A program made the translations under genes and the position numbers. A DNA stretch of 64,000 nt from an uncultured Lutibacter sp. (GTDB lineage: Bacteria > Bacteroidota > Bacteroidia > Flavobacteriales > Flavobacteriaceae): contig NZ_CANLRG010000010.1 in assembly GCF_947493565.1 (NCBI RefSeq), positions 1 to 64,000 on the forward strand, written 5' to 3'. Positions 1 to 64,000 of this stretch are shown here, piece by piece (position 1 is the stretch's first letter; each line of letters starts with the position of its first letter). The notes under the pieces were generated by a model. The model was given only the letters and a program-made list of their open reading frames with translations. It was not told the origin of the DNA and ran no database searches.

Positions 1-30
1 TAAAAAAATAGGAAGGTTTAAAGCCTTCCT
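1..30 (-). terminator. Intrinsic terminator of the susCD operon
   Basis: A 7-bp perfect stem (positions 10-16 and 24-30, AGGAAGG/CCTTCCT) with a 7-base loop is followed on the minus strand by a U-rich tract (the complement of 1-9). It lies 45 bases past the SusD stop, so it ends the minus-strand transcript. Confidence 0.75.
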
Positions 31-74
31 AAATTTAATTAACTCAATTTTAATTATCAAACAATTTTTGAAAT

Positions 75-1583
75 TTAGTTGTAACCTTCTGTTTGTTCTA
101 ATAAAGGATTTCTACCAATCATATCTACTGTAATAGGAAGTTTTAATAAATAACTTTTTGATGATGAAATATAATCGTTGTTATCATATACAAAGCTATC
201 TCCAGCTCTACGTAAATCCCACCATCTTTTACCTTCACCAATAAACTCTTTGTAACGCTCTTCTAAAATTGCATTAGCATTGTCGACTTTTGAACCATTT
301 ATATATCCGTGAGTAGCTGATACATAATTATCTCCATATGCTCTTGCTCTAATTTGGTTAATTTCACCCGAAGGATCTTCTCCTAAATGATTTTTTGCTT
401 CAGCTAATAATAATAGTACATCTGCATATCTATAAATAGGTGTATCACTTTCAAAAATTCTTCCACCTGTTCCATCTTCATCACCTAAAAATTTATTAAA
501 TATAGCTCCAAAGTAATTTGCAGCATCATAATTTGGATATCCTGCACCATCATTATCATTTGAATATAGGTAAATAAAATTGGTTGCTTTACGACTGTCA
601 TCATTATCATCTAATAACACCAACGTTTTTTCTGATGGACCGTATCTATTAGCACCACCTACAGTTGCTCCATTCATTGAATTTCCTTTATCATCAAAGT
701 TTGGATAAATTTCAGTTGATCTACCAACCATATTATTAAAAAAGTTAGTAGCTTCGTTTTCTTTATATTGAATAGCAAAGATGAATTCATTATTATTTTC
801 ATTTCCACTACCCCATAAGTTTTCGTAACTGCTTTCTAAAGTAATACCCATAGAAGCAATTTGTTGAAGTGCAGTTTTTGCAGCTGTAAAATCTGCATTA
901 CCACCTCCTAGTACATTTCCAGACCAGATATAAACATCTCCTTTTAATGCTAAGGTTGCTGCTTTAGACCAATATACTCTGCTTCCTAACCAAAAACTAT
1001 TGTCTGATCCGAAAAGCCTTAAAGACTCTTCTATATCAGATTTTATAAGAGTCATAACTTCTGCTTCTGGAGATCTAGCTTTACCTAAGTTTGATGGATC
1101 TACAGTTGTTAAAGGTTCTAATACAATTGGTACATCTCCCCAAGTTTTTGTTAATGTGTAATAATAGAATGCTCTAAGTCCATAAGCTTGACCTAATAAA
1201 TGATTCTTTTCGCTTTCATTAACAAAATCTACTTTTGGCACGTTAATTATAAAATCGTTTAATCTGTGTAGTCTTGTATAAAACCCTCCCCAAGCTCCAA
1301 AAGGCGCTGTAGTTGCGTTAAAATTAGACTCAATAAAACTAACATTAGATGGAGACTCAAAAGTTACACCACCCCAAATATCACTTCTTAATTCTCCCAA
1401 CATCCATAACGCACTGTTACTCCCTCTTAAGGTACCATATAGACCGGTATGTCCTGCTTTTGCGCCCGTTTCTGTATTCCAAAAACCTGCGGCTGTTAAT
1501 TCACTAGGGCTAAATAATTCAAGTTCACTTTCACAAGAACTAAAAATAACCGTAGCTAATAGTATGTAAATATATTTTTTCAT
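75..1583 (-). CDS. SusD/RagB-family outer-membrane lipoprotein (NanU-like)
   Basis: Surface glycan-binding partner of the SusC receptor. The 502 residues begin with a lipoprotein signal peptide ending in FSSC, with the acylated cysteine at residue 17. The rest shows the SusD layout: an N-terminal helical part with TPR-like segments (around residues 120-150, LLGQAYGLRAFYYYTL), and the typical C-terminal blocks YRYADVLLLLAEA and ERYKEFIGEGKRWWDLRR. It lies 12 bases after susC on the same strand and ends at a hairpin terminator. The neighbouring sialic-acid genes and the shared operator upstream of susC suggest it binds sialylated glycans, like NanU of other Bacteroidetes. That ligand is inference; the family assignment is firm. 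Confidence 0.93.
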   Translation of the reverse strand: MKKYIYILLATVIFSSCESELELFSPSELTAAGFWNTETGAKAGHTGLYGTLRGSNSALWMLGELRSDIWGGVTFESPSNVSFIESNFNATTAPFGAWGGFYTRLHRLNDFIINVPKVDFVNESEKNHLLGQAYGLRAFYYYTLTKTWGDVPIVLEPLTTVDPSNLGKARSPEAEVMTLIKSDIEESLRLFGSDNSFWLGSRVYWSKAATLALKGDVYIWSGNVLGGGNADFTAAKTALQQIASMGITLESSYENLWGSGNENNNEFIFAIQYKENEATNFFNNMVGRSTEIYPNFDDKGNSMNGATVGGANRYGPSEKTLVLLDDNDDSRKATNFIYLYSNDNDGAGYPNYDAANYFGAIFNKFLGDEDGTGGRIFESDTPIYRYADVLLLLAEAKNHLGEDPSGEINQIRARAYGDNYVSATHGYINGSKVDNANAILEERYKEFIGEGKRWWDLRRAGDSFVYDNNDYISSSKSYLLKLPITVDMIGRNPLLEQTEGYN

Positions 1584-1594
1584 TTTATTTAATT

Positions 1595-4500
1595 TTAGAA
1601 TATTAAGTTAAGACCTAATGTTACTGTTCTAGGCATAGGGAATTCTCCATATTGAAAACCACCTACTTCAGGTGAATCACCTGAATAACTTTTAAAGTAA
1701 TGTAGATTACTTCCTGTTACATACACATTAAGTTTTTGCACAACATCATTAAAATATTTTGTTGGTACACTATAACTAAATGTAATTTCTCTAAGAGCTA
1801 AATAATCCCCTTTTTCCCAAAAACGACTACTTGCTGTTCCTCCTCTATAAATATTACTTTGTGCATCTACAAATATAAAACGTGGTAAATCTGTATCAGT
1901 ATTAGTAGGTGACCAAGAGTTTAATACTTCAATTGGTTGGTTTAAGTTACCTTGCGTTTGTGCCAAACCTTTTCCTCTAATATGATTATGAACCATATGA
2001 CCAGTAGCAAAATCTGTTTTAATGAATAAGTTAAAGTTTTTATAACTTACACTTGATGTTAAACCACCAATTAAAGTTGGTGTAGCTCTACCAATTATTT
2101 TTCTATCTAAACTATTAATTACATTATCACCATTTTGATCTACCCAAGCAACATCTCCTGGAAAACGTTGAGTTGGATTACGTAATAATTCATCTACTCT
2201 AGATGCGTGTGCATCAACAGCAGCTTGATCTGCATAAATATAATCTTGCTCGTATGCTACAATATAATCGTTTATACGTTTCCCTTCTTGTAACCCTCCA
2301 ACATATTCATTTTGTCCTGTTTTAGGGTTGTAAATTTCTGTACCACCTTGTCTGTTTAAATCAAAATCATTGTCAGGTAGTTTAATTGCGTAATTTTTGT
2401 TAGTAGAAAATGAAGCTCCTATATTCCAAGTGATTTCTTCTTTTCTAATTACATCGGCATTTACTTCCAATTCGAAACCTTTATTTCTTAGCGTTCCATT
2501 GTTTGTTAATATACCACTAAACCCTGTCCAGTATGGTAAGGTTAAATTTGCTAATTTCCCTTTAACATCTCTTGAATATACATCTGTAATAAAGTTAAGT
2601 CTGCCGTCTAAAAATGATATATCTAAACCAGCATTAAAAGTTGTTGAACTTTCCCAAACAAGGTTTAAAGTAGGTAATCCTGTATTTGCATAACCTGTTT
2701 GACCATTATAAACACCTTGCGATCCATAAGATCCAAAAACACCATAATTACTAAGTACATCTTGGTTTCCGTTAGAACCATAACTTAATCTTGGTTTTAA
2801 TTTAGAAACAAATTTGCTAATTGGTGAGTCTTGTATAAAGTCTTCGTTATGAGCATTCCACCCAACAGATAAACTTGGGAAAACTTCAAATTTTTCATTT
2901 CCAATTCTAGAAGTACCATCACGTCTAAAAGTTGCAGATAAAAGATATCTACTATCAAAATCATATAATAATCTACCAAAAGTAGATACCAGTGCATATT
3001 CTGTTTCAAAACTATATGCATCAGTTGGCTCCGCACCAGCGTTTAATGTTTCAATTAAATCTGTAGGTGAACCCTTTGTTGCAGCACTTGAATAAAATTT
3101 ATTTTCTTTAAAATACTCTGCACCAACCAAGGCATTAAAACTATGATTTCCAATAGACTTAGTGTAATTTAATGTCCCTGTTAATTGAGTTACTAAATCT
3201 CTTCTTAAGCTAGTTGAAGCATTTCGTGATGTGTTTAATGGGTTTGTACTTGCCCCAGTAGTATATGCTCTATTAAAACTCTCGTTATGGTTGTTAATAG
3301 TAGTATGACTACCTTGCACAGATGCTTTTAAGTTTTCTAAAATATCCCAATCAAGACTAACTGTAGCAGCTAAACGTTGTTCTAAATTTTTTCTAATAAA
3401 CTTATCTTGATAGTATAATGGGTTTCCAAAACCTTGATTTGTTCCTGGACTTAAAATATCAGATAATGTACCGTCTAGATTATTATCATACGTTCTAGAA
3501 GTTGGTGCTTGCCCTTGAAATCTTCTAAACACAGTATCATCTCCTCCAAGTGGACTTAAACTTAAATTAGAGTGAGAATATAAAACACTAGAGTTAACTT
3601 ATACATTCTTTACAACCTCATAAGATCCAGTAAATTTACCTGAATATCTTTTAAATCCAGAACCTAGAATTAATCCGTCGTTATCTAATATACCTAAACC
3701 AAGGTAATAAGTACCTTTTTCATTACCGCCATCAAAAGATAAATAATGATCTTTAGATGCACTGTCTTGGTAAATATTTTTACTTACATCGTTATCTAAG
3801 TATAAAATTTCTTTGCCTGGGTTTAGCGGGTCAGCTACAGTTTTCCAACCTGGCTGATTTAATAAATATTGATTATCAGCAGTTAAAAACTGAGTTGTAA
3901 ATGCTGAAGTTGTTGTGTTATTTCCAGTTGAAAAAGCAGTTGCTCCATTATTTAAAAACCCTGAATCAAAATTTGTTCTTCCAGTTACTTCAGTATAATT
4001 AGCTACAGCTTGTCTGTTGTAAGTAATAAAGTCCGCTGCACCTAAATATTCCATATCAGCCCTTTCGTGGTTTACACTATACTTATATTTATAAGAAATA
4101 GAAGATCTACCTACTTTACCTGTTTTTGTTGTTACTAAAATAACACCATTTGCAGATCTAGCTCCATAAATAGCAGTTGCCGCAGCATCTTTTAATACTT
4201 CAATAGATTCAATATCATCAGCATTTAAAGCGTAAAACGATCCTGGAACACCATCAATTAAAATTAAAGGAGAACCTCCTCCACCAAATGTTGTTCCTCC
4301 ACGTAAAATAATAGAAGGTGTAGAACCTGGTTGACCAGTATTGTTGGTAACTCGTAAACCAGCAACTTGCCCTTGTAAAGCTGTTGCCGCGTTTGACCGT
4401 GTCGAAGTCTCTAACACTTGTGTGTCAAGCTTTGAAATAGAAGTTGTTAGTGTGGTTCTAGCTTGTGAACCATATCCAGTTACAATTACCTCGTCTAACA

Positions 4501-4806
4501 CGTTAGAATCTTCGCTCAATGTAACATTAATTAATGTTGCATTAGCTACTTTAATTTCTTGTGTTTTATATCCTACGAAACTAAAAACAAGAACATCTCC
4601 TGTTTTAACATTTATAGAATAGTTTCCGTCAAAATCACTATTAACACCTGTCACTGTACCTTTAATTAGGACACTTGCTCCAGGCAGCGGTTGATTGCTG
4701 CTATCTGTGATTGTTCCACTTATGACCTTCTCTTGTCCTGTTGCGGATAAGCCATAGATCATAAAAACAAGCATTATAACATACTTTTAAATAATTTGTA
4801 CTTCAT
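1595..4806 (-). pseudogene. SusC/RagA TonB-dependent receptor (NanO-like), interrupted by a stop codon
   Basis: Outer-membrane TonB-dependent glycan importer. The reading frame from 4774 gives a carboxypeptidase-regulatory-like domain (GTITDSSNQPLPGASVLIKG), the SusC signature around NVLDEVIVTGYG, and the plug (LRGGTTFGGGGSPLILIDGV). It stops at TAA, 3599-3601. The same frame then continues without interruption as VNSSVLYSHSNLSLSPLGG into the beta-barrel down to 1595. The two halves, 391 and about 667 residues, are therefore one gene of about 1,060 residues broken by a single nonsense codon. A second defect is likely at the start: ATG at 4806 opens MKYKLFKSML, which hits TAA at 4774-4776, and the signal-peptide body MLVFMIYGLSATGQ is in another frame. 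One missing base would join them. Alternatives are a sequencing error or stop readthrough. The promoter and operators upstream look intact. Confidence 0.85.
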
Positions 4807-4820
4807 AGTTAAGTTAGTTT

Positions 4821-4833
4821 TATGTATTACATA
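4821..4833. promoter_or_regulatory. Nan operator 1 (susC start-site copy)
   Basis: TATGTATTACATA, a 5-3-5 palindrome. It begins four bases after the minus-strand -7 element of susC, so a bound protein would cover the transcription start. It is one of five near-identical copies in the locus. Assignment to the GntR protein encoded nearby is inference. Confidence 0.75.
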
Positions 4834-4836
4834 AGG

Positions 4837-4868
4837 CAATATTATAATAAAATATTTAAATTTCCAAA
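4837..4868 (-). promoter_or_regulatory. Bacteroidetes-type promoter of susCD
   Basis: Read on the minus strand: TTTG (4865-4868), 20 bases, then TAATATTG (4837-4844), one mismatch from the Bacteroidetes -7 consensus TAnnTTTG. The start site should fall near 4830, inside operator 1. Confidence 0.65.
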
Positions 4869-4880
4869 GAAAAAAATGCA

Positions 4881-4893
4881 TATGTATAACATA
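4881..4893. promoter_or_regulatory. Nan operator 2 (upstream of susC promoter)
   Basis: TATGTATAACATA. It lies just upstream of the susC -33 element, 60 bp centre-to-centre from operator 1. Two sites flanking one promoter would suit cooperative repression or looping. Confidence 0.65.
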
Positions 4894-4978
4894 ATAAAAT
4901 TATTAGATTGTTTTTATAATGGTTTTAGTATAGATTATAAAATACTGTATATTATAGTTTATAAAGTTTTTGATATAT

Positions 4979-5009
4979 TTTGTCAATAAATTTAAAATGC
5001 ATAATATTG
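4979..5009 (+). promoter_or_regulatory. Bacteroidetes-type promoter of nanA
   Basis: TTTG (4979-4982), 19 bases, TAATATTG (5002-5009). The -7 sequence is identical to that of the divergent susC promoter. The start site should lie inside operator 3. Confidence 0.65.
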
Positions 5010-5011
5010 CA

Positions 5012-5024
5012 TATGTAATACATA
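5012..5024. promoter_or_regulatory. Nan operator 3 (nanA)
   Basis: TATGTAATACATA, a perfect match to the 5-3-5 pattern TATGTnnnACATA. It is placed with the same three-base gap after the -7 element as at susC and at the epimerase gene. Confidence 0.75.
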
Positions 5025-5039
5025 ATACTTTTTTATTAT

Positions 5040-5945
5040 ATGGAAGTGAATAATTTAATAGCAGCTACATATGCACCTATGCATATTGATGGTTCCTTGA
5101 ATGTTAATATTATTAAATCTTATAGCGAATTTTTGATAAAAAATAAAGTTGAAGGAGTTTTTATGAATGGCTCCACTGGAGATTTTGTTTCATTAACTAC
5201 AGAGGAGCGGAAACAAATTACACTAGCATGGTCAAAAACTAAATCCTCAAATTTATATTTAATAGATCACGTAGGAGATCCTAGTTTAAAAGTAGCTAAG
5301 GATTTAGCTGCACATGCTTCTAACAAAGTTGATGCTATAGCAGTACTAGCACCATTTTACTTTAAGTTAAATAGTGTACAAAAGTTAGTAGAATATTGTA
5401 AAGAAGTAGCAGCAAGTGCTCCAAATTTACCTTTTTATTATTATCATATACCATTATTGAGCGGTGCTAATTTAAATATGTTAGAATTTTTAAAATTAGC
5501 TTCTAATCAAATTCCAAATTTAAAAGGTATTAAGTTTACAAATAACAACTTAATTGATTATTTACAGTGTAAAAATTTCCAAGGTGGTAAATACAATATT
5601 TTATTTGGATTTGATGAAATTTTTATTTCAAGCTTATCGTTAGGTGCTACAGGATGGGTTGGAAGTACTTACAATCATATAGCTCCAATTTATTATAAGA
5701 TTAAAGAGCTGTTTGAATTTGGAAAAATCGCAGAAGCTTCAGAACTGCAATCTAAAGCTATTCGGTTTGTTCAAATACTAGATGAAAAAGGAGGTTTTAA
5801 TGGAGTTGGAAAGGGGTTTATGAAAACTTTAGGGATTGATTGTGGTCCAAGTAGGTTTCCACACAGTACTCCAACTAAAAAAGTTTATGAAGAAATTAAG
5901 TATGAACTTGATCAATTAGGAATATTGGATTATTTAAGTAAATAA
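5040..5945 (+). CDS. nanA: N-acetylneuraminate lyase
   Basis: Cytoplasmic class I aldolase that splits N-acetylneuraminate into N-acetylmannosamine and pyruvate. At 301 residues it has the normal DHDPS/NAL family length. The carboxylate-binding GSTG loop is at residues 44-47. The catalytic tyrosine is Y135 in YYYHIP, and the Schiff-base lysine is K165 in KGIKFT, at the same position as in E. coli NanA. The YYHIP context and the sialidase, epimerase and acetylesterase genes downstream favour sialate lyase over dihydrodipicolinate synthase. It is transcribed divergently from susC, has its own promoter with an operator on the start site, and is followed by a strong hairpin terminator, so it forms a single-gene unit. 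Confidence 0.9.
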   Translation: MEVNNLIAATYAPMHIDGSLNVNIIKSYSEFLIKNKVEGVFMNGSTGDFVSLTTEERKQITLAWSKTKSSNLYLIDHVGDPSLKVAKDLAAHASNKVDAIAVLAPFYFKLNSVQKLVEYCKEVAASAPNLPFYYYHIPLLSGANLNMLEFLKLASNQIPNLKGIKFTNNNLIDYLQCKNFQGGKYNILFGFDEIFISSLSLGATGWVGSTYNHIAPIYYKIKELFEFGKIAEASELQSKAIRFVQILDEKGGFNGVGKGFMKTLGIDCGPSRFPHSTPTKKVYEEIKYELDQLGILDYLSK

Positions 5946-5970
5946 CGTTTTAAATTTTCAAGTTAATTTT

Positions 5971-6026
5971 AAAAAACGAGAGGTCTATTTGGTGTTGGAT
6001 GCAACTAAATAAACCTCTCGTTTTTA
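5971..6026 (+). terminator. Terminator after nanA
   Basis: A long stem formed by ACGAGAGGT (from 5976) and ACCTCTCGT (up to about 6021), with extra pairing towards the loop, followed by a T run. The A run on the 5' side means it could also stop transcription from the other direction. Confidence 0.75.
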
Positions 6027-6204
6027 TTGAAAATTCTTAGTTTAAATACATTTTAAAAATCTTCAAAAAATAAATTAATTTTTAAATTGATTAACGTATA
6101 ATATTAGTAAAAGTGTTATAGTGTATTTTGTTATGGCTTCATTAATTATTTATAATAGTTAACTGCAAATAATATCAATTTCAAAATAAAAGAAAATATA
6201 ACAG

Positions 6205-6927
6205 TTAAGATTTAAAGGTGGCGTTTAAAACCCTATCAAAATGAGGTTCTAAATGTTGTCTCATACCTTTTCTAAACCCTTTTAAATTGTCTTCTTTTAA
6301 ATAATTTAGAAGCTCCCTATGAGTAACAAATTTTTTAGAGTATTTATAACTATCATAGTTTTTTAATTTGTGCTCATGAAAATACTGAAATACAGGTAGT
6401 AGTAAATTTTGAAATCTTTGTAATGTGTTATTTCCAGACATTTCATATAGTTTTCCATGGAAAGCAATTTCGGCATCTAAACTAAATATTGCGGTATCAG
6501 TATTGTCTTTTTCCATTTGTGTAACAATAGCATCTAGTTCAATCAAATCCTCTTCGGTTTTTCTTTCAAATAATAATTCAATCATTCCCATTTCTAGAAT
6601 TAAACGAAGTTCAAATATGTCTTTTAACATTTCTGCTCCAAGTAAATTTGAATCTAGTGCTTTTTCAATATTTAAAATTATGTCAGGTTCTGTCAAAACC
6701 ATGCCTTTATGTTTTTTAGACTCAATAATACCAATGGTTCTAAGCCTTAAAAGTGCCTCTCTTACCACTGTTCTACTTACTCCTAAAGCTTCGGCAAATT
6801 CCAATTCTTTTGGAATAGAATCACCTATTTTCAGTTTATTTTCTTTAAAAAAATCTATTAGGCGTATTTCAACTTTATCAACTAATGATAAATTTTTTAA
6901 GGGTTCTAATTTTGTTAAATATTTCAT
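6205..6927 (-). CDS. GntR-family (FadR subfamily) regulator of the sialic-acid locus
   Basis: DNA-binding transcription factor. Starting at ATG 6925-6927 it has 240 residues, and a further 15 residues upstream depend on a TTG start and look non-coding. The winged helix-turn-helix occupies about residues 15-80 (KELEFAEALGVSRTVVREAL). A helical FCD ligand-binding domain follows, with metal-site type histidines in DAEIAFHGKLY and THRELLNYL. It sits between nanA and the epimerase operon, transcribed towards nanA's end. The minus-strand box TATATTTG (complement of 7021-7028) may be its promoter, which would put operator 4 upstream of it and allow autoregulation. The likely effector is a sialic-acid catabolite; that is inferred from context. 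Confidence 0.85.
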   Translation of the reverse strand: MKYLTKLEPLKNLSLVDKVEIRLIDFFKENKLKIGDSIPKELEFAEALGVSRTVVREALLRLRTIGIIESKKHKGMVLTEPDIILNIEKALDSNLLGAEMLKDIFELRLILEMGMIELLFERKTEEDLIELDAIVTQMEKDNTDTAIFSLDAEIAFHGKLYEMSGNNTLQRFQNLLLPVFQYFHEHKLKNYDSYKYSKKFVTHRELLNYLKEDNLKGFRKGMRQHLEPHFDRVLNATFKS

Positions 6928-7017
6928 TAAATATAAATTGGTGAGTATGAATTTGTTTGAATTCAAAAGCAACAGCTAATGTAATAACAAAAATTCAAAA
7001 ATAATAATTTTAGTTTC

Positions 7018-7048
7018 TTTCAAATATATATAAAAAAAACTATATTTG
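7018..7048 (+). promoter_or_regulatory. Promoter of the nanE-sialidase operon
   Basis: TTTC (7018-7021), 19 bases, then a perfect -7 element TATATTTG (7041-7048). It precedes the epimerase start at 7070 and is overlapped by operator 4 at the start site. The opposite strand carries TATATTTG at 7021-7028, possibly for the divergent regulator. Confidence 0.7.
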
Positions 7049-7051
7049 TAT

Positions 7052-7064
7052 TATGTTATACATA
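7052..7064. promoter_or_regulatory. Nan operator 4 (epimerase operon)
   Basis: TATGTTATACATA, beginning four bases after the -7 element, as at susC and nanA. It lies between the regulator gene and the long catabolic operon. Confidence 0.75.
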
Positions 7065-7069
7065 AAAAA

Positions 7070-8245
7070 ATGAAAAAATATTCAAATTTATATAAAGATA
7101 CATTATTGAAAAATGTTATTCCTTTTTGGGAAAAAAACTCAATTGATACGGTTAATGGAGGTTATTTTACTTGTTTAGATGATGAAGGTAAAGTTTATGA
7201 TTCCGATAAATTTATGTGGCTTCAAGGAAGGCAAGCTTGGTTATTTTCTATGCTCTATAATAAAGTTGAAAAAAATAATAAATGGCTTGAAATAGCTAAA
7301 ATTGGTGTTGATTTTATATGTAAACATGGGATGGATAGTAATGGTAATTTTTATTTTTCAACTACTTGTGATGGTAAACCATTAGTGCAACCATACAACA
7401 TTTTTTCAGATTGTTTTGCCGCAATGGCTTTTAGTCAATATGCGATAGCTACAGGAGATGAGAAAATAAAAGAACTTGCAAAACAAACTTATAGAAACAT
7501 ATTAAAAAAGAAAAAAAATCCAAAAGGGGTATATGAAAAAACAACCAATGCAAGACCTTTAAAAAATTTTGCGTTACCTATGATCTTATCTAATTTAGTT
7601 TTAGAATTAGAAGATGTTTTAGAAAAAGAAGAAGTTGAAGACACAATAGATTTTAGTATTCGAGAGGTTATGGATGTTTTTAGAGATAAAAACTCTGGTT
7701 TAATCTATGAATTTGTTGGCTTAGATGGAACACATGAAGATAGTTTTAATGGGCGTCTTTTAAATCCAGGACATGGTATAGAAGCTATGTGGTTTATGAT
7801 AGATATTGGTGTTAGAAGGAATGATGATAATTTAATTAAAAAGGCTACAGATACAATTTTAAAAATTTTAGAATATAGTTGGGATACAAAGTATGGAGGA
7901 ATCTTTTATTTTATGGATGCCTATGGCAAACCTCCACAACAATTAGAATGGGATCAAAAATTATGGTGGGTTCATTTAGAAACATTAGTGGCGCTTAGTA
8001 AAGCTTATGAACATACTAGAAGAGAAGAATTAATAACTTGGTATGAAAAAGTACATGATTATACTTGGTCACATTTTTCTGATTCAAAAAATGGAGAATG
8101 GTTTGGATATTTAAATAGACAAGGAGAAGTTTTATTAAATTTAAAAGGAGGTAAATGGAAAGGATGTTTTCATGTTCCTAGAGCTATGTTTCAATGTTGG
8201 AAATCATTTGAAAAAATTGAAACATCAATTAAAACAAATAAATAG
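7070..8245 (+). CDS. nanE: N-acylglucosamine 2-epimerase (AGE family), ManNAc to GlcNAc
   Basis: Cytoplasmic epimerase that should convert ManNAc from the lyase into GlcNAc. Starting at ATG 7070 it has 391 residues, close to the usual 390-420. A TTG eight codons upstream falls inside the operator and is unlikely to be used. AGE (alpha/alpha)6-barrel blocks are visible: [15 protein letters not shown], the catalytic-histidine segment [10 protein letters not shown], and [13 protein letters not shown] near the C terminus. Bacteroidetes nan clusters use this AGE-type enzyme rather than the ManNAc-6-P pathway, so a GlcNAc kinase should exist elsewhere. It is the first gene of the operon. Other AGE substrates such as cellobiose are less likely in this context. 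Confidence 0.88.
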
Positions 8246-8309
8246 CAGTGTGATTTTACGCAGTATTTAAAAATTAATTTAGCTTTTAAAAAAACTAAAA
8301 CATTTAAAA

Positions 8310-9083
8310 ATGGAATCTAAAATTAGGCCATATATTTTAGCAGAAACAAATTGGAAATTTGTTAAAAATGAGAATTTTAAAGTTGCTGTTTTACCTTGGG
8401 GTGCTACAGAAGCTCATAATTATCATTTGCCATATGCTACAGATAATTTTCAAGCTACATATATTGCTGAAGAAGCAGCTAAAATTGTTTGGGAAAATAA
8501 TGAAAAAGTAATTGTTTTACCTACAATTCCTTTTGGTGTAAATACTGGACAAATGGATATTTCGTTATGTATAAATATGAACCCATCTACACAATATGCA
8601 ATTTTAAAAGATATTGTTCAAGTCTTAAATAATCAAAATATTGAAAAGTTGGTAATTGTAAATTCACATGGAGGAAACAACTTTAAACAAATTATTAGAG
8701 AACTAAGTTTAGAATTTCCAAAAGTATTTATATGCTCACTAAATTGGTGGCAAGTCGAAAATGCAAATAAATATTTTGAAACCCCAGGTGACCATGCAGG
8801 TGAATTAGAAACATCAGTAATGTTGCATATTAAACCAAACTTAACACTGCCTCTTGAACAAGCAGGAAACGGAAATGAAAAAAAGTTTAAAATTGTTGGA
8901 CTAAGAGAAGGGTGGGTGTCTGCTCAAAGACAATGGGGTAAAATAAGTAACGACACTGGAGTTGGAAACCCTCAAAAAGCAACTAAAGAGAAAGGAGCTA
9001 AATTTTTAAAAATTGTAACTCAAAAAGTAGCAAATTTTTTAGAAGAACTTTCAAAAACTGATTTAGATAAAATGTATGAATAA
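8310..9083 (+). CDS. Creatininase-family amidohydrolase of unknown substrate
   Basis: A 257-residue cytoplasmic protein with no signal peptide. Creatininase-superfamily metal ligands are present: PWGATEAHNYHLPYATD near residue 30, NSHGGN near 117, and GDHAGELETS near 155. Members hydrolyse amide bonds in small cyclic or formylated compounds, for example creatinine or pterin-related amides, with two metals. It lies between the epimerase and the sialidase, six bases before the latter, so it is co-expressed with sialic-acid catabolism. The substrate is not known. A role on an N-acyl sugar or a modified sialic acid is only a guess from location. Confidence 0.8.
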   Translation: MESKIRPYILAETNWKFVKNENFKVAVLPWGATEAHNYHLPYATDNFQATYIAEEAAKIVWENNEKVIVLPTIPFGVNTGQMDISLCINMNPSTQYAILKDIVQVLNNQNIEKLVIVNSHGGNNFKQIIRELSLEFPKVFICSLNWWQVENANKYFETPGDHAGELETSVMLHIKPNLTLPLEQAGNGNEKKFKIVGLREGWVSAQRQWGKISNDTGVGNPQKATKEKGAKFLKIVTQKVANFLEELSKTDLDKMYE

Positions 9084-9089
9084 TTTAAT

Positions 9090-10235
9090 ATGTATAAAAC
9101 TTTTAAAATGAATAAAATATCCTTACTACTAATTTCAATATGCTTATTGAGTTGTAATTTAAAAAAGCAAAATGAAACACATAAAGAAGAAATTGAAAAG
9201 GAAACATTAGTATTTCAAGATTTATTTAATGCTTCTATGAATGAAAATGTAGAATGTTATAGAATTCCTTCAATTGTTACTGCTCCAAATGGAGATTTAA
9301 TTGCTTCAATAGATGAGCGAGTTCCTGGTTGTGGAGATTTAAAATGGAGTAAAGACATTAATATTATTGTTAGAAGAAGTTCTGATAATGGTAAAACTTG
9401 GTCTGAAATTGAAACTGTTGTAGATTTTCCCTATGGAAAATCAGCCTCAGACCCTTCTATGATTGTTGATAGTGTTACCAATGAAATATTTCTTTTTTAT
9501 AATTATATGGATTTAGATGCTGAAAAAGACATCTATTATTTACATGTTGTAAAAAGCTCCGATAATGGTAAAACTTGGAGTGACCCAACTGATATTACAA
9601 GTCAAATTGCAAAACCTGAATGGCATAATGATTTTAAATTTATAACTTCAGGCAGAGGAATTCAAACCAAAACAGGTAAATTATTGCATACAATGGTAAA
9701 TTTAAATAGTGGACTGCACGTATTTGGAAGTGATGATCACGGAAAAACTTGGTATTTTATTGATGTGCCTATTCAACCAGCAGATGAATCTAAAATAATA
9801 GAACTTGCAGACGGAACTTTAATGATAAATGCCAGAGTAAATGGAAAAGGTCTACGTTATGTGCATACTTCAACAGATGAAGGCCTAACTTGGCAAACCA
9901 ACGCAGCCCCAGAATTAATTGACCCAGGTTGTAATGCCAGTATTATTCGCTATACTGCTATTGAAGATGGTTATAAAAAAAACAGATTACTTTTTTCAAA
10001 TGCAAAAATGGAAAAAGGAAGAAAAAATATGACCGTTAGAATAAGTTACGATGAAGGAAAAACTTGGAGCGAAGGAAAAACTATTTATGCTGGCTCATCT
10101 GCTTATTCATCTCTAACCATTCTAAAAAATGGAGATATAGGGTTGTTTTTTGAACAAGATGAATATACCAAAAATCCATTTGTAAGTTTTTCTTTAGAAT
10201 GGCTAACCGATGGAAAAGATACTTTAAGTCCATAA
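9090..10235 (+). CDS. nanH: Exo-alpha-sialidase, GH33 lipoprotein
   Basis: Releases terminal sialic acid from glycans. It has 381 residues with a lipoprotein signal ending LLSC (cysteine 22 from this start; ATG 9108 is an alternative start). The sialidase YRIP motif (residues 54-57) supplies the first arginine of the triad. Asp-boxes of the form S-x-D-x-G-x-T-W recur five times: SSDNGKTW twice, SDDHGKTW, STDEGLTW and SYDEGKTW, as expected for a six-bladed propeller. No carbohydrate-binding module is seen. The lipid anchor places it in the periplasm or on the cell surface. It is a member of the operon starting at 7070. Confidence 0.92.
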   Translation: MYKTFKMNKISLLLISICLLSCNLKKQNETHKEEIEKETLVFQDLFNASMNENVECYRIPSIVTAPNGDLIASIDERVPGCGDLKWSKDINIIVRRSSDNGKTWSEIETVVDFPYGKSASDPSMIVDSVTNEIFLFYNYMDLDAEKDIYYLHVVKSSDNGKTWSDPTDITSQIAKPEWHNDFKFITSGRGIQTKTGKLLHTMVNLNSGLHVFGSDDHGKTWYFIDVPIQPADESKIIELADGTLMINARVNGKGLRYVHTSTDEGLTWQTNAAPELIDPGCNASIIRYTAIEDGYKKNRLLFSNAKMEKGRKNMTVRISYDEGKTWSEGKTIYAGSSAYSSLTILKNGDIGLFFEQDEYTKNPFVSFSLEWLTDGKDTLSP

Positions 10236-10278
10236 ATTTTAATAATCCATTGTTTTTAAATTATAAAAAGCATAGGTC

Positions 10279-12360
10279 ATGAATTCAAAAAAAATGAAAT
10301 ACTTTATTGTTATTTTGGCTTTTGTTATTTCATCCATTTGTAAAAGTCAAACTATTAAAGTAGCCTGTATTGGAGATAGTGTTACATATGGCTATGGTAT
10401 AGAAAATAGAGAAAATAATAGCTATCCAGCTCAATTACAACAATTATTAGGTGCTAATTATAAAGTAGCTAATTTTGGTTTTTCTGGAGCTACTATGTTA
10501 AAAAAAGGCCACAAACCATATTGGGATAAAGAAGTTTTTAAAAAATCATTAGAATTTGAACCAACTATTGTAATTATACATTTAGGATTAAACGACCAAG
10601 GGAATAACAATTGGCCACAACATAAAAAAGAGTTTGAAAGCGATTATTTAGATATGATTGCTACCTATAAAAATCTCCCTTCCAAACCGACTGTTATTAT
10701 TTGTAAAATGACTCCTACTTTTTCTGGACATCATTGGTTTGAAGAAGGAATGAGAGAAAGTTTTAAAGAAATTCAAACTAAAATTGAACAGATTGCTGTT
10801 AAAGCTAATGTTAAAGTTATTGATTTACACGAACCCTTATATCGTTTTCCTGAATATTTTCCAGATGATTTGCATCCGACAAAAGAAGGTGCTAAAATAA
10901 TTGCAAAAAAAGTTTATAGTGCTATTTCAGGTAATTATAGCGGTTTAAAAGTGCCTTTATTATATGGTGAAAACATGGTATTACAGAGAAATAAAACTAT
11001 AAATTTCCAAGGAACAGCCAATTATAATGATAAGATCACGATTGAATTTAACAACAAAGTAAAAACGACAATAACTGACTTTAATGGAAATTGGAAATTA
11101 GCTTATGAGCCAATGCAAGCAGGTGGTCCATTTCCTTTAAAAATTACTTCACCAAACACCTCAAAAAGTATTGAAAAAGTATTTGTTGGTGAAGTTTGGC
11201 TAGCTTCTGGACAATCTAATATGGATTTTAAGGTGCAATCAATGGAAAGTGCTGCAACGGTTTTAAAAGATTCTTTAAATAAAAATGTTTTCTTGTTTTC
11301 AATGGATGGAAAAGCTTTGTCTAGTCAGAAATTTACAGAAGATGAACTTTTAAATTGCAATGCAACCAATTATTTTGAATCATCTGGCTGGCAAAAAACA
11401 ACAACTAAAAATCTTGAAAATTTTTCAGCAGTTGCATATACCTTTGCTTATAATCTTCAAAAAAAAATAAATATTCCAGTTGGTATTATTTGCAATGCTA
11501 TTGGCGGCTCTCCCATTCAAAGTTGGATTAGCAGAGAAACTATGGAGCAAACACATGCAACAGTAGATTTGCTAAACGATACACATTTAAATCCGCTTGT
11601 TGATAGCTGGGTTGCTAAAAGAATTGTGTTAAATATGAAGAACGAAAAAAATACAAACATAAAAGCAAGACATCCTTATCAACCTACCACCTTATTTGAT
11701 GCTGGAATAATGCCTATTAAGAATTATGGAATAAAAGGTGTTATTTGGTATCAAGGTGAATCGAATGCAGAACAACCTGAATTACATTCCAACTTGTTTA
11801 AATTATTAGTAAAAGATTGGCGGTTTCATTTTAAAAATCCTGAATTACCTTTTTATTTTGTACAATTAAGCAGTATTGAAAGACCAACTTGGGGAGCATT
11901 TAGAGATTCACAAAGAAGATTATTAGAAATACCAAATACAGGAATGGCTGTTTCTTTAGATGTTGGCAATAAAACAGATGTACATCCAAAAAAGAAATGG
12001 GTTGTAGGTGAACGCTTGTCAAAAATTGCACTTCATAAAAATTATAATTTCTCAAACGAATTTTCAGGACCACTACTCGATTTTGTAAATGTAAAAGGAA
12101 ACAAATTACAGGTTTATTTTAAACATGCCGAAGGATTAACAACTTCAAATGGAGAAAAAGTAACCGATATTTTTATTGCTAATTCAGAGAAGTTATTTGT
12201 GCCTGCAAAAGCTAAAATTAATAAAAATATATTAGAAGTTTGGTCTTCAGAAATTAAAAATCCGAGGTATGTAAAATATGGCTATACACCATTTACAAAA
12301 GGAAACTTAATAAATAAACAAGGTTTACCAGCATCTACATTCTCAAATCTAGTAGAATAA
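10279..12360 (+). CDS. nanS: Bimodular sialate O-acetylesterase (SGNH + SASA domains)
   Basis: Removes O-acetyl groups that block sialidase and lyase action. The 693-residue exported protein has a signal peptide of about 24 residues, then two esterase modules. The first is GDSL/SGNH (residues 27-215): GDSVTYG with nucleophile S34, oxyanion block HLGLNDQ, and DDLHPTKEGAK with the Asp/His pair. The second is a sialate O-acetylesterase (SASA) domain (about 225-690): ASGQSNM near 308-314 and YQGESN near 490. A tandem esterase layout is known in Bacteroidetes NanS/EstA-type enzymes. Two sites could act on acetyls at different positions; that division is inferred. The 43-base gap to the sialidase gene keeps it in the operon. 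Confidence 0.88.
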   Translation: MNSKKMKYFIVILAFVISSICKSQTIKVACIGDSVTYGYGIENRENNSYPAQLQQLLGANYKVANFGFSGATMLKKGHKPYWDKEVFKKSLEFEPTIVIIHLGLNDQGNNNWPQHKKEFESDYLDMIATYKNLPSKPTVIICKMTPTFSGHHWFEEGMRESFKEIQTKIEQIAVKANVKVIDLHEPLYRFPEYFPDDLHPTKEGAKIIAKKVYSAISGNYSGLKVPLLYGENMVLQRNKTINFQGTANYNDKITIEFNNKVKTTITDFNGNWKLAYEPMQAGGPFPLKITSPNTSKSIEKVFVGEVWLASGQSNMDFKVQSMESAATVLKDSLNKNVFLFSMDGKALSSQKFTEDELLNCNATNYFESSGWQKTTTKNLENFSAVAYTFAYNLQKKINIPVGIICNAIGGSPIQSWISRETMEQTHATVDLLNDTHLNPLVDSWVAKRIVLNMKNEKNTNIKARHPYQPTTLFDAGIMPIKNYGIKGVIWYQGESNAEQPELHSNLFKLLVKDWRFHFKNPELPFYFVQLSSIERPTWGAFRDSQRRLLEIPNTGMAVSLDVGNKTDVHPKKKWVVGERLSKIALHKNYNFSNEFSGPLLDFVNVKGNKLQVYFKHAEGLTTSNGEKVTDIFIANSEKLFVPAKAKINKNILEVWSSEIKNPRYVKYGYTPFTKGNLINKQGLPASTFSNLVE

Positions 12361-12376
12361 TCTAAAATTAAATAAA

Positions 12377-13561
12377 ATGAAATTTAAATCTTTTTTTTTA
12401 GTATCAGTTTTACTAGTCACAAGTACTATTTTTGCACAAAAATTTGAAAATTTAGCACAAACTCCACCAATGGGATGGAATAGTTGGAACAGTTTTCAAT
12501 GTGAAAATGTAAATGAAACAGTAATTAAAGAAATGGCAGATGCCATGGTTGAAAATGGCTTAAAAAATGCTGGTTATGAATATATTGTAATTGATGATTG
12601 CTGGCAGATTGGGCGTGATAAAGATGGTTATATTATTGTAGATAAAGAAAAATTTCCTTCTGGAATTAAAAGTTTAGCAGATTATATTCACTCAAAAGGA
12701 CTAAAATTTGGGATTTATTCAGATGCTGGAACAAAAACCTGTGCTGGTCGCCCTGGAAGTAAAGGCTTTGAATTAGAAGATGCAAAAACGTATGCTAAAT
12801 GGGATGTGGATTATTTAAAGTATGATTGGTGTTTTACTGAAGGCCAAGATGCTAAAATTTCTTATAAAAAAATGCGTGATGCTTTATATAAAGCTGGCAG
12901 ACCAATTGTTTTTAGTATGTGCGAGTGGGGCGAAAACAAACCTTGGGAATGGGCAAAAAACGTAGGACATTTATGGAGAACTACACTAGATATTGATATG
13001 AAAGGTAGATTTGATGGAGATGTTTGGGACAATCATATCGGTTGGACAAATATTGTAGATATGCAGGTTGGATTAGAAAAATATGCCGGACCAGGACACT
13101 GGAACGATCCCGATATGTTAGCTGTTGGAAATAATGATATGCCACAAAATGAAGCCAGAGCCCATTTTAGTATGTGGTGCATGTTAGCAGCTCCGCTTAT
13201 GGCAGGAAACGATTTAAGAGCAATGTCTATAAACGATCAAGATATTTTAACAAATAAAGCTTTAATTGCTGTAAATCAAGATATTTTAGGTAAACAAGGC
13301 TTTAAGATTGAAGATTTTGGAAATTTTGAAATTTGGCAAAAACCCTTAGAAAATGGTGATATTGCAATTTGTTTGTTTAATAGAGACATTACTAATAAAA
13401 AATATAAAGTAAATTGGTCTACCATTAAAATTAAAGGTTTTTCTGGTAATTATCAGGTAAAAGATCTTTGGAAAGATAAAGTTATTGGATCTAGTAACAA
13501 AGAATTTACTATAGAAATACCTAGCAGAGATGTTGTTGTTTTTAGATTAATTAGAACATAA
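12377..13561 (+). CDS. GH27 alpha-galactosidase / alpha-N-acetylgalactosaminidase (copy 1)
   Basis: Retaining glycosidase that removes terminal alpha-galactose or alpha-GalNAc. It has 394 residues with a signal peptide ending near FAQ (residue 21). GH27 signatures are PPMGWNSWNSF, VIDDCWQ, the nucleophile D150 in YLKYDWC, the predicted acid/base D205 in RTTLDID, and GHWNDPDML. A small C-terminal beta domain follows (about residues 300-394). The length matches GH27. Choice between galactosidase and N-acetylgalactosaminidase cannot be made by eye. In the sialidase operon, with the gene on its 3' side encoding a hexosaminidase, it probably trims de-sialylated glycoprotein or mucin-type chains. 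Confidence 0.9.
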   Translation: MKFKSFFLVSVLLVTSTIFAQKFENLAQTPPMGWNSWNSFQCENVNETVIKEMADAMVENGLKNAGYEYIVIDDCWQIGRDKDGYIIVDKEKFPSGIKSLADYIHSKGLKFGIYSDAGTKTCAGRPGSKGFELEDAKTYAKWDVDYLKYDWCFTEGQDAKISYKKMRDALYKAGRPIVFSMCEWGENKPWEWAKNVGHLWRTTLDIDMKGRFDGDVWDNHIGWTNIVDMQVGLEKYAGPGHWNDPDMLAVGNNDMPQNEARAHFSMWCMLAAPLMAGNDLRAMSINDQDILTNKALIAVNQDILGKQGFKIEDFGNFEIWQKPLENGDIAICLFNRDITNKKYKVNWSTIKIKGFSGNYQVKDLWKDKVIGSSNKEFTIEIPSRDVVVFRLIRT

Positions 13562-13573
13562 GATTCTCTCAGC

Positions 13574-15619
13574 ATGCGTCTTTTTTTATTCAACTTTTTG
13601 TTTATAGTTATTGGTAGCTTCGGAACTATATTTAGTTTAAATACTTGTACAACAATTGAATCTGATAGTACAACTTTACAAGTAAAATATCCAATTATTC
13701 CATCGCCTCAAGAAATTAGTTATGGTGAAACTGAAATTTCTTTTAAAACTATTACATTTTCAAATACAGTTTTTGAATCTGAAACGAACAAATTAGTTGC
13801 TTTTTTTAAAGAAAATGGTATTGAAGTATCTAATAATGGTTTAAAAATTAACTTCATTAAACAAAACATTGCGAAAAACAATAGTGAAGAAGCTTACAAA
13901 ATTCAAATAAATTCAGAAATTACAATAACTGCAAATACTGGAAAGGGTGCATTTTATGCCATTCAAACTTTAAAACAAATTTTCAGGAAAAATAACAATA
14001 AAGGTGAATTCCCTACACTAACTATTACCGATTGGCCAGCATTTAAAATTCGTGGATTTATGCATGATACTGGAAGAAACTTTCAGTCAGTTGCACAATT
14101 AAAAGAGCAAATAGAAGTCCTTTCAAACTATAAATACAATATTTTTCATTGGCATTTAACAGACGATCCTGCGTGGAGATTGGAAAGTAAATTATATCCG
14201 CAATTGCAAGATGAAAATGCAACAACCAGACAAAAAGGAAAGTTTTACACACAAGAAGATTTTAAAGAAATTGTGGCTTTTTGTAAAGAAAGACATATTA
14301 CTGTAATTCCAGAGTTTGATATACCAGGGCATTCTAGAGCCTTTAGAACAGCCTTAGGTTTTGAATCTATGCGAGACAAACAAGCATTACCTGTTTTATT
14401 AGCTCTTTTTAAAGAATTAATGAGTTTAACAACTCCAGAAGATATGCCATATATTCATATTGGAACCGATGAAGTACGTAATAAAGAAGAGTATGTTTCA
14501 AAAGCGTTTATTTTAGAAATTATGAACTTTATCAAACCCAACAATAGAGAATTAATTGTTTGGAAAGAAGGTATTGAAATAGCCGAAGATTCAACATCAA
14601 TAAATCAACTTTGGGCACAACATGCACCTAGAAAAGGACATCGATTTATAGATTCTAGAGCAAATTACATCAATCATTTAGATCCATTTGCAGGAATGTC
14701 TCGCTTATTTTTTCAGCAACCCTGTAGGCAACCACAAGGAGATAAAATTGCTTTAGGCGGCATTTTATGTGCGTGGCCAGATAATAATGTAGCACATGAA
14801 AGAGACATTTTAAAACAAAACCCTATATATCCATCAATGGTATTTTATTCGGATGCTATTTGGAAAGGACGTACAAAAAATTACAAAGAGTATTGGGCAA
14901 AATTACCAAAACAACACACAAAAGAGTTTAACGATTTTAAACAGTTTGAAGAAAAAGTAATTGCGCATAGAGATTTATTTTTTGAAGGAAAGGAATTTCC
15001 TTATGTAGCACAGACTAATATTAATTGGAAAATTATTGGTCCTTTTAACCATCATGGAGATTTTAACACTACTTTTGAAGTAGAAAACAACATAAAATTG
15101 GGCTACAAAACTGAAGGTAAAACTTTTACTTGGAACGATTCTATTGTTGGCGGTACTATTCATTTAAAACATTTTTTCGGATTTCCATCATTTACAGATA
15201 AAAATAGTGGAACGTATTATGCATATTCAGAAATTTATTCGCCAAAAGATCAAGTTCAAGATTTCTGGATTGGTTTTCAAGGTTGGTCGCGTTCTGGAGG
15301 AAGACGTATTGGTCCATTTCCAAATATTGGAAAGTGGCATACCACCAATCCTAAAATTTGGGTAAACAAACAAGAAATTGAACCTCCCGTTTGGAAACAA
15401 CCAAATTTAGCAACCAAAACTGATGAAATACCATTTATAGATGAAGATTATTTTTATAGAAATCCTACTAAAGTAAATCTTAAAAAAGGATGGAATACCA
15501 TATTATTAAAAATTCCTCACGGAGAAAACTCTTGGAAATGGATGTTTACTTGTATTCCCATTAATATTAATGAATTGGGTATTAAGGAAGTAAAGGATTT
15601 AAAATTTAGAACAAATTAA
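13574..15619 (+). CDS. GH20 beta-N-acetylhexosaminidase
   Basis: Exo-acting hydrolase for terminal beta-GlcNAc or GalNAc by substrate-assisted catalysis. It has 681 residues, with a hydrophobic export signal (residues 1-25) ending SLNTC, a weak lipobox. A GH20b-type N-terminal domain (about 38-150) precedes the barrel (about 155-450). The barrel contains GFMHDTGRNF, FHWHLTDDPAWRLE and the catalytic Asp-Glu pair D299-E300 in HIGTDEV. The C-terminal 200 residues form an extra beta-rich domain that I cannot name. It starts 12 bases after the GH27 gene, so the two are translated from one message. Products are expected to be GlcNAc or GalNAc monosaccharides. Confidence 0.9.
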   Translation: MRLFLFNFLFIVIGSFGTIFSLNTCTTIESDSTTLQVKYPIIPSPQEISYGETEISFKTITFSNTVFESETNKLVAFFKENGIEVSNNGLKINFIKQNIAKNNSEEAYKIQINSEITITANTGKGAFYAIQTLKQIFRKNNNKGEFPTLTITDWPAFKIRGFMHDTGRNFQSVAQLKEQIEVLSNYKYNIFHWHLTDDPAWRLESKLYPQLQDENATTRQKGKFYTQEDFKEIVAFCKERHITVIPEFDIPGHSRAFRTALGFESMRDKQALPVLLALFKELMSLTTPEDMPYIHIGTDEVRNKEEYVSKAFILEIMNFIKPNNRELIVWKEGIEIAEDSTSINQLWAQHAPRKGHRFIDSRANYINHLDPFAGMSRLFFQQPCRQPQGDKIALGGILCAWPDNNVAHERDILKQNPIYPSMVFYSDAIWKGRTKNYKEYWAKLPKQHTKEFNDFKQFEEKVIAHRDLFFEGKEFPYVAQTNINWKIIGPFNHHGDFNTTFEVENNIKLGYKTEGKTFTWNDSIVGGTIHLKHFFGFPSFTDKNSGTYYAYSEIYSPKDQVQDFWIGFQGWSRSGGRRIGPFPNIGKWHTTNPKIWVNKQEIEPPVWKQPNLATKTDEIPFIDEDYFYRNPTKVNLKKGWNTILLKIPHGENSWKWMFTCIPININELGIKEVKDLKFRTN

Positions 15620-15630
15620 TAAATTATTTT

Positions 15631-16287
15631 ATGAAAAAATACATTCTCCTATTAGTTGTTTTTTGTTTAACAATTAACAGTTATTCTCAAAAAAAATATT
15701 CAGAACATTATTACAAAAGGTATGAACTTTTTAAAAGTGAAGCTGATACAAAAAATGAGATCGTTTTTTTAGGAAACAGTATTACGGAGGGTGGCGACTG
15801 GAAAGGTCTATTTCCAACTATAAATGCTGTAAACCGTGGAATTAGCGGAGACGTAACCGATGGTATTTTAAATAGATTAGATGAAGTACTTTCTTCTCAA
15901 CCTAAAAAAATATTCATACTGATTGGAACAAACGATTTGGCAAGAGGGAACAATACGAAGCATGTAATTGAAAATTGCAAAAAAATAATTGAACATATTC
16001 TTCAAAACTCTATAGAAACTGAGTTATATATTCAAAGTTTATTGCCTGTAAATCCAATGATTGGAGAAAAATTTTATGGACATAAAAATAAACAACAAGA
16101 AATTAAACAAGTTAATTCACATTTAAAAAGTTTAGCAAATACATTTAATTTGGTTTATATAAACCTTTATAAGTCATTTAGAAATTCTAAAGGTTTTTTA
16201 AAGCCTAAATTTACTTATGATGGATTACATTTATCGGATAAAGGGTATAAAAAATGGAGAAATAAAATAAGAAAACATGTACTATAG
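15631..16287 (+). CDS. Exported SGNH/GDSL esterase
   Basis: A 218-residue secreted hydrolase with a signal peptide (residues 1-19, ending SYSQ). SGNH blocks are complete: FLGNSITEGGDW with the nucleophile serine, NRGISGD, IFILIGTNDLARGN with the asparagine, and YDGLHLSDKGYKKW with Asp/His. It resembles PAF-acetylhydrolase-like lipases/esterases found in Bacteroidetes glycan loci. Being last in this transcription unit and 11 bases after GH20, it is likely another carbohydrate acetylesterase. Whether it acts on sialic acid or on another sugar is unknown. Confidence 0.83.
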   Translation: MKKYILLLVVFCLTINSYSQKKYSEHYYKRYELFKSEADTKNEIVFLGNSITEGGDWKGLFPTINAVNRGISGDVTDGILNRLDEVLSSQPKKIFILIGTNDLARGNNTKHVIENCKKIIEHILQNSIETELYIQSLLPVNPMIGEKFYGHKNKQQEIKQVNSHLKSLANTFNLVYINLYKSFRNSKGFLKPKFTYDGLHLSDKGYKKWRNKIRKHVL

Positions 16288-16307
16288 ATGAATTTTAATA
16301 AATGTTA

Positions 16308-16320
16308 TATGTTGTACATA
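16308..16320. promoter_or_regulatory. Nan operator 5 (symporter operon)
   Basis: TATGTTGTACATA. It overlaps the -33 region of the symporter promoter rather than the start site, unlike operators 1, 3 and 4. A bound regulator would block sigma factor contact. Confidence 0.7.
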
Positions 16321-16341
16321 ATACATTTTTTGATATATTTG
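16312..16341 (+). promoter_or_regulatory. Promoter of the mutarotase-symporter operon
   Basis: TTG (16312-16314), 19 bases, TATATTTG (16334-16341), a perfect -7 element. The 92-base gap it occupies splits the cluster into two transcription units that share an operator sequence. Confidence 0.65.
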
Positions 16342-16379
16342 TATTTCATCTAAATAAATATAAAAGAGTTACTTAGAAT

Positions 16380-19070
16380 ATGAGATTGCCAAAGATTTTT
16401 ACAAGTTTAGTATTTAGCATATTTTTAATGTCAATATGTAATTCTCAAACACAAAATATATTTTCATTTACCAATGAAATAGATATTCCAAATACTAAAG
16501 GTTTAAATGGCTCTTTTATAGGAGTGCATAATGATGTATTAATACTTGCCGGAGGAACCAATTACCCTGATAAACCTGTATGGGAAGATGGCGTTAAAAA
16601 ATGGTATGATGTAATTTATGTTTTAGAGAAAACAGTAGATGCTTCTAAATGGTATAAAGTATCTTTAAAACTTCCTAGACCATTGGCTAATGGAGTTTCA
16701 ATCACTACATCAAAAGGAGTTTTATGTATTGGAGGTGATAATGAAAAAGGAATTTATAACGAAGTGTTTTTTCTTAAGTGGAATAAAGAAAGGAAAACGG
16801 TTGAAATAGAATTTTTACCTCCAATGCCCATTCCTTTGTCAAATATGGGAGGAAGTGTTGTTGGAGACTTGGTTTATCTTGTAGGTGGGCAACAGTTAAA
16901 AGATCAAAAATCTACATCAAAATTTCTTTCTTTTAGCTTGTCTTCTTCTATTATTAAAAAAGCATATACATGGGAAATACTTCCAAATTTTCCTGGAAAA
17001 GGTAGGATCCAGCCTGTGGTAGTAGGGCAAAGTAATGGACATCAAAATTGCTTGTATGTTTTTAGTGGGTTATATGTAAATCCTACAGCAAAAACTAAGT
17101 ATGAAATGTTATCTGATGTGTATGAATATGATCCTCATAAAATTAAATGGACAAAGAAAAAATCAATTCCAAGTAATTTAACCCCAGGAATAAAAAAAGG
17201 TTATTTAGCTGCTGCGCCTGCAATTAAAAATGGAGATTCGCATATTCTTATTTTTGGAGGTGCTGGAGGAGAAAGGCAATTCTTATCAGAAAGAATATCA
17301 ATAATAGAAGAAATAAACACATTAAAAGAAAATAAAGATCAAACTTTAGAAAATAAATTACAACAACTTGAAATCAAATCTAAAGAACTTTTAAAAAACA
17401 CCTCATTTTCTAAAACAATTTGGGTTTATCACACCATTACCGATACTTGGGTAAAGAAGGGTGAATTAGATGATGAAACTCAAATTGTAACACAAGCTGT
17501 AAAATGGAGAAATAATATTATAATTCCTGGAGGTGAAATAAGCCCTGGAATTAGAACCAATAAAGTTAAAGTTTTAACTTTTAAACCTTATAAAGCTAGT
17601 TTTGGTATAGTAAATTATCTTACTTTAATACTCTATTTATCTTTGATGATTTTTATGGGGTGGTTTTTTTCACGAAGAAATAATACCACTAACGATTATT
17701 TTTTAGGAGGAGGACGTATACCTTGGTGGGCAGCTGGGTTAAGTATTTATGCAACTATGCTAAGCGCAATAACTTATTTATCGCAACCAGCACTTGCCTA
17801 TTCATTTGATTGGCAAGCTTATTTAGGTTATTTTTCAATTTTATTAATTGTACCCATAATTATAACTTTTTATCTACCATTTTTTAGAAAGCTGAATTTA
17901 ACTACAGCTTATGAATATCTTGAAAAAAGATTTAATGTAACGATAAGAATTTTTAGTAGCTCAACATTTGTTTTATTTCAATTAGTAAGAATGGGAGTTG
18001 TTGTTTACTTACCAGCTCTAGCATTGTCAACTGTAATGGGTATGGATATTTATTTAGCAATAATTGTAATGGGTGTTTTGGCAATACTCTATACTTATAT
18101 GGGGGGGATTGAAGCTGTTATTTGGACAGATGTTGTACAAGTTATAGTGCTAATTTTAGGGTTAATTGCAGGGTTGGTATTTATTGTTATTGAAGTTGGC
18201 GATATTGGCTATATTTTTAAAGTGGCGGTTGAAGATAGCAAGTTTAAAATGATTGATTTTAGATTTAGTTTTACTGAAATTGTTACTTGGTCTCTTTTTT
18301 TAGGTTCATTTGCTTTAAATTTTTCATCTTATACAACAGATCAAGCAGTAGTTCAGCGATATATGACAACCTCTAATGAAAAAGAGGCTAGAAAAAGTAT
18401 ATGGTTAAATGGTATCATTGCAATACCTTTTGGAATATTAATTTTTGGAATGGGAACTTTTTTATATGTATATTTTAAAGAGCACCCAGAGTTTTTAACA
18501 GTTGGAATGCAAAACGATAGTGTTTTTCCATTATTTATAACAAATCATTTACCTCCAGGAGTTGCAGGGTTAGTTATTGCTGGAATATTTTCAGCATCAA
18601 TGTCTAGTTTAGATAGTAGTATGCATACGGTATCAACAGTAGTTACTATTGATTATTATAAGCGATTTTCAAAATCATATTCAGACAGTAAAGGGTTAAT
18701 ATTAGCAAAATATATTACGCTAATTGTTGGTGTTTTTGGAACAGTAATAGCTTGTTTAATGGCTGCTTTTCCAGTAAAATCAATATTTTTCTTTTTTCAA
18801 GAAATAATTGGGCTATTTGGAAGTGCAATTTCCGGGATATTTATCTTAGGGATTTTTATAAAAAAATCAAACTGGATAGGCGCCTTAATTGGAGCAGTAT
18901 TGAGCATTATAGTATTAGTAATAATTAAATATAATACCCCTTTAAATTTCTATATTTATCCATTAATAGCTATACCTACTTGTGTTATTACTGGTTTTAT
19001 GTTTAGTTTATTTTTTCCAATTAAACAAAATAATATTAGTAATTTAGTTTATCAAAAAAATGTGAAATAG
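16380..19070 (+). CDS. Sialic acid mutarotase (kelch) fused to sodium:solute symporter
   Basis: An 896-residue two-part protein. After a signal peptide (residues 1-23, ending NSQ) comes a periplasmic kelch propeller of the N-acetylneuraminate mutarotase (NanM) type, about residues 30-400. Blades include GVHNDVLILAGGTNYPD and GGSVVGDLVYLVGGQQ, and a charged helical insert lies near 305-340. From about residue 405 it is a multi-spanning SSS-family Na+ symporter with the typical start NDYFLGGGRIPWWAAGLSIY and the sodium-site region SASMSSLDSSMHTVSTVV. The fusion would convert alpha-Neu5Ac to the beta anomer directly at the importer. No other inner-membrane sialate transporter is present in the locus, so this is the likely uptake system. 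Substrate is inferred from the domain pair and context. Confidence 0.88.
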   Translation: MRLPKIFTSLVFSIFLMSICNSQTQNIFSFTNEIDIPNTKGLNGSFIGVHNDVLILAGGTNYPDKPVWEDGVKKWYDVIYVLEKTVDASKWYKVSLKLPRPLANGVSITTSKGVLCIGGDNEKGIYNEVFFLKWNKERKTVEIEFLPPMPIPLSNMGGSVVGDLVYLVGGQQLKDQKSTSKFLSFSLSSSIIKKAYTWEILPNFPGKGRIQPVVVGQSNGHQNCLYVFSGLYVNPTAKTKYEMLSDVYEYDPHKIKWTKKKSIPSNLTPGIKKGYLAAAPAIKNGDSHILIFGGAGGERQFLSERISIIEEINTLKENKDQTLENKLQQLEIKSKELLKNTSFSKTIWVYHTITDTWVKKGELDDETQIVTQAVKWRNNIIIPGGEISPGIRTNKVKVLTFKPYKASFGIVNYLTLILYLSLMIFMGWFFSRRNNTTNDYFLGGGRIPWWAAGLSIYATMLSAITYLSQPALAYSFDWQAYLGYFSILLIVPIIITFYLPFFRKLNLTTAYEYLEKRFNVTIRIFSSSTFVLFQLVRMGVVVYLPALALSTVMGMDIYLAIIVMGVLAILYTYMGGIEAVIWTDVVQVIVLILGLIAGLVFIVIEVGDIGYIFKVAVEDSKFKMIDFRFSFTEIVTWSLFLGSFALNFSSYTTDQAVVQRYMTTSNEKEARKSIWLNGIIAIPFGILIFGMGTFLYVYFKEHPEFLTVGMQNDSVFPLFITNHLPPGVAGLVIAGIFSASMSSLDSSMHTVSTVVTIDYYKRFSKSYSDSKGLILAKYITLIVGVFGTVIACLMAAFPVKSIFFFFQEIIGLFGSAISGIFILGIFIKKSNWIGALIGAVLSIIVLVIIKYNTPLNFYIYPLIAIPTCVITGFMFSLFFPIKQNNISNLVYQKNVK

Positions 19071-19083
19071 AATAAGGAATCAC

Positions 19084-20361
19084 ATGAAGAATAAGTATTT
19101 TATCATCTTATTATTTTTTTTATTAATTGCTTGTGAAACAAAAAATAACAAACAACAATCTAATTCGGAAAATGATTTAGAAATAGAAAATAAAAATCAT
19201 CCTTCAGAAAGCCCTATAATGGGATGGGCAAGTTGGAATAATTATAGGGTAAATATTAGTGAAGATATCATAAAATCTCAAGCAGATGCCATGGTAACAT
19301 CTGGACTTAAGGATATTGGATATACTTATATTAATATTGATGATGGGTTTTTTGGAGGTAGAGACAAAAATGGAAATGTATTAGCCCATAAGAAAAGATT
19401 TCCAAATGGGATGAAATCACTTGCGAGTTATATTAAATCAAAAGGGTTAAAAGCAGGTATCTATTCTGATGCAGGTATAAACACTTGTGCTTCATACTGG
19501 GATAAAGATACTATTGGTGTTGGTATGGGACTTTATGGACATGATAAGCAAGATTTAAATTTATATTTAAAAGAATGGAATTATGATTTTATAAAGATAG
19601 ATTGGTGTGGTGGTGATTGGTTAGGACTTGATGAACAAAGTAGATATACAGAAATAGGGAACATTATAAAATCAATAAAACCAAATGCTATTTATAATAT
19701 ATGTAGGTGGAAATTTCCAGGTAAATGGGTGTCTCAAATAGCTGATTCTTGGAGAATTTCAGGTGATATTGATAATAATTTTGAATCAATTTTAAATATA
19801 ATTGATTTAAATGCTGATTTGTGGATGTATAGTTCGAAAGGACATTATAATGATATGGATATGTTACAAATTGGTAGAGGGATGACTTATGAAGAAGATA
19901 AAGCTCATTTTTCTATGTGGTGTTTAATGCATTCTCCTTTATTGTTGGGAAATGATTTAACTCAAATGTCTGAAAAAACTATTAAAATAATTACAAACGA
20001 AGAAATTATTGCGCTTAATCAAAGCTCATTTGTTTATCAAGCAAGGAGAATTATTGATTATGGTGAATTAGAAGTTTGGGCTAAACCACTAATTTCTACA
20101 GTTAGCGGTCATGTTGCTGTTGGCTTATTAAATAGATCTAATACAATGGATACTATTTCTTTTAATTTAAATTCGATAGGAATTGATGCTTCAAAAGGAT
20201 ATTTAACAAAAGATTTATGGACAAAAAAAGAATATTCAAGATCAATAAAAGAACAAATTAAAATGGAAGTGCCTTCTCATGGTATTGTAGTGTTAAAAAT
20301 AGAAGGAGAGTCACTTCCTTTTAATGTCTTTCAATTTAAAGATAAAAAGAATATACCTTAA
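19084..20361 (+). CDS. GH27 alpha-galactosidase-family lipoprotein (copy 2)
   Basis: A second GH27 enzyme, 425 residues, with a lipoprotein signal ending LIACE (cysteine 17) and an acidic/asparagine-rich linker before the catalytic barrel. Motifs are PIMGWASWNNY, NIDDGFFGGRD, nucleophile D173 in FIKIDWCGGD, predicted acid/base D228 in WRISGDID, and HYNDMDML. It differs clearly from the first copy (for example DDGFF in place of DDCWQ), so the two are not a recent duplication and may differ in specificity. It starts 13 bases after the symporter gene and should share its operator-controlled promoter. The stop codon lies inside a perfect inverted repeat. Confidence 0.88.
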   Translation: MKNKYFIILLFFLLIACETKNNKQQSNSENDLEIENKNHPSESPIMGWASWNNYRVNISEDIIKSQADAMVTSGLKDIGYTYINIDDGFFGGRDKNGNVLAHKKRFPNGMKSLASYIKSKGLKAGIYSDAGINTCASYWDKDTIGVGMGLYGHDKQDLNLYLKEWNYDFIKIDWCGGDWLGLDEQSRYTEIGNIIKSIKPNAIYNICRWKFPGKWVSQIADSWRISGDIDNNFESILNIIDLNADLWMYSSKGHYNDMDMLQIGRGMTYEEDKAHFSMWCLMHSPLLLGNDLTQMSEKTIKIITNEEIIALNQSSFVYQARRIIDYGELEVWAKPLISTVSGHVAVGLLNRSNTMDTISFNLNSIGIDASKGYLTKDLWTKKEYSRSIKEQIKMEVPSHGIVVLKIEGESLPFNVFQFKDKKNIP

Positions 20362-20383
20362 AATAAAATCATTTTAAGGTATA
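20352..20383. terminator. Perfect 13-bp inverted repeat ending the symporter operon
   Basis: Arms 20352-20364 and 20371-20383 are perfect complements around a 6-base loop, and the GH27 stop codon lies in the first arm. There is no strong T tract, so it may be a weak or bidirectional terminator or an mRNA 3'-end stabiliser between convergent genes. Confidence 0.5.
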
Positions 20384-20416
20384 CTCATATTTCAAAATTG
20401 CAGCATTATCAAATGT

Positions 20417-21394
20417 CTATTCTGAAATTACAAAGGTTTGAAGCATATTTTTACTTAAAGCATTTGGAACTTCTGAAATAAGAGCATATTTTCCTTTTTC
20501 TAGAGTAGCTGTAAAATAGCCTATACTACCAGCGGGCATATCATTAACGCCTCCTAAAAAAGTAATATGAGATGGGGCAGGTTCTATTAAGCCTTCTGGA
20601 TTAGCCCAATTCATCCAATGCTCTAACTTATCTATATCTGCGTTTTCTTCTAATTTTACAAGATGTATATCATGTCCTACAAAATTTTCATGTACAATTT
20701 GATCTTTAAAGTAAACTGAAAAAGTATGTTTACCCGAACTAATGGTGTCGTTAATAACTATTCCATCTGTACTAGAAATATTAATTGAAATGTCAGCTTT
20801 AGGTTCTTTATAACCAGAATCATTATTTGTTACAACAAGATCTTTAGTCATACCCATTGAGGTATGAAATACACCATTTTCCATTTTTACATAACATTCA
20901 ATAATGTATTTGCCTTGCTTTAAATTTAAATTGGTAATACTCACTTGATTTGGTGATAATAGACCAGATCCACCAACAAATATAACATCATTAAACCATT
21001 CTGGAAGTTTTGAAAACTCAGCATAACCTTCTTCTGTTTTTCCTTCCATTATTAGTTTCATAGCATTATCAAATACAGGTGCTATAAAATTTTCAGCATC
21101 TTCTGAAGTCTTCCCTTCAGGATATTTATCAATAAGAAAAAAGTGTGTTTGAGGAGATGAATTTTTATAACGAAATGTATTCCAGCCAGAAGAAATTGTA
21201 TCTGGCATTTGAAAATCCATATTTTCAGTTAAAATTTCTACTACTTTTTCTTTTTCAATTTTTTCTTTTTCAATATTCGTTTCAGATTGTTTTTTGTCAG
21301 TTTTACAGGAATAAATTAACAAAAAAACAGGTAAAATGAAAATTGACAAAATAACAAAGTTATAAGCGTTCTTGTAATTTTTAAATGGTTTCAT
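20417..21394 (-). CDS. Hypothetical lipoprotein with two related beta-rich halves
   Basis: Not recognised with certainty. The 325-residue protein has an export signal ending LIYSCK (cysteine about 30), then a Lys/Glu-rich linker. Two halves look related: each has D-T-I-S-S-G followed by an aromatic strand (DTISSGWNTFRYKN, then DTISSGKHTFSVYF), an H-x-x-L-x-K/D-type stretch, and each ends with a GKY block (KQGKYIIECYVKMENG; EKGKYALISEVPNALSK). This pattern resembles cupredoxin-like folds, but no Cys/His copper ligand set is obvious. It is convergent with the glycan locus and separate from it. Function unknown; periplasmic or surface location is likely. Confidence 0.7.
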   Translation of the reverse strand: MKPFKNYKNAYNFVILSIFILPVFLLIYSCKTDKKQSETNIEKEKIEKEKVVEILTENMDFQMPDTISSGWNTFRYKNSSPQTHFFLIDKYPEGKTSEDAENFIAPVFDNAMKLIMEGKTEEGYAEFSKLPEWFNDVIFVGGSGLLSPNQVSITNLNLKQGKYIIECYVKMENGVFHTSMGMTKDLVVTNNDSGYKEPKADISINISSTDGIVINDTISSGKHTFSVYFKDQIVHENFVGHDIHLVKLEENADIDKLEHWMNWANPEGLIEPAPSHITFLGGVNDMPAGSIGYFTATLEKGKYALISEVPNALSKNMLQTFVISE

Positions 21395-21743
21395 AATATT
21401 AAATATTTAGTTAGTAGTAAATACTTTTAGGTACAACGAACTCTTTCAAGTAATTTTTAAGAGTTTTTATAAATAAAGTATTTTTGTTACTAAATATAGT
21501 AAAATTTTAAACTTAGTAAAATTCCCAGTTTAAACCTTTCTTAATAATTGTTGATTTTAGATTTTTTCTATTGATAAAATAAAAAGCTTTTTGTTTGATT
21601 TTAAGCTGATTATAATCAATCATTTAATTGAGGAATCTCATTGTGTTATAGAACTTATTACCTTTCTTTTGTGTTAATATTTTGATTTTCCCATATTAAC
21701 TTTTGGTTTCAACAGATTTTAAATCAACTAAATTTATGATTTT
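21395..21743. other. Intergenic region between the lipoprotein and the sigma factor gene
   Basis: This 349-base gap separates divergent genes and is very AT-rich. One perfect -7-like box TATTTTTG lies at 21479-21486 on the plus strand, but it is about 260 bases from the sigma gene and has no clear partner. I see no ORF, tRNA or strong hairpin. Confidence 0.4.
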
Positions 21744-22607
21744 ATGAGACAGCTAAAAATAATGAAACAGCTTACAACTAGAGAGGCTGCCTCATTAGAT
21801 AAATATTTACAAGAAATAGCAAAAATAAATTTGATTTCTCCTGAAGAGGAGGTGAAACTAGCGCAAAAAATTAAATTAGGAGATAATAAAGCTGTAGATC
21901 AATTAGTAAAAGCTAATTTACGTTTTGTAGTTTCGGTTGCAAAACAATACCAAAATCAAGGTTTAACACTTCCAGACCTTATTAATGAAGGTAATTTAGG
22001 GCTGTTAAAAGCAGCTAAAAGATTTGATGAAACACGTGGGTTTAAATTTATTTCTTATGCGGTTTGGTGGATACGTCAATCAATTTTACAAGCTTTGGCA
22101 GAACAATCTAGGATTATAAGACTGCCATTAAACAAAATAGGTTCGTTAAATAAAATTAATAAAACAGTTGCAATATTAGAACAAAAGCATCAACGGCAAG
22201 CCTCTTTAGATGAAATTTCTGAACAATTAAATATTTCGTTAAAAGAAGTAAAAAAATCATTAAAGCACTCAAAACGTCATTTGTCACTAGACGCACCTTT
22301 AATTGAAGGTGAATTTCATAATTTATATGATGTTTTAATTATTGGAAAATATCCCAATCCTGATAAGGCATTATTACATGAGTCTTTAAAGGTTGAAATC
22401 AAACGAATTTTAAAAACCCTAAAACCAAGAGAAGCTTCAATTGTAAGGTTGTATTTTGGTTTAGGAGGAGAAAGAGCTATGACACTTGATGAAATTGGAA
22501 TAACCTTAAAATTGACTCGTGAACGAGTTCGTCAAATCAAAGAAAAATCCATTAGAAGACTTAAAAATCTAAACAGATGCCATATTTTAAAAGCATACTT
22601 AGAATAG
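21744..22607 (+). CDS. RpoD-like sigma-70 factor, probably a divergent paralogue
   Basis: RNA polymerase sigma factor of the short Bacteroidetes RpoD type, 287 residues. Region 1.2 starts at [21 protein letters not shown]. Region 2 has the core-binding and -10 recognition helix [18 protein letters not shown]. Region 3 follows, and region 4 has [18 protein letters not shown]. The start is fixed by the conserved MRQLKI N terminus. Compared with the flavobacterial housekeeping RpoD as I remember it, several usually invariant stretches differ (for example [31 protein letters not shown]), so this looks like a second, group-2-type sigma factor. Whether the genome has another rpoD cannot be seen here. 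Confidence 0.85.
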
Positions 22608-22653
22608 TTGTTATTTAAATTCTTATTTCAAAATAAAAATAAATACTTTCAAG

Positions 22654-22661
22654 TATATTTG
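22654..22661 (+). promoter_or_regulatory. -7 element of rsgA, leaderless configuration
   Basis: A perfect TATATTTG ends five bases before the rsgA ATG at 22667. The transcription start would therefore fall at or next to the initiation codon. Confidence 0.6.
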
Positions 22662-22666
22662 TAACT

Positions 22667-23605
22667 ATGAATGGAATTGTTACAAAATCTACCGGAAGTT
22701 GGTATACTGTTTTTACTGATGGTGGAAGTATAATTGATTGTAGATTAAAAGGAAAGTTTAGAATTAAAGGGATTAAAAGCACCAATCCTGTGGCGGTTGG
22801 AGACCATGTAAATTTTGAGTTTGAAGAAGGAAAAGAAACAGGAGTAATTAATGAAATTTTTGATCGGAAAAATTACATCATTCGTAAATCTGTAAATCTT
22901 TCCAAACAAGTACATATCATTGCAGCAAATATAGATATTGCTTTTTTGTTAGTTACTATAGATAATCCACCAACTTTTACAGGGTTTATAGATCGTTTTT
23001 TGGCAACTGCTGAAGCATACAATATTCCAGTGGTTTTATTGTTTAATAAATTGGATATTTATAATGACGAAGAGCTAGAAAAACTAGCAATGTTAGACGC
23101 TATTTATTCAGATATTGGTTATGCTTGCATTCCAATATCTTCAACTAAAAACATTAATATCGATAAGGTAAAAGAATTAATGAAAGGTAAAACAACAATG
23201 TTCTCAGGGCATTCTGGTGTTGGAAAATCTACCTTAATAAATGCCATTGAGCCTTCTTTAGATTTAAAAACAGCTCAAATTTCAAAGCAGCATAAACAAG
23301 GAATGCACACCACAACTTTTGCAGAAATGTTTCAGCTAAGTTTTGGAGGATTTATAATTGACACTCCAGGTATAAAAGGTTTTGGAGTGGTAGATTTTAA
23401 ACCTGAAGAAATTACCGACTATTTTCCTGAATTTTTTAAGCTGAAATCTAAATGTAAATTTAACAATTGCTTGCATATTAACGAACCAAAATGCGCAATC
23501 AAAGCGGCATTAGAAACAGGTGAAATTAGCGGTTCTAGATACAATAGTTATTTGCAAATGGTTGAAGGAGATGAAGAAAATTATAGAACAGATATTTATA
23601 GTTAA
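22667..23605 (+). CDS. rsgA: Small ribosomal subunit biogenesis GTPase RsgA
   Basis: Circularly permuted GTPase that helps 30S subunit maturation. The 312 residues show an N-terminal OB fold (residues 1-75). The permuted G motifs follow in the order NKLD (G4), GHSGVGKST (G1, about 183-191) and DTPG (G3). A C-terminal zinc knuckle C-x4-C-x-H-x5-C is seen in CKFNNCLHINEPKC. The length is typical of the family. The dtd gene follows three bases later. The start is supported by the flavobacterial N terminus NGIVTKSTGSWYTV. Confidence 0.95.
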   Translation: MNGIVTKSTGSWYTVFTDGGSIIDCRLKGKFRIKGIKSTNPVAVGDHVNFEFEEGKETGVINEIFDRKNYIIRKSVNLSKQVHIIAANIDIAFLLVTIDNPPTFTGFIDRFLATAEAYNIPVVLLFNKLDIYNDEELEKLAMLDAIYSDIGYACIPISSTKNINIDKVKELMKGKTTMFSGHSGVGKSTLINAIEPSLDLKTAQISKQHKQGMHTTTFAEMFQLSFGGFIIDTPGIKGFGVVDFKPEEITDYFPEFFKLKSKCKFNNCLHINEPKCAIKAALETGEISGSRYNSYLQMVEGDEENYRTDIYS

Positions 23606-23608
23606 TAA

Positions 23609-24061
23609 ATGAAAGCAGTTATACAAAGAGTTTTAGAAGCTTCAGTAACAATTGATGGAGAAGCTGTTAGTAAAATTGAAAAAGGTCTCCTTATTTTAAT
23701 TGGTATAATTGAAGAAGATACTCAGGAGGATATTAATTGGTTAACAAAAAAAATTACAAACCTCCGTATTTTTAATGATGAAAACGGTGTAATGAATAAG
23801 TCTTTAAAAGATGTTGATGGAGAGGCCATATTGGTTAGCCAATTTACGTTGCAAGCAAGCACCAAAAAAGGAAATAGACCTTCGTATATTAAAGCGGCAA
23901 AGCCAGATATTGCGATCCCATTATATGAAGAATTCATTTCTAAATTTGAACTTGAATTTGGGAAAAAAGTAGGGACGGGTAAATTTGGTGCAGATATGAA
24001 AGTTTCTTTAATAAATGATGGTCCTGTAACTATTATTATTGATTCAAAAATAAAAGAATAA
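23609..24061 (+). CDS. dtd: D-aminoacyl-tRNA deacylase
   Basis: Cytoplasmic proofreading enzyme that hydrolyses D-aminoacyl-tRNA and glycyl-tRNA(Ala). At 150 residues it has the usual length. The two family motifs are intact: SQFTLQAS (around residues 76-83) and NDGPVTI near the C terminus, which carries the Gly-cisPro-like pair. It lies three bases after rsgA and is presumably cotranscribed with it. It begins MKAVIQRV, the standard DTD N terminus. Confidence 0.95.
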   Translation: MKAVIQRVLEASVTIDGEAVSKIEKGLLILIGIIEEDTQEDINWLTKKITNLRIFNDENGVMNKSLKDVDGEAILVSQFTLQASTKKGNRPSYIKAAKPDIAIPLYEEFISKFELEFGKKVGTGKFGADMKVSLINDGPVTIIIDSKIKE

Positions 24062-24125
24062 TAAAAATGAGATTTATCAGGCTTTAATTTGATTTTTTTT
24101 TGTTTTTTTATAAAAATTTAATGCT

Positions 24126-26033
24126 ATGAAGAACCTAAGAATAGCCCCATTCTTTATACTACTTTTTACCAACTTTATCTATTCACAAGAATATAATTTT
24201 AACATTTCTGAAATACCATCGAGTCTTAAAAAAGATGCAAATTCTGTAATAAGGTTTGAGAATTTTTCTATAAATATTGAATCGCAAAGAAAGATGACTG
24301 TTACTACAAAAAAAGCTGTAACTGTATTCAATAAACTGGGAGATAAAAATAAATATGTAACTGTTAATTATGATTCCAATACAAAAATTAAAGATATTAA
24401 AATATTAATTTTTGATGCTTTAGGAAATGAAATAAAAAAAGTTAAAAATAAAGAGTATAAAGATGTGAGTCAAGTAGATGGAGGTACGTTGTATGCAGAT
24501 AGTAGAATGCTATATTATGAACATGTTCCAACTTCTTATCCTTACACAATATTTTATGAAACAGAAATTGAAACTTTTAATACAGCCTTTATTCCTAGGT
24601 GGTATCCTATTAATAATTTCTTTACAGGTGTACAATTAAGTACTTTTAAAATTAAGCATTCAGCAAACTTAACAATCAATTTTATTGAGAGTAATTTTAC
24701 AAATTTTAATGTTTTAGTTGCAAAAGAAAAGGAGTTGGTTACTTATAAAATTGAGAATGTAAAACCTATAAGGTACGAACCATTAATTCCCTCTTTAAGA
24801 AAAATGTTTCCAAATGTTAAAGTGGTTTCAAATCAATTTTTTGTTGAAGGGATTTTAGGAGAAGCTTCAAATTGGAAAGAGTTAGGGAAGTGGGAATATG
24901 ATAATTTGTATAAAAATGTAAGTGTTGTTCCAACTTCAACTAAAGAAAAAGTTTTAAAGTTAGTTGAAGGCATAGAAGATCCAATTGAAAAAGCTAAACT
25001 TATTTATCAATATGTGCAAGATAAAACTAGGTATATAAGTGTACAAGTTGGTATAGGAGGTTTAAGACCAATGTTGGCAAGTGATGTAGATAAATTGGGT
25101 TATGGAGATTGTAAGGCATTAACTAATTATACTAAATCGTTATTAGATATTGTAGGTGTAGAGTCTTATTTTACAGAGCTTTACGGTGGGTTTGATAAAA
25201 TGGATATGGATTTTAAAACACCAAGTATTCAAGGAAACCATGTAATATTGAATATACCTAACGAAGGTAATGATATTTGGTTAGAGTGTACAAATCAAAA
25301 AGTACCCTTTGGCTATATCGCTAATTTTACAGATGATAGAGATGTTATTGTTGTGAAACCAGAAGGTGGTGTATTAAAAAGAACAAAAAAATACAGTACA
25401 AAAGATAATTTACAATTCACAAAAGGAGCATTTGAAATCAATGAGTTGGGTGAGATTCAGGCAAAAGTTAGAATAGAAGCTTCAGGAACCCAATATAATA
25501 ACCATTTATTTAGATATGATGGAGAGCATCAAAAAGAGTTAGATTTATTGGTGAAAAAATATTTTTCAAATATTAATAATATGAATATTTCAAAAATAGA
25601 AGTCAATAATAATAAGGAAGAAGCAAGGTATGAGGAGGATATAGAATTTTCTGCGGCTAATTATGGAGTGCTAACAAATCAACAAATGTTAATTTCTATC
25701 AATGCCTTTAATAAAAATACAAGTATACCAAAAAGAGTGAGAGATAGAAAATTACCCGTAGAAATATCAAGAGGTTTTCTTGATATAGATGAGGTTGTAA
25801 TTAAACTTCCAGTAAATTTTAAAGTAGAATATCTGCCACAAGATGTTGAAGTAAAATCAAAATTTGGAATGTATTCAGTTGTCATAAAAAAAATAAATTC
25901 CAATACATATCTGTATAAAAGAAAGCTTCAAGTAAATGAAGGTAAATATGAAAAAGAAGACTATGAACTGTATAGAGATTTTAGAAAAAATATTAAAAAA
26001 CACGATAATTCAAAAATAGTTTTAATTAAATAA
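24126..26033 (+). CDS. Exported DUF3857/transglutaminase-like protein
   Basis: A 635-residue periplasmic or surface protein. The signal peptide ends near IYSQ (residue 21). An N-terminal DUF3857 domain (about 40-230) is followed by a transglutaminase-like core (about 270-390): QYVQDKTRYISVQVGIGG, the catalytic cysteine C329 in GYGDCKALT, and a histidine in GNHVILNI. A C-terminal beta domain follows. Such proteins are common in Bacteroidetes and their biological role is unknown. It is paired with a second family member six bases downstream, so the two are likely expressed together and may act as partners. Confidence 0.85.
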   Translation: MKNLRIAPFFILLFTNFIYSQEYNFNISEIPSSLKKDANSVIRFENFSINIESQRKMTVTTKKAVTVFNKLGDKNKYVTVNYDSNTKIKDIKILIFDALGNEIKKVKNKEYKDVSQVDGGTLYADSRMLYYEHVPTSYPYTIFYETEIETFNTAFIPRWYPINNFFTGVQLSTFKIKHSANLTINFIESNFTNFNVLVAKEKELVTYKIENVKPIRYEPLIPSLRKMFPNVKVVSNQFFVEGILGEASNWKELGKWEYDNLYKNVSVVPTSTKEKVLKLVEGIEDPIEKAKLIYQYVQDKTRYISVQVGIGGLRPMLASDVDKLGYGDCKALTNYTKSLLDIVGVESYFTELYGGFDKMDMDFKTPSIQGNHVILNIPNEGNDIWLECTNQKVPFGYIANFTDDRDVIVVKPEGGVLKRTKKYSTKDNLQFTKGAFEINELGEIQAKVRIEASGTQYNNHLFRYDGEHQKELDLLVKKYFSNINNMNISKIEVNNNKEEARYEEDIEFSAANYGVLTNQQMLISINAFNKNTSIPKRVRDRKLPVEISRGFLDIDEVVIKLPVNFKVEYLPQDVEVKSKFGMYSVVIKKINSNTYLYKRKLQVNEGKYEKEDYELYRDFRKNIKKHDNSKIVLIK

Positions 26034-26039
26034 TACATT

Positions 26040-28049
26040 ATGAAAAAGGTTTTATTGATACTTTTTGTGGTTTTTACAACAAGTACTTTAAGTTCTCAAA
26101 ATTATAAATTTGGAGAAGTTTCAAAAGAAGAATTACAAGAGAAAGTTTACCCATTAGACTCTTCAGCGAATGCTGCGATTTTATATAAAGAAAGAAAAAC
26201 TTCATTTGAATATGTTCCTAATGAAGGGTTTAATGTGATTACACAAGTTTTTTTAAGATTAAAAATATACAATAAAGAAGGTTTTGATTGGGCAACTAAT
26301 AAAATTAGTTACTACAATTCTTCTAACGGAAGAGAAAAAATAAGTGGTTTAAAAGCCATTACCTATAACCTAGAAAAAAATAAAATTGTAGAAACAAAGC
26401 TGAATAGAAAAGATGTTTTTGATGAAGAGCTTAATAAATATTGGTCGCAGCAAAAGTTTACAATGCCCAATATTAAAGAAGGAAGTGTGATTGAATGGAG
26501 GTATAAATTAATTTCGCCTTTTAAAAGAATAGATGATGTGCAATTTCAATACGGCATTCCAGTTAAAAAAATGAATGCTTCAGTTGAAATTCCTGAATAT
26601 TTTATCTATAAAAAGCAGTTCAAAGGATACTATCCTGTTTTTGCAAAAACTGAAACAAAAAGTAGGTCAATAAACTTTACTGAAAAAGAAAGAGATGTTA
26701 GAGACATTAATTCAAGAGCAACTTTTTCAAATGTAAAAATTGATTTACTTTCAAATTTGGAAACTTATGAAGTTTCTAACGTGCCAGCTTTAATTGAAGA
26801 AGCTTATGTAAATAATATTGAAAACTATAAAACTGCGATTCAATACGAATATTCTGAATTGCATTGGCCAAGACAACCTATTAAATATTATTCACATTCT
26901 TGGGAAGATGTAACCAAAACTATTTATAACAATTATAATTTTGGTTCTGAAATATATAAAAGTAATCATTATTCTGACGATTTAGCTGTTATTTTAGCCG
27001 CTGCTAAAACGGATTCAGAAAAAATTATAGGAATTTTTGAATTGGTTAAACAAAAAGTTAAGTGGAATAAATATAATGGGATTACTAAATTTAATGGGAC
27101 AAGACAAGCTTATAAAGAAGCTGTTGGAAATGTTTTTGATATTAATTTAAATTTGGTTTCTATGCTAAATAAAGCTGGTTTAAAAGCTAATCCAGTAATA
27201 CTAAGTACAAGAGCCCATGGAATTTCTTTTTTCCCAACAATTGATGGGTTTAACTATGTTATAGCAGCTGTTGAATTGCCAGAAGGTTTAGTGTTGTTAG
27301 ATGCTACAGAACAATATAGCACTCCAAACATTTTACCTTTTAGAACTTTAAATGGAGAAGGCAGACTAATTAGAGATGATGGAAGCTCAGAAACCGTAAG
27401 TTTAAACCCTGTAAAGCCTGCAGGAATTGTAACTGTTTTAAAAGTTGAAATTGATGAAGAAGGTACTATAGAAGGGCAAAATAGAACTAATTATTTAAAT
27501 CATCAAGCACTAAGTTATAGAGAAAAATATGCTGCGATTGATAATGATGATATTGTTGTGAAATTAGAAGAGAAAAAAGGAGGGTTAGAAATTTCCGATT
27601 TTGAATTGTCTGGTAAAAAGGAAACTTACAAGCCTGTGATGGAAACTTATAAATTTTATTCCGAAAATTCAATAGATGTTGTAGGTGATAAAATATTTTT
27701 TAAACCATTATTTTTTGAAGCAACAACTACATCTCCGTTTAAGTTAAAGAAAAGAGAATATCCAATCAATTTTGGAACAACCTCATCATCTAAAACTTTG
27801 GTTAATATTACAATTCCTGAGGGTTATGTTATAGAATCTGTTCCTGAGAGTATTAATGTAAAATTACCAAATAACTATGGGTCTTATAGATATCATATTT
27901 CTACTAGTGGAAATGTGATTAATGTAAATTCTCAATTTAAAATTAATACAATAAACTATCCTGTAGTGAATTACGATGAAATGAAAGAGTTTTATAAAAT
28001 GATTATTGCTAAAAATTTAGAGCAAGTAGTACTTAAAAAAGAATCTTAA
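26040..28049 (+). CDS. Exported DUF3857/transglutaminase-like protein lacking the catalytic cysteine
   Basis: A 669-residue paralogue of the preceding gene product, with a signal peptide ending near LSSQ. It has the same layout: DUF3857-like N-terminal domain, transglutaminase-like core (about 320-430) and C-terminal beta domain. In the core the usual G-D-C position reads GNVFDINLN, with V365 in place of cysteine. The following LVSMLNKAGLKANPVILSTR and GFNYVIAAV match the family. It is therefore probably a non-catalytic member, perhaps a binding partner of the first protein. It lies six bases after that gene in one operon. Confidence 0.82.
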   Translation: MKKVLLILFVVFTTSTLSSQNYKFGEVSKEELQEKVYPLDSSANAAILYKERKTSFEYVPNEGFNVITQVFLRLKIYNKEGFDWATNKISYYNSSNGREKISGLKAITYNLEKNKIVETKLNRKDVFDEELNKYWSQQKFTMPNIKEGSVIEWRYKLISPFKRIDDVQFQYGIPVKKMNASVEIPEYFIYKKQFKGYYPVFAKTETKSRSINFTEKERDVRDINSRATFSNVKIDLLSNLETYEVSNVPALIEEAYVNNIENYKTAIQYEYSELHWPRQPIKYYSHSWEDVTKTIYNNYNFGSEIYKSNHYSDDLAVILAAAKTDSEKIIGIFELVKQKVKWNKYNGITKFNGTRQAYKEAVGNVFDINLNLVSMLNKAGLKANPVILSTRAHGISFFPTIDGFNYVIAAVELPEGLVLLDATEQYSTPNILPFRTLNGEGRLIRDDGSSETVSLNPVKPAGIVTVLKVEIDEEGTIEGQNRTNYLNHQALSYREKYAAIDNDDIVVKLEEKKGGLEISDFELSGKKETYKPVMETYKFYSENSIDVVGDKIFFKPLFFEATTTSPFKLKKREYPINFGTTSSSKTLVNITIPEGYVIESVPESINVKLPNNYGSYRYHISTSGNVINVNSQFKINTINYPVVNYDEMKEFYKMIIAKNLEQVVLKKES

Positions 28050-28150
28050 TTTCGTTAAAAAATCCTTAAAATAGATTTATTTTAGTAGTAATGTTTTAAA
28101 ATATAGTATTATTGTGCTTATTAATAATTATTATAAATAAAACTAAAAAA

Positions 28151-28729
28151 ATGAAAAAAACAGGGATTTTATTATTGGTAGTAACTTTTGTAAGTATGTC
28201 ATTTACAAATCCAATTCAAAAATATAATGTTGATGTTGAGAATTCTAAAATTACTTGGAAAGGTTATAAGCCAACAGGTTCACATGAAGGAACAATTAAA
28301 TTACAATCTGGAAGTTTAATAAAAGCAGGAGGGGTTATAAGTGAAGGAGTTTTTACAGCAGATATGACCTCAATTAAAGATGCAGATGGAAGTGCTAGGT
28401 TAGAAGGACATTTAAAATCAGCTGATTTTTTTGAAGTTGAAACATTTCCTACAGCAACATTTAAAATTTCAAACGTTACAACAAATGACACAAGCAATAA
28501 AGCGTGGATTACTGGTGAAATGACTATCAAAGGAATTACAAAAGAGATTAAATTTCCTGCTACTATTTCAAATTCAGACGAAACAATAACTATTACTAGT
28601 GAAACATTTCAAATAAATAGAGCGGAATTTAATGTTAAATATAAATCGAAAACTTTTTTTAACGATCTTAAAGATAAGTTTGTAAATGATGAATTTGACT
28701 TGCAAGTTACCATAGTTGCAAAAAAATAA
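28151..28729 (+). CDS. YceI-family exported lipid-binding protein
   Basis: A 192-residue protein from ATG 28151. An upstream in-frame ATG at 28112 would add 13 hydrophobic residues before the true signal peptide MKKTGILLLVV and is less likely. The mature protein is a YceI lipocalin-like beta barrel, which in family members binds polyisoprenoid lipids. Hallmarks are SKITWKGYKPTGSHEGTIK, GHLKSADFFEVETFPTATF and a C-terminal DEFDLQVTIVAKK strand. It is monocistronic, ending at a long palindromic terminator shared with the convergent Lrp gene. Confidence 0.88.
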   Translation: MKKTGILLLVVTFVSMSFTNPIQKYNVDVENSKITWKGYKPTGSHEGTIKLQSGSLIKAGGVISEGVFTADMTSIKDADGSARLEGHLKSADFFEVETFPTATFKISNVTTNDTSNKAWITGEMTIKGITKEIKFPATISNSDETITITSETFQINRAEFNVKYKSKTFFNDLKDKFVNDEFDLQVTIVAKK

Positions 28730-28741
28730 AATTATCTGAAG

Positions 28742-28785
28742 AACATAAAAAAAGTCCAAATTTTAATTTGGACTTTTTTTATGTT
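28742..28785. terminator. Bidirectional terminator, 21-bp perfect stem
   Basis: Two perfect 21-base arms with a 2-base loop contain GTCCAAATT/AATTTGGAC flanked by A7 and T7 runs. It can therefore terminate both the YceI gene and the convergent Lrp gene, whose last codons it overlaps. Confidence 0.85.
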
Positions 28786-29243
28786 AATTTCAAAATACTC
28801 GTTTTTTTTGTAGAAGTCATTACAAAAGTACTTTGAACATTAGCCACAGAGTCTAATACGGAAAGCTTATTTTTTAAAAAGTTTTGATACGTATTCATAT
28901 CTTTCACTATTATTTTTAATAAATAATCATAATTTCCAGCTACATGAAAACATTCAACTACTTCATCAATTTTATGAATGGCAAGTTCAAATTTTGTAAT
29001 TAAATCTTTAGAATGTACCAATAAAGTAACTTGACAAAATACTTCTACATGAAATCCAATTTTTTCTTTATTTAAAATAGCAACATATTTTTCAATATAA
29101 CCATTTTTCTCTAACCTTTTTATACGTTCGTAGGTTGGGGTTTGTGTCAATCCAATTTTTAGGGCAATTTCTTTAATATTTGCTTTAGAATTTTGTTGTA
29201 GTAAGTTTAGTATTTTTTTATCTAGGTCGTCTAAATGGGTCAT
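28779..29243 (-). CDS. Lrp/AsnC-family transcriptional regulator
   Basis: A 154-residue feast/famine regulator. The N-terminal helix-turn-helix spans about residues 5-55 (LDKKILNLLQQNSKANIKEIA, written here in part; recognition part TQTPTYERIKRLEKNGYI). The C-terminal alpha-beta ligand domain follows (about 65-145, EVVECFHVAGNYDYLLKI). It is transcribed divergently from the PLP gamma-lyase gene, a common layout in which the Lrp protein senses an amino acid and controls the lyase. That link is inferred. Confidence 0.9.
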   Translation of the reverse strand: MTHLDDLDKKILNLLQQNSKANIKEIALKIGLTQTPTYERIKRLEKNGYIEKYVAILNKEKIGFHVEVFCQVTLLVHSKDLITKFELAIHKIDEVVECFHVAGNYDYLLKIIVKDMNTYQNFLKNKLSVLDSVANVQSTFVMTSTKKTSILKLT

Positions 29244-29399
29244 AATCAGTAATTTTTGCTAAAAATAATTAAAATATTTACTTTAAAAAGTGATATTTTC
29301 TAAAAACATTATTTTTTATAGTAAATTAAACTAATATTAATATAATTTACAGTTTATTAAGTTGGTATGTTTTAATTTTATAAAATAAATTAAATAATC

Positions 29400-30599
29400 A
29401 TGAGCAATAAACCAGCAAATAATATTCAAGATTTACAATATTTTGGAGAGTTTGGAGGCGTAAATCCTTCTATTTCAGATTCAGCAACCTATACCTTTTT
29501 ACATGCCAAAACCATGTTAGATACTTTTGAAGGTCATGCAGAAGGTTGTTATTTATATTCGCGTCATACAAGCCCAAGTAATTTATATTTAAGCGAAGCT
29601 TTGGCAGCGATGGAATTTACTGAAACAGCTAATGTGGCTGCTTCAGGAATGGGTGCTATAACTTCTGTTTTTTTACAAGTTTGTGGAGCGGGAGATCATA
29701 TTGTTTCAAGTAGAACTATTTATGGAGGTTCATATGCATTTCTTAAAAACTTTGCTCCAAAGTTAAATATAACAACATCTTTTGTTGATATTACTTCTTT
29801 AGAAAAGGTGGAGGCAGCAATTACCTCGTCAACAAAAATGATTTACTGTGAAGCGATTAGCAATCCTTTATTAGAAGTTGCTAATATTTCAGAATTGTCT
29901 AAAATAGCTAAAAAGCATAATATATTGCTTGTGGTAGATAATACATTTTCACCGCTAATTATTTCCCCACAAAAATTAGGTGCAGATGTTACAGTTCATA
30001 GTTTAACAAAATTCATAAATGGAACAAATGATACTGTTGGAGGTGTGGTATGTGGCACACAAGAGTTTATCAATAGTTTACGAAATGTAAATGACGGAGC
30101 TGCAATGTTATTAGGACCTGTAATGGATAGTTTAAGAGCTGCAAGTGTGCTAAAAAACTTGAGAACACTGCATATAAGAATAAAAAAACATAGTGAAAAC
30201 GCATTGTATTTAGCAGAATATTTTGAAAAGGATGGACTGAAAGTTGTGTATCCAGGATTAAAAAGTCATAAAGACCACGAGTTGTTTAAAACAATGTATA
30301 ATAAAGAATATGGTTTTGGAGGAATTATGACTGTAGATGTTGGCACTTTAGAAAAAGCAAATGAGTTAATGGAGCTTATGCAACATGATAACCTAGGCTA
30401 TTTAGCAGTAAGCTTAGGTTTTTATAAAACATTATTTAGCGCACCAGGAACTAGTACTTCTTCTGAAATACCTGAAGAAGAGCAAAAAGAAATGGGATTA
30501 TCAAATGGAATTATCCGATTTTCTATAGGTTTAGATAATGACATAGAACGTACTTATAGAGCTATGAGAAAATGTATGAAACAAGTTGGCGTACTATAG
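29400..30599 (+). CDS. PLP-dependent Cys/Met metabolism enzyme (gamma-lyase type)
   Basis: A 399-residue fold-type I PLP enzyme of the cystathionine gamma-synthase / methionine gamma-lyase family. The internal aldimine lysine is K204 in SLTKFINGTND, and the PLP phosphate region is ASGMGAITSVF. The motif VDNTFSP lies about 20 residues before the lysine. The loop after the conserved tyrosine reads IYGGSYAF where classical methionine gamma-lyases have a cysteine (YGCT). The exact reaction (methionine or cystathionine gamma-lyase, or O-acetylhomoserine sulfhydrylase) stays open. It is divergent from an Lrp regulator, is monocistronic, and is followed by a strong terminator. Confidence 0.85.
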   Translation: MSNKPANNIQDLQYFGEFGGVNPSISDSATYTFLHAKTMLDTFEGHAEGCYLYSRHTSPSNLYLSEALAAMEFTETANVAASGMGAITSVFLQVCGAGDHIVSSRTIYGGSYAFLKNFAPKLNITTSFVDITSLEKVEAAITSSTKMIYCEAISNPLLEVANISELSKIAKKHNILLVVDNTFSPLIISPQKLGADVTVHSLTKFINGTNDTVGGVVCGTQEFINSLRNVNDGAAMLLGPVMDSLRAASVLKNLRTLHIRIKKHSENALYLAEYFEKDGLKVVYPGLKSHKDHELFKTMYNKEYGFGGIMTVDVGTLEKANELMELMQHDNLGYLAVSLGFYKTLFSAPGTSTSSEIPEEEQKEMGLSNGIIRFSIGLDNDIERTYRAMRKCMKQVGVL

Positions 30600-30613
30600 G
30601 TTTTACGCTAAAA

Positions 30614-30657
30614 CAAATGAAAAGCCTAGCTCAAATTTGAGCTAGGCTTTTCATTTG
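30614..30657. terminator. Perfect palindromic terminator, 22-bp arms
   Basis: The 44 bases from CAAATGAAAAGCC to its exact complement form a perfect palindrome with no fixed loop, 15 bases after the lyase stop. The second arm ends in CTTTTCATTTG, moderately T-rich. It is likely bidirectional. Confidence 0.7.
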
Positions 30658-30780
30658 CAAAAGCTTCTAATTTTACGTATTATTACAATCCTTAAAACTA
30701 TACCGAAGTTCAATTATTTATTTTAAGTAATATTAAATGAAAAAATAAAGATAATAAGGTATAAAACTTAAATCAACCAA

Positions 30781-32268
30781 ATGAAAGAAACCAATAATTT
30801 AACGGAAATAGATTTTGACGAACAAAAAATAATTGAAAATAAAGAGTTAAATATTTGGGAAGCATTAATTCCAATTTTTGCATTGGTATCTATGTTATTT
30901 TTTAATGTTTTTTTTGTGTATGGTGATGATGCTTTAAGTGGAAGTAATCAGTTTGTTTTACTATTAGGAGCTGCAGTTGCAGCAATTGTAGGATTTGCAA
31001 ATAAGGTTTCTTATAAACGAATGATAGAGGAAGTAGCCGAAAATGTAAAATCTACTACTGGAGCAATTTTAATTTTACTTATGGTTGGTGCTTTAGCAGG
31101 TACTTGGTTAATAAGTGGTATTATACCTACAATGATTTACTATGGCTTACAAATTTTAAATCCAACCATATTTTTGGCGGCTTGCGTTATTATTTGTGCA
31201 ATTATATCTGTTGCTACAGGTAGTTCTTGGACAACTTCAGCAACGGTAGGTATTGCATTAATTGGTATTGGTGAAACCTTGGGAGTATCTTTAGGGATGA
31301 CTGCTGGAGCAGTACTTTCAGGAGCCTATTTTGGAGATAAAATGTCGCCACTTTCAGATACTACAAATTTAGCACCTGCTATGGCTGGTGCAGAACTATT
31401 CGATCATATCAAATATATGGCGTATACAACCATTCCATCTATTGTAGTTACGTTGGTAGTTTTTATTATTATTGGTTTAAATATTACAACCACAGGATCT
31501 GCTGATATTTCTGATAAATTAATGGCAATTGATGCGGCTTTTAATATAAGTCCTTGGTTGTTTATAGTTCCTTTAGCTGTTATTTTTTTAATTGTAAAAA
31601 AAACACCTCCATTAATTGCATTACTAATTGGTACCCTATTAGGAGCTGTTGCGGCTTTAATTGCGCAGCCTTCAATTGTTGCTAAAGTAGCTGGAGCAGA
31701 TTCATTAACGTTTATTTCAGGTTATAAGGGGGTAATGAATGCAATAACTGTGGATTCAGCTGTGGAAACTACAAGTGCTGAATTAAATGATTTATTTAGT
31801 GCAGGTGGTATGCGAGGAATGTTAAATACTATTTGGCTAATTATTTGTGCTATGGTCTTTGGCGGTATTATGGATGCCATTGGAGCTTTGGCTAGAATTA
31901 GTAGTGCTATTTTAAATATGTTTGACTCCATATTTGGTTTATTTGCAAGTACTGTTTTTAGCTGTGTTACGTTAAATGCAACAGCTTCAGATCAATATTT
32001 AGCAATAGTAGTACCTGGTAAAATGTATGCAAAAGCTTATAAAGATAAAGGTTTGGCTCCTGAAAATTTAAGTAGAACCTTAGAAGATTCAGGAACTGTT
32101 ACTTCAGTTCTAGTTCCTTGGAATACTTGTGGAGCTTATCAAAGTGGAGTTTTAGGTGTTCCAGTGATTGATTACGCTTTTTATGCAGTATTTAATTGGT
32201 TAAGCCCAATAACAACCTTAATTTTTGCTGCTTTCAGAATAAAAATTAAGCAATTAATTACTAAATAA
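30781..32268 (+). CDS. nhaC: Na+/H+ antiporter, NhaC family
   Basis: A 495-residue inner-membrane antiporter with about a dozen hydrophobic segments. NhaC-type conserved parts include TGSSWTTSATVGIALIGIG, GAVLSGAYFGDKMSPLSDTT (residues about 178-197) and the C-terminal VLVPWNTCGAYQSGVLGV. It keeps cytoplasmic Na+ low, which suits a cell with Na+-coupled uptake and an Rnf pump. Its end overlaps the convergent porin gene by eight bases. The N-terminal 25 residues are charged and cytoplasmic. Confidence 0.9.
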   Translation: MKETNNLTEIDFDEQKIIENKELNIWEALIPIFALVSMLFFNVFFVYGDDALSGSNQFVLLLGAAVAAIVGFANKVSYKRMIEEVAENVKSTTGAILILLMVGALAGTWLISGIIPTMIYYGLQILNPTIFLAACVIICAIISVATGSSWTTSATVGIALIGIGETLGVSLGMTAGAVLSGAYFGDKMSPLSDTTNLAPAMAGAELFDHIKYMAYTTIPSIVVTLVVFIIIGLNITTTGSADISDKLMAIDAAFNISPWLFIVPLAVIFLIVKKTPPLIALLIGTLLGAVAALIAQPSIVAKVAGADSLTFISGYKGVMNAITVDSAVETTSAELNDLFSAGGMRGMLNTIWLIICAMVFGGIMDAIGALARISSAILNMFDSIFGLFASTVFSCVTLNATASDQYLAIVVPGKMYAKAYKDKGLAPENLSRTLEDSGTVTSVLVPWNTCGAYQSGVLGVPVIDYAFYAVFNWLSPITTLIFAAFRIKIKQLITK

Positions 32269-34450
32269 AGAAGTTCCAAACCAAGCCAAATCGAACTGTT
32301 AAATCTCTATACGGATAATTAGGAGCTGAATAATAATTTCTTCCAGTAAAACTAGCATTTAAGTTTTCAACCTTTAAAAAGATTCTTGTTCTTTGCACTT
32401 GAGCATTTACAAAGAAATCTAATATAGGATAATTACCTATCTCTGTTTCGTTTTGTAAAACAAATTCGCTAATTAACGGATTGTAGGCATTTGATTTAAA
32501 TGCTGTGAAATATTTAAAAGTAACTCCTGTTTGCAGGTATAAAGGTTTCTTTTTAAATAAGTAATTTGAGTAATATAAGGTGTTTCTAGTTACCAATTCT
32601 GGAACTCTAAAAAACGAATCTCCTTTTGAAACTTTTTGGTACATTACTGTGTTATCTATGGTAAATTTTCTAAATGTAAAATATTGATTGACCTTTACTT
32701 TAAGATAATTAAGGGTTTCTGATGCTTGTGTCGGTTTTGAATTTTCATCAAAATAAGTGTAGTTATCAATTAAGTTGTAACTTGCAAAAACGCTTCCGTA
32801 TTTATTAATTTTAAATTCGGCTCCAACATTTTTAATTTCTTCATTTTTAAAATTATTTTGCCAGTTATAATTTTTATAATCACTTTGATATAACAGTGTA
32901 TTAAGCTGAGGAGTTTTTGAAGTGATTTCAGCAAATCCTTTAAAATTATAAACACTATCTTTTTTAAACATTACCGCTGCTTTTATAGAATTTCCGTTTA
33001 AATCTCCCGAAATTATTGAGGTAGCATCTGCATTTAAATGAAACTTGCCATAATGTGTTTTCCATTCCGCCCCAACAGCAACACTATTACCTTTTAATTT
33101 ATCTGAAATAGTATAATCATTAAAATATAAAATACTATTATAGTGGTAGTTATAATTAAAGTAGTTTGCCTTGGCTTTTAGTTTACCTACAGCGCTTGTA
33201 TTTAATTCTAAATACAATTCATTATTCATTTTTTGATAAGAGGTATGGTCTATAATAGCGTTTGTGTAGGAATCTCCAAAATAATCAGTAGAGGTTTCTT
33301 GTTTAAACCTATAATGTGTAGTTTCATACAGTAGGCTATGTCCAATTTTTACGTTAAAAAGAGGTTTTTTAATTTTTTTAACAATTTTTATTGAATCTTG
33401 TATGGTTTCAGTTTTTGTTAGCGAATCAGTTTGAGCTATAATAATATTTGTTAACGTATCTTTTTTAACTAAAGCTTCTGTTTTTAAAATTTCTTTACTT
33501 GCAATAATTGAATCTTTTTCAATTGATGGTTTAGCTACTAAAGTAGAATCTATGGTTGCTAATGAATCAATTTTTAAACCTTCTATTTCAGATTTTTCGC
33601 CTTTCTTTTTTCTTTTCTTTTTCTTGGGTTTTTCTTGATTTGAAACGATGATCAAAGATTGATCAATAAAATAGCGTTTACCCTCAAATAAATTTTCACC
33701 TTCGGTAAAGTTAACTTCAAGCCTTCCTCTATCAATATAATTTGGATCGTTATTTTCAAAATAATCAATAGATTCTTCTGTTAATCCTCCATTTTCATTG
33801 TTTAATAAGTCATGAGACGAAAAATGACCTTTTAAATAATAGTTTTTATGGATAGAATGGTAATTAAATGTAGCTCTAAAATTTCCATGACTTGCTAGAG
33901 TGTTTCTATATTTTCCTAAAGATCTTAAACCTTTGTAAGCTAAAGAAAAATTCAATTGCCGAGAAGTATTCATGGTAATTAAAGCGTCTAAAACTTGTCC
34001 TTGTTCTAAACCCGTACGGTACATTAATTCAGTAGTTGGTGTAGGTACATAATAGTATTTAATATCTTCAGCCTTATAATAATTAAATTGTTTGGCATTC
34101 ATTCCAATTTGAGGAAAAATAGAATTGTTTTGAAAATTATAACCCAATTTATTATAGGTTTGTCCTTGATTGTGAAATGGTAATAATTCAAAATTATCTT
34201 TACGTAAGTAATTAAATTTAAAATCTTTATTTAAGGTTAATGTAGTATCAACAACAGTTGTATCATTGTTAATGTTAAAAATCTTATAATCTTTATAAGA
34301 CGTTTCTCCACTCAATTTAATTTTAACTTCATCTTTAAATTTAGTGCTGTCACTTTTAAATAAACCATTGTTCTTGTCAGGTCTAACTATTTGTGCTGAA
34401 ACACTCAAAAAAGAAAGCCCTAATAATAGTATTAAAAATAATTTTTTCAT
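32261..34450 (-). CDS. Putative porin (Porin_10-like outer-membrane beta-barrel)
   Basis: About 729 residues from ATG 34448-34450. A longer frame reaching 34510 would add 20 residues before the true signal peptide MKKLFLILLLGLSFLSVSAQ and is rejected. The mature protein is rich in alternating aromatic strands and ends in an aromatic-terminated strand (FGLVWNFFI), typical of outer-membrane barrels. A lysine-rich tract (residues about 268-285) and a low-complexity Ser/Thr/Lys linker to about residue 360 interrupt the barrel and probably form an extramembrane segment. Transport substrate unknown. Confidence 0.78.
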   Translation of the reverse strand: MKKLFLILLLGLSFLSVSAQIVRPDKNNGLFKSDSTKFKDEVKIKLSGETSYKDYKIFNINNDTTVVDTTLTLNKDFKFNYLRKDNFELLPFHNQGQTYNKLGYNFQNNSIFPQIGMNAKQFNYYKAEDIKYYYVPTPTTELMYRTGLEQGQVLDALITMNTSRQLNFSLAYKGLRSLGKYRNTLASHGNFRATFNYHSIHKNYYLKGHFSSHDLLNNENGGLTEESIDYFENNDPNYIDRGRLEVNFTEGENLFEGKRYFIDQSLIIVSNQEKPKKKKRKKKGEKSEIEGLKIDSLATIDSTLVAKPSIEKDSIIASKEILKTEALVKKDTLTNIIIAQTDSLTKTETIQDSIKIVKKIKKPLFNVKIGHSLLYETTHYRFKQETSTDYFGDSYTNAIIDHTSYQKMNNELYLELNTSAVGKLKAKANYFNYNYHYNSILYFNDYTISDKLKGNSVAVGAEWKTHYGKFHLNADATSIISGDLNGNSIKAAVMFKKDSVYNFKGFAEITSKTPQLNTLLYQSDYKNYNWQNNFKNEEIKNVGAEFKINKYGSVFASYNLIDNYTYFDENSKPTQASETLNYLKVKVNQYFTFRKFTIDNTVMYQKVSKGDSFFRVPELVTRNTLYYSNYLFKKKPLYLQTGVTFKYFTAFKSNAYNPLISEFVLQNETEIGNYPILDFFVNAQVQRTRIFLKVENLNASFTGRNYYSAPNYPYRDLTVRFGLVWNFFI

Positions 34451-34548
34451 ATCATACATAAAGTAGCAAAGGTAAATTATTTGAACGAAAATAATAATAG
34501 TAAATTGCAAGGATAACTTTTATTAATTTTGGTTTTTTATTTTAAGGT

Positions 34549-35151
34549 ATGGGATTGAAAAAATATTACTTAAAAAATTCTATTGAGGTTGGTACCGATG
34601 AAGCTGGTAGAGGTTGTTTGGCTGGTCCTGTTGTTGCAGCAGCAGTTATTTTACCAACTAATTTTAAACATCCATTGTTAAACGACTCAAAACAGCTAAC
34701 AGAAAAACAACGCGAATTGTTAAGACCTTTTATTGAGCAACATGCTTTAGATTTTGGCGTAGCATTTATAAATGAAAAAAAGATAGATGAAATAAATATC
34801 CTTCAGGCTTCAATTTTAGCAATGCATAAATCCATTGAAAAATTAACAACTTTACCACAACATATTATTGTTGATGGAAATAAATTTAAGCCTTATAAAA
34901 ATATACCTCATCAAACGGTAGTTAAAGGTGATGCCAAATATATGAGTATTGCAGCAGCTTCTGTTTTGGCAAAAACGTATAGAGATGAGTTTATGCAAAA
35001 AATAAATCTCGAATTTCCTCAATATAGTTGGGGTAAAAATAAAGGCTATCCAACCAAAGAACATCGTAACGCAATTAGAGAGTTTGGGGTTTCAAAATAC
35101 CATAGAAAATCATTCAGATTATTGCCAGAGCAGCTAAAATTAGCATTGTAA
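34549..35151 (+). CDS. rnhB: Ribonuclease HII
   Basis: Removes ribonucleotides from DNA and RNA from RNA-DNA hybrids. The 200-residue protein has the usual RNase HII length. The active-site block [18 protein letters not shown] (from residue 17) holds the first Asp-Glu pair, and further acidic residues occur in NDSKQL and [22 protein letters not shown] is the family's second signature. It stands alone, divergent from the porin gene. Confidence 0.95.
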
Positions 35152-35205
35152 TTTCTTTAAAAGTGCTATTAAAATTTTACATTTGCCTACTTTAAAAATG
35201 CAAAA

Positions 35206-36258
35206 ATGATAAAACGAACTAGAACTTCAATAACAAAATTTATAATTCATAAAGTTGGTAACAAATTTAACAGTGCTACCAATGTTTTTTCAGAAGATGT
35301 TATCACATTTGATGAAGAAAGTTACGAATTAATGAAACCTTTTTTATTAAAACCTTTTGGAAATATTGCAGAAAGTTATCGTTTTAATCATCATGCTAAT
35401 ATTGAGCTGAATGAAATCAATAACTATTCTACTGAAATTTTTAAAGATGAAAGTTCTTTTGTAGAAATTTCAAAGCATATTGTAAACCATTTATTTGAAC
35501 AATCTAACTCTGCACAAATTAAAACAGGAGATGTAATTATTGCTCTTTTTGAAGATGTTGAGTATAAAGATGTTGTTACACAAGCTTTAGGTATTTTTAA
35601 AATTGAAAATAAAATAGATTTTTTTCAAACATTTATGGAAAAGGGAAGTTTGGATGTTTTTGTTCAAAAAGGAATTAGTACTAAAAGACTAGATAAAGGG
35701 TGTTTAATTATCAATTCTTCAGATGCTGAAGGAAGAGTTGTTTTAAGTGTAGATAATAATAATTACGATGCACAATATTGGATTAAAAATTTTTTGAATG
35801 TAAAATATGCCGATGATAACAATCAACATACACAAAATTACATTGAAATGTGTAAAGATTTCTCAGATGAAGTTATCAAAGAAGATTTTGGAGTGCACGA
35901 AAAAAGTAAGTTCTTAGCTAAAACAGTCGACTTTTTTAAAGAAAATGAAGATGTAAATATTCATGATTTTAAAGAGGAGGTTTTTGAAGAAGATGACAAC
36001 CAAAAAGCATTGTTTGATGACTACAAGAAAAAGTTTGAAGAGATAAATGATGTTTTGGTAAGAAATCAATTTGCAATTTCTGATATTGTTTTAAAAAAAC
36101 AAAAGCAAAAAATAAAAACGGAAATAAAATTAGATACCAATATTCAAATAAAACTAGACATTGATGCACCAGATGCTTCTAGCGAATATTTAGAAAAAGG
36201 GTATGATGAAGAGAAAAAAATGAAATTTTATAAAGTTTATTTTAATGAAGAAGATTAA
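35206..36258 (+). CDS. Nucleoid-associated protein (NdpA/YejK-like)
   Basis: A 350-residue cytoplasmic protein of the 37-kDa nucleoid-associated protein family. Features seen are the N-terminal VGNKFNSATNVFSEDVITFD region, the HHANIELNEI stretch, and the middle RLDKGCLIINSSDAEGRVV / NNNYDAQYWIKNFL blocks typical of the family. The C-terminal part is acidic and lysine-rich. The precise role in chromosome organisation is not known for Bacteroidetes members. The 3' end overlaps the convergent lipB by four bases. Confidence 0.8.
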   Translation: MIKRTRTSITKFIIHKVGNKFNSATNVFSEDVITFDEESYELMKPFLLKPFGNIAESYRFNHHANIELNEINNYSTEIFKDESSFVEISKHIVNHLFEQSNSAQIKTGDVIIALFEDVEYKDVVTQALGIFKIENKIDFFQTFMEKGSLDVFVQKGISTKRLDKGCLIINSSDAEGRVVLSVDNNNYDAQYWIKNFLNVKYADDNNQHTQNYIEMCKDFSDEVIKEDFGVHEKSKFLAKTVDFFKENEDVNIHDFKEEVFEEDDNQKALFDDYKKKFEEINDVLVRNQFAISDIVLKKQKQKIKTEIKLDTNIQIKLDIDAPDASSEYLEKGYDEEKKMKFYKVYFNEED

Positions 36259-36947
36259 ATAAATTCTACCTCAAATAATTCTTTAAAGTTTTTTAAAATT
36301 TTTGTTTTCACTTCTTCTAAAGGTAATTTTTTATTCAATTCTGCCTCAATAGAAGTAACAGCTTTTCCTTTAATTCCACACGGAATTATATTGTCAAAAT
36401 ACCCCAAATTAGTGTTTACATTTAATGCAAAACCGTGCATTGTAACCCAACGACTAGTTCTAACTCCCATTGCACAAATTTTACGAGCAAATGGCGTTCC
36501 AACGTCTAACCAAACCCCAGTTTCTCCTTCACTTCGCTCACTTTGAATACCGTATTCAGCTAAGGTTTTAATAATAACTTCTTCTAAAAAACGCAGGTAT
36601 TTATGGATATCAGTAAAAAAATTATCTAAATCTAAAATAGGGTAGCCCACAATTTGTCCAGGGCCATGATAAGTAATGTCTCCACCACGATTAATTTTAT
36701 AAAATGTAGCTCCTTTTTTACTAAGTTGCTCTTCGTTTAATAACAAGTTACTCATATCGCCGCTCTTACCTAGCGTGTACACATGTGGGTGTTCCACAAA
36801 TAAAAAGTAATTAGGAGTTTTATGGTTGGTATCGTTTCTCCTATTGTCAATTTTTAAATCAATTATACCTTGAAAAAGCTTTTCTTGATAGTCCCAAGTT
36901 TCTTTATAATCTTTTAAACCTAAATCTTGTAATATAACTTTTTGCAT
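36255..36947 (-). CDS. lipB: Octanoyl-ACP:protein octanoyltransferase
   Basis: Transfers octanoate from ACP to lipoyl domains, the first step of lipoate assembly. The 230 residues contain the LipB signatures RGGDITYHGPGQIVGYPIL (around 88-106), TGVWLDVG, and the catalytic Cys/Lys region: RKICAMGVRTSRWVTMHGFA with the lysine, and IIPCGIKGKAVTS with the cysteine. Its ATG overlaps the stop codon of the small membrane-protein gene before it (TAATG), suggesting coupled translation. Confidence 0.94.
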   Translation of the reverse strand: MQKVILQDLGLKDYKETWDYQEKLFQGIIDLKIDNRRNDTNHKTPNYFLFVEHPHVYTLGKSGDMSNLLLNEEQLSKKGATFYKINRGGDITYHGPGQIVGYPILDLDNFFTDIHKYLRFLEEVIIKTLAEYGIQSERSEGETGVWLDVGTPFARKICAMGVRTSRWVTMHGFALNVNTNLGYFDNIIPCGIKGKAVTSIEAELNKKLPLEEVKTKILKNFKELFEVEFI

Positions 36948-37105
36948 TAATTATTTGGATTGTTATTAATAATTAGGGCGGCAATAACGCCAGGGATCCA
37001 TCCTAAACATGTTAAAATAAAAACAATAACAACAGAGCCACAACCTTTGTCAACTACTGCTAGAGGAGGGAAAATAATACAAAGTAATACTCTTAAACAA
37101 CCCAT
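36947..37105 (-). CDS. Small YqaE/Pmp3-family membrane protein
   Basis: A 52-residue gene directly upstream of lipB. The translation begins MGCLRVLLCIIFPPLAVVDK, then GCGSVVIVFILTCLGWIPGV and ends IAALIINNNPNN. Two hydrophobic segments with the family turn FPPLAV...C and CLGWIPGVIAAL identify the Pmp3/YqaE family of small membrane proteins, which in other organisms affect membrane potential or salt tolerance. The stop TAA shares one base with the lipB start. Confidence 0.85.
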   Translation of the reverse strand: MGCLRVLLCIIFPPLAVVDKGCGSVVIVFILTCLGWIPGVIAALIINNNPNN

Positions 37106-37183
37106 AATTATTTTTTTTCAAAGTTCTTAAAATTATATGACGCATACAACGTTAATTTGTAACAACTAATTGTAATTAAAATG

Positions 37184-37191
37184 TATTTTTG
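37184..37191 (+). promoter_or_regulatory. -7 element before the GldA-like gene, leaderless configuration
   Basis: TATTTTTG matches TAnnTTTG and ends four bases before the ATG at 37196. A TTTG at 37156-37159 is a possible -33 element, with a slightly long spacer of 24. The mRNA would start at or near the start codon. Confidence 0.5.
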
Positions 37192-37195
37192 TTAA

Positions 37196-38089
37196 ATGTC
37201 TATCGAAGTTAAAAATATAACCAAGTTTTATAAAGATCAAAAAGCATTAAATAATGTTAGTTTTTCTATTAAAAGAGGTGAAATAATTGGTTTTTTAGGT
37301 CCAAATGGAGCTGGTAAATCTACTTTAATGAAAATAATAACTGGTTATATCAATTCTTTTGAAGGAGAAGTTTTAGTAAATGGATTCAATATTGTTTCGG
37401 ATAAGATTAAAGCGCAAAAAAGTATTGGATATTTGCCTGAACACAATCCTCTTTATTTGGATATGTTTGTAAAAGAATACTTATTTTTTAATGCAGAAAT
37501 TCATCAGGTTTCTAAAAATGAAGTGTCTAAAATTATTGAAAAAGTAGGTTTGTTACCTGAAGCACATAAAAAAATAAATCAACTTTCTAAAGGATACAAA
37601 CAGCGTGTTGGTTTAGCGGCAGCTTTATTACATAATCCAGAGGTTTTAATTTTAGATGAACCCACAACAGGTTTAGATCCTAATCAATTAATTGAAATTA
37701 GAAATTTAATTAAAGAAGTAGGTAAAAATAAAACAGTGTTGTTTTCAACTCACATTATGCAAGAAGTTGAAGCTATTTGTGATCGGGTAGTTTTATTAAA
37801 TAAAGGGGAAATAGTAGCCGATAAAAAGCTTAATGAATTAAAAGAAAGTAGTCATCAAATAGTGGAAGTTTCTTTTGATTTTAAAATTGAAAAACAATTT
37901 ATTGAAAAAATACCTTTTATAATAGAAGTTAACAATTTACATGATACTACTTGGCAACTAATTTTTGATACTAAAAAAGATATGGGAGCCACCATATTTG
38001 ATTTTGCTCAAGAATATGGATTGAAAATTGTACAATTAAATACTCGAAATAGAAATTTAGAAAGTTTATTTAGAGAATTAACCTCTTAA
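37196..38089 (+). CDS. gldA: GldA-like ABC transporter ATP-binding protein
   Basis: A 297-residue ABC ATPase. Walker A is GPNGAGKS (about residues 36-43), the signature motif region is LSKGYKQRVGLAAALLHNP, Walker B is VLILDEPTTGLD, and the switch histidine lies in LFSTHIMQEVEA. The stretch IGYLPEHNPLYLDMFVKEYL and the N terminus SIEVKNITKFYKDQKALN match flavobacterial GldA, the ATPase of the GldAFG gliding and type IX-associated transporter. No permease genes are adjacent, which is also the case in other flavobacteria. It ends exactly where the convergent dnaE ends. Confidence 0.82.
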   Translation: MSIEVKNITKFYKDQKALNNVSFSIKRGEIIGFLGPNGAGKSTLMKIITGYINSFEGEVLVNGFNIVSDKIKAQKSIGYLPEHNPLYLDMFVKEYLFFNAEIHQVSKNEVSKIIEKVGLLPEAHKKINQLSKGYKQRVGLAAALLHNPEVLILDEPTTGLDPNQLIEIRNLIKEVGKNKTVLFSTHIMQEVEAICDRVVLLNKGEIVADKKLNELKESSHQIVEVSFDFKIEKQFIEKIPFIIEVNNLHDTTWQLIFDTKKDMGATIFDFAQEYGLKIVQLNTRNRNLESLFRELTS

Positions 38090-41000
38090 CTAACTCAATT
38101 TAAAAAGAACTTCCTTTTCCTCTAATTCTTTTAAAAATTGATTGGTAATTTTTACTTTGGCTGATCGGCTTCGCAAATTAACTTTAATTTTTTCTTTAAG
38201 GTCAAATACTAGAAAATCAAGTGGAACGGTTCCTTCATTTTTTTTAATGATTTGTTGTAACTCTTCAATTCTTGTATTGTTCAACTCTTGAATATTAAGC
38301 TGTAGTAATAATTTTTTAGATTGTTTTTCCAATACATCTTGAAGAATTTTAATATCGGTAAATTTTATTCTTGGTTCTCCAATTTTGCCCTCTTTGTTTC
38401 TCCATCCTGGAGAGATATTTACTTTAATTTGTCTAAATGAATTTTCAGTTAAAAAGGGTTTAAAATTTAAATAGTCTTCTTTAAAAATTCTAAATTCAAA
38501 ACTGTCATCAAAGTCTTGTACCACAAAAGAAGCCCATTCGTTGCCGTTTTGAGAAATTCGGTGTTGTACATCTGTTAAAATACCTGAAAATGTTAAATTT
38601 GATCCAACGTATTTTGATAAATCTTCCTTAAAAATACTTACTGAGCAATTGCAGAAATATTTAATTTCATTTTTAAAATCATCTAAAGGATGACCAGAAA
38701 TATAAATACCAACGAGTTCTTTTTCTTTAGAAAGTTCTTCCATGACTCCCCATTTTTCTGCTTGTGGAATTTCTGGTTCTGGAAATTGAATTTCTGAAGC
38801 CTCACCAAATAGAGATACTTGTGCAGAATTTTTATTTTCTTGATATTTATTGCCATATCTAATTGCACGTTCAATAAAAGTTACGCCTTTTTCATCCAAT
38901 TGATAATATTGAGCACGATGAACATTTTTAAAAGAATCAAATCCACCAGCCATAGCTAATCCATCAAATGCTTTTTTATTTGCGGCTCTTAAATCTACTC
39001 GTTTTGTTAAGTCAAAAATTGAAGTATATGAACCATTCTTTTTGCGTTCTTCAACAATAGCATCTACGGCTGCTGCACCAACCCCTTTTATGGCTCCCAT
39101 ACCAAAGCGTATTGCACCTTCTTTATTGACACCAAATTTGTAAAATGATTCGTTTACATCAGGTCCTAAAACAGGAATTCCAGCACGTTTACACTCTTCC
39201 ATAAAGAAAGTAACTTGTTTAATGTCGTTCATATTATTAGATAATACTGACGCCATGTATTCTGCTGGGTAATGTGCTTTTAAATAAGCTGTTTGGTAAG
39301 CTATATAGGCATAGCAAGTAGAATGCGATTTATTAAAAGCATAAGCAGCAAAGGCTTCCCAATCTTTCCAAATCTTTTCTAAAACTTCTTCAGGATGGTT
39401 GTTTTTTTTACCACCTTCAATAAATTTAGGTTTTAGTTTTTCAAGCAGCGCAAATATTTTTTTACCCATAGCTTTACGCAGCATGTCTGCTTCACCTTTG
39501 GTAAAGTTTGCCAACTTTTGAGAAAGTAACATAACCTGTTCTTGATAAACGGTAATCCCATAAGTTTCCTTGAGATATTCTTCCATGTCAGGCAAATCGT
39601 AGGTAATTTCTTCTCTACCATGTTTTCTATCAATAAAGGAAGGAATATATTCCATTGGTCCAGGTCTGTACAAAGCGTTCATAGCAATTAAATCGGCAAA
39701 CTCGGTTGGTTTTAACGATTTCATGTGTTTTTGCATTCCAACAGATTCGTATTGAAAAACACCAATGGTTTCACCTTTTTGAAACAGCTCGTAGGTTTTT
39801 TGGTCGTCTAAAGAAAACTCATCGGGTGTCAATTCCACTCCGTGAATTGCCTTTACAATTTTAACGGTATCTTTAATTAAGGTCAATGTTTTTAACCCTA
39901 AAAAGTCCATTTTAAGTAAACCAGCACTTTCAACAACGTTGTTGTCGAACTGGGTAACATACATGTCTGAATCTTTAGCAGTTGCAATAGGTATTAAGTT
40001 GGTAATTTCTTCAGGAGTAATGATAACCCCACATGCGTGAATTCCAGTATTTCTAACAGAACCTTCTAAGGCACAAGCTTGGGTTAATGTTTGACCTTCT
40101 AAATCATCGCCTTCTGCAATTCGTTTAAGTTCTTGAACATTTTCAAACTCTTCAGAGCGCAATCCTTTAATTTTATTTTTACTTTTTTCATCTACGCCAA
40201 AAATGTTTTGCAATTTCACACCTGGGATTAGTTTTGCAATTCTATCGGCTTCATGTAAAGGTAAATCTAGAGCTCTAGCGGTATCTCTTACCGAAGATTT
40301 TGCGGCCATGGTACCATAGGTAATAATTTGAGCAACTTGGCTGGCTCCGTACTTTTCTATCACAAAATCTATCACCTTTTGTCTACCTTCATCATCAAAA
40401 TCAATATCAATATCGGGAAGTGATACACGATCTGGGTTTAAGAAACGCTCAAAAAGTAGGTCGTATTTAATTGGATCAATATTAGTAATCCAAAGACAGT
40501 AAGCAACAGCAGAGCCAGCTGCTGAGCCACGACCAGGTCCCACAGAAACTCCCATTTTTCGAGCTTCTAAAATAAAATCCCAAACGATTAAAAAATAACC
40601 AGGGTAACCTGTTTTTTCAATAATGGAAAGTTCAAAATCTAAACGTTCTTTAATGTCTTTATCAAAATTAGCACCATATCTTTTTTTAGCACCTTCAAAA
40701 GTTAGGTGTTTTAAATAGGCATTTTCCCCACGAACACCTCCATCAATTTCATCTTGCGGATCAATAAATTGTTGAGGAATATCAAATTTTGGTAATAATA
40801 CATCTCTAGCGAGTGTATAGGTTTCAATTTTACTAACAATTTCCTCAATATTGGTAATTGCTTCAGGAACATCAACAAACAAGTCTTTCATTTGTTGTTG
40901 ATTTTTAAAGTAGTATTCACTATTTGGAAGACCAAATCGGTATCCTCTTCCTTTTCCTTTTGGGGTGGCAATTTTTTCGCCGTCTTTTACACATAATAAA

Positions 41001-42466
41001 ATATCATGTGCTTCAGACTCATCTTTAGAAGTGTAAAAAGTATTATTGGTGGCAATTAATTTTACGTTGTGTTTTTTAGAAAATTCAATTAACACATTAT
41101 TAACATGATTTTCATTTTCTTGGTTATGGCGCATAATTTCTAAATAGAAATCATCTCCAAATTGTTCTTTCCACCACAGCAATGCTTCTTCAGCCTGATT
41201 TTCACCAACATTTAAAATCTTGCTTGGAATCTCTCCATATAAATTTCCTGAAAGTACTATTAAGTCTTCTTTGTATTGCTCAATAATTTTTTTATCAATT
41301 CTAGGTACGTAGTAAAATCCTTGAGTATGAGAAATGGAGGACATTTTAGCTAAATTATGATAGCCGTTTTTATTTTTTGCTAGGATGACTATTTGATATC
41401 CATTGTCTTTTCTAGTTTTGTCTAAATGATTTTCACAAACATTGAATTCACATCCTAAAATGGGGGTTAATAATTGTTTAGGTTGTTGTCCTTCTTCTAA
41501 ATCATCATTAAACTTTTTAGCAGAAGAATTGTAAGAAAGAGCTTCTTTAATAAAGTTAAAAGCGCCCATCATATTACCGCTATCAGTTAAAGCAACAGCA
41601 GGCATATGGTACTTTACAGCAGAATTTATTAAATTGCTGATGCTGGAAGTAGATTGTAAAACAGAAAATTGTGAATGACAGTGCAAATGTGAAAAAGAAG
41701 CCTCTTTAAAATCTTTTATAACATCTTTAGAATGAGATGAAAGGTCAACCTTAGTTTCTGTCTTGGTTTTTAACTTTTTACTTTCTTTTTTTAAGTTTAG
41801 ATGTTTTAAGCCAATAACATTGATTGTTGTTGGATTTTTAGCATTAAAGTTTTCAAAATAATCTGAAGGAACATCTAATTCTTCTTGGGTATAAACACGC
41901 TGTCTAATCAATTCTAAAAAACAACGAGTAGTTGCTTCAACATCAGCTGTAGCATTGTGGGCTTCAGCAAAAGGTTCATTAAAAAGGTGTTCATGCAATT
42001 CGGTAAGTGTAGGTAGTTTAAATTTACCTCCTCTACCTCCAGGAATTTGACAAAGAGCAGCGGTTGTTTCTGTACAAGTGTCTAAAATTGGTAATTCTAA
42101 CAGGGTAGTTTCCAATTCTTTTCTAACATATTCACAGCCCATTACGTTAAGGTCAAAATTTACATTTTGACCAACAACAAATTTTGATTTAGAGAGCGCT
42201 TTATTAAAAAGATGTAATACTTTTTCTAAACGTTCACCTTTACTTTCAGCAAGTTCAGTTGAAATTCCATGTATTTGCTCAGCATCATACGGAATATTAT
42301 AATCTTCAGGTTGAATCAAAAAGTCTTGTTGCTCAATTAATTCACCATATTCATTATGCAATTGCCAAGCAATTTGAACACATCTTGGCCAATTTTCTGT
42401 ATCAGTAATTGGTGCATTCCAATTTTTTGGTAAACCAGTGGTTTCTGTGTCAAATATTAAAAACAT
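38090..42466 (-). CDS. dnaE: DNA polymerase III alpha subunit with N-terminal exonuclease
   Basis: Replicative polymerase, 1,458 residues, longer than the usual 1,160 because of an N-terminal DEDD 3'-5' exonuclease (residues 1-200). Exonuclease motifs are FDTETTGLP with the first Asp/Glu, VGQNVNFDLNVM, and AHNATADVEATTRCF. A PHP domain follows (SHLHCHSQFSVLQS, about 255). The polymerase core has GPGRGSAAGSAVAYCL and the catalytic PDIDIDFDD near residue 685. Then come FNKSHSTCYAYIAYQTAYLK, helix-hairpin-helix, and an OB fold (LTFSGILTDVQHRIS). Built-in proofreading is a known Bacteroidetes arrangement. Confidence 0.95.
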   Translation of the reverse strand: MFLIFDTETTGLPKNWNAPITDTENWPRCVQIAWQLHNEYGELIEQQDFLIQPEDYNIPYDAEQIHGISTELAESKGERLEKVLHLFNKALSKSKFVVGQNVNFDLNVMGCEYVRKELETTLLELPILDTCTETTAALCQIPGGRGGKFKLPTLTELHEHLFNEPFAEAHNATADVEATTRCFLELIRQRVYTQEELDVPSDYFENFNAKNPTTINVIGLKHLNLKKESKKLKTKTETKVDLSSHSKDVIKDFKEASFSHLHCHSQFSVLQSTSSISNLINSAVKYHMPAVALTDSGNMMGAFNFIKEALSYNSSAKKFNDDLEEGQQPKQLLTPILGCEFNVCENHLDKTRKDNGYQIVILAKNKNGYHNLAKMSSISHTQGFYYVPRIDKKIIEQYKEDLIVLSGNLYGEIPSKILNVGENQAEEALLWWKEQFGDDFYLEIMRHNQENENHVNNVLIEFSKKHNVKLIATNNTFYTSKDESEAHDILLCVKDGEKIATPKGKGRGYRFGLPNSEYYFKNQQQMKDLFVDVPEAITNIEEIVSKIETYTLARDVLLPKFDIPQQFIDPQDEIDGGVRGENAYLKHLTFEGAKKRYGANFDKDIKERLDFELSIIEKTGYPGYFLIVWDFILEARKMGVSVGPGRGSAAGSAVAYCLWITNIDPIKYDLLFERFLNPDRVSLPDIDIDFDDEGRQKVIDFVIEKYGASQVAQIITYGTMAAKSSVRDTARALDLPLHEADRIAKLIPGVKLQNIFGVDEKSKNKIKGLRSEEFENVQELKRIAEGDDLEGQTLTQACALEGSVRNTGIHACGVIITPEEITNLIPIATAKDSDMYVTQFDNNVVESAGLLKMDFLGLKTLTLIKDTVKIVKAIHGVELTPDEFSLDDQKTYELFQKGETIGVFQYESVGMQKHMKSLKPTEFADLIAMNALYRPGPMEYIPSFIDRKHGREEITYDLPDMEEYLKETYGITVYQEQVMLLSQKLANFTKGEADMLRKAMGKKIFALLEKLKPKFIEGGKKNNHPEEVLEKIWKDWEAFAAYAFNKSHSTCYAYIAYQTAYLKAHYPAEYMASVLSNNMNDIKQVTFFMEECKRAGIPVLGPDVNESFYKFGVNKEGAIRFGMGAIKGVGAAAVDAIVEERKKNGSYTSIFDLTKRVDLRAANKKAFDGLAMAGGFDSFKNVHRAQYYQLDEKGVTFIERAIRYGNKYQENKNSAQVSLFGEASEIQFPEPEIPQAEKWGVMEELSKEKELVGIYISGHPLDDFKNEIKYFCNCSVSIFKEDLSKYVGSNLTFSGILTDVQHRISQNGNEWASFVVQDFDDSFEFRIFKEDYLNFKPFLTENSFRQIKVNISPGWRNKEGKIGEPRIKFTDIKILQDVLEKQSKKLLLQLNIQELNNTRIEELQQIIKKNEGTVPLDFLVFDLKEKIKVNLRSRSAKVKITNQFLKELEEKEVLFKLS

Positions 42467-42740
42467 GTGCTAGAATGTTAGGTGAAAAATGAGTTTTTAA
42501 AAATAGGAATTTAATAAGATTTTATATTTGTAATCAATGATTATTTATTAACAATCAGGTTTTATTTTTAGATGTTTAACAGAATTTAAGAAAGCTAAAT
42601 GATATTGAATAAAATTGAAGAATATTTTAAAATTATCGCAATAACCATAGCTTTAAATTTAAACAATAAAATCCTAACATAGGTCATACTTTATAAAAAA
42701 AAGATGTCCTAATTTTAGCAATGCAAGTTAATGCAGATAA

Positions 42741-43199
42741 ATGATAATGGAAAAACTTGATTTAAATAGCTATAAAAACCAAGGTCAAAACACGATAAAT
42801 CACGAGGGAATTATTTCTAAGATTTCTAACGGAGTTTTAACAGTTTCGTTAAAAGGAAATATAAACTGTGAGGCTTGTAATGCAAAAGCAGCCTGTGGAG
42901 TTTCAGAATCAAATTCAAAAGAAATTGAAATTGAAACTAACAACTCTTCATTTCAACTAAATGAACAAGTTGAAGTTATTTTAGCGAAGCAATTAGGCTT
43001 AAAAGCAGTTTTTTGGGCGTATGTTTTTCCTTTTGTTTTAGTACTTGTTGTGCTATTTGTTTCTTCAAACTTTTTAAAAGAATGGCAAGCAGGTTTGATA
43101 GCCCTTTTTGTTTTGGCTCCTTACTATTTTACGCTTTATGTTTTAAAAAATTTATTTAAAAAAACATTTAAAGTTTCAATTTTAAAAAATAACTACTAA
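42741..43199 (+). CDS. rseC: RseC/MucC-family protein heading the rnf operon
   Basis: A 152-residue protein with a small N-terminal beta domain containing a cysteine cluster (NCEACNAKAACGVSES, about residues 42-57) and two membrane segments (about 87-130). RseC-family proteins are typical first genes of Bacteroidetes rnf operons and are thought to serve redox or assembly functions with Rnf. Its stop overlaps the rnfB start by one base. An alternative start two codons in (ATG 42747) is possible. Confidence 0.87.
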   Translation: MIMEKLDLNSYKNQGQNTINHEGIISKISNGVLTVSLKGNINCEACNAKAACGVSESNSKEIEIETNNSSFQLNEQVEVILAKQLGLKAVFWAYVFPFVLVLVVLFVSSNFLKEWQAGLIALFVLAPYYFTLYVLKNLFKKTFKVSILKNNY

Positions 43200-44104
43200 T
43201 GACAGATTCAGTTTTATATAGTGTTTTGTTGTTGGCTTCTTTAGGAATTGTTGCGGCAGTAGTGCTGTATGTAGTTTCTAAAAAGTTTTACGTATATGAA
43301 AATCCACTAATTGCAGATGTTGATGAAATATTGCCAGGTGCAAATTGTGCAGGTTGCGGATCGCCTGGTTGTAAATCTTTTGCTGAAAAATTGGTAAATA
43401 CAGAAGATATATCAGATATGTTTTGCCCTGTAGGAGGAAACGAGGTGATGAAACAAGTGGCAACTATATTGGGCAAAGAAGTAGCAGAAAAAGATCCAAC
43501 TGTAGCAGTGTTACGTTGCCAAGGAAGTTGTGAAGTTCGTCCTAAAACAACTGAGTTTCAAGGACCTAGAACTTGTGCTATTTCTGCAATGATTTATAGT
43601 GGTGAAACAGACTGCCAATATGGATGTTTAGGAGACGGTGACTGTATTAAGGTATGTAAGTTTGATGCTATGTATATGGATGAAACTACAGGTTTACCAG
43701 TGATCATTACCGACAAATGTACAAGTTGTGGAGCTTGTGTTGAAGAATGTCCTCGCGATATTATTGAAATGAGACCACGTAATAAACGTGATTTAAAAGT
43801 GTTTGTAGGCTGTTTGAATGAAGATAAAGGAGGAATTGCAAAAAAATCCTGTGCGGTTGCTTGTATTGGTTGTTCTAAATGTGAAGATATTTGCCCAAAA
43901 GATGCCGTAGTTATGGTGAATAATTTAGCCTACATAGATCCTGTTTTATGTACACTATGTAGAAAATGTGTAGATATTTGCCCTACTCACTCTATTATTG
44001 AAACAAATTTCCCTCCTAAGAAACCAAAAAAAGTGGTAGCGAAAAAAAACCTTATAAAAAAAGAAGCAACTGTTGAACCCTTAAATGTAAAAACTGATGC
44101 TTAA
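43199..44104 (+). CDS. rnfB: Rnf complex subunit RnfB (Fe-S protein)
   Basis: Ferredoxin-interacting subunit of the ion-translocating ferredoxin:NAD+ oxidoreductase. The 301 residues have one N-terminal membrane helix (residues 5-28), then a four-cysteine cluster domain (NCAGCGSPGCKSF...MFCPVGG, about 49-80). Several 4Fe-4S sites follow, including CTSCGACVEECP, CIGCSKCEDICP and CTLCRKCVDICP. The tail is lysine-rich. It overlaps rnfC by eight bases. Confidence 0.94.
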   Translation: MTDSVLYSVLLLASLGIVAAVVLYVVSKKFYVYENPLIADVDEILPGANCAGCGSPGCKSFAEKLVNTEDISDMFCPVGGNEVMKQVATILGKEVAEKDPTVAVLRCQGSCEVRPKTTEFQGPRTCAISAMIYSGETDCQYGCLGDGDCIKVCKFDAMYMDETTGLPVIITDKCTSCGACVEECPRDIIEMRPRNKRDLKVFVGCLNEDKGGIAKKSCAVACIGCSKCEDICPKDAVVMVNNLAYIDPVLCTLCRKCVDICPTHSIIETNFPPKKPKKVVAKKNLIKKEATVEPLNVKTDA

Positions 44105-45425
44105 AACATTTCCAAAAGGAGGAATTCATCCTCCAGAAAATAAAATTACTGCAGAAAAAAGAATTAGAAGAATGACCGTTCCTAAGGTGGTTTATGTGCC
44201 AATAGCGCAACATATTGGAATTCCTTCTGAAATTATCGTAGAGAAAAAAGATAAAGTTGAAATTGGTCAGGTAATTGCAAAATCTGGTGGATTTGTTTCT
44301 TCAAATATTCATTCTCCTGTTGCAGGTATAGTGACTAAATTAGATATGATTATTGACACAAGTGGTTATAAAAAACAATGCATAGTGATTAGAACTGATG
44401 TTAAAAACGAATCTAATTTTGAAGAAAAAGACTATCCTTTAAAGTCGCAAATTGATATGGCTCCTAAAGCTATTTTACAGCGTATTTCAGATTTTGGAAT
44501 TGTTGGTTTAGGAGGCGCAACTTTTCCATCTCATGTTAAATTAAATGTAAAAGAAGGTGTAAAGTTAGATTGTTTATTAATTAACGGTGTTGAATGTGAA
44601 CCTTATTTAACTGCTGATCATAGATTAATGCTCGAAAAGGCAGATGAAATTGTTGTTGGTATTAAAATTTTGTTAGTTGCCTTAAATATAAATAAAGCAA
44701 TTATTGGCATTGAAAATAATAAGAAAGATGCTATTAAATTATTTAAAGAACTTACCAAAAATGAATCTAATATTCAGGTAGCTGCTTTGCAAGTAAAATA
44801 CCCTCAAGGTGGAGAAAAACAATTAGTGAAAGCAATTTTAGGAAGAGAAGTTCCAAAAAATGGATTGCCTTTAGATGTGGGTGTTATTGTTCATAATGTT
44901 GGAACTATTTTTGCCATTTATGAAGCCGTTCAATACAATAAACCTTTAACTGAACGTGTAGTAACAGTTACAGGTAAAAAATTAGAAAATCCTTCAAATT
45001 TTTGGGTGAAAATAGGAACTCCAATTACCGACTTAGTTACAGAGGTTGGAGGTTTGCCTGAAGGTACTCGAAAATTGGTTAACGGAGGGCCAATGATGGG
45101 GAAAGCTATTAAAAATACCGATGTACCGGTTACAAAAGGAACTTCAGGTATTTTAGTTATTTCAGAAGAGGAAGCAAGTAGAGGTGAGGCAAAAAATTGT
45201 ATTCGTTGCGGCGAATGTGTTTTTGTGTGTCCTATGGGGTTGGAACCTCATTTGTTAATGAATCTTACAGAAAAAGGATTTTATGAAAAAGCTTCAAATG
45301 AAGATATTATGACCTGTATTGAATGTGGTTCGTGTAGCTATGTATGTCCTTCGCATAGACCCTTGCTAGATTATATTCGCTTTGGAAAAAACATTGTCAA
45401 AAAATTACAAACCGCTAAAAATTAA
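44097..45425 (+). CDS. rnfC: Rnf complex subunit RnfC
   Basis: NADH/flavin-binding peripheral subunit. The 442 residues start with the Rnf-type FPKGGIHPPENK. A NADH/FMN-binding glycine-rich stretch (GIVGLGGATFPSHVKL) leads to INGVECEPYLTADHRLM, the family's flavin-site signature. Two 4Fe-4S sites lie near the C terminus: CIRCGECVFVCP and CIECGSCSYVCP. Length matches short Bacteroidetes RnfC without the long C-terminal repeats of E. coli. Confidence 0.95.
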   Translation: MLKTFPKGGIHPPENKITAEKRIRRMTVPKVVYVPIAQHIGIPSEIIVEKKDKVEIGQVIAKSGGFVSSNIHSPVAGIVTKLDMIIDTSGYKKQCIVIRTDVKNESNFEEKDYPLKSQIDMAPKAILQRISDFGIVGLGGATFPSHVKLNVKEGVKLDCLLINGVECEPYLTADHRLMLEKADEIVVGIKILLVALNINKAIIGIENNKKDAIKLFKELTKNESNIQVAALQVKYPQGGEKQLVKAILGREVPKNGLPLDVGVIVHNVGTIFAIYEAVQYNKPLTERVVTVTGKKLENPSNFWVKIGTPITDLVTEVGGLPEGTRKLVNGGPMMGKAIKNTDVPVTKGTSGILVISEEEASRGEAKNCIRCGECVFVCPMGLEPHLLMNLTEKGFYEKASNEDIMTCIECGSCSYVCPSHRPLLDYIRFGKNIVKKLQTAKN

Positions 45426-45427
45426 AA

Positions 45428-46438
45428 ATGAGTACACAACCAATTATTATATCGGCTTCACCTCATGTGCATTCAGATAGAACTTCAAAAAAATTAATGT
45501 ACGATGTTGTGATTGCTTTAATTCCAGCATTTTTAGTTTCGTTATATGTGTTTGGAATTCGTGCTTTTATTGTTACAGCAGTAGCCATAATTTCTTGTTT
45601 ATTATTTGAGTATTTAATTCAAAAATATTTAATGAAGACTAAAGTTACTATTGGTGATGGTTCAGCTTTGTTAACAGGAATTTTATTGGCTTTTAACTTA
45701 CCTTCAGGGCTTCCAATTTGGATGATAGTTATAGGTAGTTTAGTGGCAATTGGAATTGCAAAATTGTCTTTTGGGGGGCTAGGGTTTAACATTTTTAACC
45801 CAGCTTTAGTTGGGAGAGTATTTTTATTGGTTTCATTTCCAGTACAAATGACAATGTGGCCTACTGCAGTTGAAAATAATACGACTATTGCAGATGCTGT
45901 TACAGGGGCAACTCCTTTAGGGGTGATTAAAGAAGGGTTGATGTTTGGAGATACCATGTCAACCATTGCAACAAAAATCCCTTCAACAGTTGAGTTATTT
46001 TTAGGGTTAACAGGTGGTTCAATTGGTGAAATGTCTGCATTAGCATTGTTGATAGGAGGAGTGTACTTAATTGTTAGAAAAGTTATTACTTGGCATATTC
46101 CAATAACTATGTTGGTGACTATGGCAGTAATGACTGGTATTTTTTGGATGGTAAATCCTGAACAATACGCAAACCCCTTAATTCATATTTTATCAGGTGG
46201 AGCATTGCTAGGAGCATTTTTTATGGCAACAGATTTAGTTACTAGTCCTGTGACCAAAAAAGGAATGATAGTTTTTGCTATTGGTATTGCAGTTATAACT
46301 GTTGTAATTAGATTGTTTGGTGCTTATCCTGAGGGTGTTTCATTTGCAATTTTAATTATGAATGCTTTTGTGCCTTTAATTAATACCTATTTTAAACCTA
46401 GACGATTTGGTTCAAAAATTAAATCTAAAATTGTGTAA
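45428..46438 (+). CDS. rnfD: Rnf complex subunit RnfD
   Basis: Integral membrane flavoprotein subunit, 336 residues with about nine membrane helices. It starts with the conserved SPHVHSDRTSKKLMYDVVIA. The covalent FMN attachment site is likely the threonine in VTGATPLG (about residues 158-165). The C-terminal block GGALLGAFFMATDLVTSP is characteristic of RnfD/NqrB. It begins three bases after rnfC. Confidence 0.94.
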   Translation: MSTQPIIISASPHVHSDRTSKKLMYDVVIALIPAFLVSLYVFGIRAFIVTAVAIISCLLFEYLIQKYLMKTKVTIGDGSALLTGILLAFNLPSGLPIWMIVIGSLVAIGIAKLSFGGLGFNIFNPALVGRVFLLVSFPVQMTMWPTAVENNTTIADAVTGATPLGVIKEGLMFGDTMSTIATKIPSTVELFLGLTGGSIGEMSALALLIGGVYLIVRKVITWHIPITMLVTMAVMTGIFWMVNPEQYANPLIHILSGGALLGAFFMATDLVTSPVTKKGMIVFAIGIAVITVVIRLFGAYPEGVSFAILIMNAFVPLINTYFKPRRFGSKIKSKIV

Positions 46439-46440
46439 TC

Positions 46441-47037
46441 ATGAGTAAAAAGAAAGATACATTTTTAAATATGGTAGTATCCTTATTTGTAATTACCATA
46501 GTTGCAGGGTTTTCTTTGGGTTTTGTGAACGACTTAACAGTGGGGCCTAAAGCTAAAGCTAAGCTTGAAAAAAAGGTGAATGCATTAAAACTAGTACTAC
46601 CAACATTCGATAACAATCCGGTTGATGATATTCTATTGGTACAATCTGAATTAGCAAAAGATAGCATTGAAATGTATCCTGCATTTTCTGAAAATAAATT
46701 TGTAGGAGCAGCTGTAATTGGTTCAACTGAAAAAGGGTTTAGTGGATTGATAAAAATTATGGTCGGTTTTAATGAAGGAGGAAACATTAAAAATATTGAA
46801 GTTTTAGAGCAAAAGGAAACTCCAGGCTTAGGTACCAAAATGAAAGATGAAAAGTTTTTGGCTCAATTTAGAGAAAAAAATCCTTCAAACTTTAATATAA
46901 AAGTAACCAAAGATGGTGGAGAAATTGATGCCTTAACAGGGGCTACAATTACTTCGCGTGCTTTTGGCGAAGCAGTTCAAATGGCTTATGATGAATTTGT
47001 TGACAATAAGGATTCATTAAAAAAATCAAAAAAATAA
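46441..47037 (+). CDS. rnfG: Rnf complex subunit RnfG
   Basis: Periplasmic flavin-carrying subunit, 198 residues, with one N-terminal helix (residues 10-30) and an FMN-binding domain. The covalent FMN threonine is in LTGATITSRA (about 165-174), and KETPGLGTKMKDEKFLAQF is the family motif. Located two bases after rnfD. Confidence 0.94.
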   Translation: MSKKKDTFLNMVVSLFVITIVAGFSLGFVNDLTVGPKAKAKLEKKVNALKLVLPTFDNNPVDDILLVQSELAKDSIEMYPAFSENKFVGAAVIGSTEKGFSGLIKIMVGFNEGGNIKNIEVLEQKETPGLGTKMKDEKFLAQFREKNPSNFNIKVTKDGGEIDALTGATITSRAFGEAVQMAYDEFVDNKDSLKKSKK

Positions 47038-47042
47038 GATTT

Positions 47043-47648
47043 ATGGCTGAAAAAATGAATCAAACTCAAAATTTCTTAAAAGGAATTGTAAAGGAAAATC
47101 CAGTTTTTGTAATGCTCTTAGGAATGTGTCCAACATTAGGGGTTACCTCATCTGCGTTTAATGGTTTAGGAATGGGTGTTGCTACGTTATTTGTATTACT
47201 AATGTCTAATATTGTTGTTTCATTAGTAAAATCACAAATACCAAGTAAAGTTCGTATCCCAGCATTTATAATAATTATAGCTTCATTTGTAACTATTGTT
47301 GAAATGGTGTTAGAAGCATTTATACCATTTTTATATGAACAATTAGGAATTTTTATTCCATTAATTGTGGTAAACTGCTTAATATTAGGAAGAGCAGAGG
47401 CATTTGCTTCAAAAAACAACTTAATGTCTTCCATATTAGATGCATTAGGAATGGGATTAGGTTTTGTAATTGCATTGACAATGTTAGGTGCTGTGCGCGA
47501 AATTTTAGGAAGTGGGAGTTTATTTGAACTAAAATTTGTTTCTGAAAACGCCAACACCTTTATTTTGTTTATTCTGCCTCCTGGAGCATTTATAGCCTTG
47601 GCATATTTAACAGTTTTATTCAATAAAATTTCAATCAAAACTTCATAA
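47043..47648 (+). CDS. rnfE: Rnf complex subunit RnfE
   Basis: Integral membrane subunit, 201 residues with six helices. Motifs such as NPVFVMLLGMCPTLGVTSS and PLIVVNCLILGRAEAFASKN, shared with RnfA/NqrD-type proteins, carry the conserved cysteines (in LGMCPTLG and VVNCLILG) thought to bind an intramembrane iron-sulfur centre. The spacing of two to six bases to both neighbours supports one operon. Confidence 0.94.
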   Translation: MAEKMNQTQNFLKGIVKENPVFVMLLGMCPTLGVTSSAFNGLGMGVATLFVLLMSNIVVSLVKSQIPSKVRIPAFIIIIASFVTIVEMVLEAFIPFLYEQLGIFIPLIVVNCLILGRAEAFASKNNLMSSILDALGMGLGFVIALTMLGAVREILGSGSLFELKFVSENANTFILFILPPGAFIALAYLTVLFNKISIKTS

Positions 47649-47650
47649 AA

Positions 47651-48226
47651 ATGGATTATATTATTATACTTATTGCAGCTGTTTTTGTAAATAACATTGT
47701 ATTATCACAGTTTTTAGGAATTTGCCCTTTTCTTGGAGTTTCTAATAAAGTTTCAACATCTGTAGGGATGTCGGGTGCTGTATTGTTTGTAATGACCATA
47801 GCAACTATGGCAACTTACTTACTACATCAATATATTTTAGTCCCTGCTGGGTTAGACTATTTAAGAACCATTACATTTATACTAGTAATTGCAGCATTGG
47901 TGCAAATGGTTGAAATTATTTTGAAAAAAGTAAGTCCACCTTTATACCAAGCATTAGGTGTGTTTTTACCTTTAATTACCACAAACTGTGCTGTTTTAGG
48001 TGTAGCAATTTTAGCTTTAGGATTAGAAGGCGGAAGCTTGTTAAAAGCAGTGTTTTTTGCAGTAGCAAATTCAATAGGTTTTGCATTAGCATTAATTGTA
48101 TTTGCAAGTATTAGAGAGTATTTAGAATTGGCAAACATTCCTAAAGGAATGAAAGGTGTTCCAATAAATTTATTAGTAGCAGGATTATTATCGTTAGCTT
48201 TTTTAGGATTTACAGGTTTAGTTTAA
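47651..48226 (+). CDS. rnfA: Rnf complex subunit RnfA
   Basis: Integral membrane partner of RnfE, 191 residues with six helices in inverted topology. It shows NNIVLSQFLGICPFLGVSNK with the membrane cysteine, and LITTNCAVLGVAILAL with the second. It is the last gene of the operon rseC-rnfBCDGEA, which completes all six Rnf subunits. The rpsP promoter follows within 50 bases. Confidence 0.94.
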   Translation: MDYIIILIAAVFVNNIVLSQFLGICPFLGVSNKVSTSVGMSGAVLFVMTIATMATYLLHQYILVPAGLDYLRTITFILVIAALVQMVEIILKKVSPPLYQALGVFLPLITTNCAVLGVAILALGLEGGSLLKAVFFAVANSIGFALALIVFASIREYLELANIPKGMKGVPINLLVAGLLSLAFLGFTGLV

Positions 48227-48266
48227 AATATACTGAACGATAGCGTGTTATTTAAAAATATCTAAC

Positions 48267-48274
48267 TATATTTG
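48267..48274 (+). promoter_or_regulatory. -7 element of the rpsP-rimM promoter
   Basis: A perfect TATATTTG lies 50 bases before the rpsP ATG, leaving a 5' leader of about 45 bases. No clear TTTG is seen at the expected -33 position. Confidence 0.55.
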
Positions 48275-48324
48275 CAAACTCAAAATTAATAACCAAGGTC
48301 GAGAACCTTAAAAATTAAAACAAA

Positions 48325-48909
48325 ATGCCAGTAAAAATTAGATTACAAAGACACGGTAAAAAAGGAAAACCATTTTATTGGATTGTAGCTGCAGATGCAC
48401 GCTCAAAAAGAGATGGTAAATACTTAGAAAAAATTGGGACTTATAATCCTAATACAAATCCAGCTTCTATTGATTTAGATGTAGATGGTGCCGTAAAATG
48501 GTTGCAAAATGGTGCACAACCAACTGACACAGCAAAAGCAATTTTATCTTATAAAGGTGCAATGCTTAAAAATCACTTAGCAGGTGGTGTTAGAAAGGGA
48601 GCTTTAACAGAAGAGCAAGCAGAAGAAAAATTCCAAGCTTGGTTAGATGAAAAAACTGCTAAAATCAATGCTAAAAAAGAAGGTTTAACTAAAGCTGAAG
48701 CTGATGCGAAAGCAAAAGCATTAGCTGCTGAAGCTAAAATTAACGAAGAACGTGCTGCTGCTGCTAAAGAAGTAGAAGAAGCTGCAATTAAAGCTGAGGC
48801 AGATGCAAAAGCTGCTGCTAAAGCTGTAGAAGAAGTTGTTGAGGAGCAGGCTCCAGAAACAATTGATGATGCTCAAGCTGCTGCATCTGAAGAAGGAAAA
48901 GCAGAGTAA
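48325..48909 (+). CDS. rpsP: 30S ribosomal protein S16 with long C-terminal extension
   Basis: Small-subunit ribosomal protein. The first 80 or so residues are a standard S16 (MPVKIRLQRHGKKGKPFYWI, then DARSKRDGKYLEKIGTYNP). The remaining 110 form an Ala/Lys/Glu-rich helical tail (about 95-194) that becomes acidic at the end. Such tails are found in Bacteroidetes S16 and are absent from the 80-90-residue proteins of other phyla. It is followed 17 bases later by rimM. Confidence 0.95.
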   Translation: MPVKIRLQRHGKKGKPFYWIVAADARSKRDGKYLEKIGTYNPNTNPASIDLDVDGAVKWLQNGAQPTDTAKAILSYKGAMLKNHLAGGVRKGALTEEQAEEKFQAWLDEKTAKINAKKEGLTKAEADAKAKALAAEAKINEERAAAAKEVEEAAIKAEADAKAAAKAVEEVVEEQAPETIDDAQAAASEEGKAE

Positions 48910-48926
48910 CTAGTTATTTATCGATA

Positions 48927-49457
48927 ATGCGTAAAGAAGATTGTTTTTATTTAGGCAAAATCGTAAGAAAACATAGTTTTAAAGGTGAAGTTGTTGTCAA
49001 ACTAGACACTGACGAACCTGAATTGTATCAAAATTTGGAATCAGTATTTGTTGCTTTAGGCAATAATCTGGTTCCTTTTTTTATAGAAGAAAGTCTACTT
49101 CAAAAAGGAAATCAATTACGTATTAGGTTTGAAGATGTTGCTAATGAAGATGATGCGGACGCTATTATAGGTTCAGAATTATATTTGCCTTTAGAATTTC
49201 TTCCTAAGTTAAAAGGAAATAAATTCTATTTTCACGAAATTATTGGTTTTGATATAGAAGATGTTAATTATGGTTATGTTGGAGTTGTAAAAGGAGTAAA
49301 TGATAGTTCTGCACAACCGTTGTTTGAAATTAACTCGAATGGAGTAGATGTGTTTATTCCAATGATTGACAACTTTATTAAAAAAGTGGATAGAGAAAAC
49401 AACAAGATTATTGTTGAAACTCCAGAAGGTTTAATAGATTTGTATTTAAACCAATAA
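48927..49457 (+). CDS. rimM: Ribosome maturation factor RimM
   Basis: Binds S19 and assists 30S head maturation. The 176 residues have the RimM N-terminal barrel (FYLGKIVRKHSFKGEVVVKLDT) and a PRC-barrel C-terminal half ending IPMIDNFIKKVDRENNKIIVETPEGLI, shown here by its first part VFIPMIDNFI and by EGLIDLYL. rpsP-rimM is a widely conserved gene pair. The tRNA-Ser gene begins five bases after the stop codon. Confidence 0.94.
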   Translation: MRKEDCFYLGKIVRKHSFKGEVVVKLDTDEPELYQNLESVFVALGNNLVPFFIEESLLQKGNQLRIRFEDVANEDDADAIIGSELYLPLEFLPKLKGNKFYFHEIIGFDIEDVNYGYVGVVKGVNDSSAQPLFEINSNGVDVFIPMIDNFIKKVDRENNKIIVETPEGLIDLYLNQ

Positions 49458-49462
49458 AAAAT

Positions 49463-49550
49463 AGAGAGGTGGCCGAGTGGTCGAAGGCGCACGCCTGGAA
49501 AGTGTGTATACTCCAAAAGGGTATCGAGGGTTCGAATCCCTTCCTCTCTG
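49463..49550 (+). tRNA. tRNA-Ser (anticodon GGA)
   Basis: Class II tRNA with acceptor AGAGAGG (49463-49469) pairing with CCTCTCT (49543-49549) and discriminator G. The D arm is GGCCGAGTGGTCGAAGGC, the anticodon stem CACGC/GTGTG encloses CTGGAAA with GGA at 49497-49499, and a long variable arm (TATACTCCAAAAGGGTAT) follows. The T arm is GAGGG-TTCGAAT-CCCTT. CCA is not encoded. The integrase gene follows, so the 3' end of this tRNA is the probable attachment site. Confidence 0.95.
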
Positions 49551-49885
49551 CGAAAATGAACACAAATTGAATCAAAACACAGCAAACCATAGGTTTTACG
49601 GGGTTTTGAATTTTAGGAGTTAACAGATATATTGATTTAAATTCATTAAATAAGTCAACAAATCGGTCAACAAATAAAAAAAGTAAATTTGTTGACCGAA
49701 TTATTGCTGTAGATACTGTAAATACTGATAAAATGTATTTTTAAAAACGGTGAAACAGTACATAATTTAATGAGAATAAGGTAGGATTTGGTCAACAAAT
49801 CTTATACATTTGTTACTAGGGCCAATATCCATAGTTGATTTGACTTTCGTCTTTAAAAAAAGTTAAACTTAAAAAGACGACAACT
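49551..49885. repeat. Non-coding region with four GTCAACAAAT repeats beside the integrase gene
   Basis: This gene-free 335-base stretch holds GTCAACAAAT at 49654-49663, 49666-49675 and 49791-49800, and the inverse ATTTGTTGAC at 49687-49696. The second and inverse copies form a 13-bp perfect inverted repeat (49663-49675 / 49687-49699) with an 11-base loop. Such repeats next to a tRNA attachment site are typical of integrase arm-binding or excisionase sites; that role is inferred. Confidence 0.65.
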
Positions 49886-51154
49886 ATGAAAACCCAAAAC
49901 ACTTTTTCAATCCTAATTTGGATTAATGCTTCACGTGCCAAAAATAACGAAGCGGATTTATTCGCAAGAATTACGGTTAATCAGAAACGAGTTAATATTA
50001 GCCTAAAAAGAAAAGTTCTTTTAGAATCTTGGGATAAATCTAAATCCAAAATTAAAGGAAACAGTCAAGAGGCTAGAGTTATCAATAATTATATTGACCA
50101 AACACAAGCTTCAATCTTCAAAGCATACCAGGAATTAGTTAATGAAAGAAAATTAATAACAGCTGAAGCTATTAAAGCTCGATTTTTAGGAACCGACCAA
50201 CAATATTATTCGCTTCAAAATATTATTGATTATCATAATACTAATTTTGCTCACAAGTTAAATAAAGCCACACTTGGCCTTTATAAAACTACCCAGAGTT
50301 ATTTAATGGAGTTCGTACTGAAAGAATACAAAACTTCAGATATTTACTTGAGAGACCTAAATTATTCATTTGTTGTGCAATTTGACAATTTCTTAAGAGG
50401 CTATAAACTTTCAAGAAATAAGAAAAGAATAGGTAATAATACCATCATAAAACACATTCAACGCTTAAGAAAAATGGTAACTATGGCCTTTCATATGGAA
50501 TGGATAGAAAGAGACCCATTTGTTAAATATAAACCTTCATTTATTAAAAAGGAACGTGAGTTTTTATCAAAAAAAGAACTTGAAAGTATTGAAAACTATA
50601 GCACAGATATTGAACGTTTAGATTTAGTAAAGGATCTTTTTATTTTTAGCAGCTACACAGGTATTGCATATGTTGATATTATGAAGCTTAAAAAAGACAA
50701 TGTGGTTTTTGGGATTGATGGTAATAAATGGATAATTACCAAAAGACAAAAAACAAATACACCAGTGAAAATACCAATACTAGACCAAGCTCAATACTTA
50801 ATTGATAAATACAGAAATAATGAAAGAGCAGCTCTAAATGGTACCGTTTTTCCTGCGTTATCAAATCAAAAATTAAATAGTTATTTAAAAGAAATAGCAG
50901 ATGCTTGTAAGATTAAAAAGAACCTAACATTTCATATGGCGCGCCATACATTTGCAACTACAGTAACGCTAACAAATGGCGTTCCAATTGAAACCGTTTC
51001 TAAAATTTTAGGACACACAAAAATTGCTACAACTCAAATTTATGCTAGAGTAATTGAAAGAAAAGTAAGTGATGATATGAATGCTTTAAAAGTGTTATTA
51101 AATACCAAATCAGAGCAAGGTTCAGAAGTAGTTCAGAAGAAATCTAACAGCTAA
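49886..51154 (+). CDS. int: Tyrosine recombinase / integrase (Bacteroidetes mobile-element type)
   Basis: A 422-residue site-specific recombinase. The N-terminal part is an arm-binding domain (residues 1-90), then a SAM-like core-binding domain (about 105-210). The catalytic domain has the box HMARHTFATTVTL (H350, R353, H354), LGHTKIATT and nucleophile Y386 in TQIYARV. At the usual first-arginine position the sequence reads SSYTGIAYVDIMKL, without arginine, as in IntDOT-like integrases of Bacteroidetes conjugative transposons. The gene reads away from the adjacent tRNA-Ser. Confidence 0.93.
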   Translation: MKTQNTFSILIWINASRAKNNEADLFARITVNQKRVNISLKRKVLLESWDKSKSKIKGNSQEARVINNYIDQTQASIFKAYQELVNERKLITAEAIKARFLGTDQQYYSLQNIIDYHNTNFAHKLNKATLGLYKTTQSYLMEFVLKEYKTSDIYLRDLNYSFVVQFDNFLRGYKLSRNKKRIGNNTIIKHIQRLRKMVTMAFHMEWIERDPFVKYKPSFIKKEREFLSKKELESIENYSTDIERLDLVKDLFIFSSYTGIAYVDIMKLKKDNVVFGIDGNKWIITKRQKTNTPVKIPILDQAQYLIDKYRNNERAALNGTVFPALSNQKLNSYLKEIADACKIKKNLTFHMARHTFATTVTLTNGVPIETVSKILGHTKIATTQIYARVIERKVSDDMNALKVLLNTKSEQGSEVVQKKSNS

Positions 51155-51209
51155 CTAATTTATAGTTTTTTTTTTATTTTTAAATGCTTAAAAAAATTGA
51201 AAAACCTAT

Positions 51210-52055
51210 ATGAAAAAAACTACTATTGCCTTTAATAGGTATAAAAAATCTATTGTATTAATTGAAAAATCTAATTTAAAAGATCTAACAATTTTAAAAC
51301 AAGGTATTGTACTTTCAAGAACGTGTCTAAATGAATTTAGCACACTTGTAAGGACTAAAAAATTCCCTTCAAAAAAAGAAGAAATAACATTTTTTAAATA
51401 TCAAAAACCGTATGTAGAAGGGAGACTCCAGTACTTTAAATGGTTACATAATTATTTACTTGAAAAACCAATTTCTGGTAACTCAAAACAACAGAAGTAC
51501 ATTAGCAATGAACTTGATAGGTTAGATAGCAGAAAATGGAAACAGTTGGAATTTGTAAAGTATTATAGGTTAAAAGAAGATAAACTAGACCACCTTTATT
51601 TTTTAAGAGATATCGAACAATTAGATTTATTTATCGATAGCTCGCATCACTTTAAAGATCCGGAATTTACAACCAGTCACGATTACCTTGTATCAAAAAT
51701 TATTGCACACGATTTATTAATTGCATTTTTTTCTAACGAGTTGAAAATACTTAAAAACAAGAAATCAAATGATGTAGTTATCGAAGAGGTTAAACCAGCC
51801 ATTTTAAGAGATCTAAATTGGACAGGAACTAAAACGGATTTAGTTGAATTAATTTTCGCTTTAAAAGAGTCAGGTGTTTTAAGAAATGGAAGAGCAGAAC
51901 TAAAAAAAATTAAAAATGTAATTGAACTACTTTTTGAAATTGAATTAGGTAATATTTATAAAGTTTTTGAGCAAATTAAAGCTAGAGAGAAAGATCAAAC
52001 AAAATTTATAGATTCTTTAAAAATTGGACTCATTAATAGAATTGAATCTAATTAA
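51210..52055 (+). CDS. rteC: RteC-family protein
   Basis: A 281-residue cytoplasmic protein. The C-terminal half matches RteC of Bacteroides conjugative transposons: LNWTGTKTDLVELIFALKES, VLRNGRAELKKIK and the closing block KDQTKFIDSLKIGLINRI. In CTnDOT RteC activates excision gene expression. Here it sits directly after the integrase gene and before a small HTH gene, so a similar control role is plausible. The tetracycline-linked rteA/rteB genes are not present in the window. Confidence 0.85.
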   Translation: MKKTTIAFNRYKKSIVLIEKSNLKDLTILKQGIVLSRTCLNEFSTLVRTKKFPSKKEEITFFKYQKPYVEGRLQYFKWLHNYLLEKPISGNSKQQKYISNELDRLDSRKWKQLEFVKYYRLKEDKLDHLYFLRDIEQLDLFIDSSHHFKDPEFTTSHDYLVSKIIAHDLLIAFFSNELKILKNKKSNDVVIEEVKPAILRDLNWTGTKTDLVELIFALKESGVLRNGRAELKKIKNVIELLFEIELGNIYKVFEQIKAREKDQTKFIDSLKIGLINRIESN

Positions 52056-52421
52056 AGTATTGTTGTTAAATTACTGTTTTAGTGTTGGTTATGGTTTTTA
52101 TATGTTCTATAATAAATAGGACTACCTAACGACTACCTAAAATTGAAAAAAAGAGATGATTTTTTATTAAAAAATCATCTCTTTTTATTTATAAACATAC
52201 CTTTTTATTGAAATTGAATCCAGTGTGATTATAAATTCTAACTTTTTTTAAAATTCAAAGTTTTTAAACTCTTGTCATTCAGTAAGTTAAAATTTTTAAA
52301 ATGTTAAATTTTTTAGGTACTACCTAATGACTACCTAAAGATTCTCAATAGAACTTTTAAGCTTTGTAGCACGAAAGTCAAATCGCTATAAACAATTATT
52401 AATTTAAAAAATACTTAATCA
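52056..52421. repeat. Non-coding region with doubled ACTACCTAA repeats
   Basis: A 366-base gap between rteC and the HTH gene. The 20-mer ACTACCTAACGACTACCTAA lies at 52121-52140 and recurs with one change (T at the tenth base) at 52319-52338, giving four ACTACCTAA units spaced 11 bases within each pair and 198 bases between pairs. A terminator hairpin lies between them. The repeats look like binding sites for an element-encoded protein. Confidence 0.65.
52147..52185. terminator. Terminator hairpin after rteC, 18-bp perfect stem
   Basis: Arms 52147-52164 and 52168-52185 pair perfectly around a 3-base loop, with A5 at the left edge, T6/A6 flanking the loop and T5 at the right edge. The core GAGATGA/TCATCTC and the A/T runs suit termination in both directions. 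Confidence 0.75.
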
Positions 52422-52700
52422 ATGCCAACACAAATTATAACAACTGATGATTTAAGAGAGTTTAAAATTGAACTATTAGATGACATTAAAAGTTTACTTC
52501 AAAAAACGACTGCTGCACCTCAAAAAAAATATTTAAAATCAGCAGAATTAATGAAAATATTGAAAGTAAGTCCGGGAACACTTCAAACTTTAAGAATTAA
52601 CGGAACACTACCGTACACAAAAATTGGAGGGATCATTTTCTACGATGCAGAAGAAATTGAAAACGTAATGAAAGAAAACAGTATTCATAACAAATTTTAA
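52422..52700 (+). CDS. Small helix-turn-helix protein (excisionase/MerR-like)
   Basis: A 92-residue DNA-binding protein. The N-terminal third is a short helical segment, followed by a MerR/excisionase-like HTH: KYLKSAELMKILKVSPGTLQ (about residues 40-59), then TLRINGTLPYTKIGGIIFYD, the typical wing ending in a fixed KIGG-x-I-x-Y motif. Proteins of this kind are abundant in Bacteroidetes integrative elements and serve as excision directionality factors or regulators. It lies downstream of the ACTACCTAA repeats, which may be its sites. Confidence 0.83.
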   Translation: MPTQIITTDDLREFKIELLDDIKSLLQKTTAAPQKKYLKSAELMKILKVSPGTLQTLRINGTLPYTKIGGIIFYDAEEIENVMKENSIHNKF

Positions 52701-52706
52701 GAATAA

Positions 52707-52732
52707 CGTCATTCTGAACCTGTTCAGAATCT
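52707..52732. repeat. REP-like hairpin 1
   Basis: GTCATTCTGAACCTGTTCAG and following bases form an imperfect palindrome (ATTCTGAAC / GTTCAGAAT around CT). It belongs to the same family as the hairpins at 53426 and 54158, each beginning GTCA and placed in a gene gap of this element. Confidence 0.6.
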
Positions 52733-52747
52733 TACTATTTAGAGCCT

Positions 52748-53419
52748 ATGAATTACATAAAACATCTCAACGGTATCTTTCATCAATTTTCAAAAGATAC
52801 TCGTTTAAATCCAACACATATTAGCCTATATATTGCTTTATTTCAGATTTGGAATTACAATCGATTTCCAGATGAATTTTATATAAATCGAGAAGAAGTT
52901 ATGAAGTTTTCTAAAATCGGTTCTAACACAACATATCATCGTTGTATTAAAGAGTTAAGTCATTGGAAATACATTATTTATAGTCCTTCTCACAATCCGT
53001 TTAAAGGCAGTAAAGTGAAGTTGTTTAATTTCAGTACAAGTGATAAGCAAGATTTGTATTTAGACTCTACCATAAATGAACAAGCGCTGGTATCTAATAT
53101 AAACATTAATAAACATACTATAAACATAAATAAACCTCTCTCTCTAAAAAAGGTTTTCAATTTTTTTAAAAAAAAGGATTGGTCAGAAAAAGAAGCAGAA
53201 AAATTTTTCAATTACTACGAATCTGTAGGATGGAAAAAAGGAAACAATCCAATTGAAAATTGGCAAGCTGCAGCAGAGAGTTGGATGTTAAAAATAGACG
53301 AATTTACTATTTCAAAACGAAAAGAATCAAAAACAAATCAAAACACAGATTTACCACTTGACCATTTTCAAGACAACCTCCACACCAACCAAAACAAAAA
53401 CTATAACGAACCTTTATAA
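52748..53419 (+). CDS. Winged-helix replication-initiator-like protein
   Basis: A 223-residue protein that I cannot assign to a named gene. The N-terminal 90 residues look like a winged helix of phage and plasmid replication proteins (LNPTHISLYIALFQIWNYNR, FSKIGSNTTYHRCIKEL, then a hydrophobic wing). A low-complexity Asn/Ile linker follows (about 115-128). The C-terminal part has DnaD-like features (KDWSEKEAEKFFNYYESVGW, NPIENWQAAAESWM). It precedes a DnaC-like ATPase, as in phage initiator/loader pairs, so a role in replicating the excised element is likely but unproven. Confidence 0.6.
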   Translation: MNYIKHLNGIFHQFSKDTRLNPTHISLYIALFQIWNYNRFPDEFYINREEVMKFSKIGSNTTYHRCIKELSHWKYIIYSPSHNPFKGSKVKLFNFSTSDKQDLYLDSTINEQALVSNININKHTININKPLSLKKVFNFFKKKDWSEKEAEKFFNYYESVGWKKGNNPIENWQAAAESWMLKIDEFTISKRKESKTNQNTDLPLDHFQDNLHTNQNKNYNEPL

Positions 53420-53425
53420 GATTCT

Positions 53426-53454
53426 GTCATTTCTGCGTAGGCAGGAATCTCATC
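53426..53454. repeat. REP-like hairpin 2
   Basis: GTCATTTCTGCGTAGGCAGG then AATCTCATC: inverted halves ATTTCTGC / GCAGGAAT around GTAG. It lies in the short gap between the winged-helix and ATPase genes and is related to hairpins 1 and 3. Confidence 0.6.
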
Positions 53455-53472
53455 ATTTGGAAAATAAAAACT

Positions 53473-54147
53473 ATGAAACCACAACCACACATAAAAATCG
53501 AAGGAATATCAAAATTCCAAATAGGAGAAATAAGAAACAACACAGTCCATTACGATTTTGAAAAAATAAAAACCTACCTCAACATCAAAGGTCACATACT
53601 ATTCGGTAAAAATTTCAAAATCTACAATGAAGACGAACCTCTACTTTTCAAACTATGCAATTACTTTATCCAGGATCATTATAGTTGTGCACAAATGGGA
53701 ATAGACACCAATAAAGGATTATTACTATCTGGCCCAGTAGGTTGTGGAAAAACATCACTAATGAAATTACTTTTACATCTAGCGCCACACAAAACTAATT
53801 ACGAACTCATTCCCTCCAGGAATATTGTTTTCAATTTCAATGCAAAAGGTTATGCTGTTTTTGAAAAATACAATCAAACTCAAAACTATTGTTTCGATGA
53901 TTTAGGAGTAGAACCAACAGGTAGCCACTACGCAAAAGAGTGCAATGTATTAGGTGAAATCTTGCTCTCTCGTTACGATTTATTTATGCGTAATCCTGAA
54001 CGCAGTCAGAAGGTGTTAACCCACATAACCACGAACCTCAACGCGCAAGAAATTGAAAAACGTTACGGAAACAGGGTGAGAAGCAGAATGAGAACAATGT
54101 TTAATTTAATTAGCTTTGATGAAAACTCAATTGATAAAAGAAAATAA
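53473..54147 (+). CDS. DnaC/IstB-like P-loop ATPase
   Basis: A 224-residue AAA-type ATPase. Walker A is GPVGCGKTS (about residues 76-84) and Walker B is CFDDLGVEP (about 137-145), with a sensor-like stretch VLTHITTNLNAQEIEKRYG and an arginine-rich RVRSRMRTMFNLI tail typical of helicase loaders. The N terminus (about 60 residues) is likely an interaction part. It is the probable partner of the winged-helix protein before it. Confidence 0.75.
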   Translation: MKPQPHIKIEGISKFQIGEIRNNTVHYDFEKIKTYLNIKGHILFGKNFKIYNEDEPLLFKLCNYFIQDHYSCAQMGIDTNKGLLLSGPVGCGKTSLMKLLLHLAPHKTNYELIPSRNIVFNFNAKGYAVFEKYNQTQNYCFDDLGVEPTGSHYAKECNVLGEILLSRYDLFMRNPERSQKVLTHITTNLNAQEIEKRYGNRVRSRMRTMFNLISFDENSIDKRK

Positions 54148-54157
54148 CTTTTTATTC

Positions 54158-54187
54158 GTCACCCTGAACTTGGTTCAGGGTCCCACC
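54158..54187. repeat. REP-like hairpin 3
   Basis: A palindrome ACCCTGAAC / GTTCAGGGT with a 3-base centre, starting GTCA and followed by CCCACC. Same organisation as the copies at 52707 and 53426, with a different inner stem sequence. Confidence 0.6.
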
Positions 54188-54406
54188 AATTATATTAGGT
54201 TGTTTGTTGTGGAATGAAAAAACAAAACCCACTTCAAGAGAAGTGGGTTAAAAAAAATTGCTATGAAAAAGATTAGGCCTATGAAAACCTAAGACTCAAA
54301 TATAGTATTATCTTCCTAAAAATAAAAAAAAACATTTTTCTATTTTGTAGTATTAAACAAAATCAAACTACCTTAAAAAGTAGTTAATATAATGCGTTAA
54401 CTTATT

Positions 54407-54421
54407 TGCAATGCCATTGCA
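54407..54421. promoter_or_regulatory. Fur-family operator (7-1-7 palindrome)
   Basis: TGCAATGCCATTGCA is a perfect 7-1-7 inverted repeat, the format recognised by Fur, Zur and PerR proteins. It lies just upstream of the -7 element of the first metal-efflux gene. The Fur-family regulator encoded at 60424 is the likely ligand. A partial match (TGCACTTCCATTGCA) lies at 60841-60855. Confidence 0.7.
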
Positions 54422-54433
54422 TTAAATAATTTA

Positions 54434-54441
54434 TATATTTG
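54434..54441 (+). promoter_or_regulatory. -7 element of the metal-efflux operon, near-leaderless
   Basis: A perfect TATATTTG ends five bases before the ATG at 54447. The Fur-type palindrome covers the region 13-27 bases upstream of this box. Confidence 0.6.
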
Positions 54442-54446
54442 CTACA

Positions 54447-54758
54447 ATGAAATTTATAGCATTCATATTTTCAATTTATATTCTCGCACTTAATTTTGCA
54501 CCTTGTGTAGATAATAGTGAAATTGATGATAATGTTAAAACAGAAATTTCACAAACTAATGGTGACGAGCATCAACATCAAGATTCAGATTTATGCTCCC
54601 CTTTTTGTATGTGTCATTGTTGTCATATTAATGTAATACAGTTTCAATTCACTTATACAAAACTTGATGTAAATAATTATTATACTCAAAATTTCTTCTA
54701 CCTAAACGGTTTAGAAACAAATTATTCTACTTCTATTTTACAGCCTCCAAGGGCATAA
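54447..54758 (+). CDS. Small exported His/Cys-rich protein (DUF6660-like) of the efflux operon
   Basis: A 103-residue protein with a signal peptide (residues 1-19), then an acidic stretch followed by a metal-ligand-rich segment: EHQHQDSDLCSPFCMCHCCH (about residues 41-60). The rest is a short, mainly polar tail. Similar proteins precede RND metal pumps in flavobacteria. A periplasmic metal-binding or sensing role is inferred from the ligands and position. Expression is probably controlled by the Fur-type site upstream. Confidence 0.75.
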   Translation: MKFIAFIFSIYILALNFAPCVDNSEIDDNVKTEISQTNGDEHQHQDSDLCSPFCMCHCCHINVIQFQFTYTKLDVNNYYTQNFFYLNGLETNYSTSILQPPRA

Positions 54759-54792
54759 TTCAGTTTTATCTAGGATAATTATATCCAATTTT

Positions 54793-54808
54793 GAACCTTT
54801 AAAGGTTC
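54793..54808. promoter_or_regulatory. Palindrome in the leader of the RND pump gene
   Basis: GAACCTTTAAAGGTTC is a perfect 16-bp palindrome followed by TCTTTT/TTTTC. A second inverted repeat (TTCTAAT-TTT-ATTAGAA, 54825-54841) follows. They could form an attenuator-like structure between the small gene and the pump gene, or bind a regulator. Confidence 0.4.
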
Positions 54809-54881
54809 TTTTCAACTCGAGTAATTCTAATTTTATTAGAAGAATTGAATCAAAAAGTTTAACTGAATTAACACCTTTTCT

Positions 54882-57800
54882 ATGATTAATAAAATCATTG
54901 ATTTTTCAATCAATAACAAATTTATAATTGGTTTGCTTACGCTTACCATTATTGGAGCAGGTATATGGAGTATGACCCAAGTACCCATCGATGCTGTTCC
55001 AGATATTACCAATAACCAAGTACAGGTTATTACACAAGCCCCAAATTTAGGTACAGAAGATATTGAACAAATTGTAACCTACCCAATTGAAGTCGCAATG
55101 AGCAACCTTCCAAATGTACAGGAAATTAGATCTATTTCTCGTTTTGGTTTATCGGTTGTTACTATTGTGTTCGACGATGATATGGGAACATATTTACCTC
55201 GACAATTAGTAGCAGAAAAACTAAACGAAGTTAAAGAACAAATTCCTGCAGGTTTTGGTGAACCATCAATGGGACCTATTTCAACTGGATTAGGAGAGAT
55301 TTACCAGTATACATTAAAAGTAGCACCAGAGTTTAAAGACAAATATAGTATTGCAGACCTACGTTCTATGCAAGATTGGATTGTACAGCGACAAATGGCT
55401 ATGGTAGAAGGTGTGGTTGAAGTAAATGCCATTGGTGGTAAAATTAAACAATACGAAGTGGCTGTTGATCCAAACGATTTAAACGCTATTGGTTTAACTA
55501 TTACAGATGTATTTAATGCACTTGAAGCTAACAATCAAAATACAGGTGGTGCTTACATTGAAAAAAACCATCAAGCAAATTTTATTCGTGGAGAAGGCTT
55601 GGTGCGTAGTTTAGAAGACATTAAAAAAATAACAGTCAAAAACGTTAATAATATTCCAGTAACTATTGGTGATATTGCGACAGTTCAATTTGGTGCTGCA
55701 ATTCGCTATGGTGCATTAACACAAGATGGAGAAGGTGAAGTTGTTGGTGGTTTAGTAATGATGCTTAAAGGCGCTAATTCCAATAATGTTATCAACAATG
55801 TAAAAGAACGAATGGCTCAAATAGAAAAGTCATTACCTGAAGGAATCATCATTCAGCCATTATTAGATCGAAGTAAATTAATTGGCGAAACAACATCTAC
55901 AGTGTCAAACAACCTTGTTGAAGGAGCTTTAATTGTAATATTTGTACTTATTTTCTTATTAGGTAATTGGCGAGGTGGTTTAATAGTAGCTTCAACAATT
56001 CCATTATCATTATTATTTGCATTTATATTGATGAATGTATTTGATGTTTGGGCAAATTTAATGAGTTTGGGAGCTATTGATTTCGGGATTATTGTAGATG
56101 GTGCTGTAATTATTGTGGAGAGTACAGTATTCTTAATTACATCCCAAATATTAAAAAAGAAGAGTCTTACAGCAAAAGAACGTGACAAAGTAGCTTCTAA
56201 TGCTTCTAAAAAGATGATGAATGCTGCATTTTTTGGTCAGCTCATTATTCTTATTGTTTTTCTTCCAATTTTGGCTTTACAAGGTATTGAGGGAAAAATG
56301 TTCAAACCAATGGCTATGACTTTCATTTTCGCTATGATTGGAGCGATGGTGCTTTGTCTTACCTACGTGCCAATGATGTCTGCACTAGTGTTAAGAGCTC
56401 CGAAAAACAATAAAAAATCTTATGGAGATAAATTTGTACAATGGGTAGAAGACAAATACCAACCTTTATTGGAAAGAGCATTACAAAAAGGAAAGTGGAT
56501 TATAGGTAGTGCAGTTGTGCTATTCGCAATTGCAGTTTTTATGTTTACAAAAATGGGTGGTGAGTTCATTCCGCAGCTTGATGAAGGGGATATTGCATTT
56601 CACGCCATATTAAAACCAGGAAGTTCACTTACAGAAACCATTGAAACAACTACAAAAATAGAGCAAATTGTAAAAGCTAAATTTCCGGAAGTTGAAAAAA
56701 TAGTTAGTCGTATTGGTGTAGCTGAAATTCCAACAGACCCAATGCCAATGGATTTAGCAGATGTTTTTGTAATTCTAAAGCCTAAAAGTGAGTGGACCAC
56801 AACAACTTCAAAAGATGAATTGATAGAGATGATGAAAGAAGCTGTTGAAATAGTTCCAGGTGTTAATTATGAGTTTACCCAGCCTATTGAAATGCGTTTT
56901 AATGAATTACTTGAAGGTGTGCGTGAAGATATTGCCATAAAATTATATGGGGAAGACATTGACATCTTATCCCAAAAAGCCGAAGAAATATCTAAAATTA
57001 TTGCAGGTACAGAAGGTATTGGTGATATGAAAGCGGAAGCCACAACAGGTTTACCACAAATGACTATTAATTACAATAGAAATAAATTAGCACAATACGG
57101 ACTTCATATAAATACCTTAAATCAAACAGTACAATCAGCATTTGCAGGTGGTATAGCAGGTGTTATTTTTGAAGGTGAAAAACGTTTTGATTTAGTAGTT
57201 CGTTTAAATTCTCAAAACCGAAAAGATATTTCAGATGTCCAAAACTTGTACATCAACCTACCTTCGGGAACTCAAATTCCACTGCGTGAAATAGCTGATG
57301 TAAGTTATAAAGCAGGACCAATGCAAATTAGTAGAGATAACACAAACAGAAGAACTTATGTAGGTGTAAATGTTAGAGGTCGCGATGTAAAATCATTAGT
57401 AAATGAAATAAAATCAAAATTAGATGCACAATTAGAATTACCATCTGGTTATTTCATTCGTTATGGTGGTGCTTTTGAGAATTTGGAACGTGCAAGTAAC
57501 CGATTACAAACGGTTGTACCTATTGCACTATTGCTAATATTTGTGTTAATTTATTTTGCATTGAAATCATTGCCACAAACTTTAATGATTTACATAGCTA
57601 TTCCTATGGCAACCATTGGTGGTGTTGTAGCTTTATGGTTACGTGATATGCCATTTAGTATTTCAGCAGGTGTTGGTTTCATAGTACTATTTGGGGTTGC
57701 AGTTTTAAATGGATTGGTAATGGTTAGTGGTTTGAATGAATTAAAAGAAGAGGGTGTTACCAACCTTAAAGATAGAATTATTGAAGGTACAAAACGAAGA

Positions 57801-59216
57801 ATCAGACCAATTATGCTAACAGCTTTTACAGATGTATTAGGCTTTTTGCCTATGGCGATTTCGGCATCTGCCGGAGCAGAAGTTCAACGCCCACTAGCAA
57901 CTGTTGTTATTGGTGGTTTATTAACTTCTACATTACTAACCTTATTCGTTTTACCAATTTTATACCATTGGGTAGAAAACAAATCGTTTAAATTTATTCC
58001 GAATAAAAAGTTGGTTACAGCAACAGCAGTTTTGCTTTTAATGTTTGGTTTTTCTGAACAAAGTAATGCACAACAGATAAACAATACACTTCCTGAAATA
58101 ACCTTAATGGATGCGGTAAAACTATCTAAAAGGAATTACCCATTGTTAAAGCAAAAACAGTTAGAAATCACAAAACAGGAACAATTAAAAGCTACTGCTT
58201 ATGATTTAGGTACAACTGAAGTCTTTACAGGTGGTGAAGAAATTAATGGAGATGAAGGAGTCTACACAACCATTGGTATAGGTCAATCCGATATAAATAT
58301 TTTTGGTATTGGTTCAAAGAGGAAGTTACAAAAACAACGAGTACAATTAGCACAAAAAGCTTATCAACTTTCTGTATTAGAATTAGAATTAGAAGTTAAA
58401 AAGGCCTGGTCAAAATGTTATCAAATGAAGAGAAACTATAACCTTTATATGGAATTGGATTCCATTTATTCCAATTTCGAACAAGCTGTTGCGTTAAATT
58501 ATGAAGTAGAAGCGATTTCAAGATTAGAATATTCAGCAGCTAAAAACCAAGCTTTTCAAATTCAAAATAAAAAAATGCAAGCATATAGTGATTATCTAAT
58601 CGCTCTACAGCAATTAAATTTATGGTTGGTTTCAGATGAAATTTTTACTGTTTCTGATGAATTTGATTCTGCAATAGATTTAAACATTGAAAAGTTCAAT
58701 ATTGAAAACCATCCGTTGTACAGTATGTCGCAGAACATTGTAAATGAAGCAGCAGCCAATTATAAAGTTGCAAAAGCTGATAATTTACCAAAATTCAATC
58801 TTCAAGGTGGTTTACAAAAAGTAGAAGGAATTTCTGGGTTTTACAGTTATCAAGCAGGTATTTCCATTCCGTTTTTGTCTGGTACTAACAAAGCACAAAT
58901 TAGAAGTACCAAAATTGATAAAGAGATAGCCGAAGCCAATGTCCAATTCAAAAAGCAAGAAGTACAATCAAAATTTGTTCAGGCTAAAGAAAATTATATC
59001 AAATGGAAAAACTCTTGGGAATTTTACAAAAACCAGGTATTGCCATTAACAAAGGAGCAAAAAACAGGTGCTTTACTGGCGTACAAAGAAGGCGAAATAG
59101 ATTACACTAGCTTCACACAATTAATAAAAGAAGCCATTCAATCCGAGCTAGATGCACAAACAGCTTTAATAAACTATTTAGAAAGCACATTTCAACTACA
59201 ATATTTTAATCAATAA
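54882..59216 (+). CDS. Heavy-metal RND efflux pump fused to a TolC-type outer-membrane factor
   Basis: 1,444 residues. Residues 1 to about 1040 are a CzcA/CusA-family RND proton antiporter with twelve membrane helices and two periplasmic loops. TM4 reads DFGIIVDGAVIIVES with D400, D406 and E413, the acidic triad of the divalent-cation (Zn/Co/Cd) subgroup. From about 1042 a hydrophobic stretch ending FSEQSNAQQ looks like an internal signal peptide or thirteenth helix. Residues about 1070-1444 are an outer-membrane efflux protein (ITLMDAVKLSKRNYPLLKQK, then coiled-coil segments). The fusion would link inner-membrane pump and outer-membrane channel, perhaps separated by signal peptidase after SNAQ. 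The membrane-fusion protein follows after four bases. Confidence 0.92.
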   Translation: MINKIIDFSINNKFIIGLLTLTIIGAGIWSMTQVPIDAVPDITNNQVQVITQAPNLGTEDIEQIVTYPIEVAMSNLPNVQEIRSISRFGLSVVTIVFDDDMGTYLPRQLVAEKLNEVKEQIPAGFGEPSMGPISTGLGEIYQYTLKVAPEFKDKYSIADLRSMQDWIVQRQMAMVEGVVEVNAIGGKIKQYEVAVDPNDLNAIGLTITDVFNALEANNQNTGGAYIEKNHQANFIRGEGLVRSLEDIKKITVKNVNNIPVTIGDIATVQFGAAIRYGALTQDGEGEVVGGLVMMLKGANSNNVINNVKERMAQIEKSLPEGIIIQPLLDRSKLIGETTSTVSNNLVEGALIVIFVLIFLLGNWRGGLIVASTIPLSLLFAFILMNVFDVWANLMSLGAIDFGIIVDGAVIIVESTVFLITSQILKKKSLTAKERDKVASNASKKMMNAAFFGQLIILIVFLPILALQGIEGKMFKPMAMTFIFAMIGAMVLCLTYVPMMSALVLRAPKNNKKSYGDKFVQWVEDKYQPLLERALQKGKWIIGSAVVLFAIAVFMFTKMGGEFIPQLDEGDIAFHAILKPGSSLTETIETTTKIEQIVKAKFPEVEKIVSRIGVAEIPTDPMPMDLADVFVILKPKSEWTTTTSKDELIEMMKEAVEIVPGVNYEFTQPIEMRFNELLEGVREDIAIKLYGEDIDILSQKAEEISKIIAGTEGIGDMKAEATTGLPQMTINYNRNKLAQYGLHINTLNQTVQSAFAGGIAGVIFEGEKRFDLVVRLNSQNRKDISDVQNLYINLPSGTQIPLREIADVSYKAGPMQISRDNTNRRTYVGVNVRGRDVKSLVNEIKSKLDAQLELPSGYFIRYGGAFENLERASNRLQTVVPIALLLIFVLIYFALKSLPQTLMIYIAIPMATIGGVVALWLRDMPFSISAGVGFIVLFGVAVLNGLVMVSGLNELKEEGVTNLKDRIIEGTKRRIRPIMLTAFTDVLGFLPMAISASAGAEVQRPLATVVIGGLLTSTLLTLFVLPILYHWVENKSFKFIPNKKLVTATAVLLLMFGFSEQSNAQQINNTLPEITLMDAVKLSKRNYPLLKQKQLEITKQEQLKATAYDLGTTEVFTGGEEINGDEGVYTTIGIGQSDINIFGIGSKRKLQKQRVQLAQKAYQLSVLELELEVKKAWSKCYQMKRNYNLYMELDSIYSNFEQAVALNYEVEAISRLEYSAAKNQAFQIQNKKMQAYSDYLIALQQLNLWLVSDEIFTVSDEFDSAIDLNIEKFNIENHPLYSMSQNIVNEAAANYKVAKADNLPKFNLQGGLQKVEGISGFYSYQAGISIPFLSGTNKAQIRSTKIDKEIAEANVQFKKQEVQSKFVQAKENYIKWKNSWEFYKNQVLPLTKEQKTGALLAYKEGEIDYTSFTQLIKEAIQSELDAQTALINYLESTFQLQYFNQ

Positions 59217-59220
59217 GAAA

Positions 59221-60420
59221 ATGAAAAATAAATTATATAAAATCCTAACTATTATAGTCTTATCCATTACTGTTTTTGCTTGCGGAAACAAAGAAAGTCA
59301 TAGTGACAATGATGGTCATTCACATAGTGAAAAACCAAAAAATGAAGAAGAACACGGTGAGAACGAAGAAGTAATGCTTTCGCAGCAGCAGTATAATGCA
59401 TTAAAAATGAAGATTGACACACTTTCATTACGAAATATGAGTGGAAATGTAGAGGCTAATGGTACATTAGAAGTACCCCCACAAAACGAAGCAGCAATAA
59501 CTTCAGTTATTGGTGCAAATGTAGTATCTATAAAAGTAATTGAAGGTGATAAAGTTAAAAAAGGCCAAGTTGTGGCCCATCTATCACACCCTAATATTAT
59601 AAAACTACAGACTGATTATTTGAATGCTTTTAGCAATAGTAATTTTTTAAAGAAAAACTATGAGCGTCAACAAAAATTATATGATGCAGGTGTTGGTTCT
59701 GGTGCAAATTTTCAAAAAGCAGAAGCAGAGTATGAAGCATCAAAAGCTATGGTAAATGGATTGGAAGCTCAATTAAGAATATTAAATATCAATACAATAT
59801 CAGTAAGAAATGGTACAATTGCACAAAGTATATCATTACGTAGTCCTATAGAAGGGTTTGTACAAAAGGTTGAGGTGAAAATTGGGCAATATGTAGAGCC
59901 GCAAACAGAATTATTCGAAATTGTTAATACGCTTCACGTTCACGCAGATTTGATGGTATTTGAAAAAGATGCGTATAAAGTGAAAAAAGGTCAAAAAGTA
60001 ACATTTACTGTGCAGTCTATACCAGATACAGAACTTACAGCTGAAATCTTTTCAATAAGTAAAACATTTGAAGACAACCCAAAAGCGGTACACGTTCACG
60101 CTGAAATTGAAAATAAAGGAGATAACTTAATTCCTGGTATGTACATTCAAGGTAAAATTCAGGTAAATAAAACTAAAACAAAAGCATTACCTGAAAGTGC
60201 AATTATAAAAGATGGAGATAGGTTTTATGCATTTTCAGTAGAAAAAGAAAATGACCACTGGAGTTTTAAGCCTGTTGAAGTGCTTTTAGGTGCAAAAGAT
60301 GGCAATTGGATTGCAGTTCAATTTACTGAAGAATTAGATAAAACCACAAAATTTGCTTATAATAATGCTTATTACCTGATTGCTGAAATGAAAAAAGGCG
60401 AAGCAGAACACGAACATTAA
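59221..60420 (+). CDS. Membrane-fusion (adaptor) lipoprotein of the RND efflux system
   Basis: A 399-residue CusB/CzcB-type periplasmic adaptor. The lipoprotein signal ends VFACG (cysteine 21), followed by a His/Glu-rich linker (HSDNDGHSHSEKPKNEEEHG, about residues 27-46) able to bind metal. Adaptor parts are the lipoyl half-motifs (VVSIKVIEGDKVKKGQVVAH and SLRSPIEGFVQKVEVKIGQY), an alpha-hairpin between them, and beta-barrel and membrane-proximal domains with FSISKTFEDNPKAVHVHAEI. A His-containing C terminus (EAEHEH) adds ligands. It should complete a tripartite pump with the preceding fusion protein. Confidence 0.92.
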   Translation: MKNKLYKILTIIVLSITVFACGNKESHSDNDGHSHSEKPKNEEEHGENEEVMLSQQQYNALKMKIDTLSLRNMSGNVEANGTLEVPPQNEAAITSVIGANVVSIKVIEGDKVKKGQVVAHLSHPNIIKLQTDYLNAFSNSNFLKKNYERQQKLYDAGVGSGANFQKAEAEYEASKAMVNGLEAQLRILNINTISVRNGTIAQSISLRSPIEGFVQKVEVKIGQYVEPQTELFEIVNTLHVHADLMVFEKDAYKVKKGQKVTFTVQSIPDTELTAEIFSISKTFEDNPKAVHVHAEIENKGDNLIPGMYIQGKIQVNKTKTKALPESAIIKDGDRFYAFSVEKENDHWSFKPVEVLLGAKDGNWIAVQFTEELDKTTKFAYNNAYYLIAEMKKGEAEHEH

Positions 60421-60423
60421 ATA

Positions 60424-60840
60424 ATGAAAACAATAGAGGAATTATTAGAATCTAAAAATATACGTGTTACAGCAATGCGATTACTTATCTATAAGTTTCT
60501 TGTAGAAAAGGATGTTGCTGTAACATTAAGTGATATCGAAAATGCTTTTGAAAAGTCAGATAGAACTACATTATACAGAACTATTAAAACATTTGAAGAA
60601 AAAGGAATCGTACATCAAATAGATGATGGTACAGGTATTACAAAGTATGCATTATGTGAAAAAGGATGTAATTGTGAAATTGAAAATGATTTACACTTAC
60701 ATTTCCATTGTAACAACTGCAATGAAACAGTATGCCTTACAGCTCATAAAATTCCTCAAATTAAAGTACCTGATGGTTTTGTTGCAGAAAATGTAAACTT
60801 GGTGGTAAAAGGGTTTTGTGATAAATGTAGCGGTCATTAA
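60424..60840 (+). CDS. Fur-family transcriptional regulator (Zur-like)
   Basis: A 138-residue metal-sensing repressor. The winged helix spans residues 1-80 (NIRVTAMRLLIYKFLVEKDV, then DRTTLYRTIKTFEEKGIVHQ). The dimer domain has the regulatory histidine run HLHFHCNNCNETVC with the structural zinc C-x2-C, and a second pair GFCDKCSGH at the C terminus. It is encoded three bases after the adaptor gene, inside the operon it probably regulates through TGCAATGCCATTGCA at 54407. A zinc or other divalent effector fits the pump and P-type ATPase nearby; the metal is not proven. Confidence 0.87.
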   Translation: MKTIEELLESKNIRVTAMRLLIYKFLVEKDVAVTLSDIENAFEKSDRTTLYRTIKTFEEKGIVHQIDDGTGITKYALCEKGCNCEIENDLHLHFHCNNCNETVCLTAHKIPQIKVPDGFVAENVNLVVKGFCDKCSGH

Positions 60841-60897
60841 TGCACTTCCATTGCATTTGTTTTTTCAGCATATTTGCTTTGAATATGCAATTATAAT

Positions 60898-61485
60898 TTG
60901 ATGATTTTATTTATTTACTTACTAATATATTTTCTGCTAGTTTTTGTAATAAGGTCAGTTTCACTCTTTATAAAAACTAGAGTAAACCCTTTAACTTTTA
61001 ACAAAACAGATGATGCACACGGTTATAATGGTAAAGTATTTACTTTGATCTCTTTTTTAGAGCTAATTATTGTAAGTATTTATGCTTTTAAATTTGATTG
61101 GTACAAATATTTACTCCCTTTTTGGTATTTAGAAAGTGTTGCTTTATTAAAAATAGGTTGGGGATTCTTAATTCTTTCGCTAATTGTAGTATGGATTGCT
61201 CAATCTAATATGGCCAATTCTTGGAGAATTGGAATAGATGAAAAAAACAAGACATCGTTAGTTACCAAAGGATTGTTTTCGATTTCAAGAAACCCTATTT
61301 TCCTTGGGATTATGATTGCAAATATTGGATTGTTTTTAGTGATTCCAAACGCTTTTACATTAGTAATAATCGCATTATCAACAACAAGTATAAATACCCA
61401 AATTAGATTAGAAGAAGCATTCTTAAAACAAGAATTTGGAAATGATTATTTAGAGTATGCAAAAAAAGTAAGACGTTGGATATAA
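60898..61485 (+). CDS. ICMT-like membrane methyltransferase-family protein
   Basis: A 195-residue integral membrane protein with about five helices. The C-terminal part matches isoprenylcysteine carboxyl methyltransferase / PEMT-type domains: NSWRIGIDEKNKTSLVTKGL, FSISRNPIFLGIMIANIG and the terminal RLEEAFLKQEFGNDYLEYAK. Such proteins are frequently next to cation efflux genes in Bacteroidetes, but their substrate is unknown. The upstream 57 bases contain half of a Fur-like site and an inverted repeat GCATATT/AATATGC (60868-60888). Confidence 0.82.
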   Translation: MMILFIYLLIYFLLVFVIRSVSLFIKTRVNPLTFNKTDDAHGYNGKVFTLISFLELIIVSIYAFKFDWYKYLLPFWYLESVALLKIGWGFLILSLIVVWIAQSNMANSWRIGIDEKNKTSLVTKGLFSISRNPIFLGIMIANIGLFLVIPNAFTLVIIALSTTSINTQIRLEEAFLKQEFGNDYLEYAKKVRRWI

Positions 61486-61514
61486 ATATTTAATTTGAAG
61501 AATTTAGAATAATA

Positions 61515-63470
61515 ATGAAAAAAAAGAAAGTCAATTTAAGAGATTTAAAGCCAAAATCTACAAAGCAGCGTAGTCACAATGATGGCCATAACCACGTCAT
61601 TGTAAATAGTGCTACTTTCAAAATTTATTTCCCTGCAATCGTAAGCTTTTTAATGCTTATGATCGGAATAGCTTTAGCTTATTTTAATGTAGCTTTTTTC
61701 AAAGATTGGTTACGTATAATTTGGTATGGAATTGCATACTTGCCTGTTGGATTTCCCGTGGTTAAAGAAGGTTGGAAAAGCATTAAAAAAGGAGATGTAT
61801 TTACAGAGTTCTTTTTAATGTCTATTGCTACAATTGGAGCATTTATTATTGGTGAATATCCTGAAGGAGTAGCAGTAATGCTATTTTATGCAGTTGGAGA
61901 ATTGTTCCAAGGAGCTGCTGTTAAAAGAGCCAAAGGAAATATCAAAGCATTATTAGATGTCAGACCAAAAGAAGCTAACGTTTTTCGGAATGGTGATTAT
62001 ACAAGTGTTTCACCAGAAGACGTACATATTGGCGAAAAAATTCAAATTCGTGTTGGCGAAAAAATTCCTTTAGATGGTATTTTACTATCAGTAAAGGCCT
62101 TATTAAATACCGCAGCTTTAACAGGTGAAAGTAAACCAGATACGCTTACAAAAAACGCAAAAGTATATGCAGGTAGTATCAATTTAGAAAGTGTGATAGA
62201 AATTGAGGTAACAAACAAGTTTGAAGATAGTTCAATTGCCAGAATATTAGATTTAGTTCAAAATGCTACAGCACGTAAATCGAAAACAGAATTGTTCATA
62301 AGACAATTTGCACGTATCTATACACCAATTGTAGTGTATTTAGCAATTGCTGTTACATTTCTACCTTACTTTTTTGTAGAGGATTATATTTTTACAGATT
62401 GGTTATACAGAGCATTAATTTTCTTGGTAATTTCTTGCCCTTGTGCTTTGGTAATTTCTATTCCATTGGGTTATTTCGGAGGTTTAGGTGCAGCTTCAAA
62501 AAATGGAATATTATTTAAAGGTGCTTCATTTTTAGATGCTATGACCAAAATAAATACATTGGTAATGGATAAAACAGGAACTGTTACCAAAGGTGTTTTC
62601 AAAATTAAGGAAATAAAGACTGTTGGCTGGGAAGAATCTGAATTTATGAAATTCCTAATGGCTATGGAAGAACAATCCACACACCCTATCGCAAAAGCCA
62701 TAATGGAGTATAAAGAAGTTGGAAAAGATTTTAAAGCAGTAGAAGTATCTGAAGTTGCAGGAAAAGGATTAAAAGGCATTGTGAATGGTAAAATAGTTTT
62801 AGTTGGAAATAAAGCCTTAATGCATACAAATATCATAGATGTTCCAACTGAAACAGAAGCTATTGTAGAATCCATTGTTTTGGTAGCTATCGATAATAAA
62901 TTCGCAGGTTATGTTGTAATTGCAGATGAATTAAAAGAAGATGCTAAAGAAACAATTACAGCATTGCATAAAGTAGGTATTAAAAATATAATGATGCTTT
63001 CAGGTGATAAAGATTCTATTACCCAACAAATAGCAATTGAATTAAATATTAAAAAGGCCAGAGGTGGTTTATTGCCAGAAGATAAATTAAATGAAGTTGA
63101 AACTTTAAAAAGAAACCCTGAAAATAAAATAGCTTTTATTGGTGATGGTATTAACGATGCACCAGTTTTAGCAGCAAGTGATGTAGGTATTGCTATGGGT
63201 GGTTTGGGAAGTGATGTTGCTATTGAAACAGCAGATGTTATTATTCAAACTGACCAACCTTCAAAAGTGGTAAAAGCCATTAAAATAAGTCGTTCTACTC
63301 GTAAAATTGTATGGCAGAATATCATATTAGCTTTTGGTGTTAAAGCTATTGTTTTAATTCTAGGAGCAGGTGGTTTAGCAACAATGTGGGAAGCTGTATT
63401 TGCAGATGTAGGTGTAGCTTTATTAGCTATTTTAAATGCGGTTAGATTGCAACGAATGAAATGGAGTTAA
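61515..63470 (+). CDS. P1B-type heavy-metal translocating ATPase (Zn/Cd/Pb type)
   Basis: A 651-residue metal-export ATPase. The N terminus has a His-rich start (SHNDGHNHVIVNS, residues 21-33) and no classical CxxC heavy-metal-associated domain. The membrane ion site is SCPCALVISIPLG (C308, C310). The phosphorylated aspartate is D352 in DKTGTVTKG. The HP locus reads STHPIAKAI, and the hinge is GDGINDAPVLAASDVGIAMG. The last helices contain K in FGVKAIVL and ADVGVALLAILNAVR, the pattern of the P1B-2 zinc/cadmium/lead group. It fits with the acidic TM4 triad of the RND pump and the Zur-like regulator. Confidence 0.93.
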   Translation: MKKKKVNLRDLKPKSTKQRSHNDGHNHVIVNSATFKIYFPAIVSFLMLMIGIALAYFNVAFFKDWLRIIWYGIAYLPVGFPVVKEGWKSIKKGDVFTEFFLMSIATIGAFIIGEYPEGVAVMLFYAVGELFQGAAVKRAKGNIKALLDVRPKEANVFRNGDYTSVSPEDVHIGEKIQIRVGEKIPLDGILLSVKALLNTAALTGESKPDTLTKNAKVYAGSINLESVIEIEVTNKFEDSSIARILDLVQNATARKSKTELFIRQFARIYTPIVVYLAIAVTFLPYFFVEDYIFTDWLYRALIFLVISCPCALVISIPLGYFGGLGAASKNGILFKGASFLDAMTKINTLVMDKTGTVTKGVFKIKEIKTVGWEESEFMKFLMAMEEQSTHPIAKAIMEYKEVGKDFKAVEVSEVAGKGLKGIVNGKIVLVGNKALMHTNIIDVPTETEAIVESIVLVAIDNKFAGYVVIADELKEDAKETITALHKVGIKNIMMLSGDKDSITQQIAIELNIKKARGGLLPEDKLNEVETLKRNPENKIAFIGDGINDAPVLAASDVGIAMGGLGSDVAIETADVIIQTDQPSKVVKAIKISRSTRKIVWQNIILAFGVKAIVLILGAGGLATMWEAVFADVGVALLAILNAVRLQRMKWS

Positions 63471-63514
63471 GCGTTAAACTCCTGTTAAACTAATTTAGAA
63501 TCATTATAATTTGT

Positions 63515-63522
63515 TATCTTTG
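63515..63522 (+). promoter_or_regulatory. -7 element before the HYC_CC_PP gene
   Basis: TATCTTTG matches TAnnTTTG and ends eight bases before the ATG at 63531. It suggests the last gene has its own promoter. No clear -33 TTTG is visible. Confidence 0.5.
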
Positions 63523-63530
63523 TTACCAAT

Positions 63531-63947
63531 ATGAAACAAGTTTTCCATAAAATAATGTCAATATTAATGGCTATTGTAGTGTTATGCTCTACAATGTCAT
63601 TTACTATTAATATGCATTATTGTGGAGATAAATTGGTTGATTCAGCCATATTTTCAAAAGCAGAAACTTGCGGAATGGAAATGGAATTAGCAACTTCAAC
63701 TAATGAATGTTCTGTATCAAAGAAAAATTGTTGTAGTGATGAATTTGAAAAAATTGAGGGTCAAAATGAATTACAATCTTCAATAGATACTATTTCTTTT
63801 GAGCAACAAGTATTCATTACTTCATTTATTTATACTTACGTAAATCTTTTCGAAAGTATAGATAGCGAGGTATCTTTATATGATGAACATCAATCCCCTC
63901 TCGTCAGCAGGAAAATCTACAAGCTAGACGAAACATATTTAATCTGA
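63531..63947 (+). CDS. Small exported HYC_CC_PP-type protein
   Basis: A 138-residue protein with a signal peptide (residues about 1-25, STMSFT at its end). The mature part carries MHYCGDKLVDSAIF, cysteines at AETCGME and TNECSV, then KKNCCSDEF, and the C-terminal proline-containing EHQSPLVSRK. This is the HYC...CC...PP arrangement of a small flavobacterial family found next to metal resistance genes. Function unknown; the conserved His and Cys residues suggest metal binding in the periplasm. Confidence 0.78.
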   Translation: MKQVFHKIMSILMAIVVLCSTMSFTINMHYCGDKLVDSAIFSKAETCGMEMELATSTNECSVSKKNCCSDEFEKIEGQNELQSSIDTISFEQQVFITSFIYTYVNLFESIDSEVSLYDEHQSPLVSRKIYKLDETYLI

Positions 63948-64000
63948 TTTTAAAACAATTGACTGTTTTATCCTATGGCTGTAAAGTTATAAGGATAATT

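Follow-up and report, generated by a model that had tools for sequence, protein, structure and literature searches.

A Creatininase-Fold Hydrolase of the 3LUB Type Predicted to Belong to a Sialic Acid Regulon in Flavobacteriaceae

Creatininase, known from the structures 1J2T and 1Q3K and from the 3A6 series, shares its superfamily with MftE, the diketo-inositol hydrolase IolN, and the formamide deformylase ArfB. The metal ligands of this superfamily are, as we take it, Glu34, His36, Asp45, and His120 in creatininase numbering, to which creatininase itself presumably adds Glu122; a role for the adjacent Tyr121 is likewise presumed. According to PMC9478397, cyclic amides are substrates of creatininases, and the related protein BrbF serves riboflavin synthesis as a formamidase. 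A further structure from Bacteroides fragilis, entry 3LUB of the Protein Data Bank, was deposited by 2010 under the name of a putative creatinine amidohydrolase. The deposition contains 24 zinc ions over 12 chains, 20 of which were identified by the method of PMC3975891; a legend in that paper terms them native zinc sites.

Here, we describe a relative of 3LUB encoded at positions 8310–9083 (forward strand) of a 64,000-nucleotide window from an uncultured Lutibacter sp. (contig NZ_CANLRG010000010.1), the window being the whole stretch of DNA that was analyzed. The open reading frame is intact, starts with ATG, and codes for 257 amino acids. The Pfam model Creatininase (PF02633) covers residues 12–244 with an E-value of 3.6e-57 (194 bits against a cut-off of 31.3), and this is the only protein in the genome of the window that matches the model. 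Among solved structures, 3LUB is the best sequence match (215 bits), followed by a Nostoc protein and then by creatininase. The protein is 43–44% identical to 3LUB over nearly the full length, and both contain the motifs E-x-H-N-x-H-L-P-Y-x-T-D and HGGN. A structure model (pLDDT 96, pTM 0.92) superimposes on 3LUB with a Z-score of 34.1 and an rmsd of 1.5 over 250 residues. The same model matches creatininase with a Z-score of about 25; the fold is common to the two proteins, and the identity in the structural alignment is 21–22%.

The residues Glu34, His36, Asp45, and His120 align with the identically numbered residues of creatininase and, together with His162, Glu167, Arg207, and Trp209, show no variation across the 87 rows of an alignment that includes the window. 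This result bears out the remark in a preliminary description of the gene that its metal ligands look intact. Both Tyr121 and Glu122 of creatininase are replaced by glycine, so that the site is not identical to that of creatininase. All NCBIfam equivalog models that match the protein do so below their cut-offs: creatininase (EC 3.5.2.10, TIGR04448) with 71 bits against 235, MftE (TIGR03964) with 79.6 against 172, IolN (NF041098) with 39.3 against 245, and ArfB (NF033501) with 29.6 against 180. Judged by its sequence, the protein is a member of an uncharacterized subfamily of the creatininase superfamily, which we refer to as 3LUB-type. No signal peptide was recognized by eye, so the enzyme would act after uptake of its substrate. 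Creatininases found in a plasmid search were all less than 60% identical to it (about 27–32% among the matches listed, 30 of 388), and the viral contigs searched contained no relative.

The gene stands within a cluster for the use of sialic acid. It is preceded by an AGE-type N-acyl-D-glucosamine 2-epimerase (7070–8245, forward strand; NF052547, 651 bits, above the cut-off of 600), for which the ATG at 7070 was taken as the start in place of the TTG at 7046 with which the list of open reading frames begins. It is followed by a sialidase with BNR repeats (9090–10235, forward; PF13088, 6.5e-33). The gaps measure 64 bp to the epimerase and 6 bp to the sialidase. The tight spacing noted in the preliminary description is thus real, but the upstream neighbor is the AGE-type enzyme and not the ManNAc-6P epimerase nanE. 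Further upstream lie an N-acetylneuraminate lyase-like aldolase of the DHDPS family (5040–5945, forward; PF00701), which the best NCBIfam NanA models match with 159 and 134 bits, below their cut-offs of 281 and 382, and a FadR/NanR-type GntR regulator on the reverse strand (6205–6927; PF07729, PF00392), which the NanR subfamily model matches with 85 bits, below its cut-off of 260. Downstream of the sialidase, all on the forward strand, follow a protein with SGNH and sialate O-acetylesterase (SASA) domains (10279–12360; PF13472, PF03629), an α-galactosidase family protein that we take to be GH27 (12377–13561; PF16499), a GH20 hexosaminidase (13574–15619; PF00728), a small SGNH-like hydrolase assigned by eye from its motif (15631–16287), and an 896-residue fusion of a NanM-type mutarotase with an SSS transporter (16380–19070; PF24996, PF00474). 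Such NanM-SSS fusions also occur in other nan loci. The cluster also contains a susC/susD-like pair, named by eye. Behind it, on the opposite strand, 20417–21394 codes for a protein that was predicted by eye to be secreted and has no Pfam match. In another nan gene run, a PhyH-family dioxygenase (PF05721) is encoded at 7002–7886 of locus L002, and a protein resembling it by eye follows the creatininase-like gene in L180.

The exact palindrome TATGTNNNACATA occurs five times in the window against 0.13 expected, a number reached by none of 100 shuffles. All five sites fall inside the sialic acid cluster: TATGTATTACATA at 4821–4833 and TATGTATAACATA at 4881–4893 between susC and the nanA-like aldolase gene, TATGTAATACATA at 5012–5024 ahead of the latter, the operator-like TATGTTATACATA at 7052–7064 before the epimerase, and TATGTTGTACATA at 16308–16320 before the NanM-SSS gene. 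With one mismatch allowed, nine sites are found against a mean of 4.9, and 7 of 100 shuffles give as many, which is not above chance. The exact palindrome is present in 28 of the 31 nan loci besides the window, the exceptions being L061 (a cut contig), L162, and L186. It is absent from 86 other loci amounting to 1.63 Mb (among them L064, L066, L098, and those standalone copies that were read), although part of this zero count may be due to the different base composition of these loci. It is also absent near the resident creatininase-like genes of nan genomes at L072, L074, and L081, the three of 11 that were read. The palindrome marks the sialic acid loci of Flavobacteriaceae. Its presumed binder is likely the FadR-type regulator at 6205–6927.

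Behind the site at 7052, the genes for the epimerase, the creatininase-like protein, the sialidase, the SASA protein, the GH27 and GH20 enzymes, and the small SGNH-like hydrolase form a single run on the same strand, which ends before the palindrome at 16308. From this gene run and the common palindrome, we predict that the creatininase-like gene is part of a sialic acid operon and regulon. The earlier suggestion that it is served by the same operator holds to the extent that it shares one operon. It has no palindrome of its own directly upstream, so any control would have to come from the site before the epimerase.

The 3LUB-type subfamily was found in 39 of 199 genomes of the family, in one case as a split fragment, and in 61 of 296 genomes of the phylum (five overlap with the 199-genome set). 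The boundary of the subfamily is clear, as match scores drop from 176 bits to 97, with the split fragment at 113. In a tree of 94 rows, all nine nan-linked rows fall within a clade of 13 (support 99/98). A second tree included 10 more nan loci, treated L098 as nan-linked as well, and held 33 standalone rows; its 20 nan-linked rows all belong to a clade of 23 (99/99), the members without nan linkage being L064, L066, and L110. Residues specific to the nan-linked clade are Cys87 and Gln206. The preliminary description had staked its proposal on a subfamily that keeps to nan loci. For the subfamily as a whole this expectation failed, as 74 of its 94 carriers among 397 genomes of the family do not have the gene near a nan-type epimerase; only the nested clade is nearly nan-specific, with 20 of 23 rows. 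The neighborhoods of the standalone copies contain no nan genes and look like housekeeping regions with no recurrent sugar gene or partner. Their most common close neighbor on the same strand, present in 13 of 85 non-nan loci, was recognized by eye as a sterol-desaturase-like protein.

Co-occurrence with sialic acid genes across genomes, which the preliminary description had proposed as a check, is pronounced. The enzyme is present in 31 of the 33 family genomes that contain a nan-type epimerase and in 63 of the 364 others (Fisher, 2e-19). The threshold for a nan-type epimerase was 588 bits, the next value being 553, and the 364 include three genomes whose epimerase match is close to 280 bits. 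In 20 of the 33 genomes the gene is on the same contig as the epimerase, 19 times within 8 kb and once at 25 kb (G387, counted as near although its own 20 kb contain no palindrome). Eleven genomes have their copy elsewhere, with G541 assigned to this group since the contigs differ. The remaining two, G133 and G507, contain a nan locus and no copy of the enzyme, which makes the enzyme accessory to a core pathway that does not need it.

The location of the copies follows a pattern. We define a copy as a match at E 1e-28, and by this measure every one of the 94 carriers has a single copy; weaker creatininases occur in some of the genomes. A copy elsewhere is present in 11 of the 13 nan genomes that lack a near one (Fisher, 5e-7), and near and other copies exclude each other within the set of 33 (other copy in 0 of 20 against 11 of 13; 4e-7). 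Part of this exclusion reflects the general rule of one copy per genome; if second copies occurred at the base rate, the chance of seeing none among the 20 near-copy genomes would be 0.02. On the best epimerase tree, which covers 32 of the 33 genomes, loci without a near copy stand in six places, four of which have a resident copy against a base rate of 17% (binomial, 0.01). This tree implies four changes for the resident copy, of which well-supported branches force only one; for the near copy they force only three, so the independent events may be fewer. Relatedness inflates the larger co-occurrence figures, resident copies are often common to related genera, and the pattern is partly one of lineage.

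A second type of epimerase (447–553 bits) gave 17 matches. Four were inspected: nan genes are missing from the surroundings of L166, L167, and L169, and L168 represents a nan-like locus of a different kind. Genomes with the second type only carry the enzyme in 6 of 14 cases (Fisher, 0.02). Outside the family, where epimerases were classed by score alone, the enzyme occurs in four of five genomes with a match of at least 545 bits (on the contig of the epimerase in none of four) and in only two of seven with weaker matches (446–534 bits). In summary, most nan genomes hold one copy of the enzyme, either near the nan locus or elsewhere. This observation suggests that an ordinary resident enzyme can do the same job, in which case no substrate unique to sialic acid is required. 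A nan-specific substrate, such as the N-glycolyl, lactam, or amidine form suggested in the preliminary description, is a candidate.

A further hint comes from LrgA-LrgB (PF03788, PF04172), a pyruvate uptake system in Staphylococcus aureus according to PMC8805020 and PMC12632267. Of 129 loci searched, 8 contain this pair; the window, one of the 129, does not. Six of the 20 nan loci with a near copy contain the pair (L063, L068, L174, L176, L177, and L190), against none of 12 without (Fisher, 0.06). In L064 and L066, the pair lies directly beside the creatininase-like gene with no nan gene within 10 kb. Among loci without nan genes, it is thus found in two of three clade members and in none of 81 others (p = 9e-4), although L064 and L066 may share history. 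Such linkage would suit the release of a small carboxylate by the enzyme, but in the nan cases, pyruvate from the aldolase explains the pair equally well. Since L064 and L066 nest inside the nan-linked clade, they may also be remnants of a lost nan locus.

How might this enzyme work? Our preferred explanation is a cytosolic, probably dinuclear zinc hydrolase of the 3LUB type whose gene would have come under the sialic acid operator in an ancestor of some Flavobacteriaceae. There it would contribute an accessory step, most likely the attack of water on an acyl–nitrogen or similarly activated bond of an amino sugar intermediate that stems from the use of sialic acid and N-acetylhexosamines. The product released would be a small carboxylate such as acetate, glycolate, or pyruvate, and a resident copy would probably perform the same chemistry where the nan locus has none of its own. 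The invariant ligands, the 3LUB-like fold, the palindrome, the co-occurrence with the epimerase, the one-copy pattern, and the LrgA-LrgB hint speak for this hydrolysis. Against it stand G133 and G507, the NagB/PIG-L-type proteins described below, the neighborhoods of the standalone copies, the palindrome-free resident copies at L072, L074, and L081, the lineage effect, and the low frequency of the enzyme (2/7) in genomes with a weaker epimerase. On balance, we put this reading forward tentatively, as a leading candidate that has a fair way to go before it would be an even bet.

Free neuraminic acid is prone to cyclization. Possibly, the enzyme acts in metabolite repair: as creatininase opens cyclic amides, it would reopen a ring-closed or damaged side product, be it neuraminic acid in the form of a lactam, lactone, or internal imine, or an amino sugar with pyruvate attached to it. 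The need for such repair would be greater at high sialic acid flux, hence the place of the gene in the regulon. Repair would account for the accessory status of the enzyme, for the sufficiency of a resident copy, and for the gene in the 63 genomes that have no nan-type epimerase, and the cyclic amide substrates of creatininases (PMC9478397) point the same way. The side product itself is hypothetical in these bacteria, and we consider repair a possible but somewhat unlikely function.

The gene may also be a mere passenger, that is, a resident hydrolase of unrelated function that moved into a nan operon and has been carried along since. A single well-supported clade that contains all 20 nan-linked rows, the large share of the subfamily outside nan loci, the two nan genomes with no copy, and the resident copies common to related genera are what this explanation would predict. 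What it accommodates less easily is that the linkage is kept across different gene orders, with the gene placed before, between, or after those for the sialidase, GH20, and SGNH proteins, and that of the 13 genomes with no near copy, 11 have one elsewhere, and no genome has two. We therefore regard simple carriage as unlikely.

The genome of the window, which is 100% complete, contains no NagA above the cut-off (best match 26 bits against 225.65), and its sole ROK match is a polyphosphate glucokinase. A strict replacement of NagA, with the enzyme as deacetylase of GlcNAc or GlcNAc-6P, would fill this gap. The same genome encodes three glucosamine-6-phosphate deaminase-like proteins of the PRK02122 subfamily (640–650 residues; L172 6035–7960, L170 4097–6025, and L171 5164–7113), the first of which has a PIG-L deacetylase domain according to Pfam. 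These three NagB/PIG-L-type proteins probably cover de-N-acetylation, so the absence of NagA alone does not call for the creatininase-like enzyme. Moreover, among 199 genomes the enzyme occurs in 11 of the 20 in which NagA is matched at E 1e-20 (above the cut-off in 10 of them) and in 28 of 179 without (Fisher, 2e-4). As carriers go with NagA, replacement was rejected as a general function, and for genomes lacking NagA we judge it very unlikely. The NagB/PIG-L gene of L172 stands beside a NagP-like transporter and a pair of genes for a kinase-like protein (3290–4378; by eye, no NCBIfam match) and an adjoining nucleotidyltransferase-like protein (2380–3288; weak model matches), which possibly form a HexNAc-1-kinase route.

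Two associations were discarded. YhcH (PF04074) is absent from the genome of the window, but replacement of a YhcH/NanQ anomerase can be dismissed because YhcH and the enzyme occur together in L063, L067, and L174–L177, and YhcH is also found in nan loci without the enzyme (L178, L185). An apparent link to GH20 in the loci read first was dropped since GH20 also occurs in nan loci without the enzyme (L178, L185, L188, L192, L193).

Cleavage of a carbon–carbon bond in an oxidized sugar, as by IolN of the same superfamily, would suit L129 and L135, where a Gfo/Idh/MocA oxidoreductase gene overlaps the creatininase-like gene (by Pfam for L135). No such oxidoreductase was recognized by eye in the nan loci, and the match to the IolN model is far below the cut-off (39 bits against 245), which makes this chemistry highly improbable. 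Least probable of all, and barely to be entertained, is a formamidase of the pterin or riboflavin type, for which PMC9478397 provides a characterized relative in BrbF, set beside our protein by description only; the ArfB model scores 29.6 bits against 180, and the setting in a nan operon would be left unexplained.

Literature searches that paired creatininase or creatinine amidohydrolase with sialic acid, N-acetylglucosamine, or polysaccharide utilization gave no listing that connects the family with this pathway, and neither did those on sialic acid with Flavobacteriaceae and the nan operon. We see about an even chance that sialic acid catabolism in Bacteroidota includes an undescribed hydrolytic step by a creatininase-fold enzyme, whose gene may lie in the nan regulon or be a resident copy. 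This step would either remove N-acyl groups, N-glycolyl ones included, from free amino sugars or repair a cyclized side product of sialic acid. If so, the 3LUB structure gains a testable class of substrates. The canonical nan pathway consists of aldolase, epimerase, NanM, sialidase, and O-acetylesterase, and all of these enzyme classes are found in the cluster of the window. Unlike the canonical pathway, the cluster contains one extra hydrolase, and the usual drawing of the pathway as complete would then omit one step for a family of environmental bacteria.
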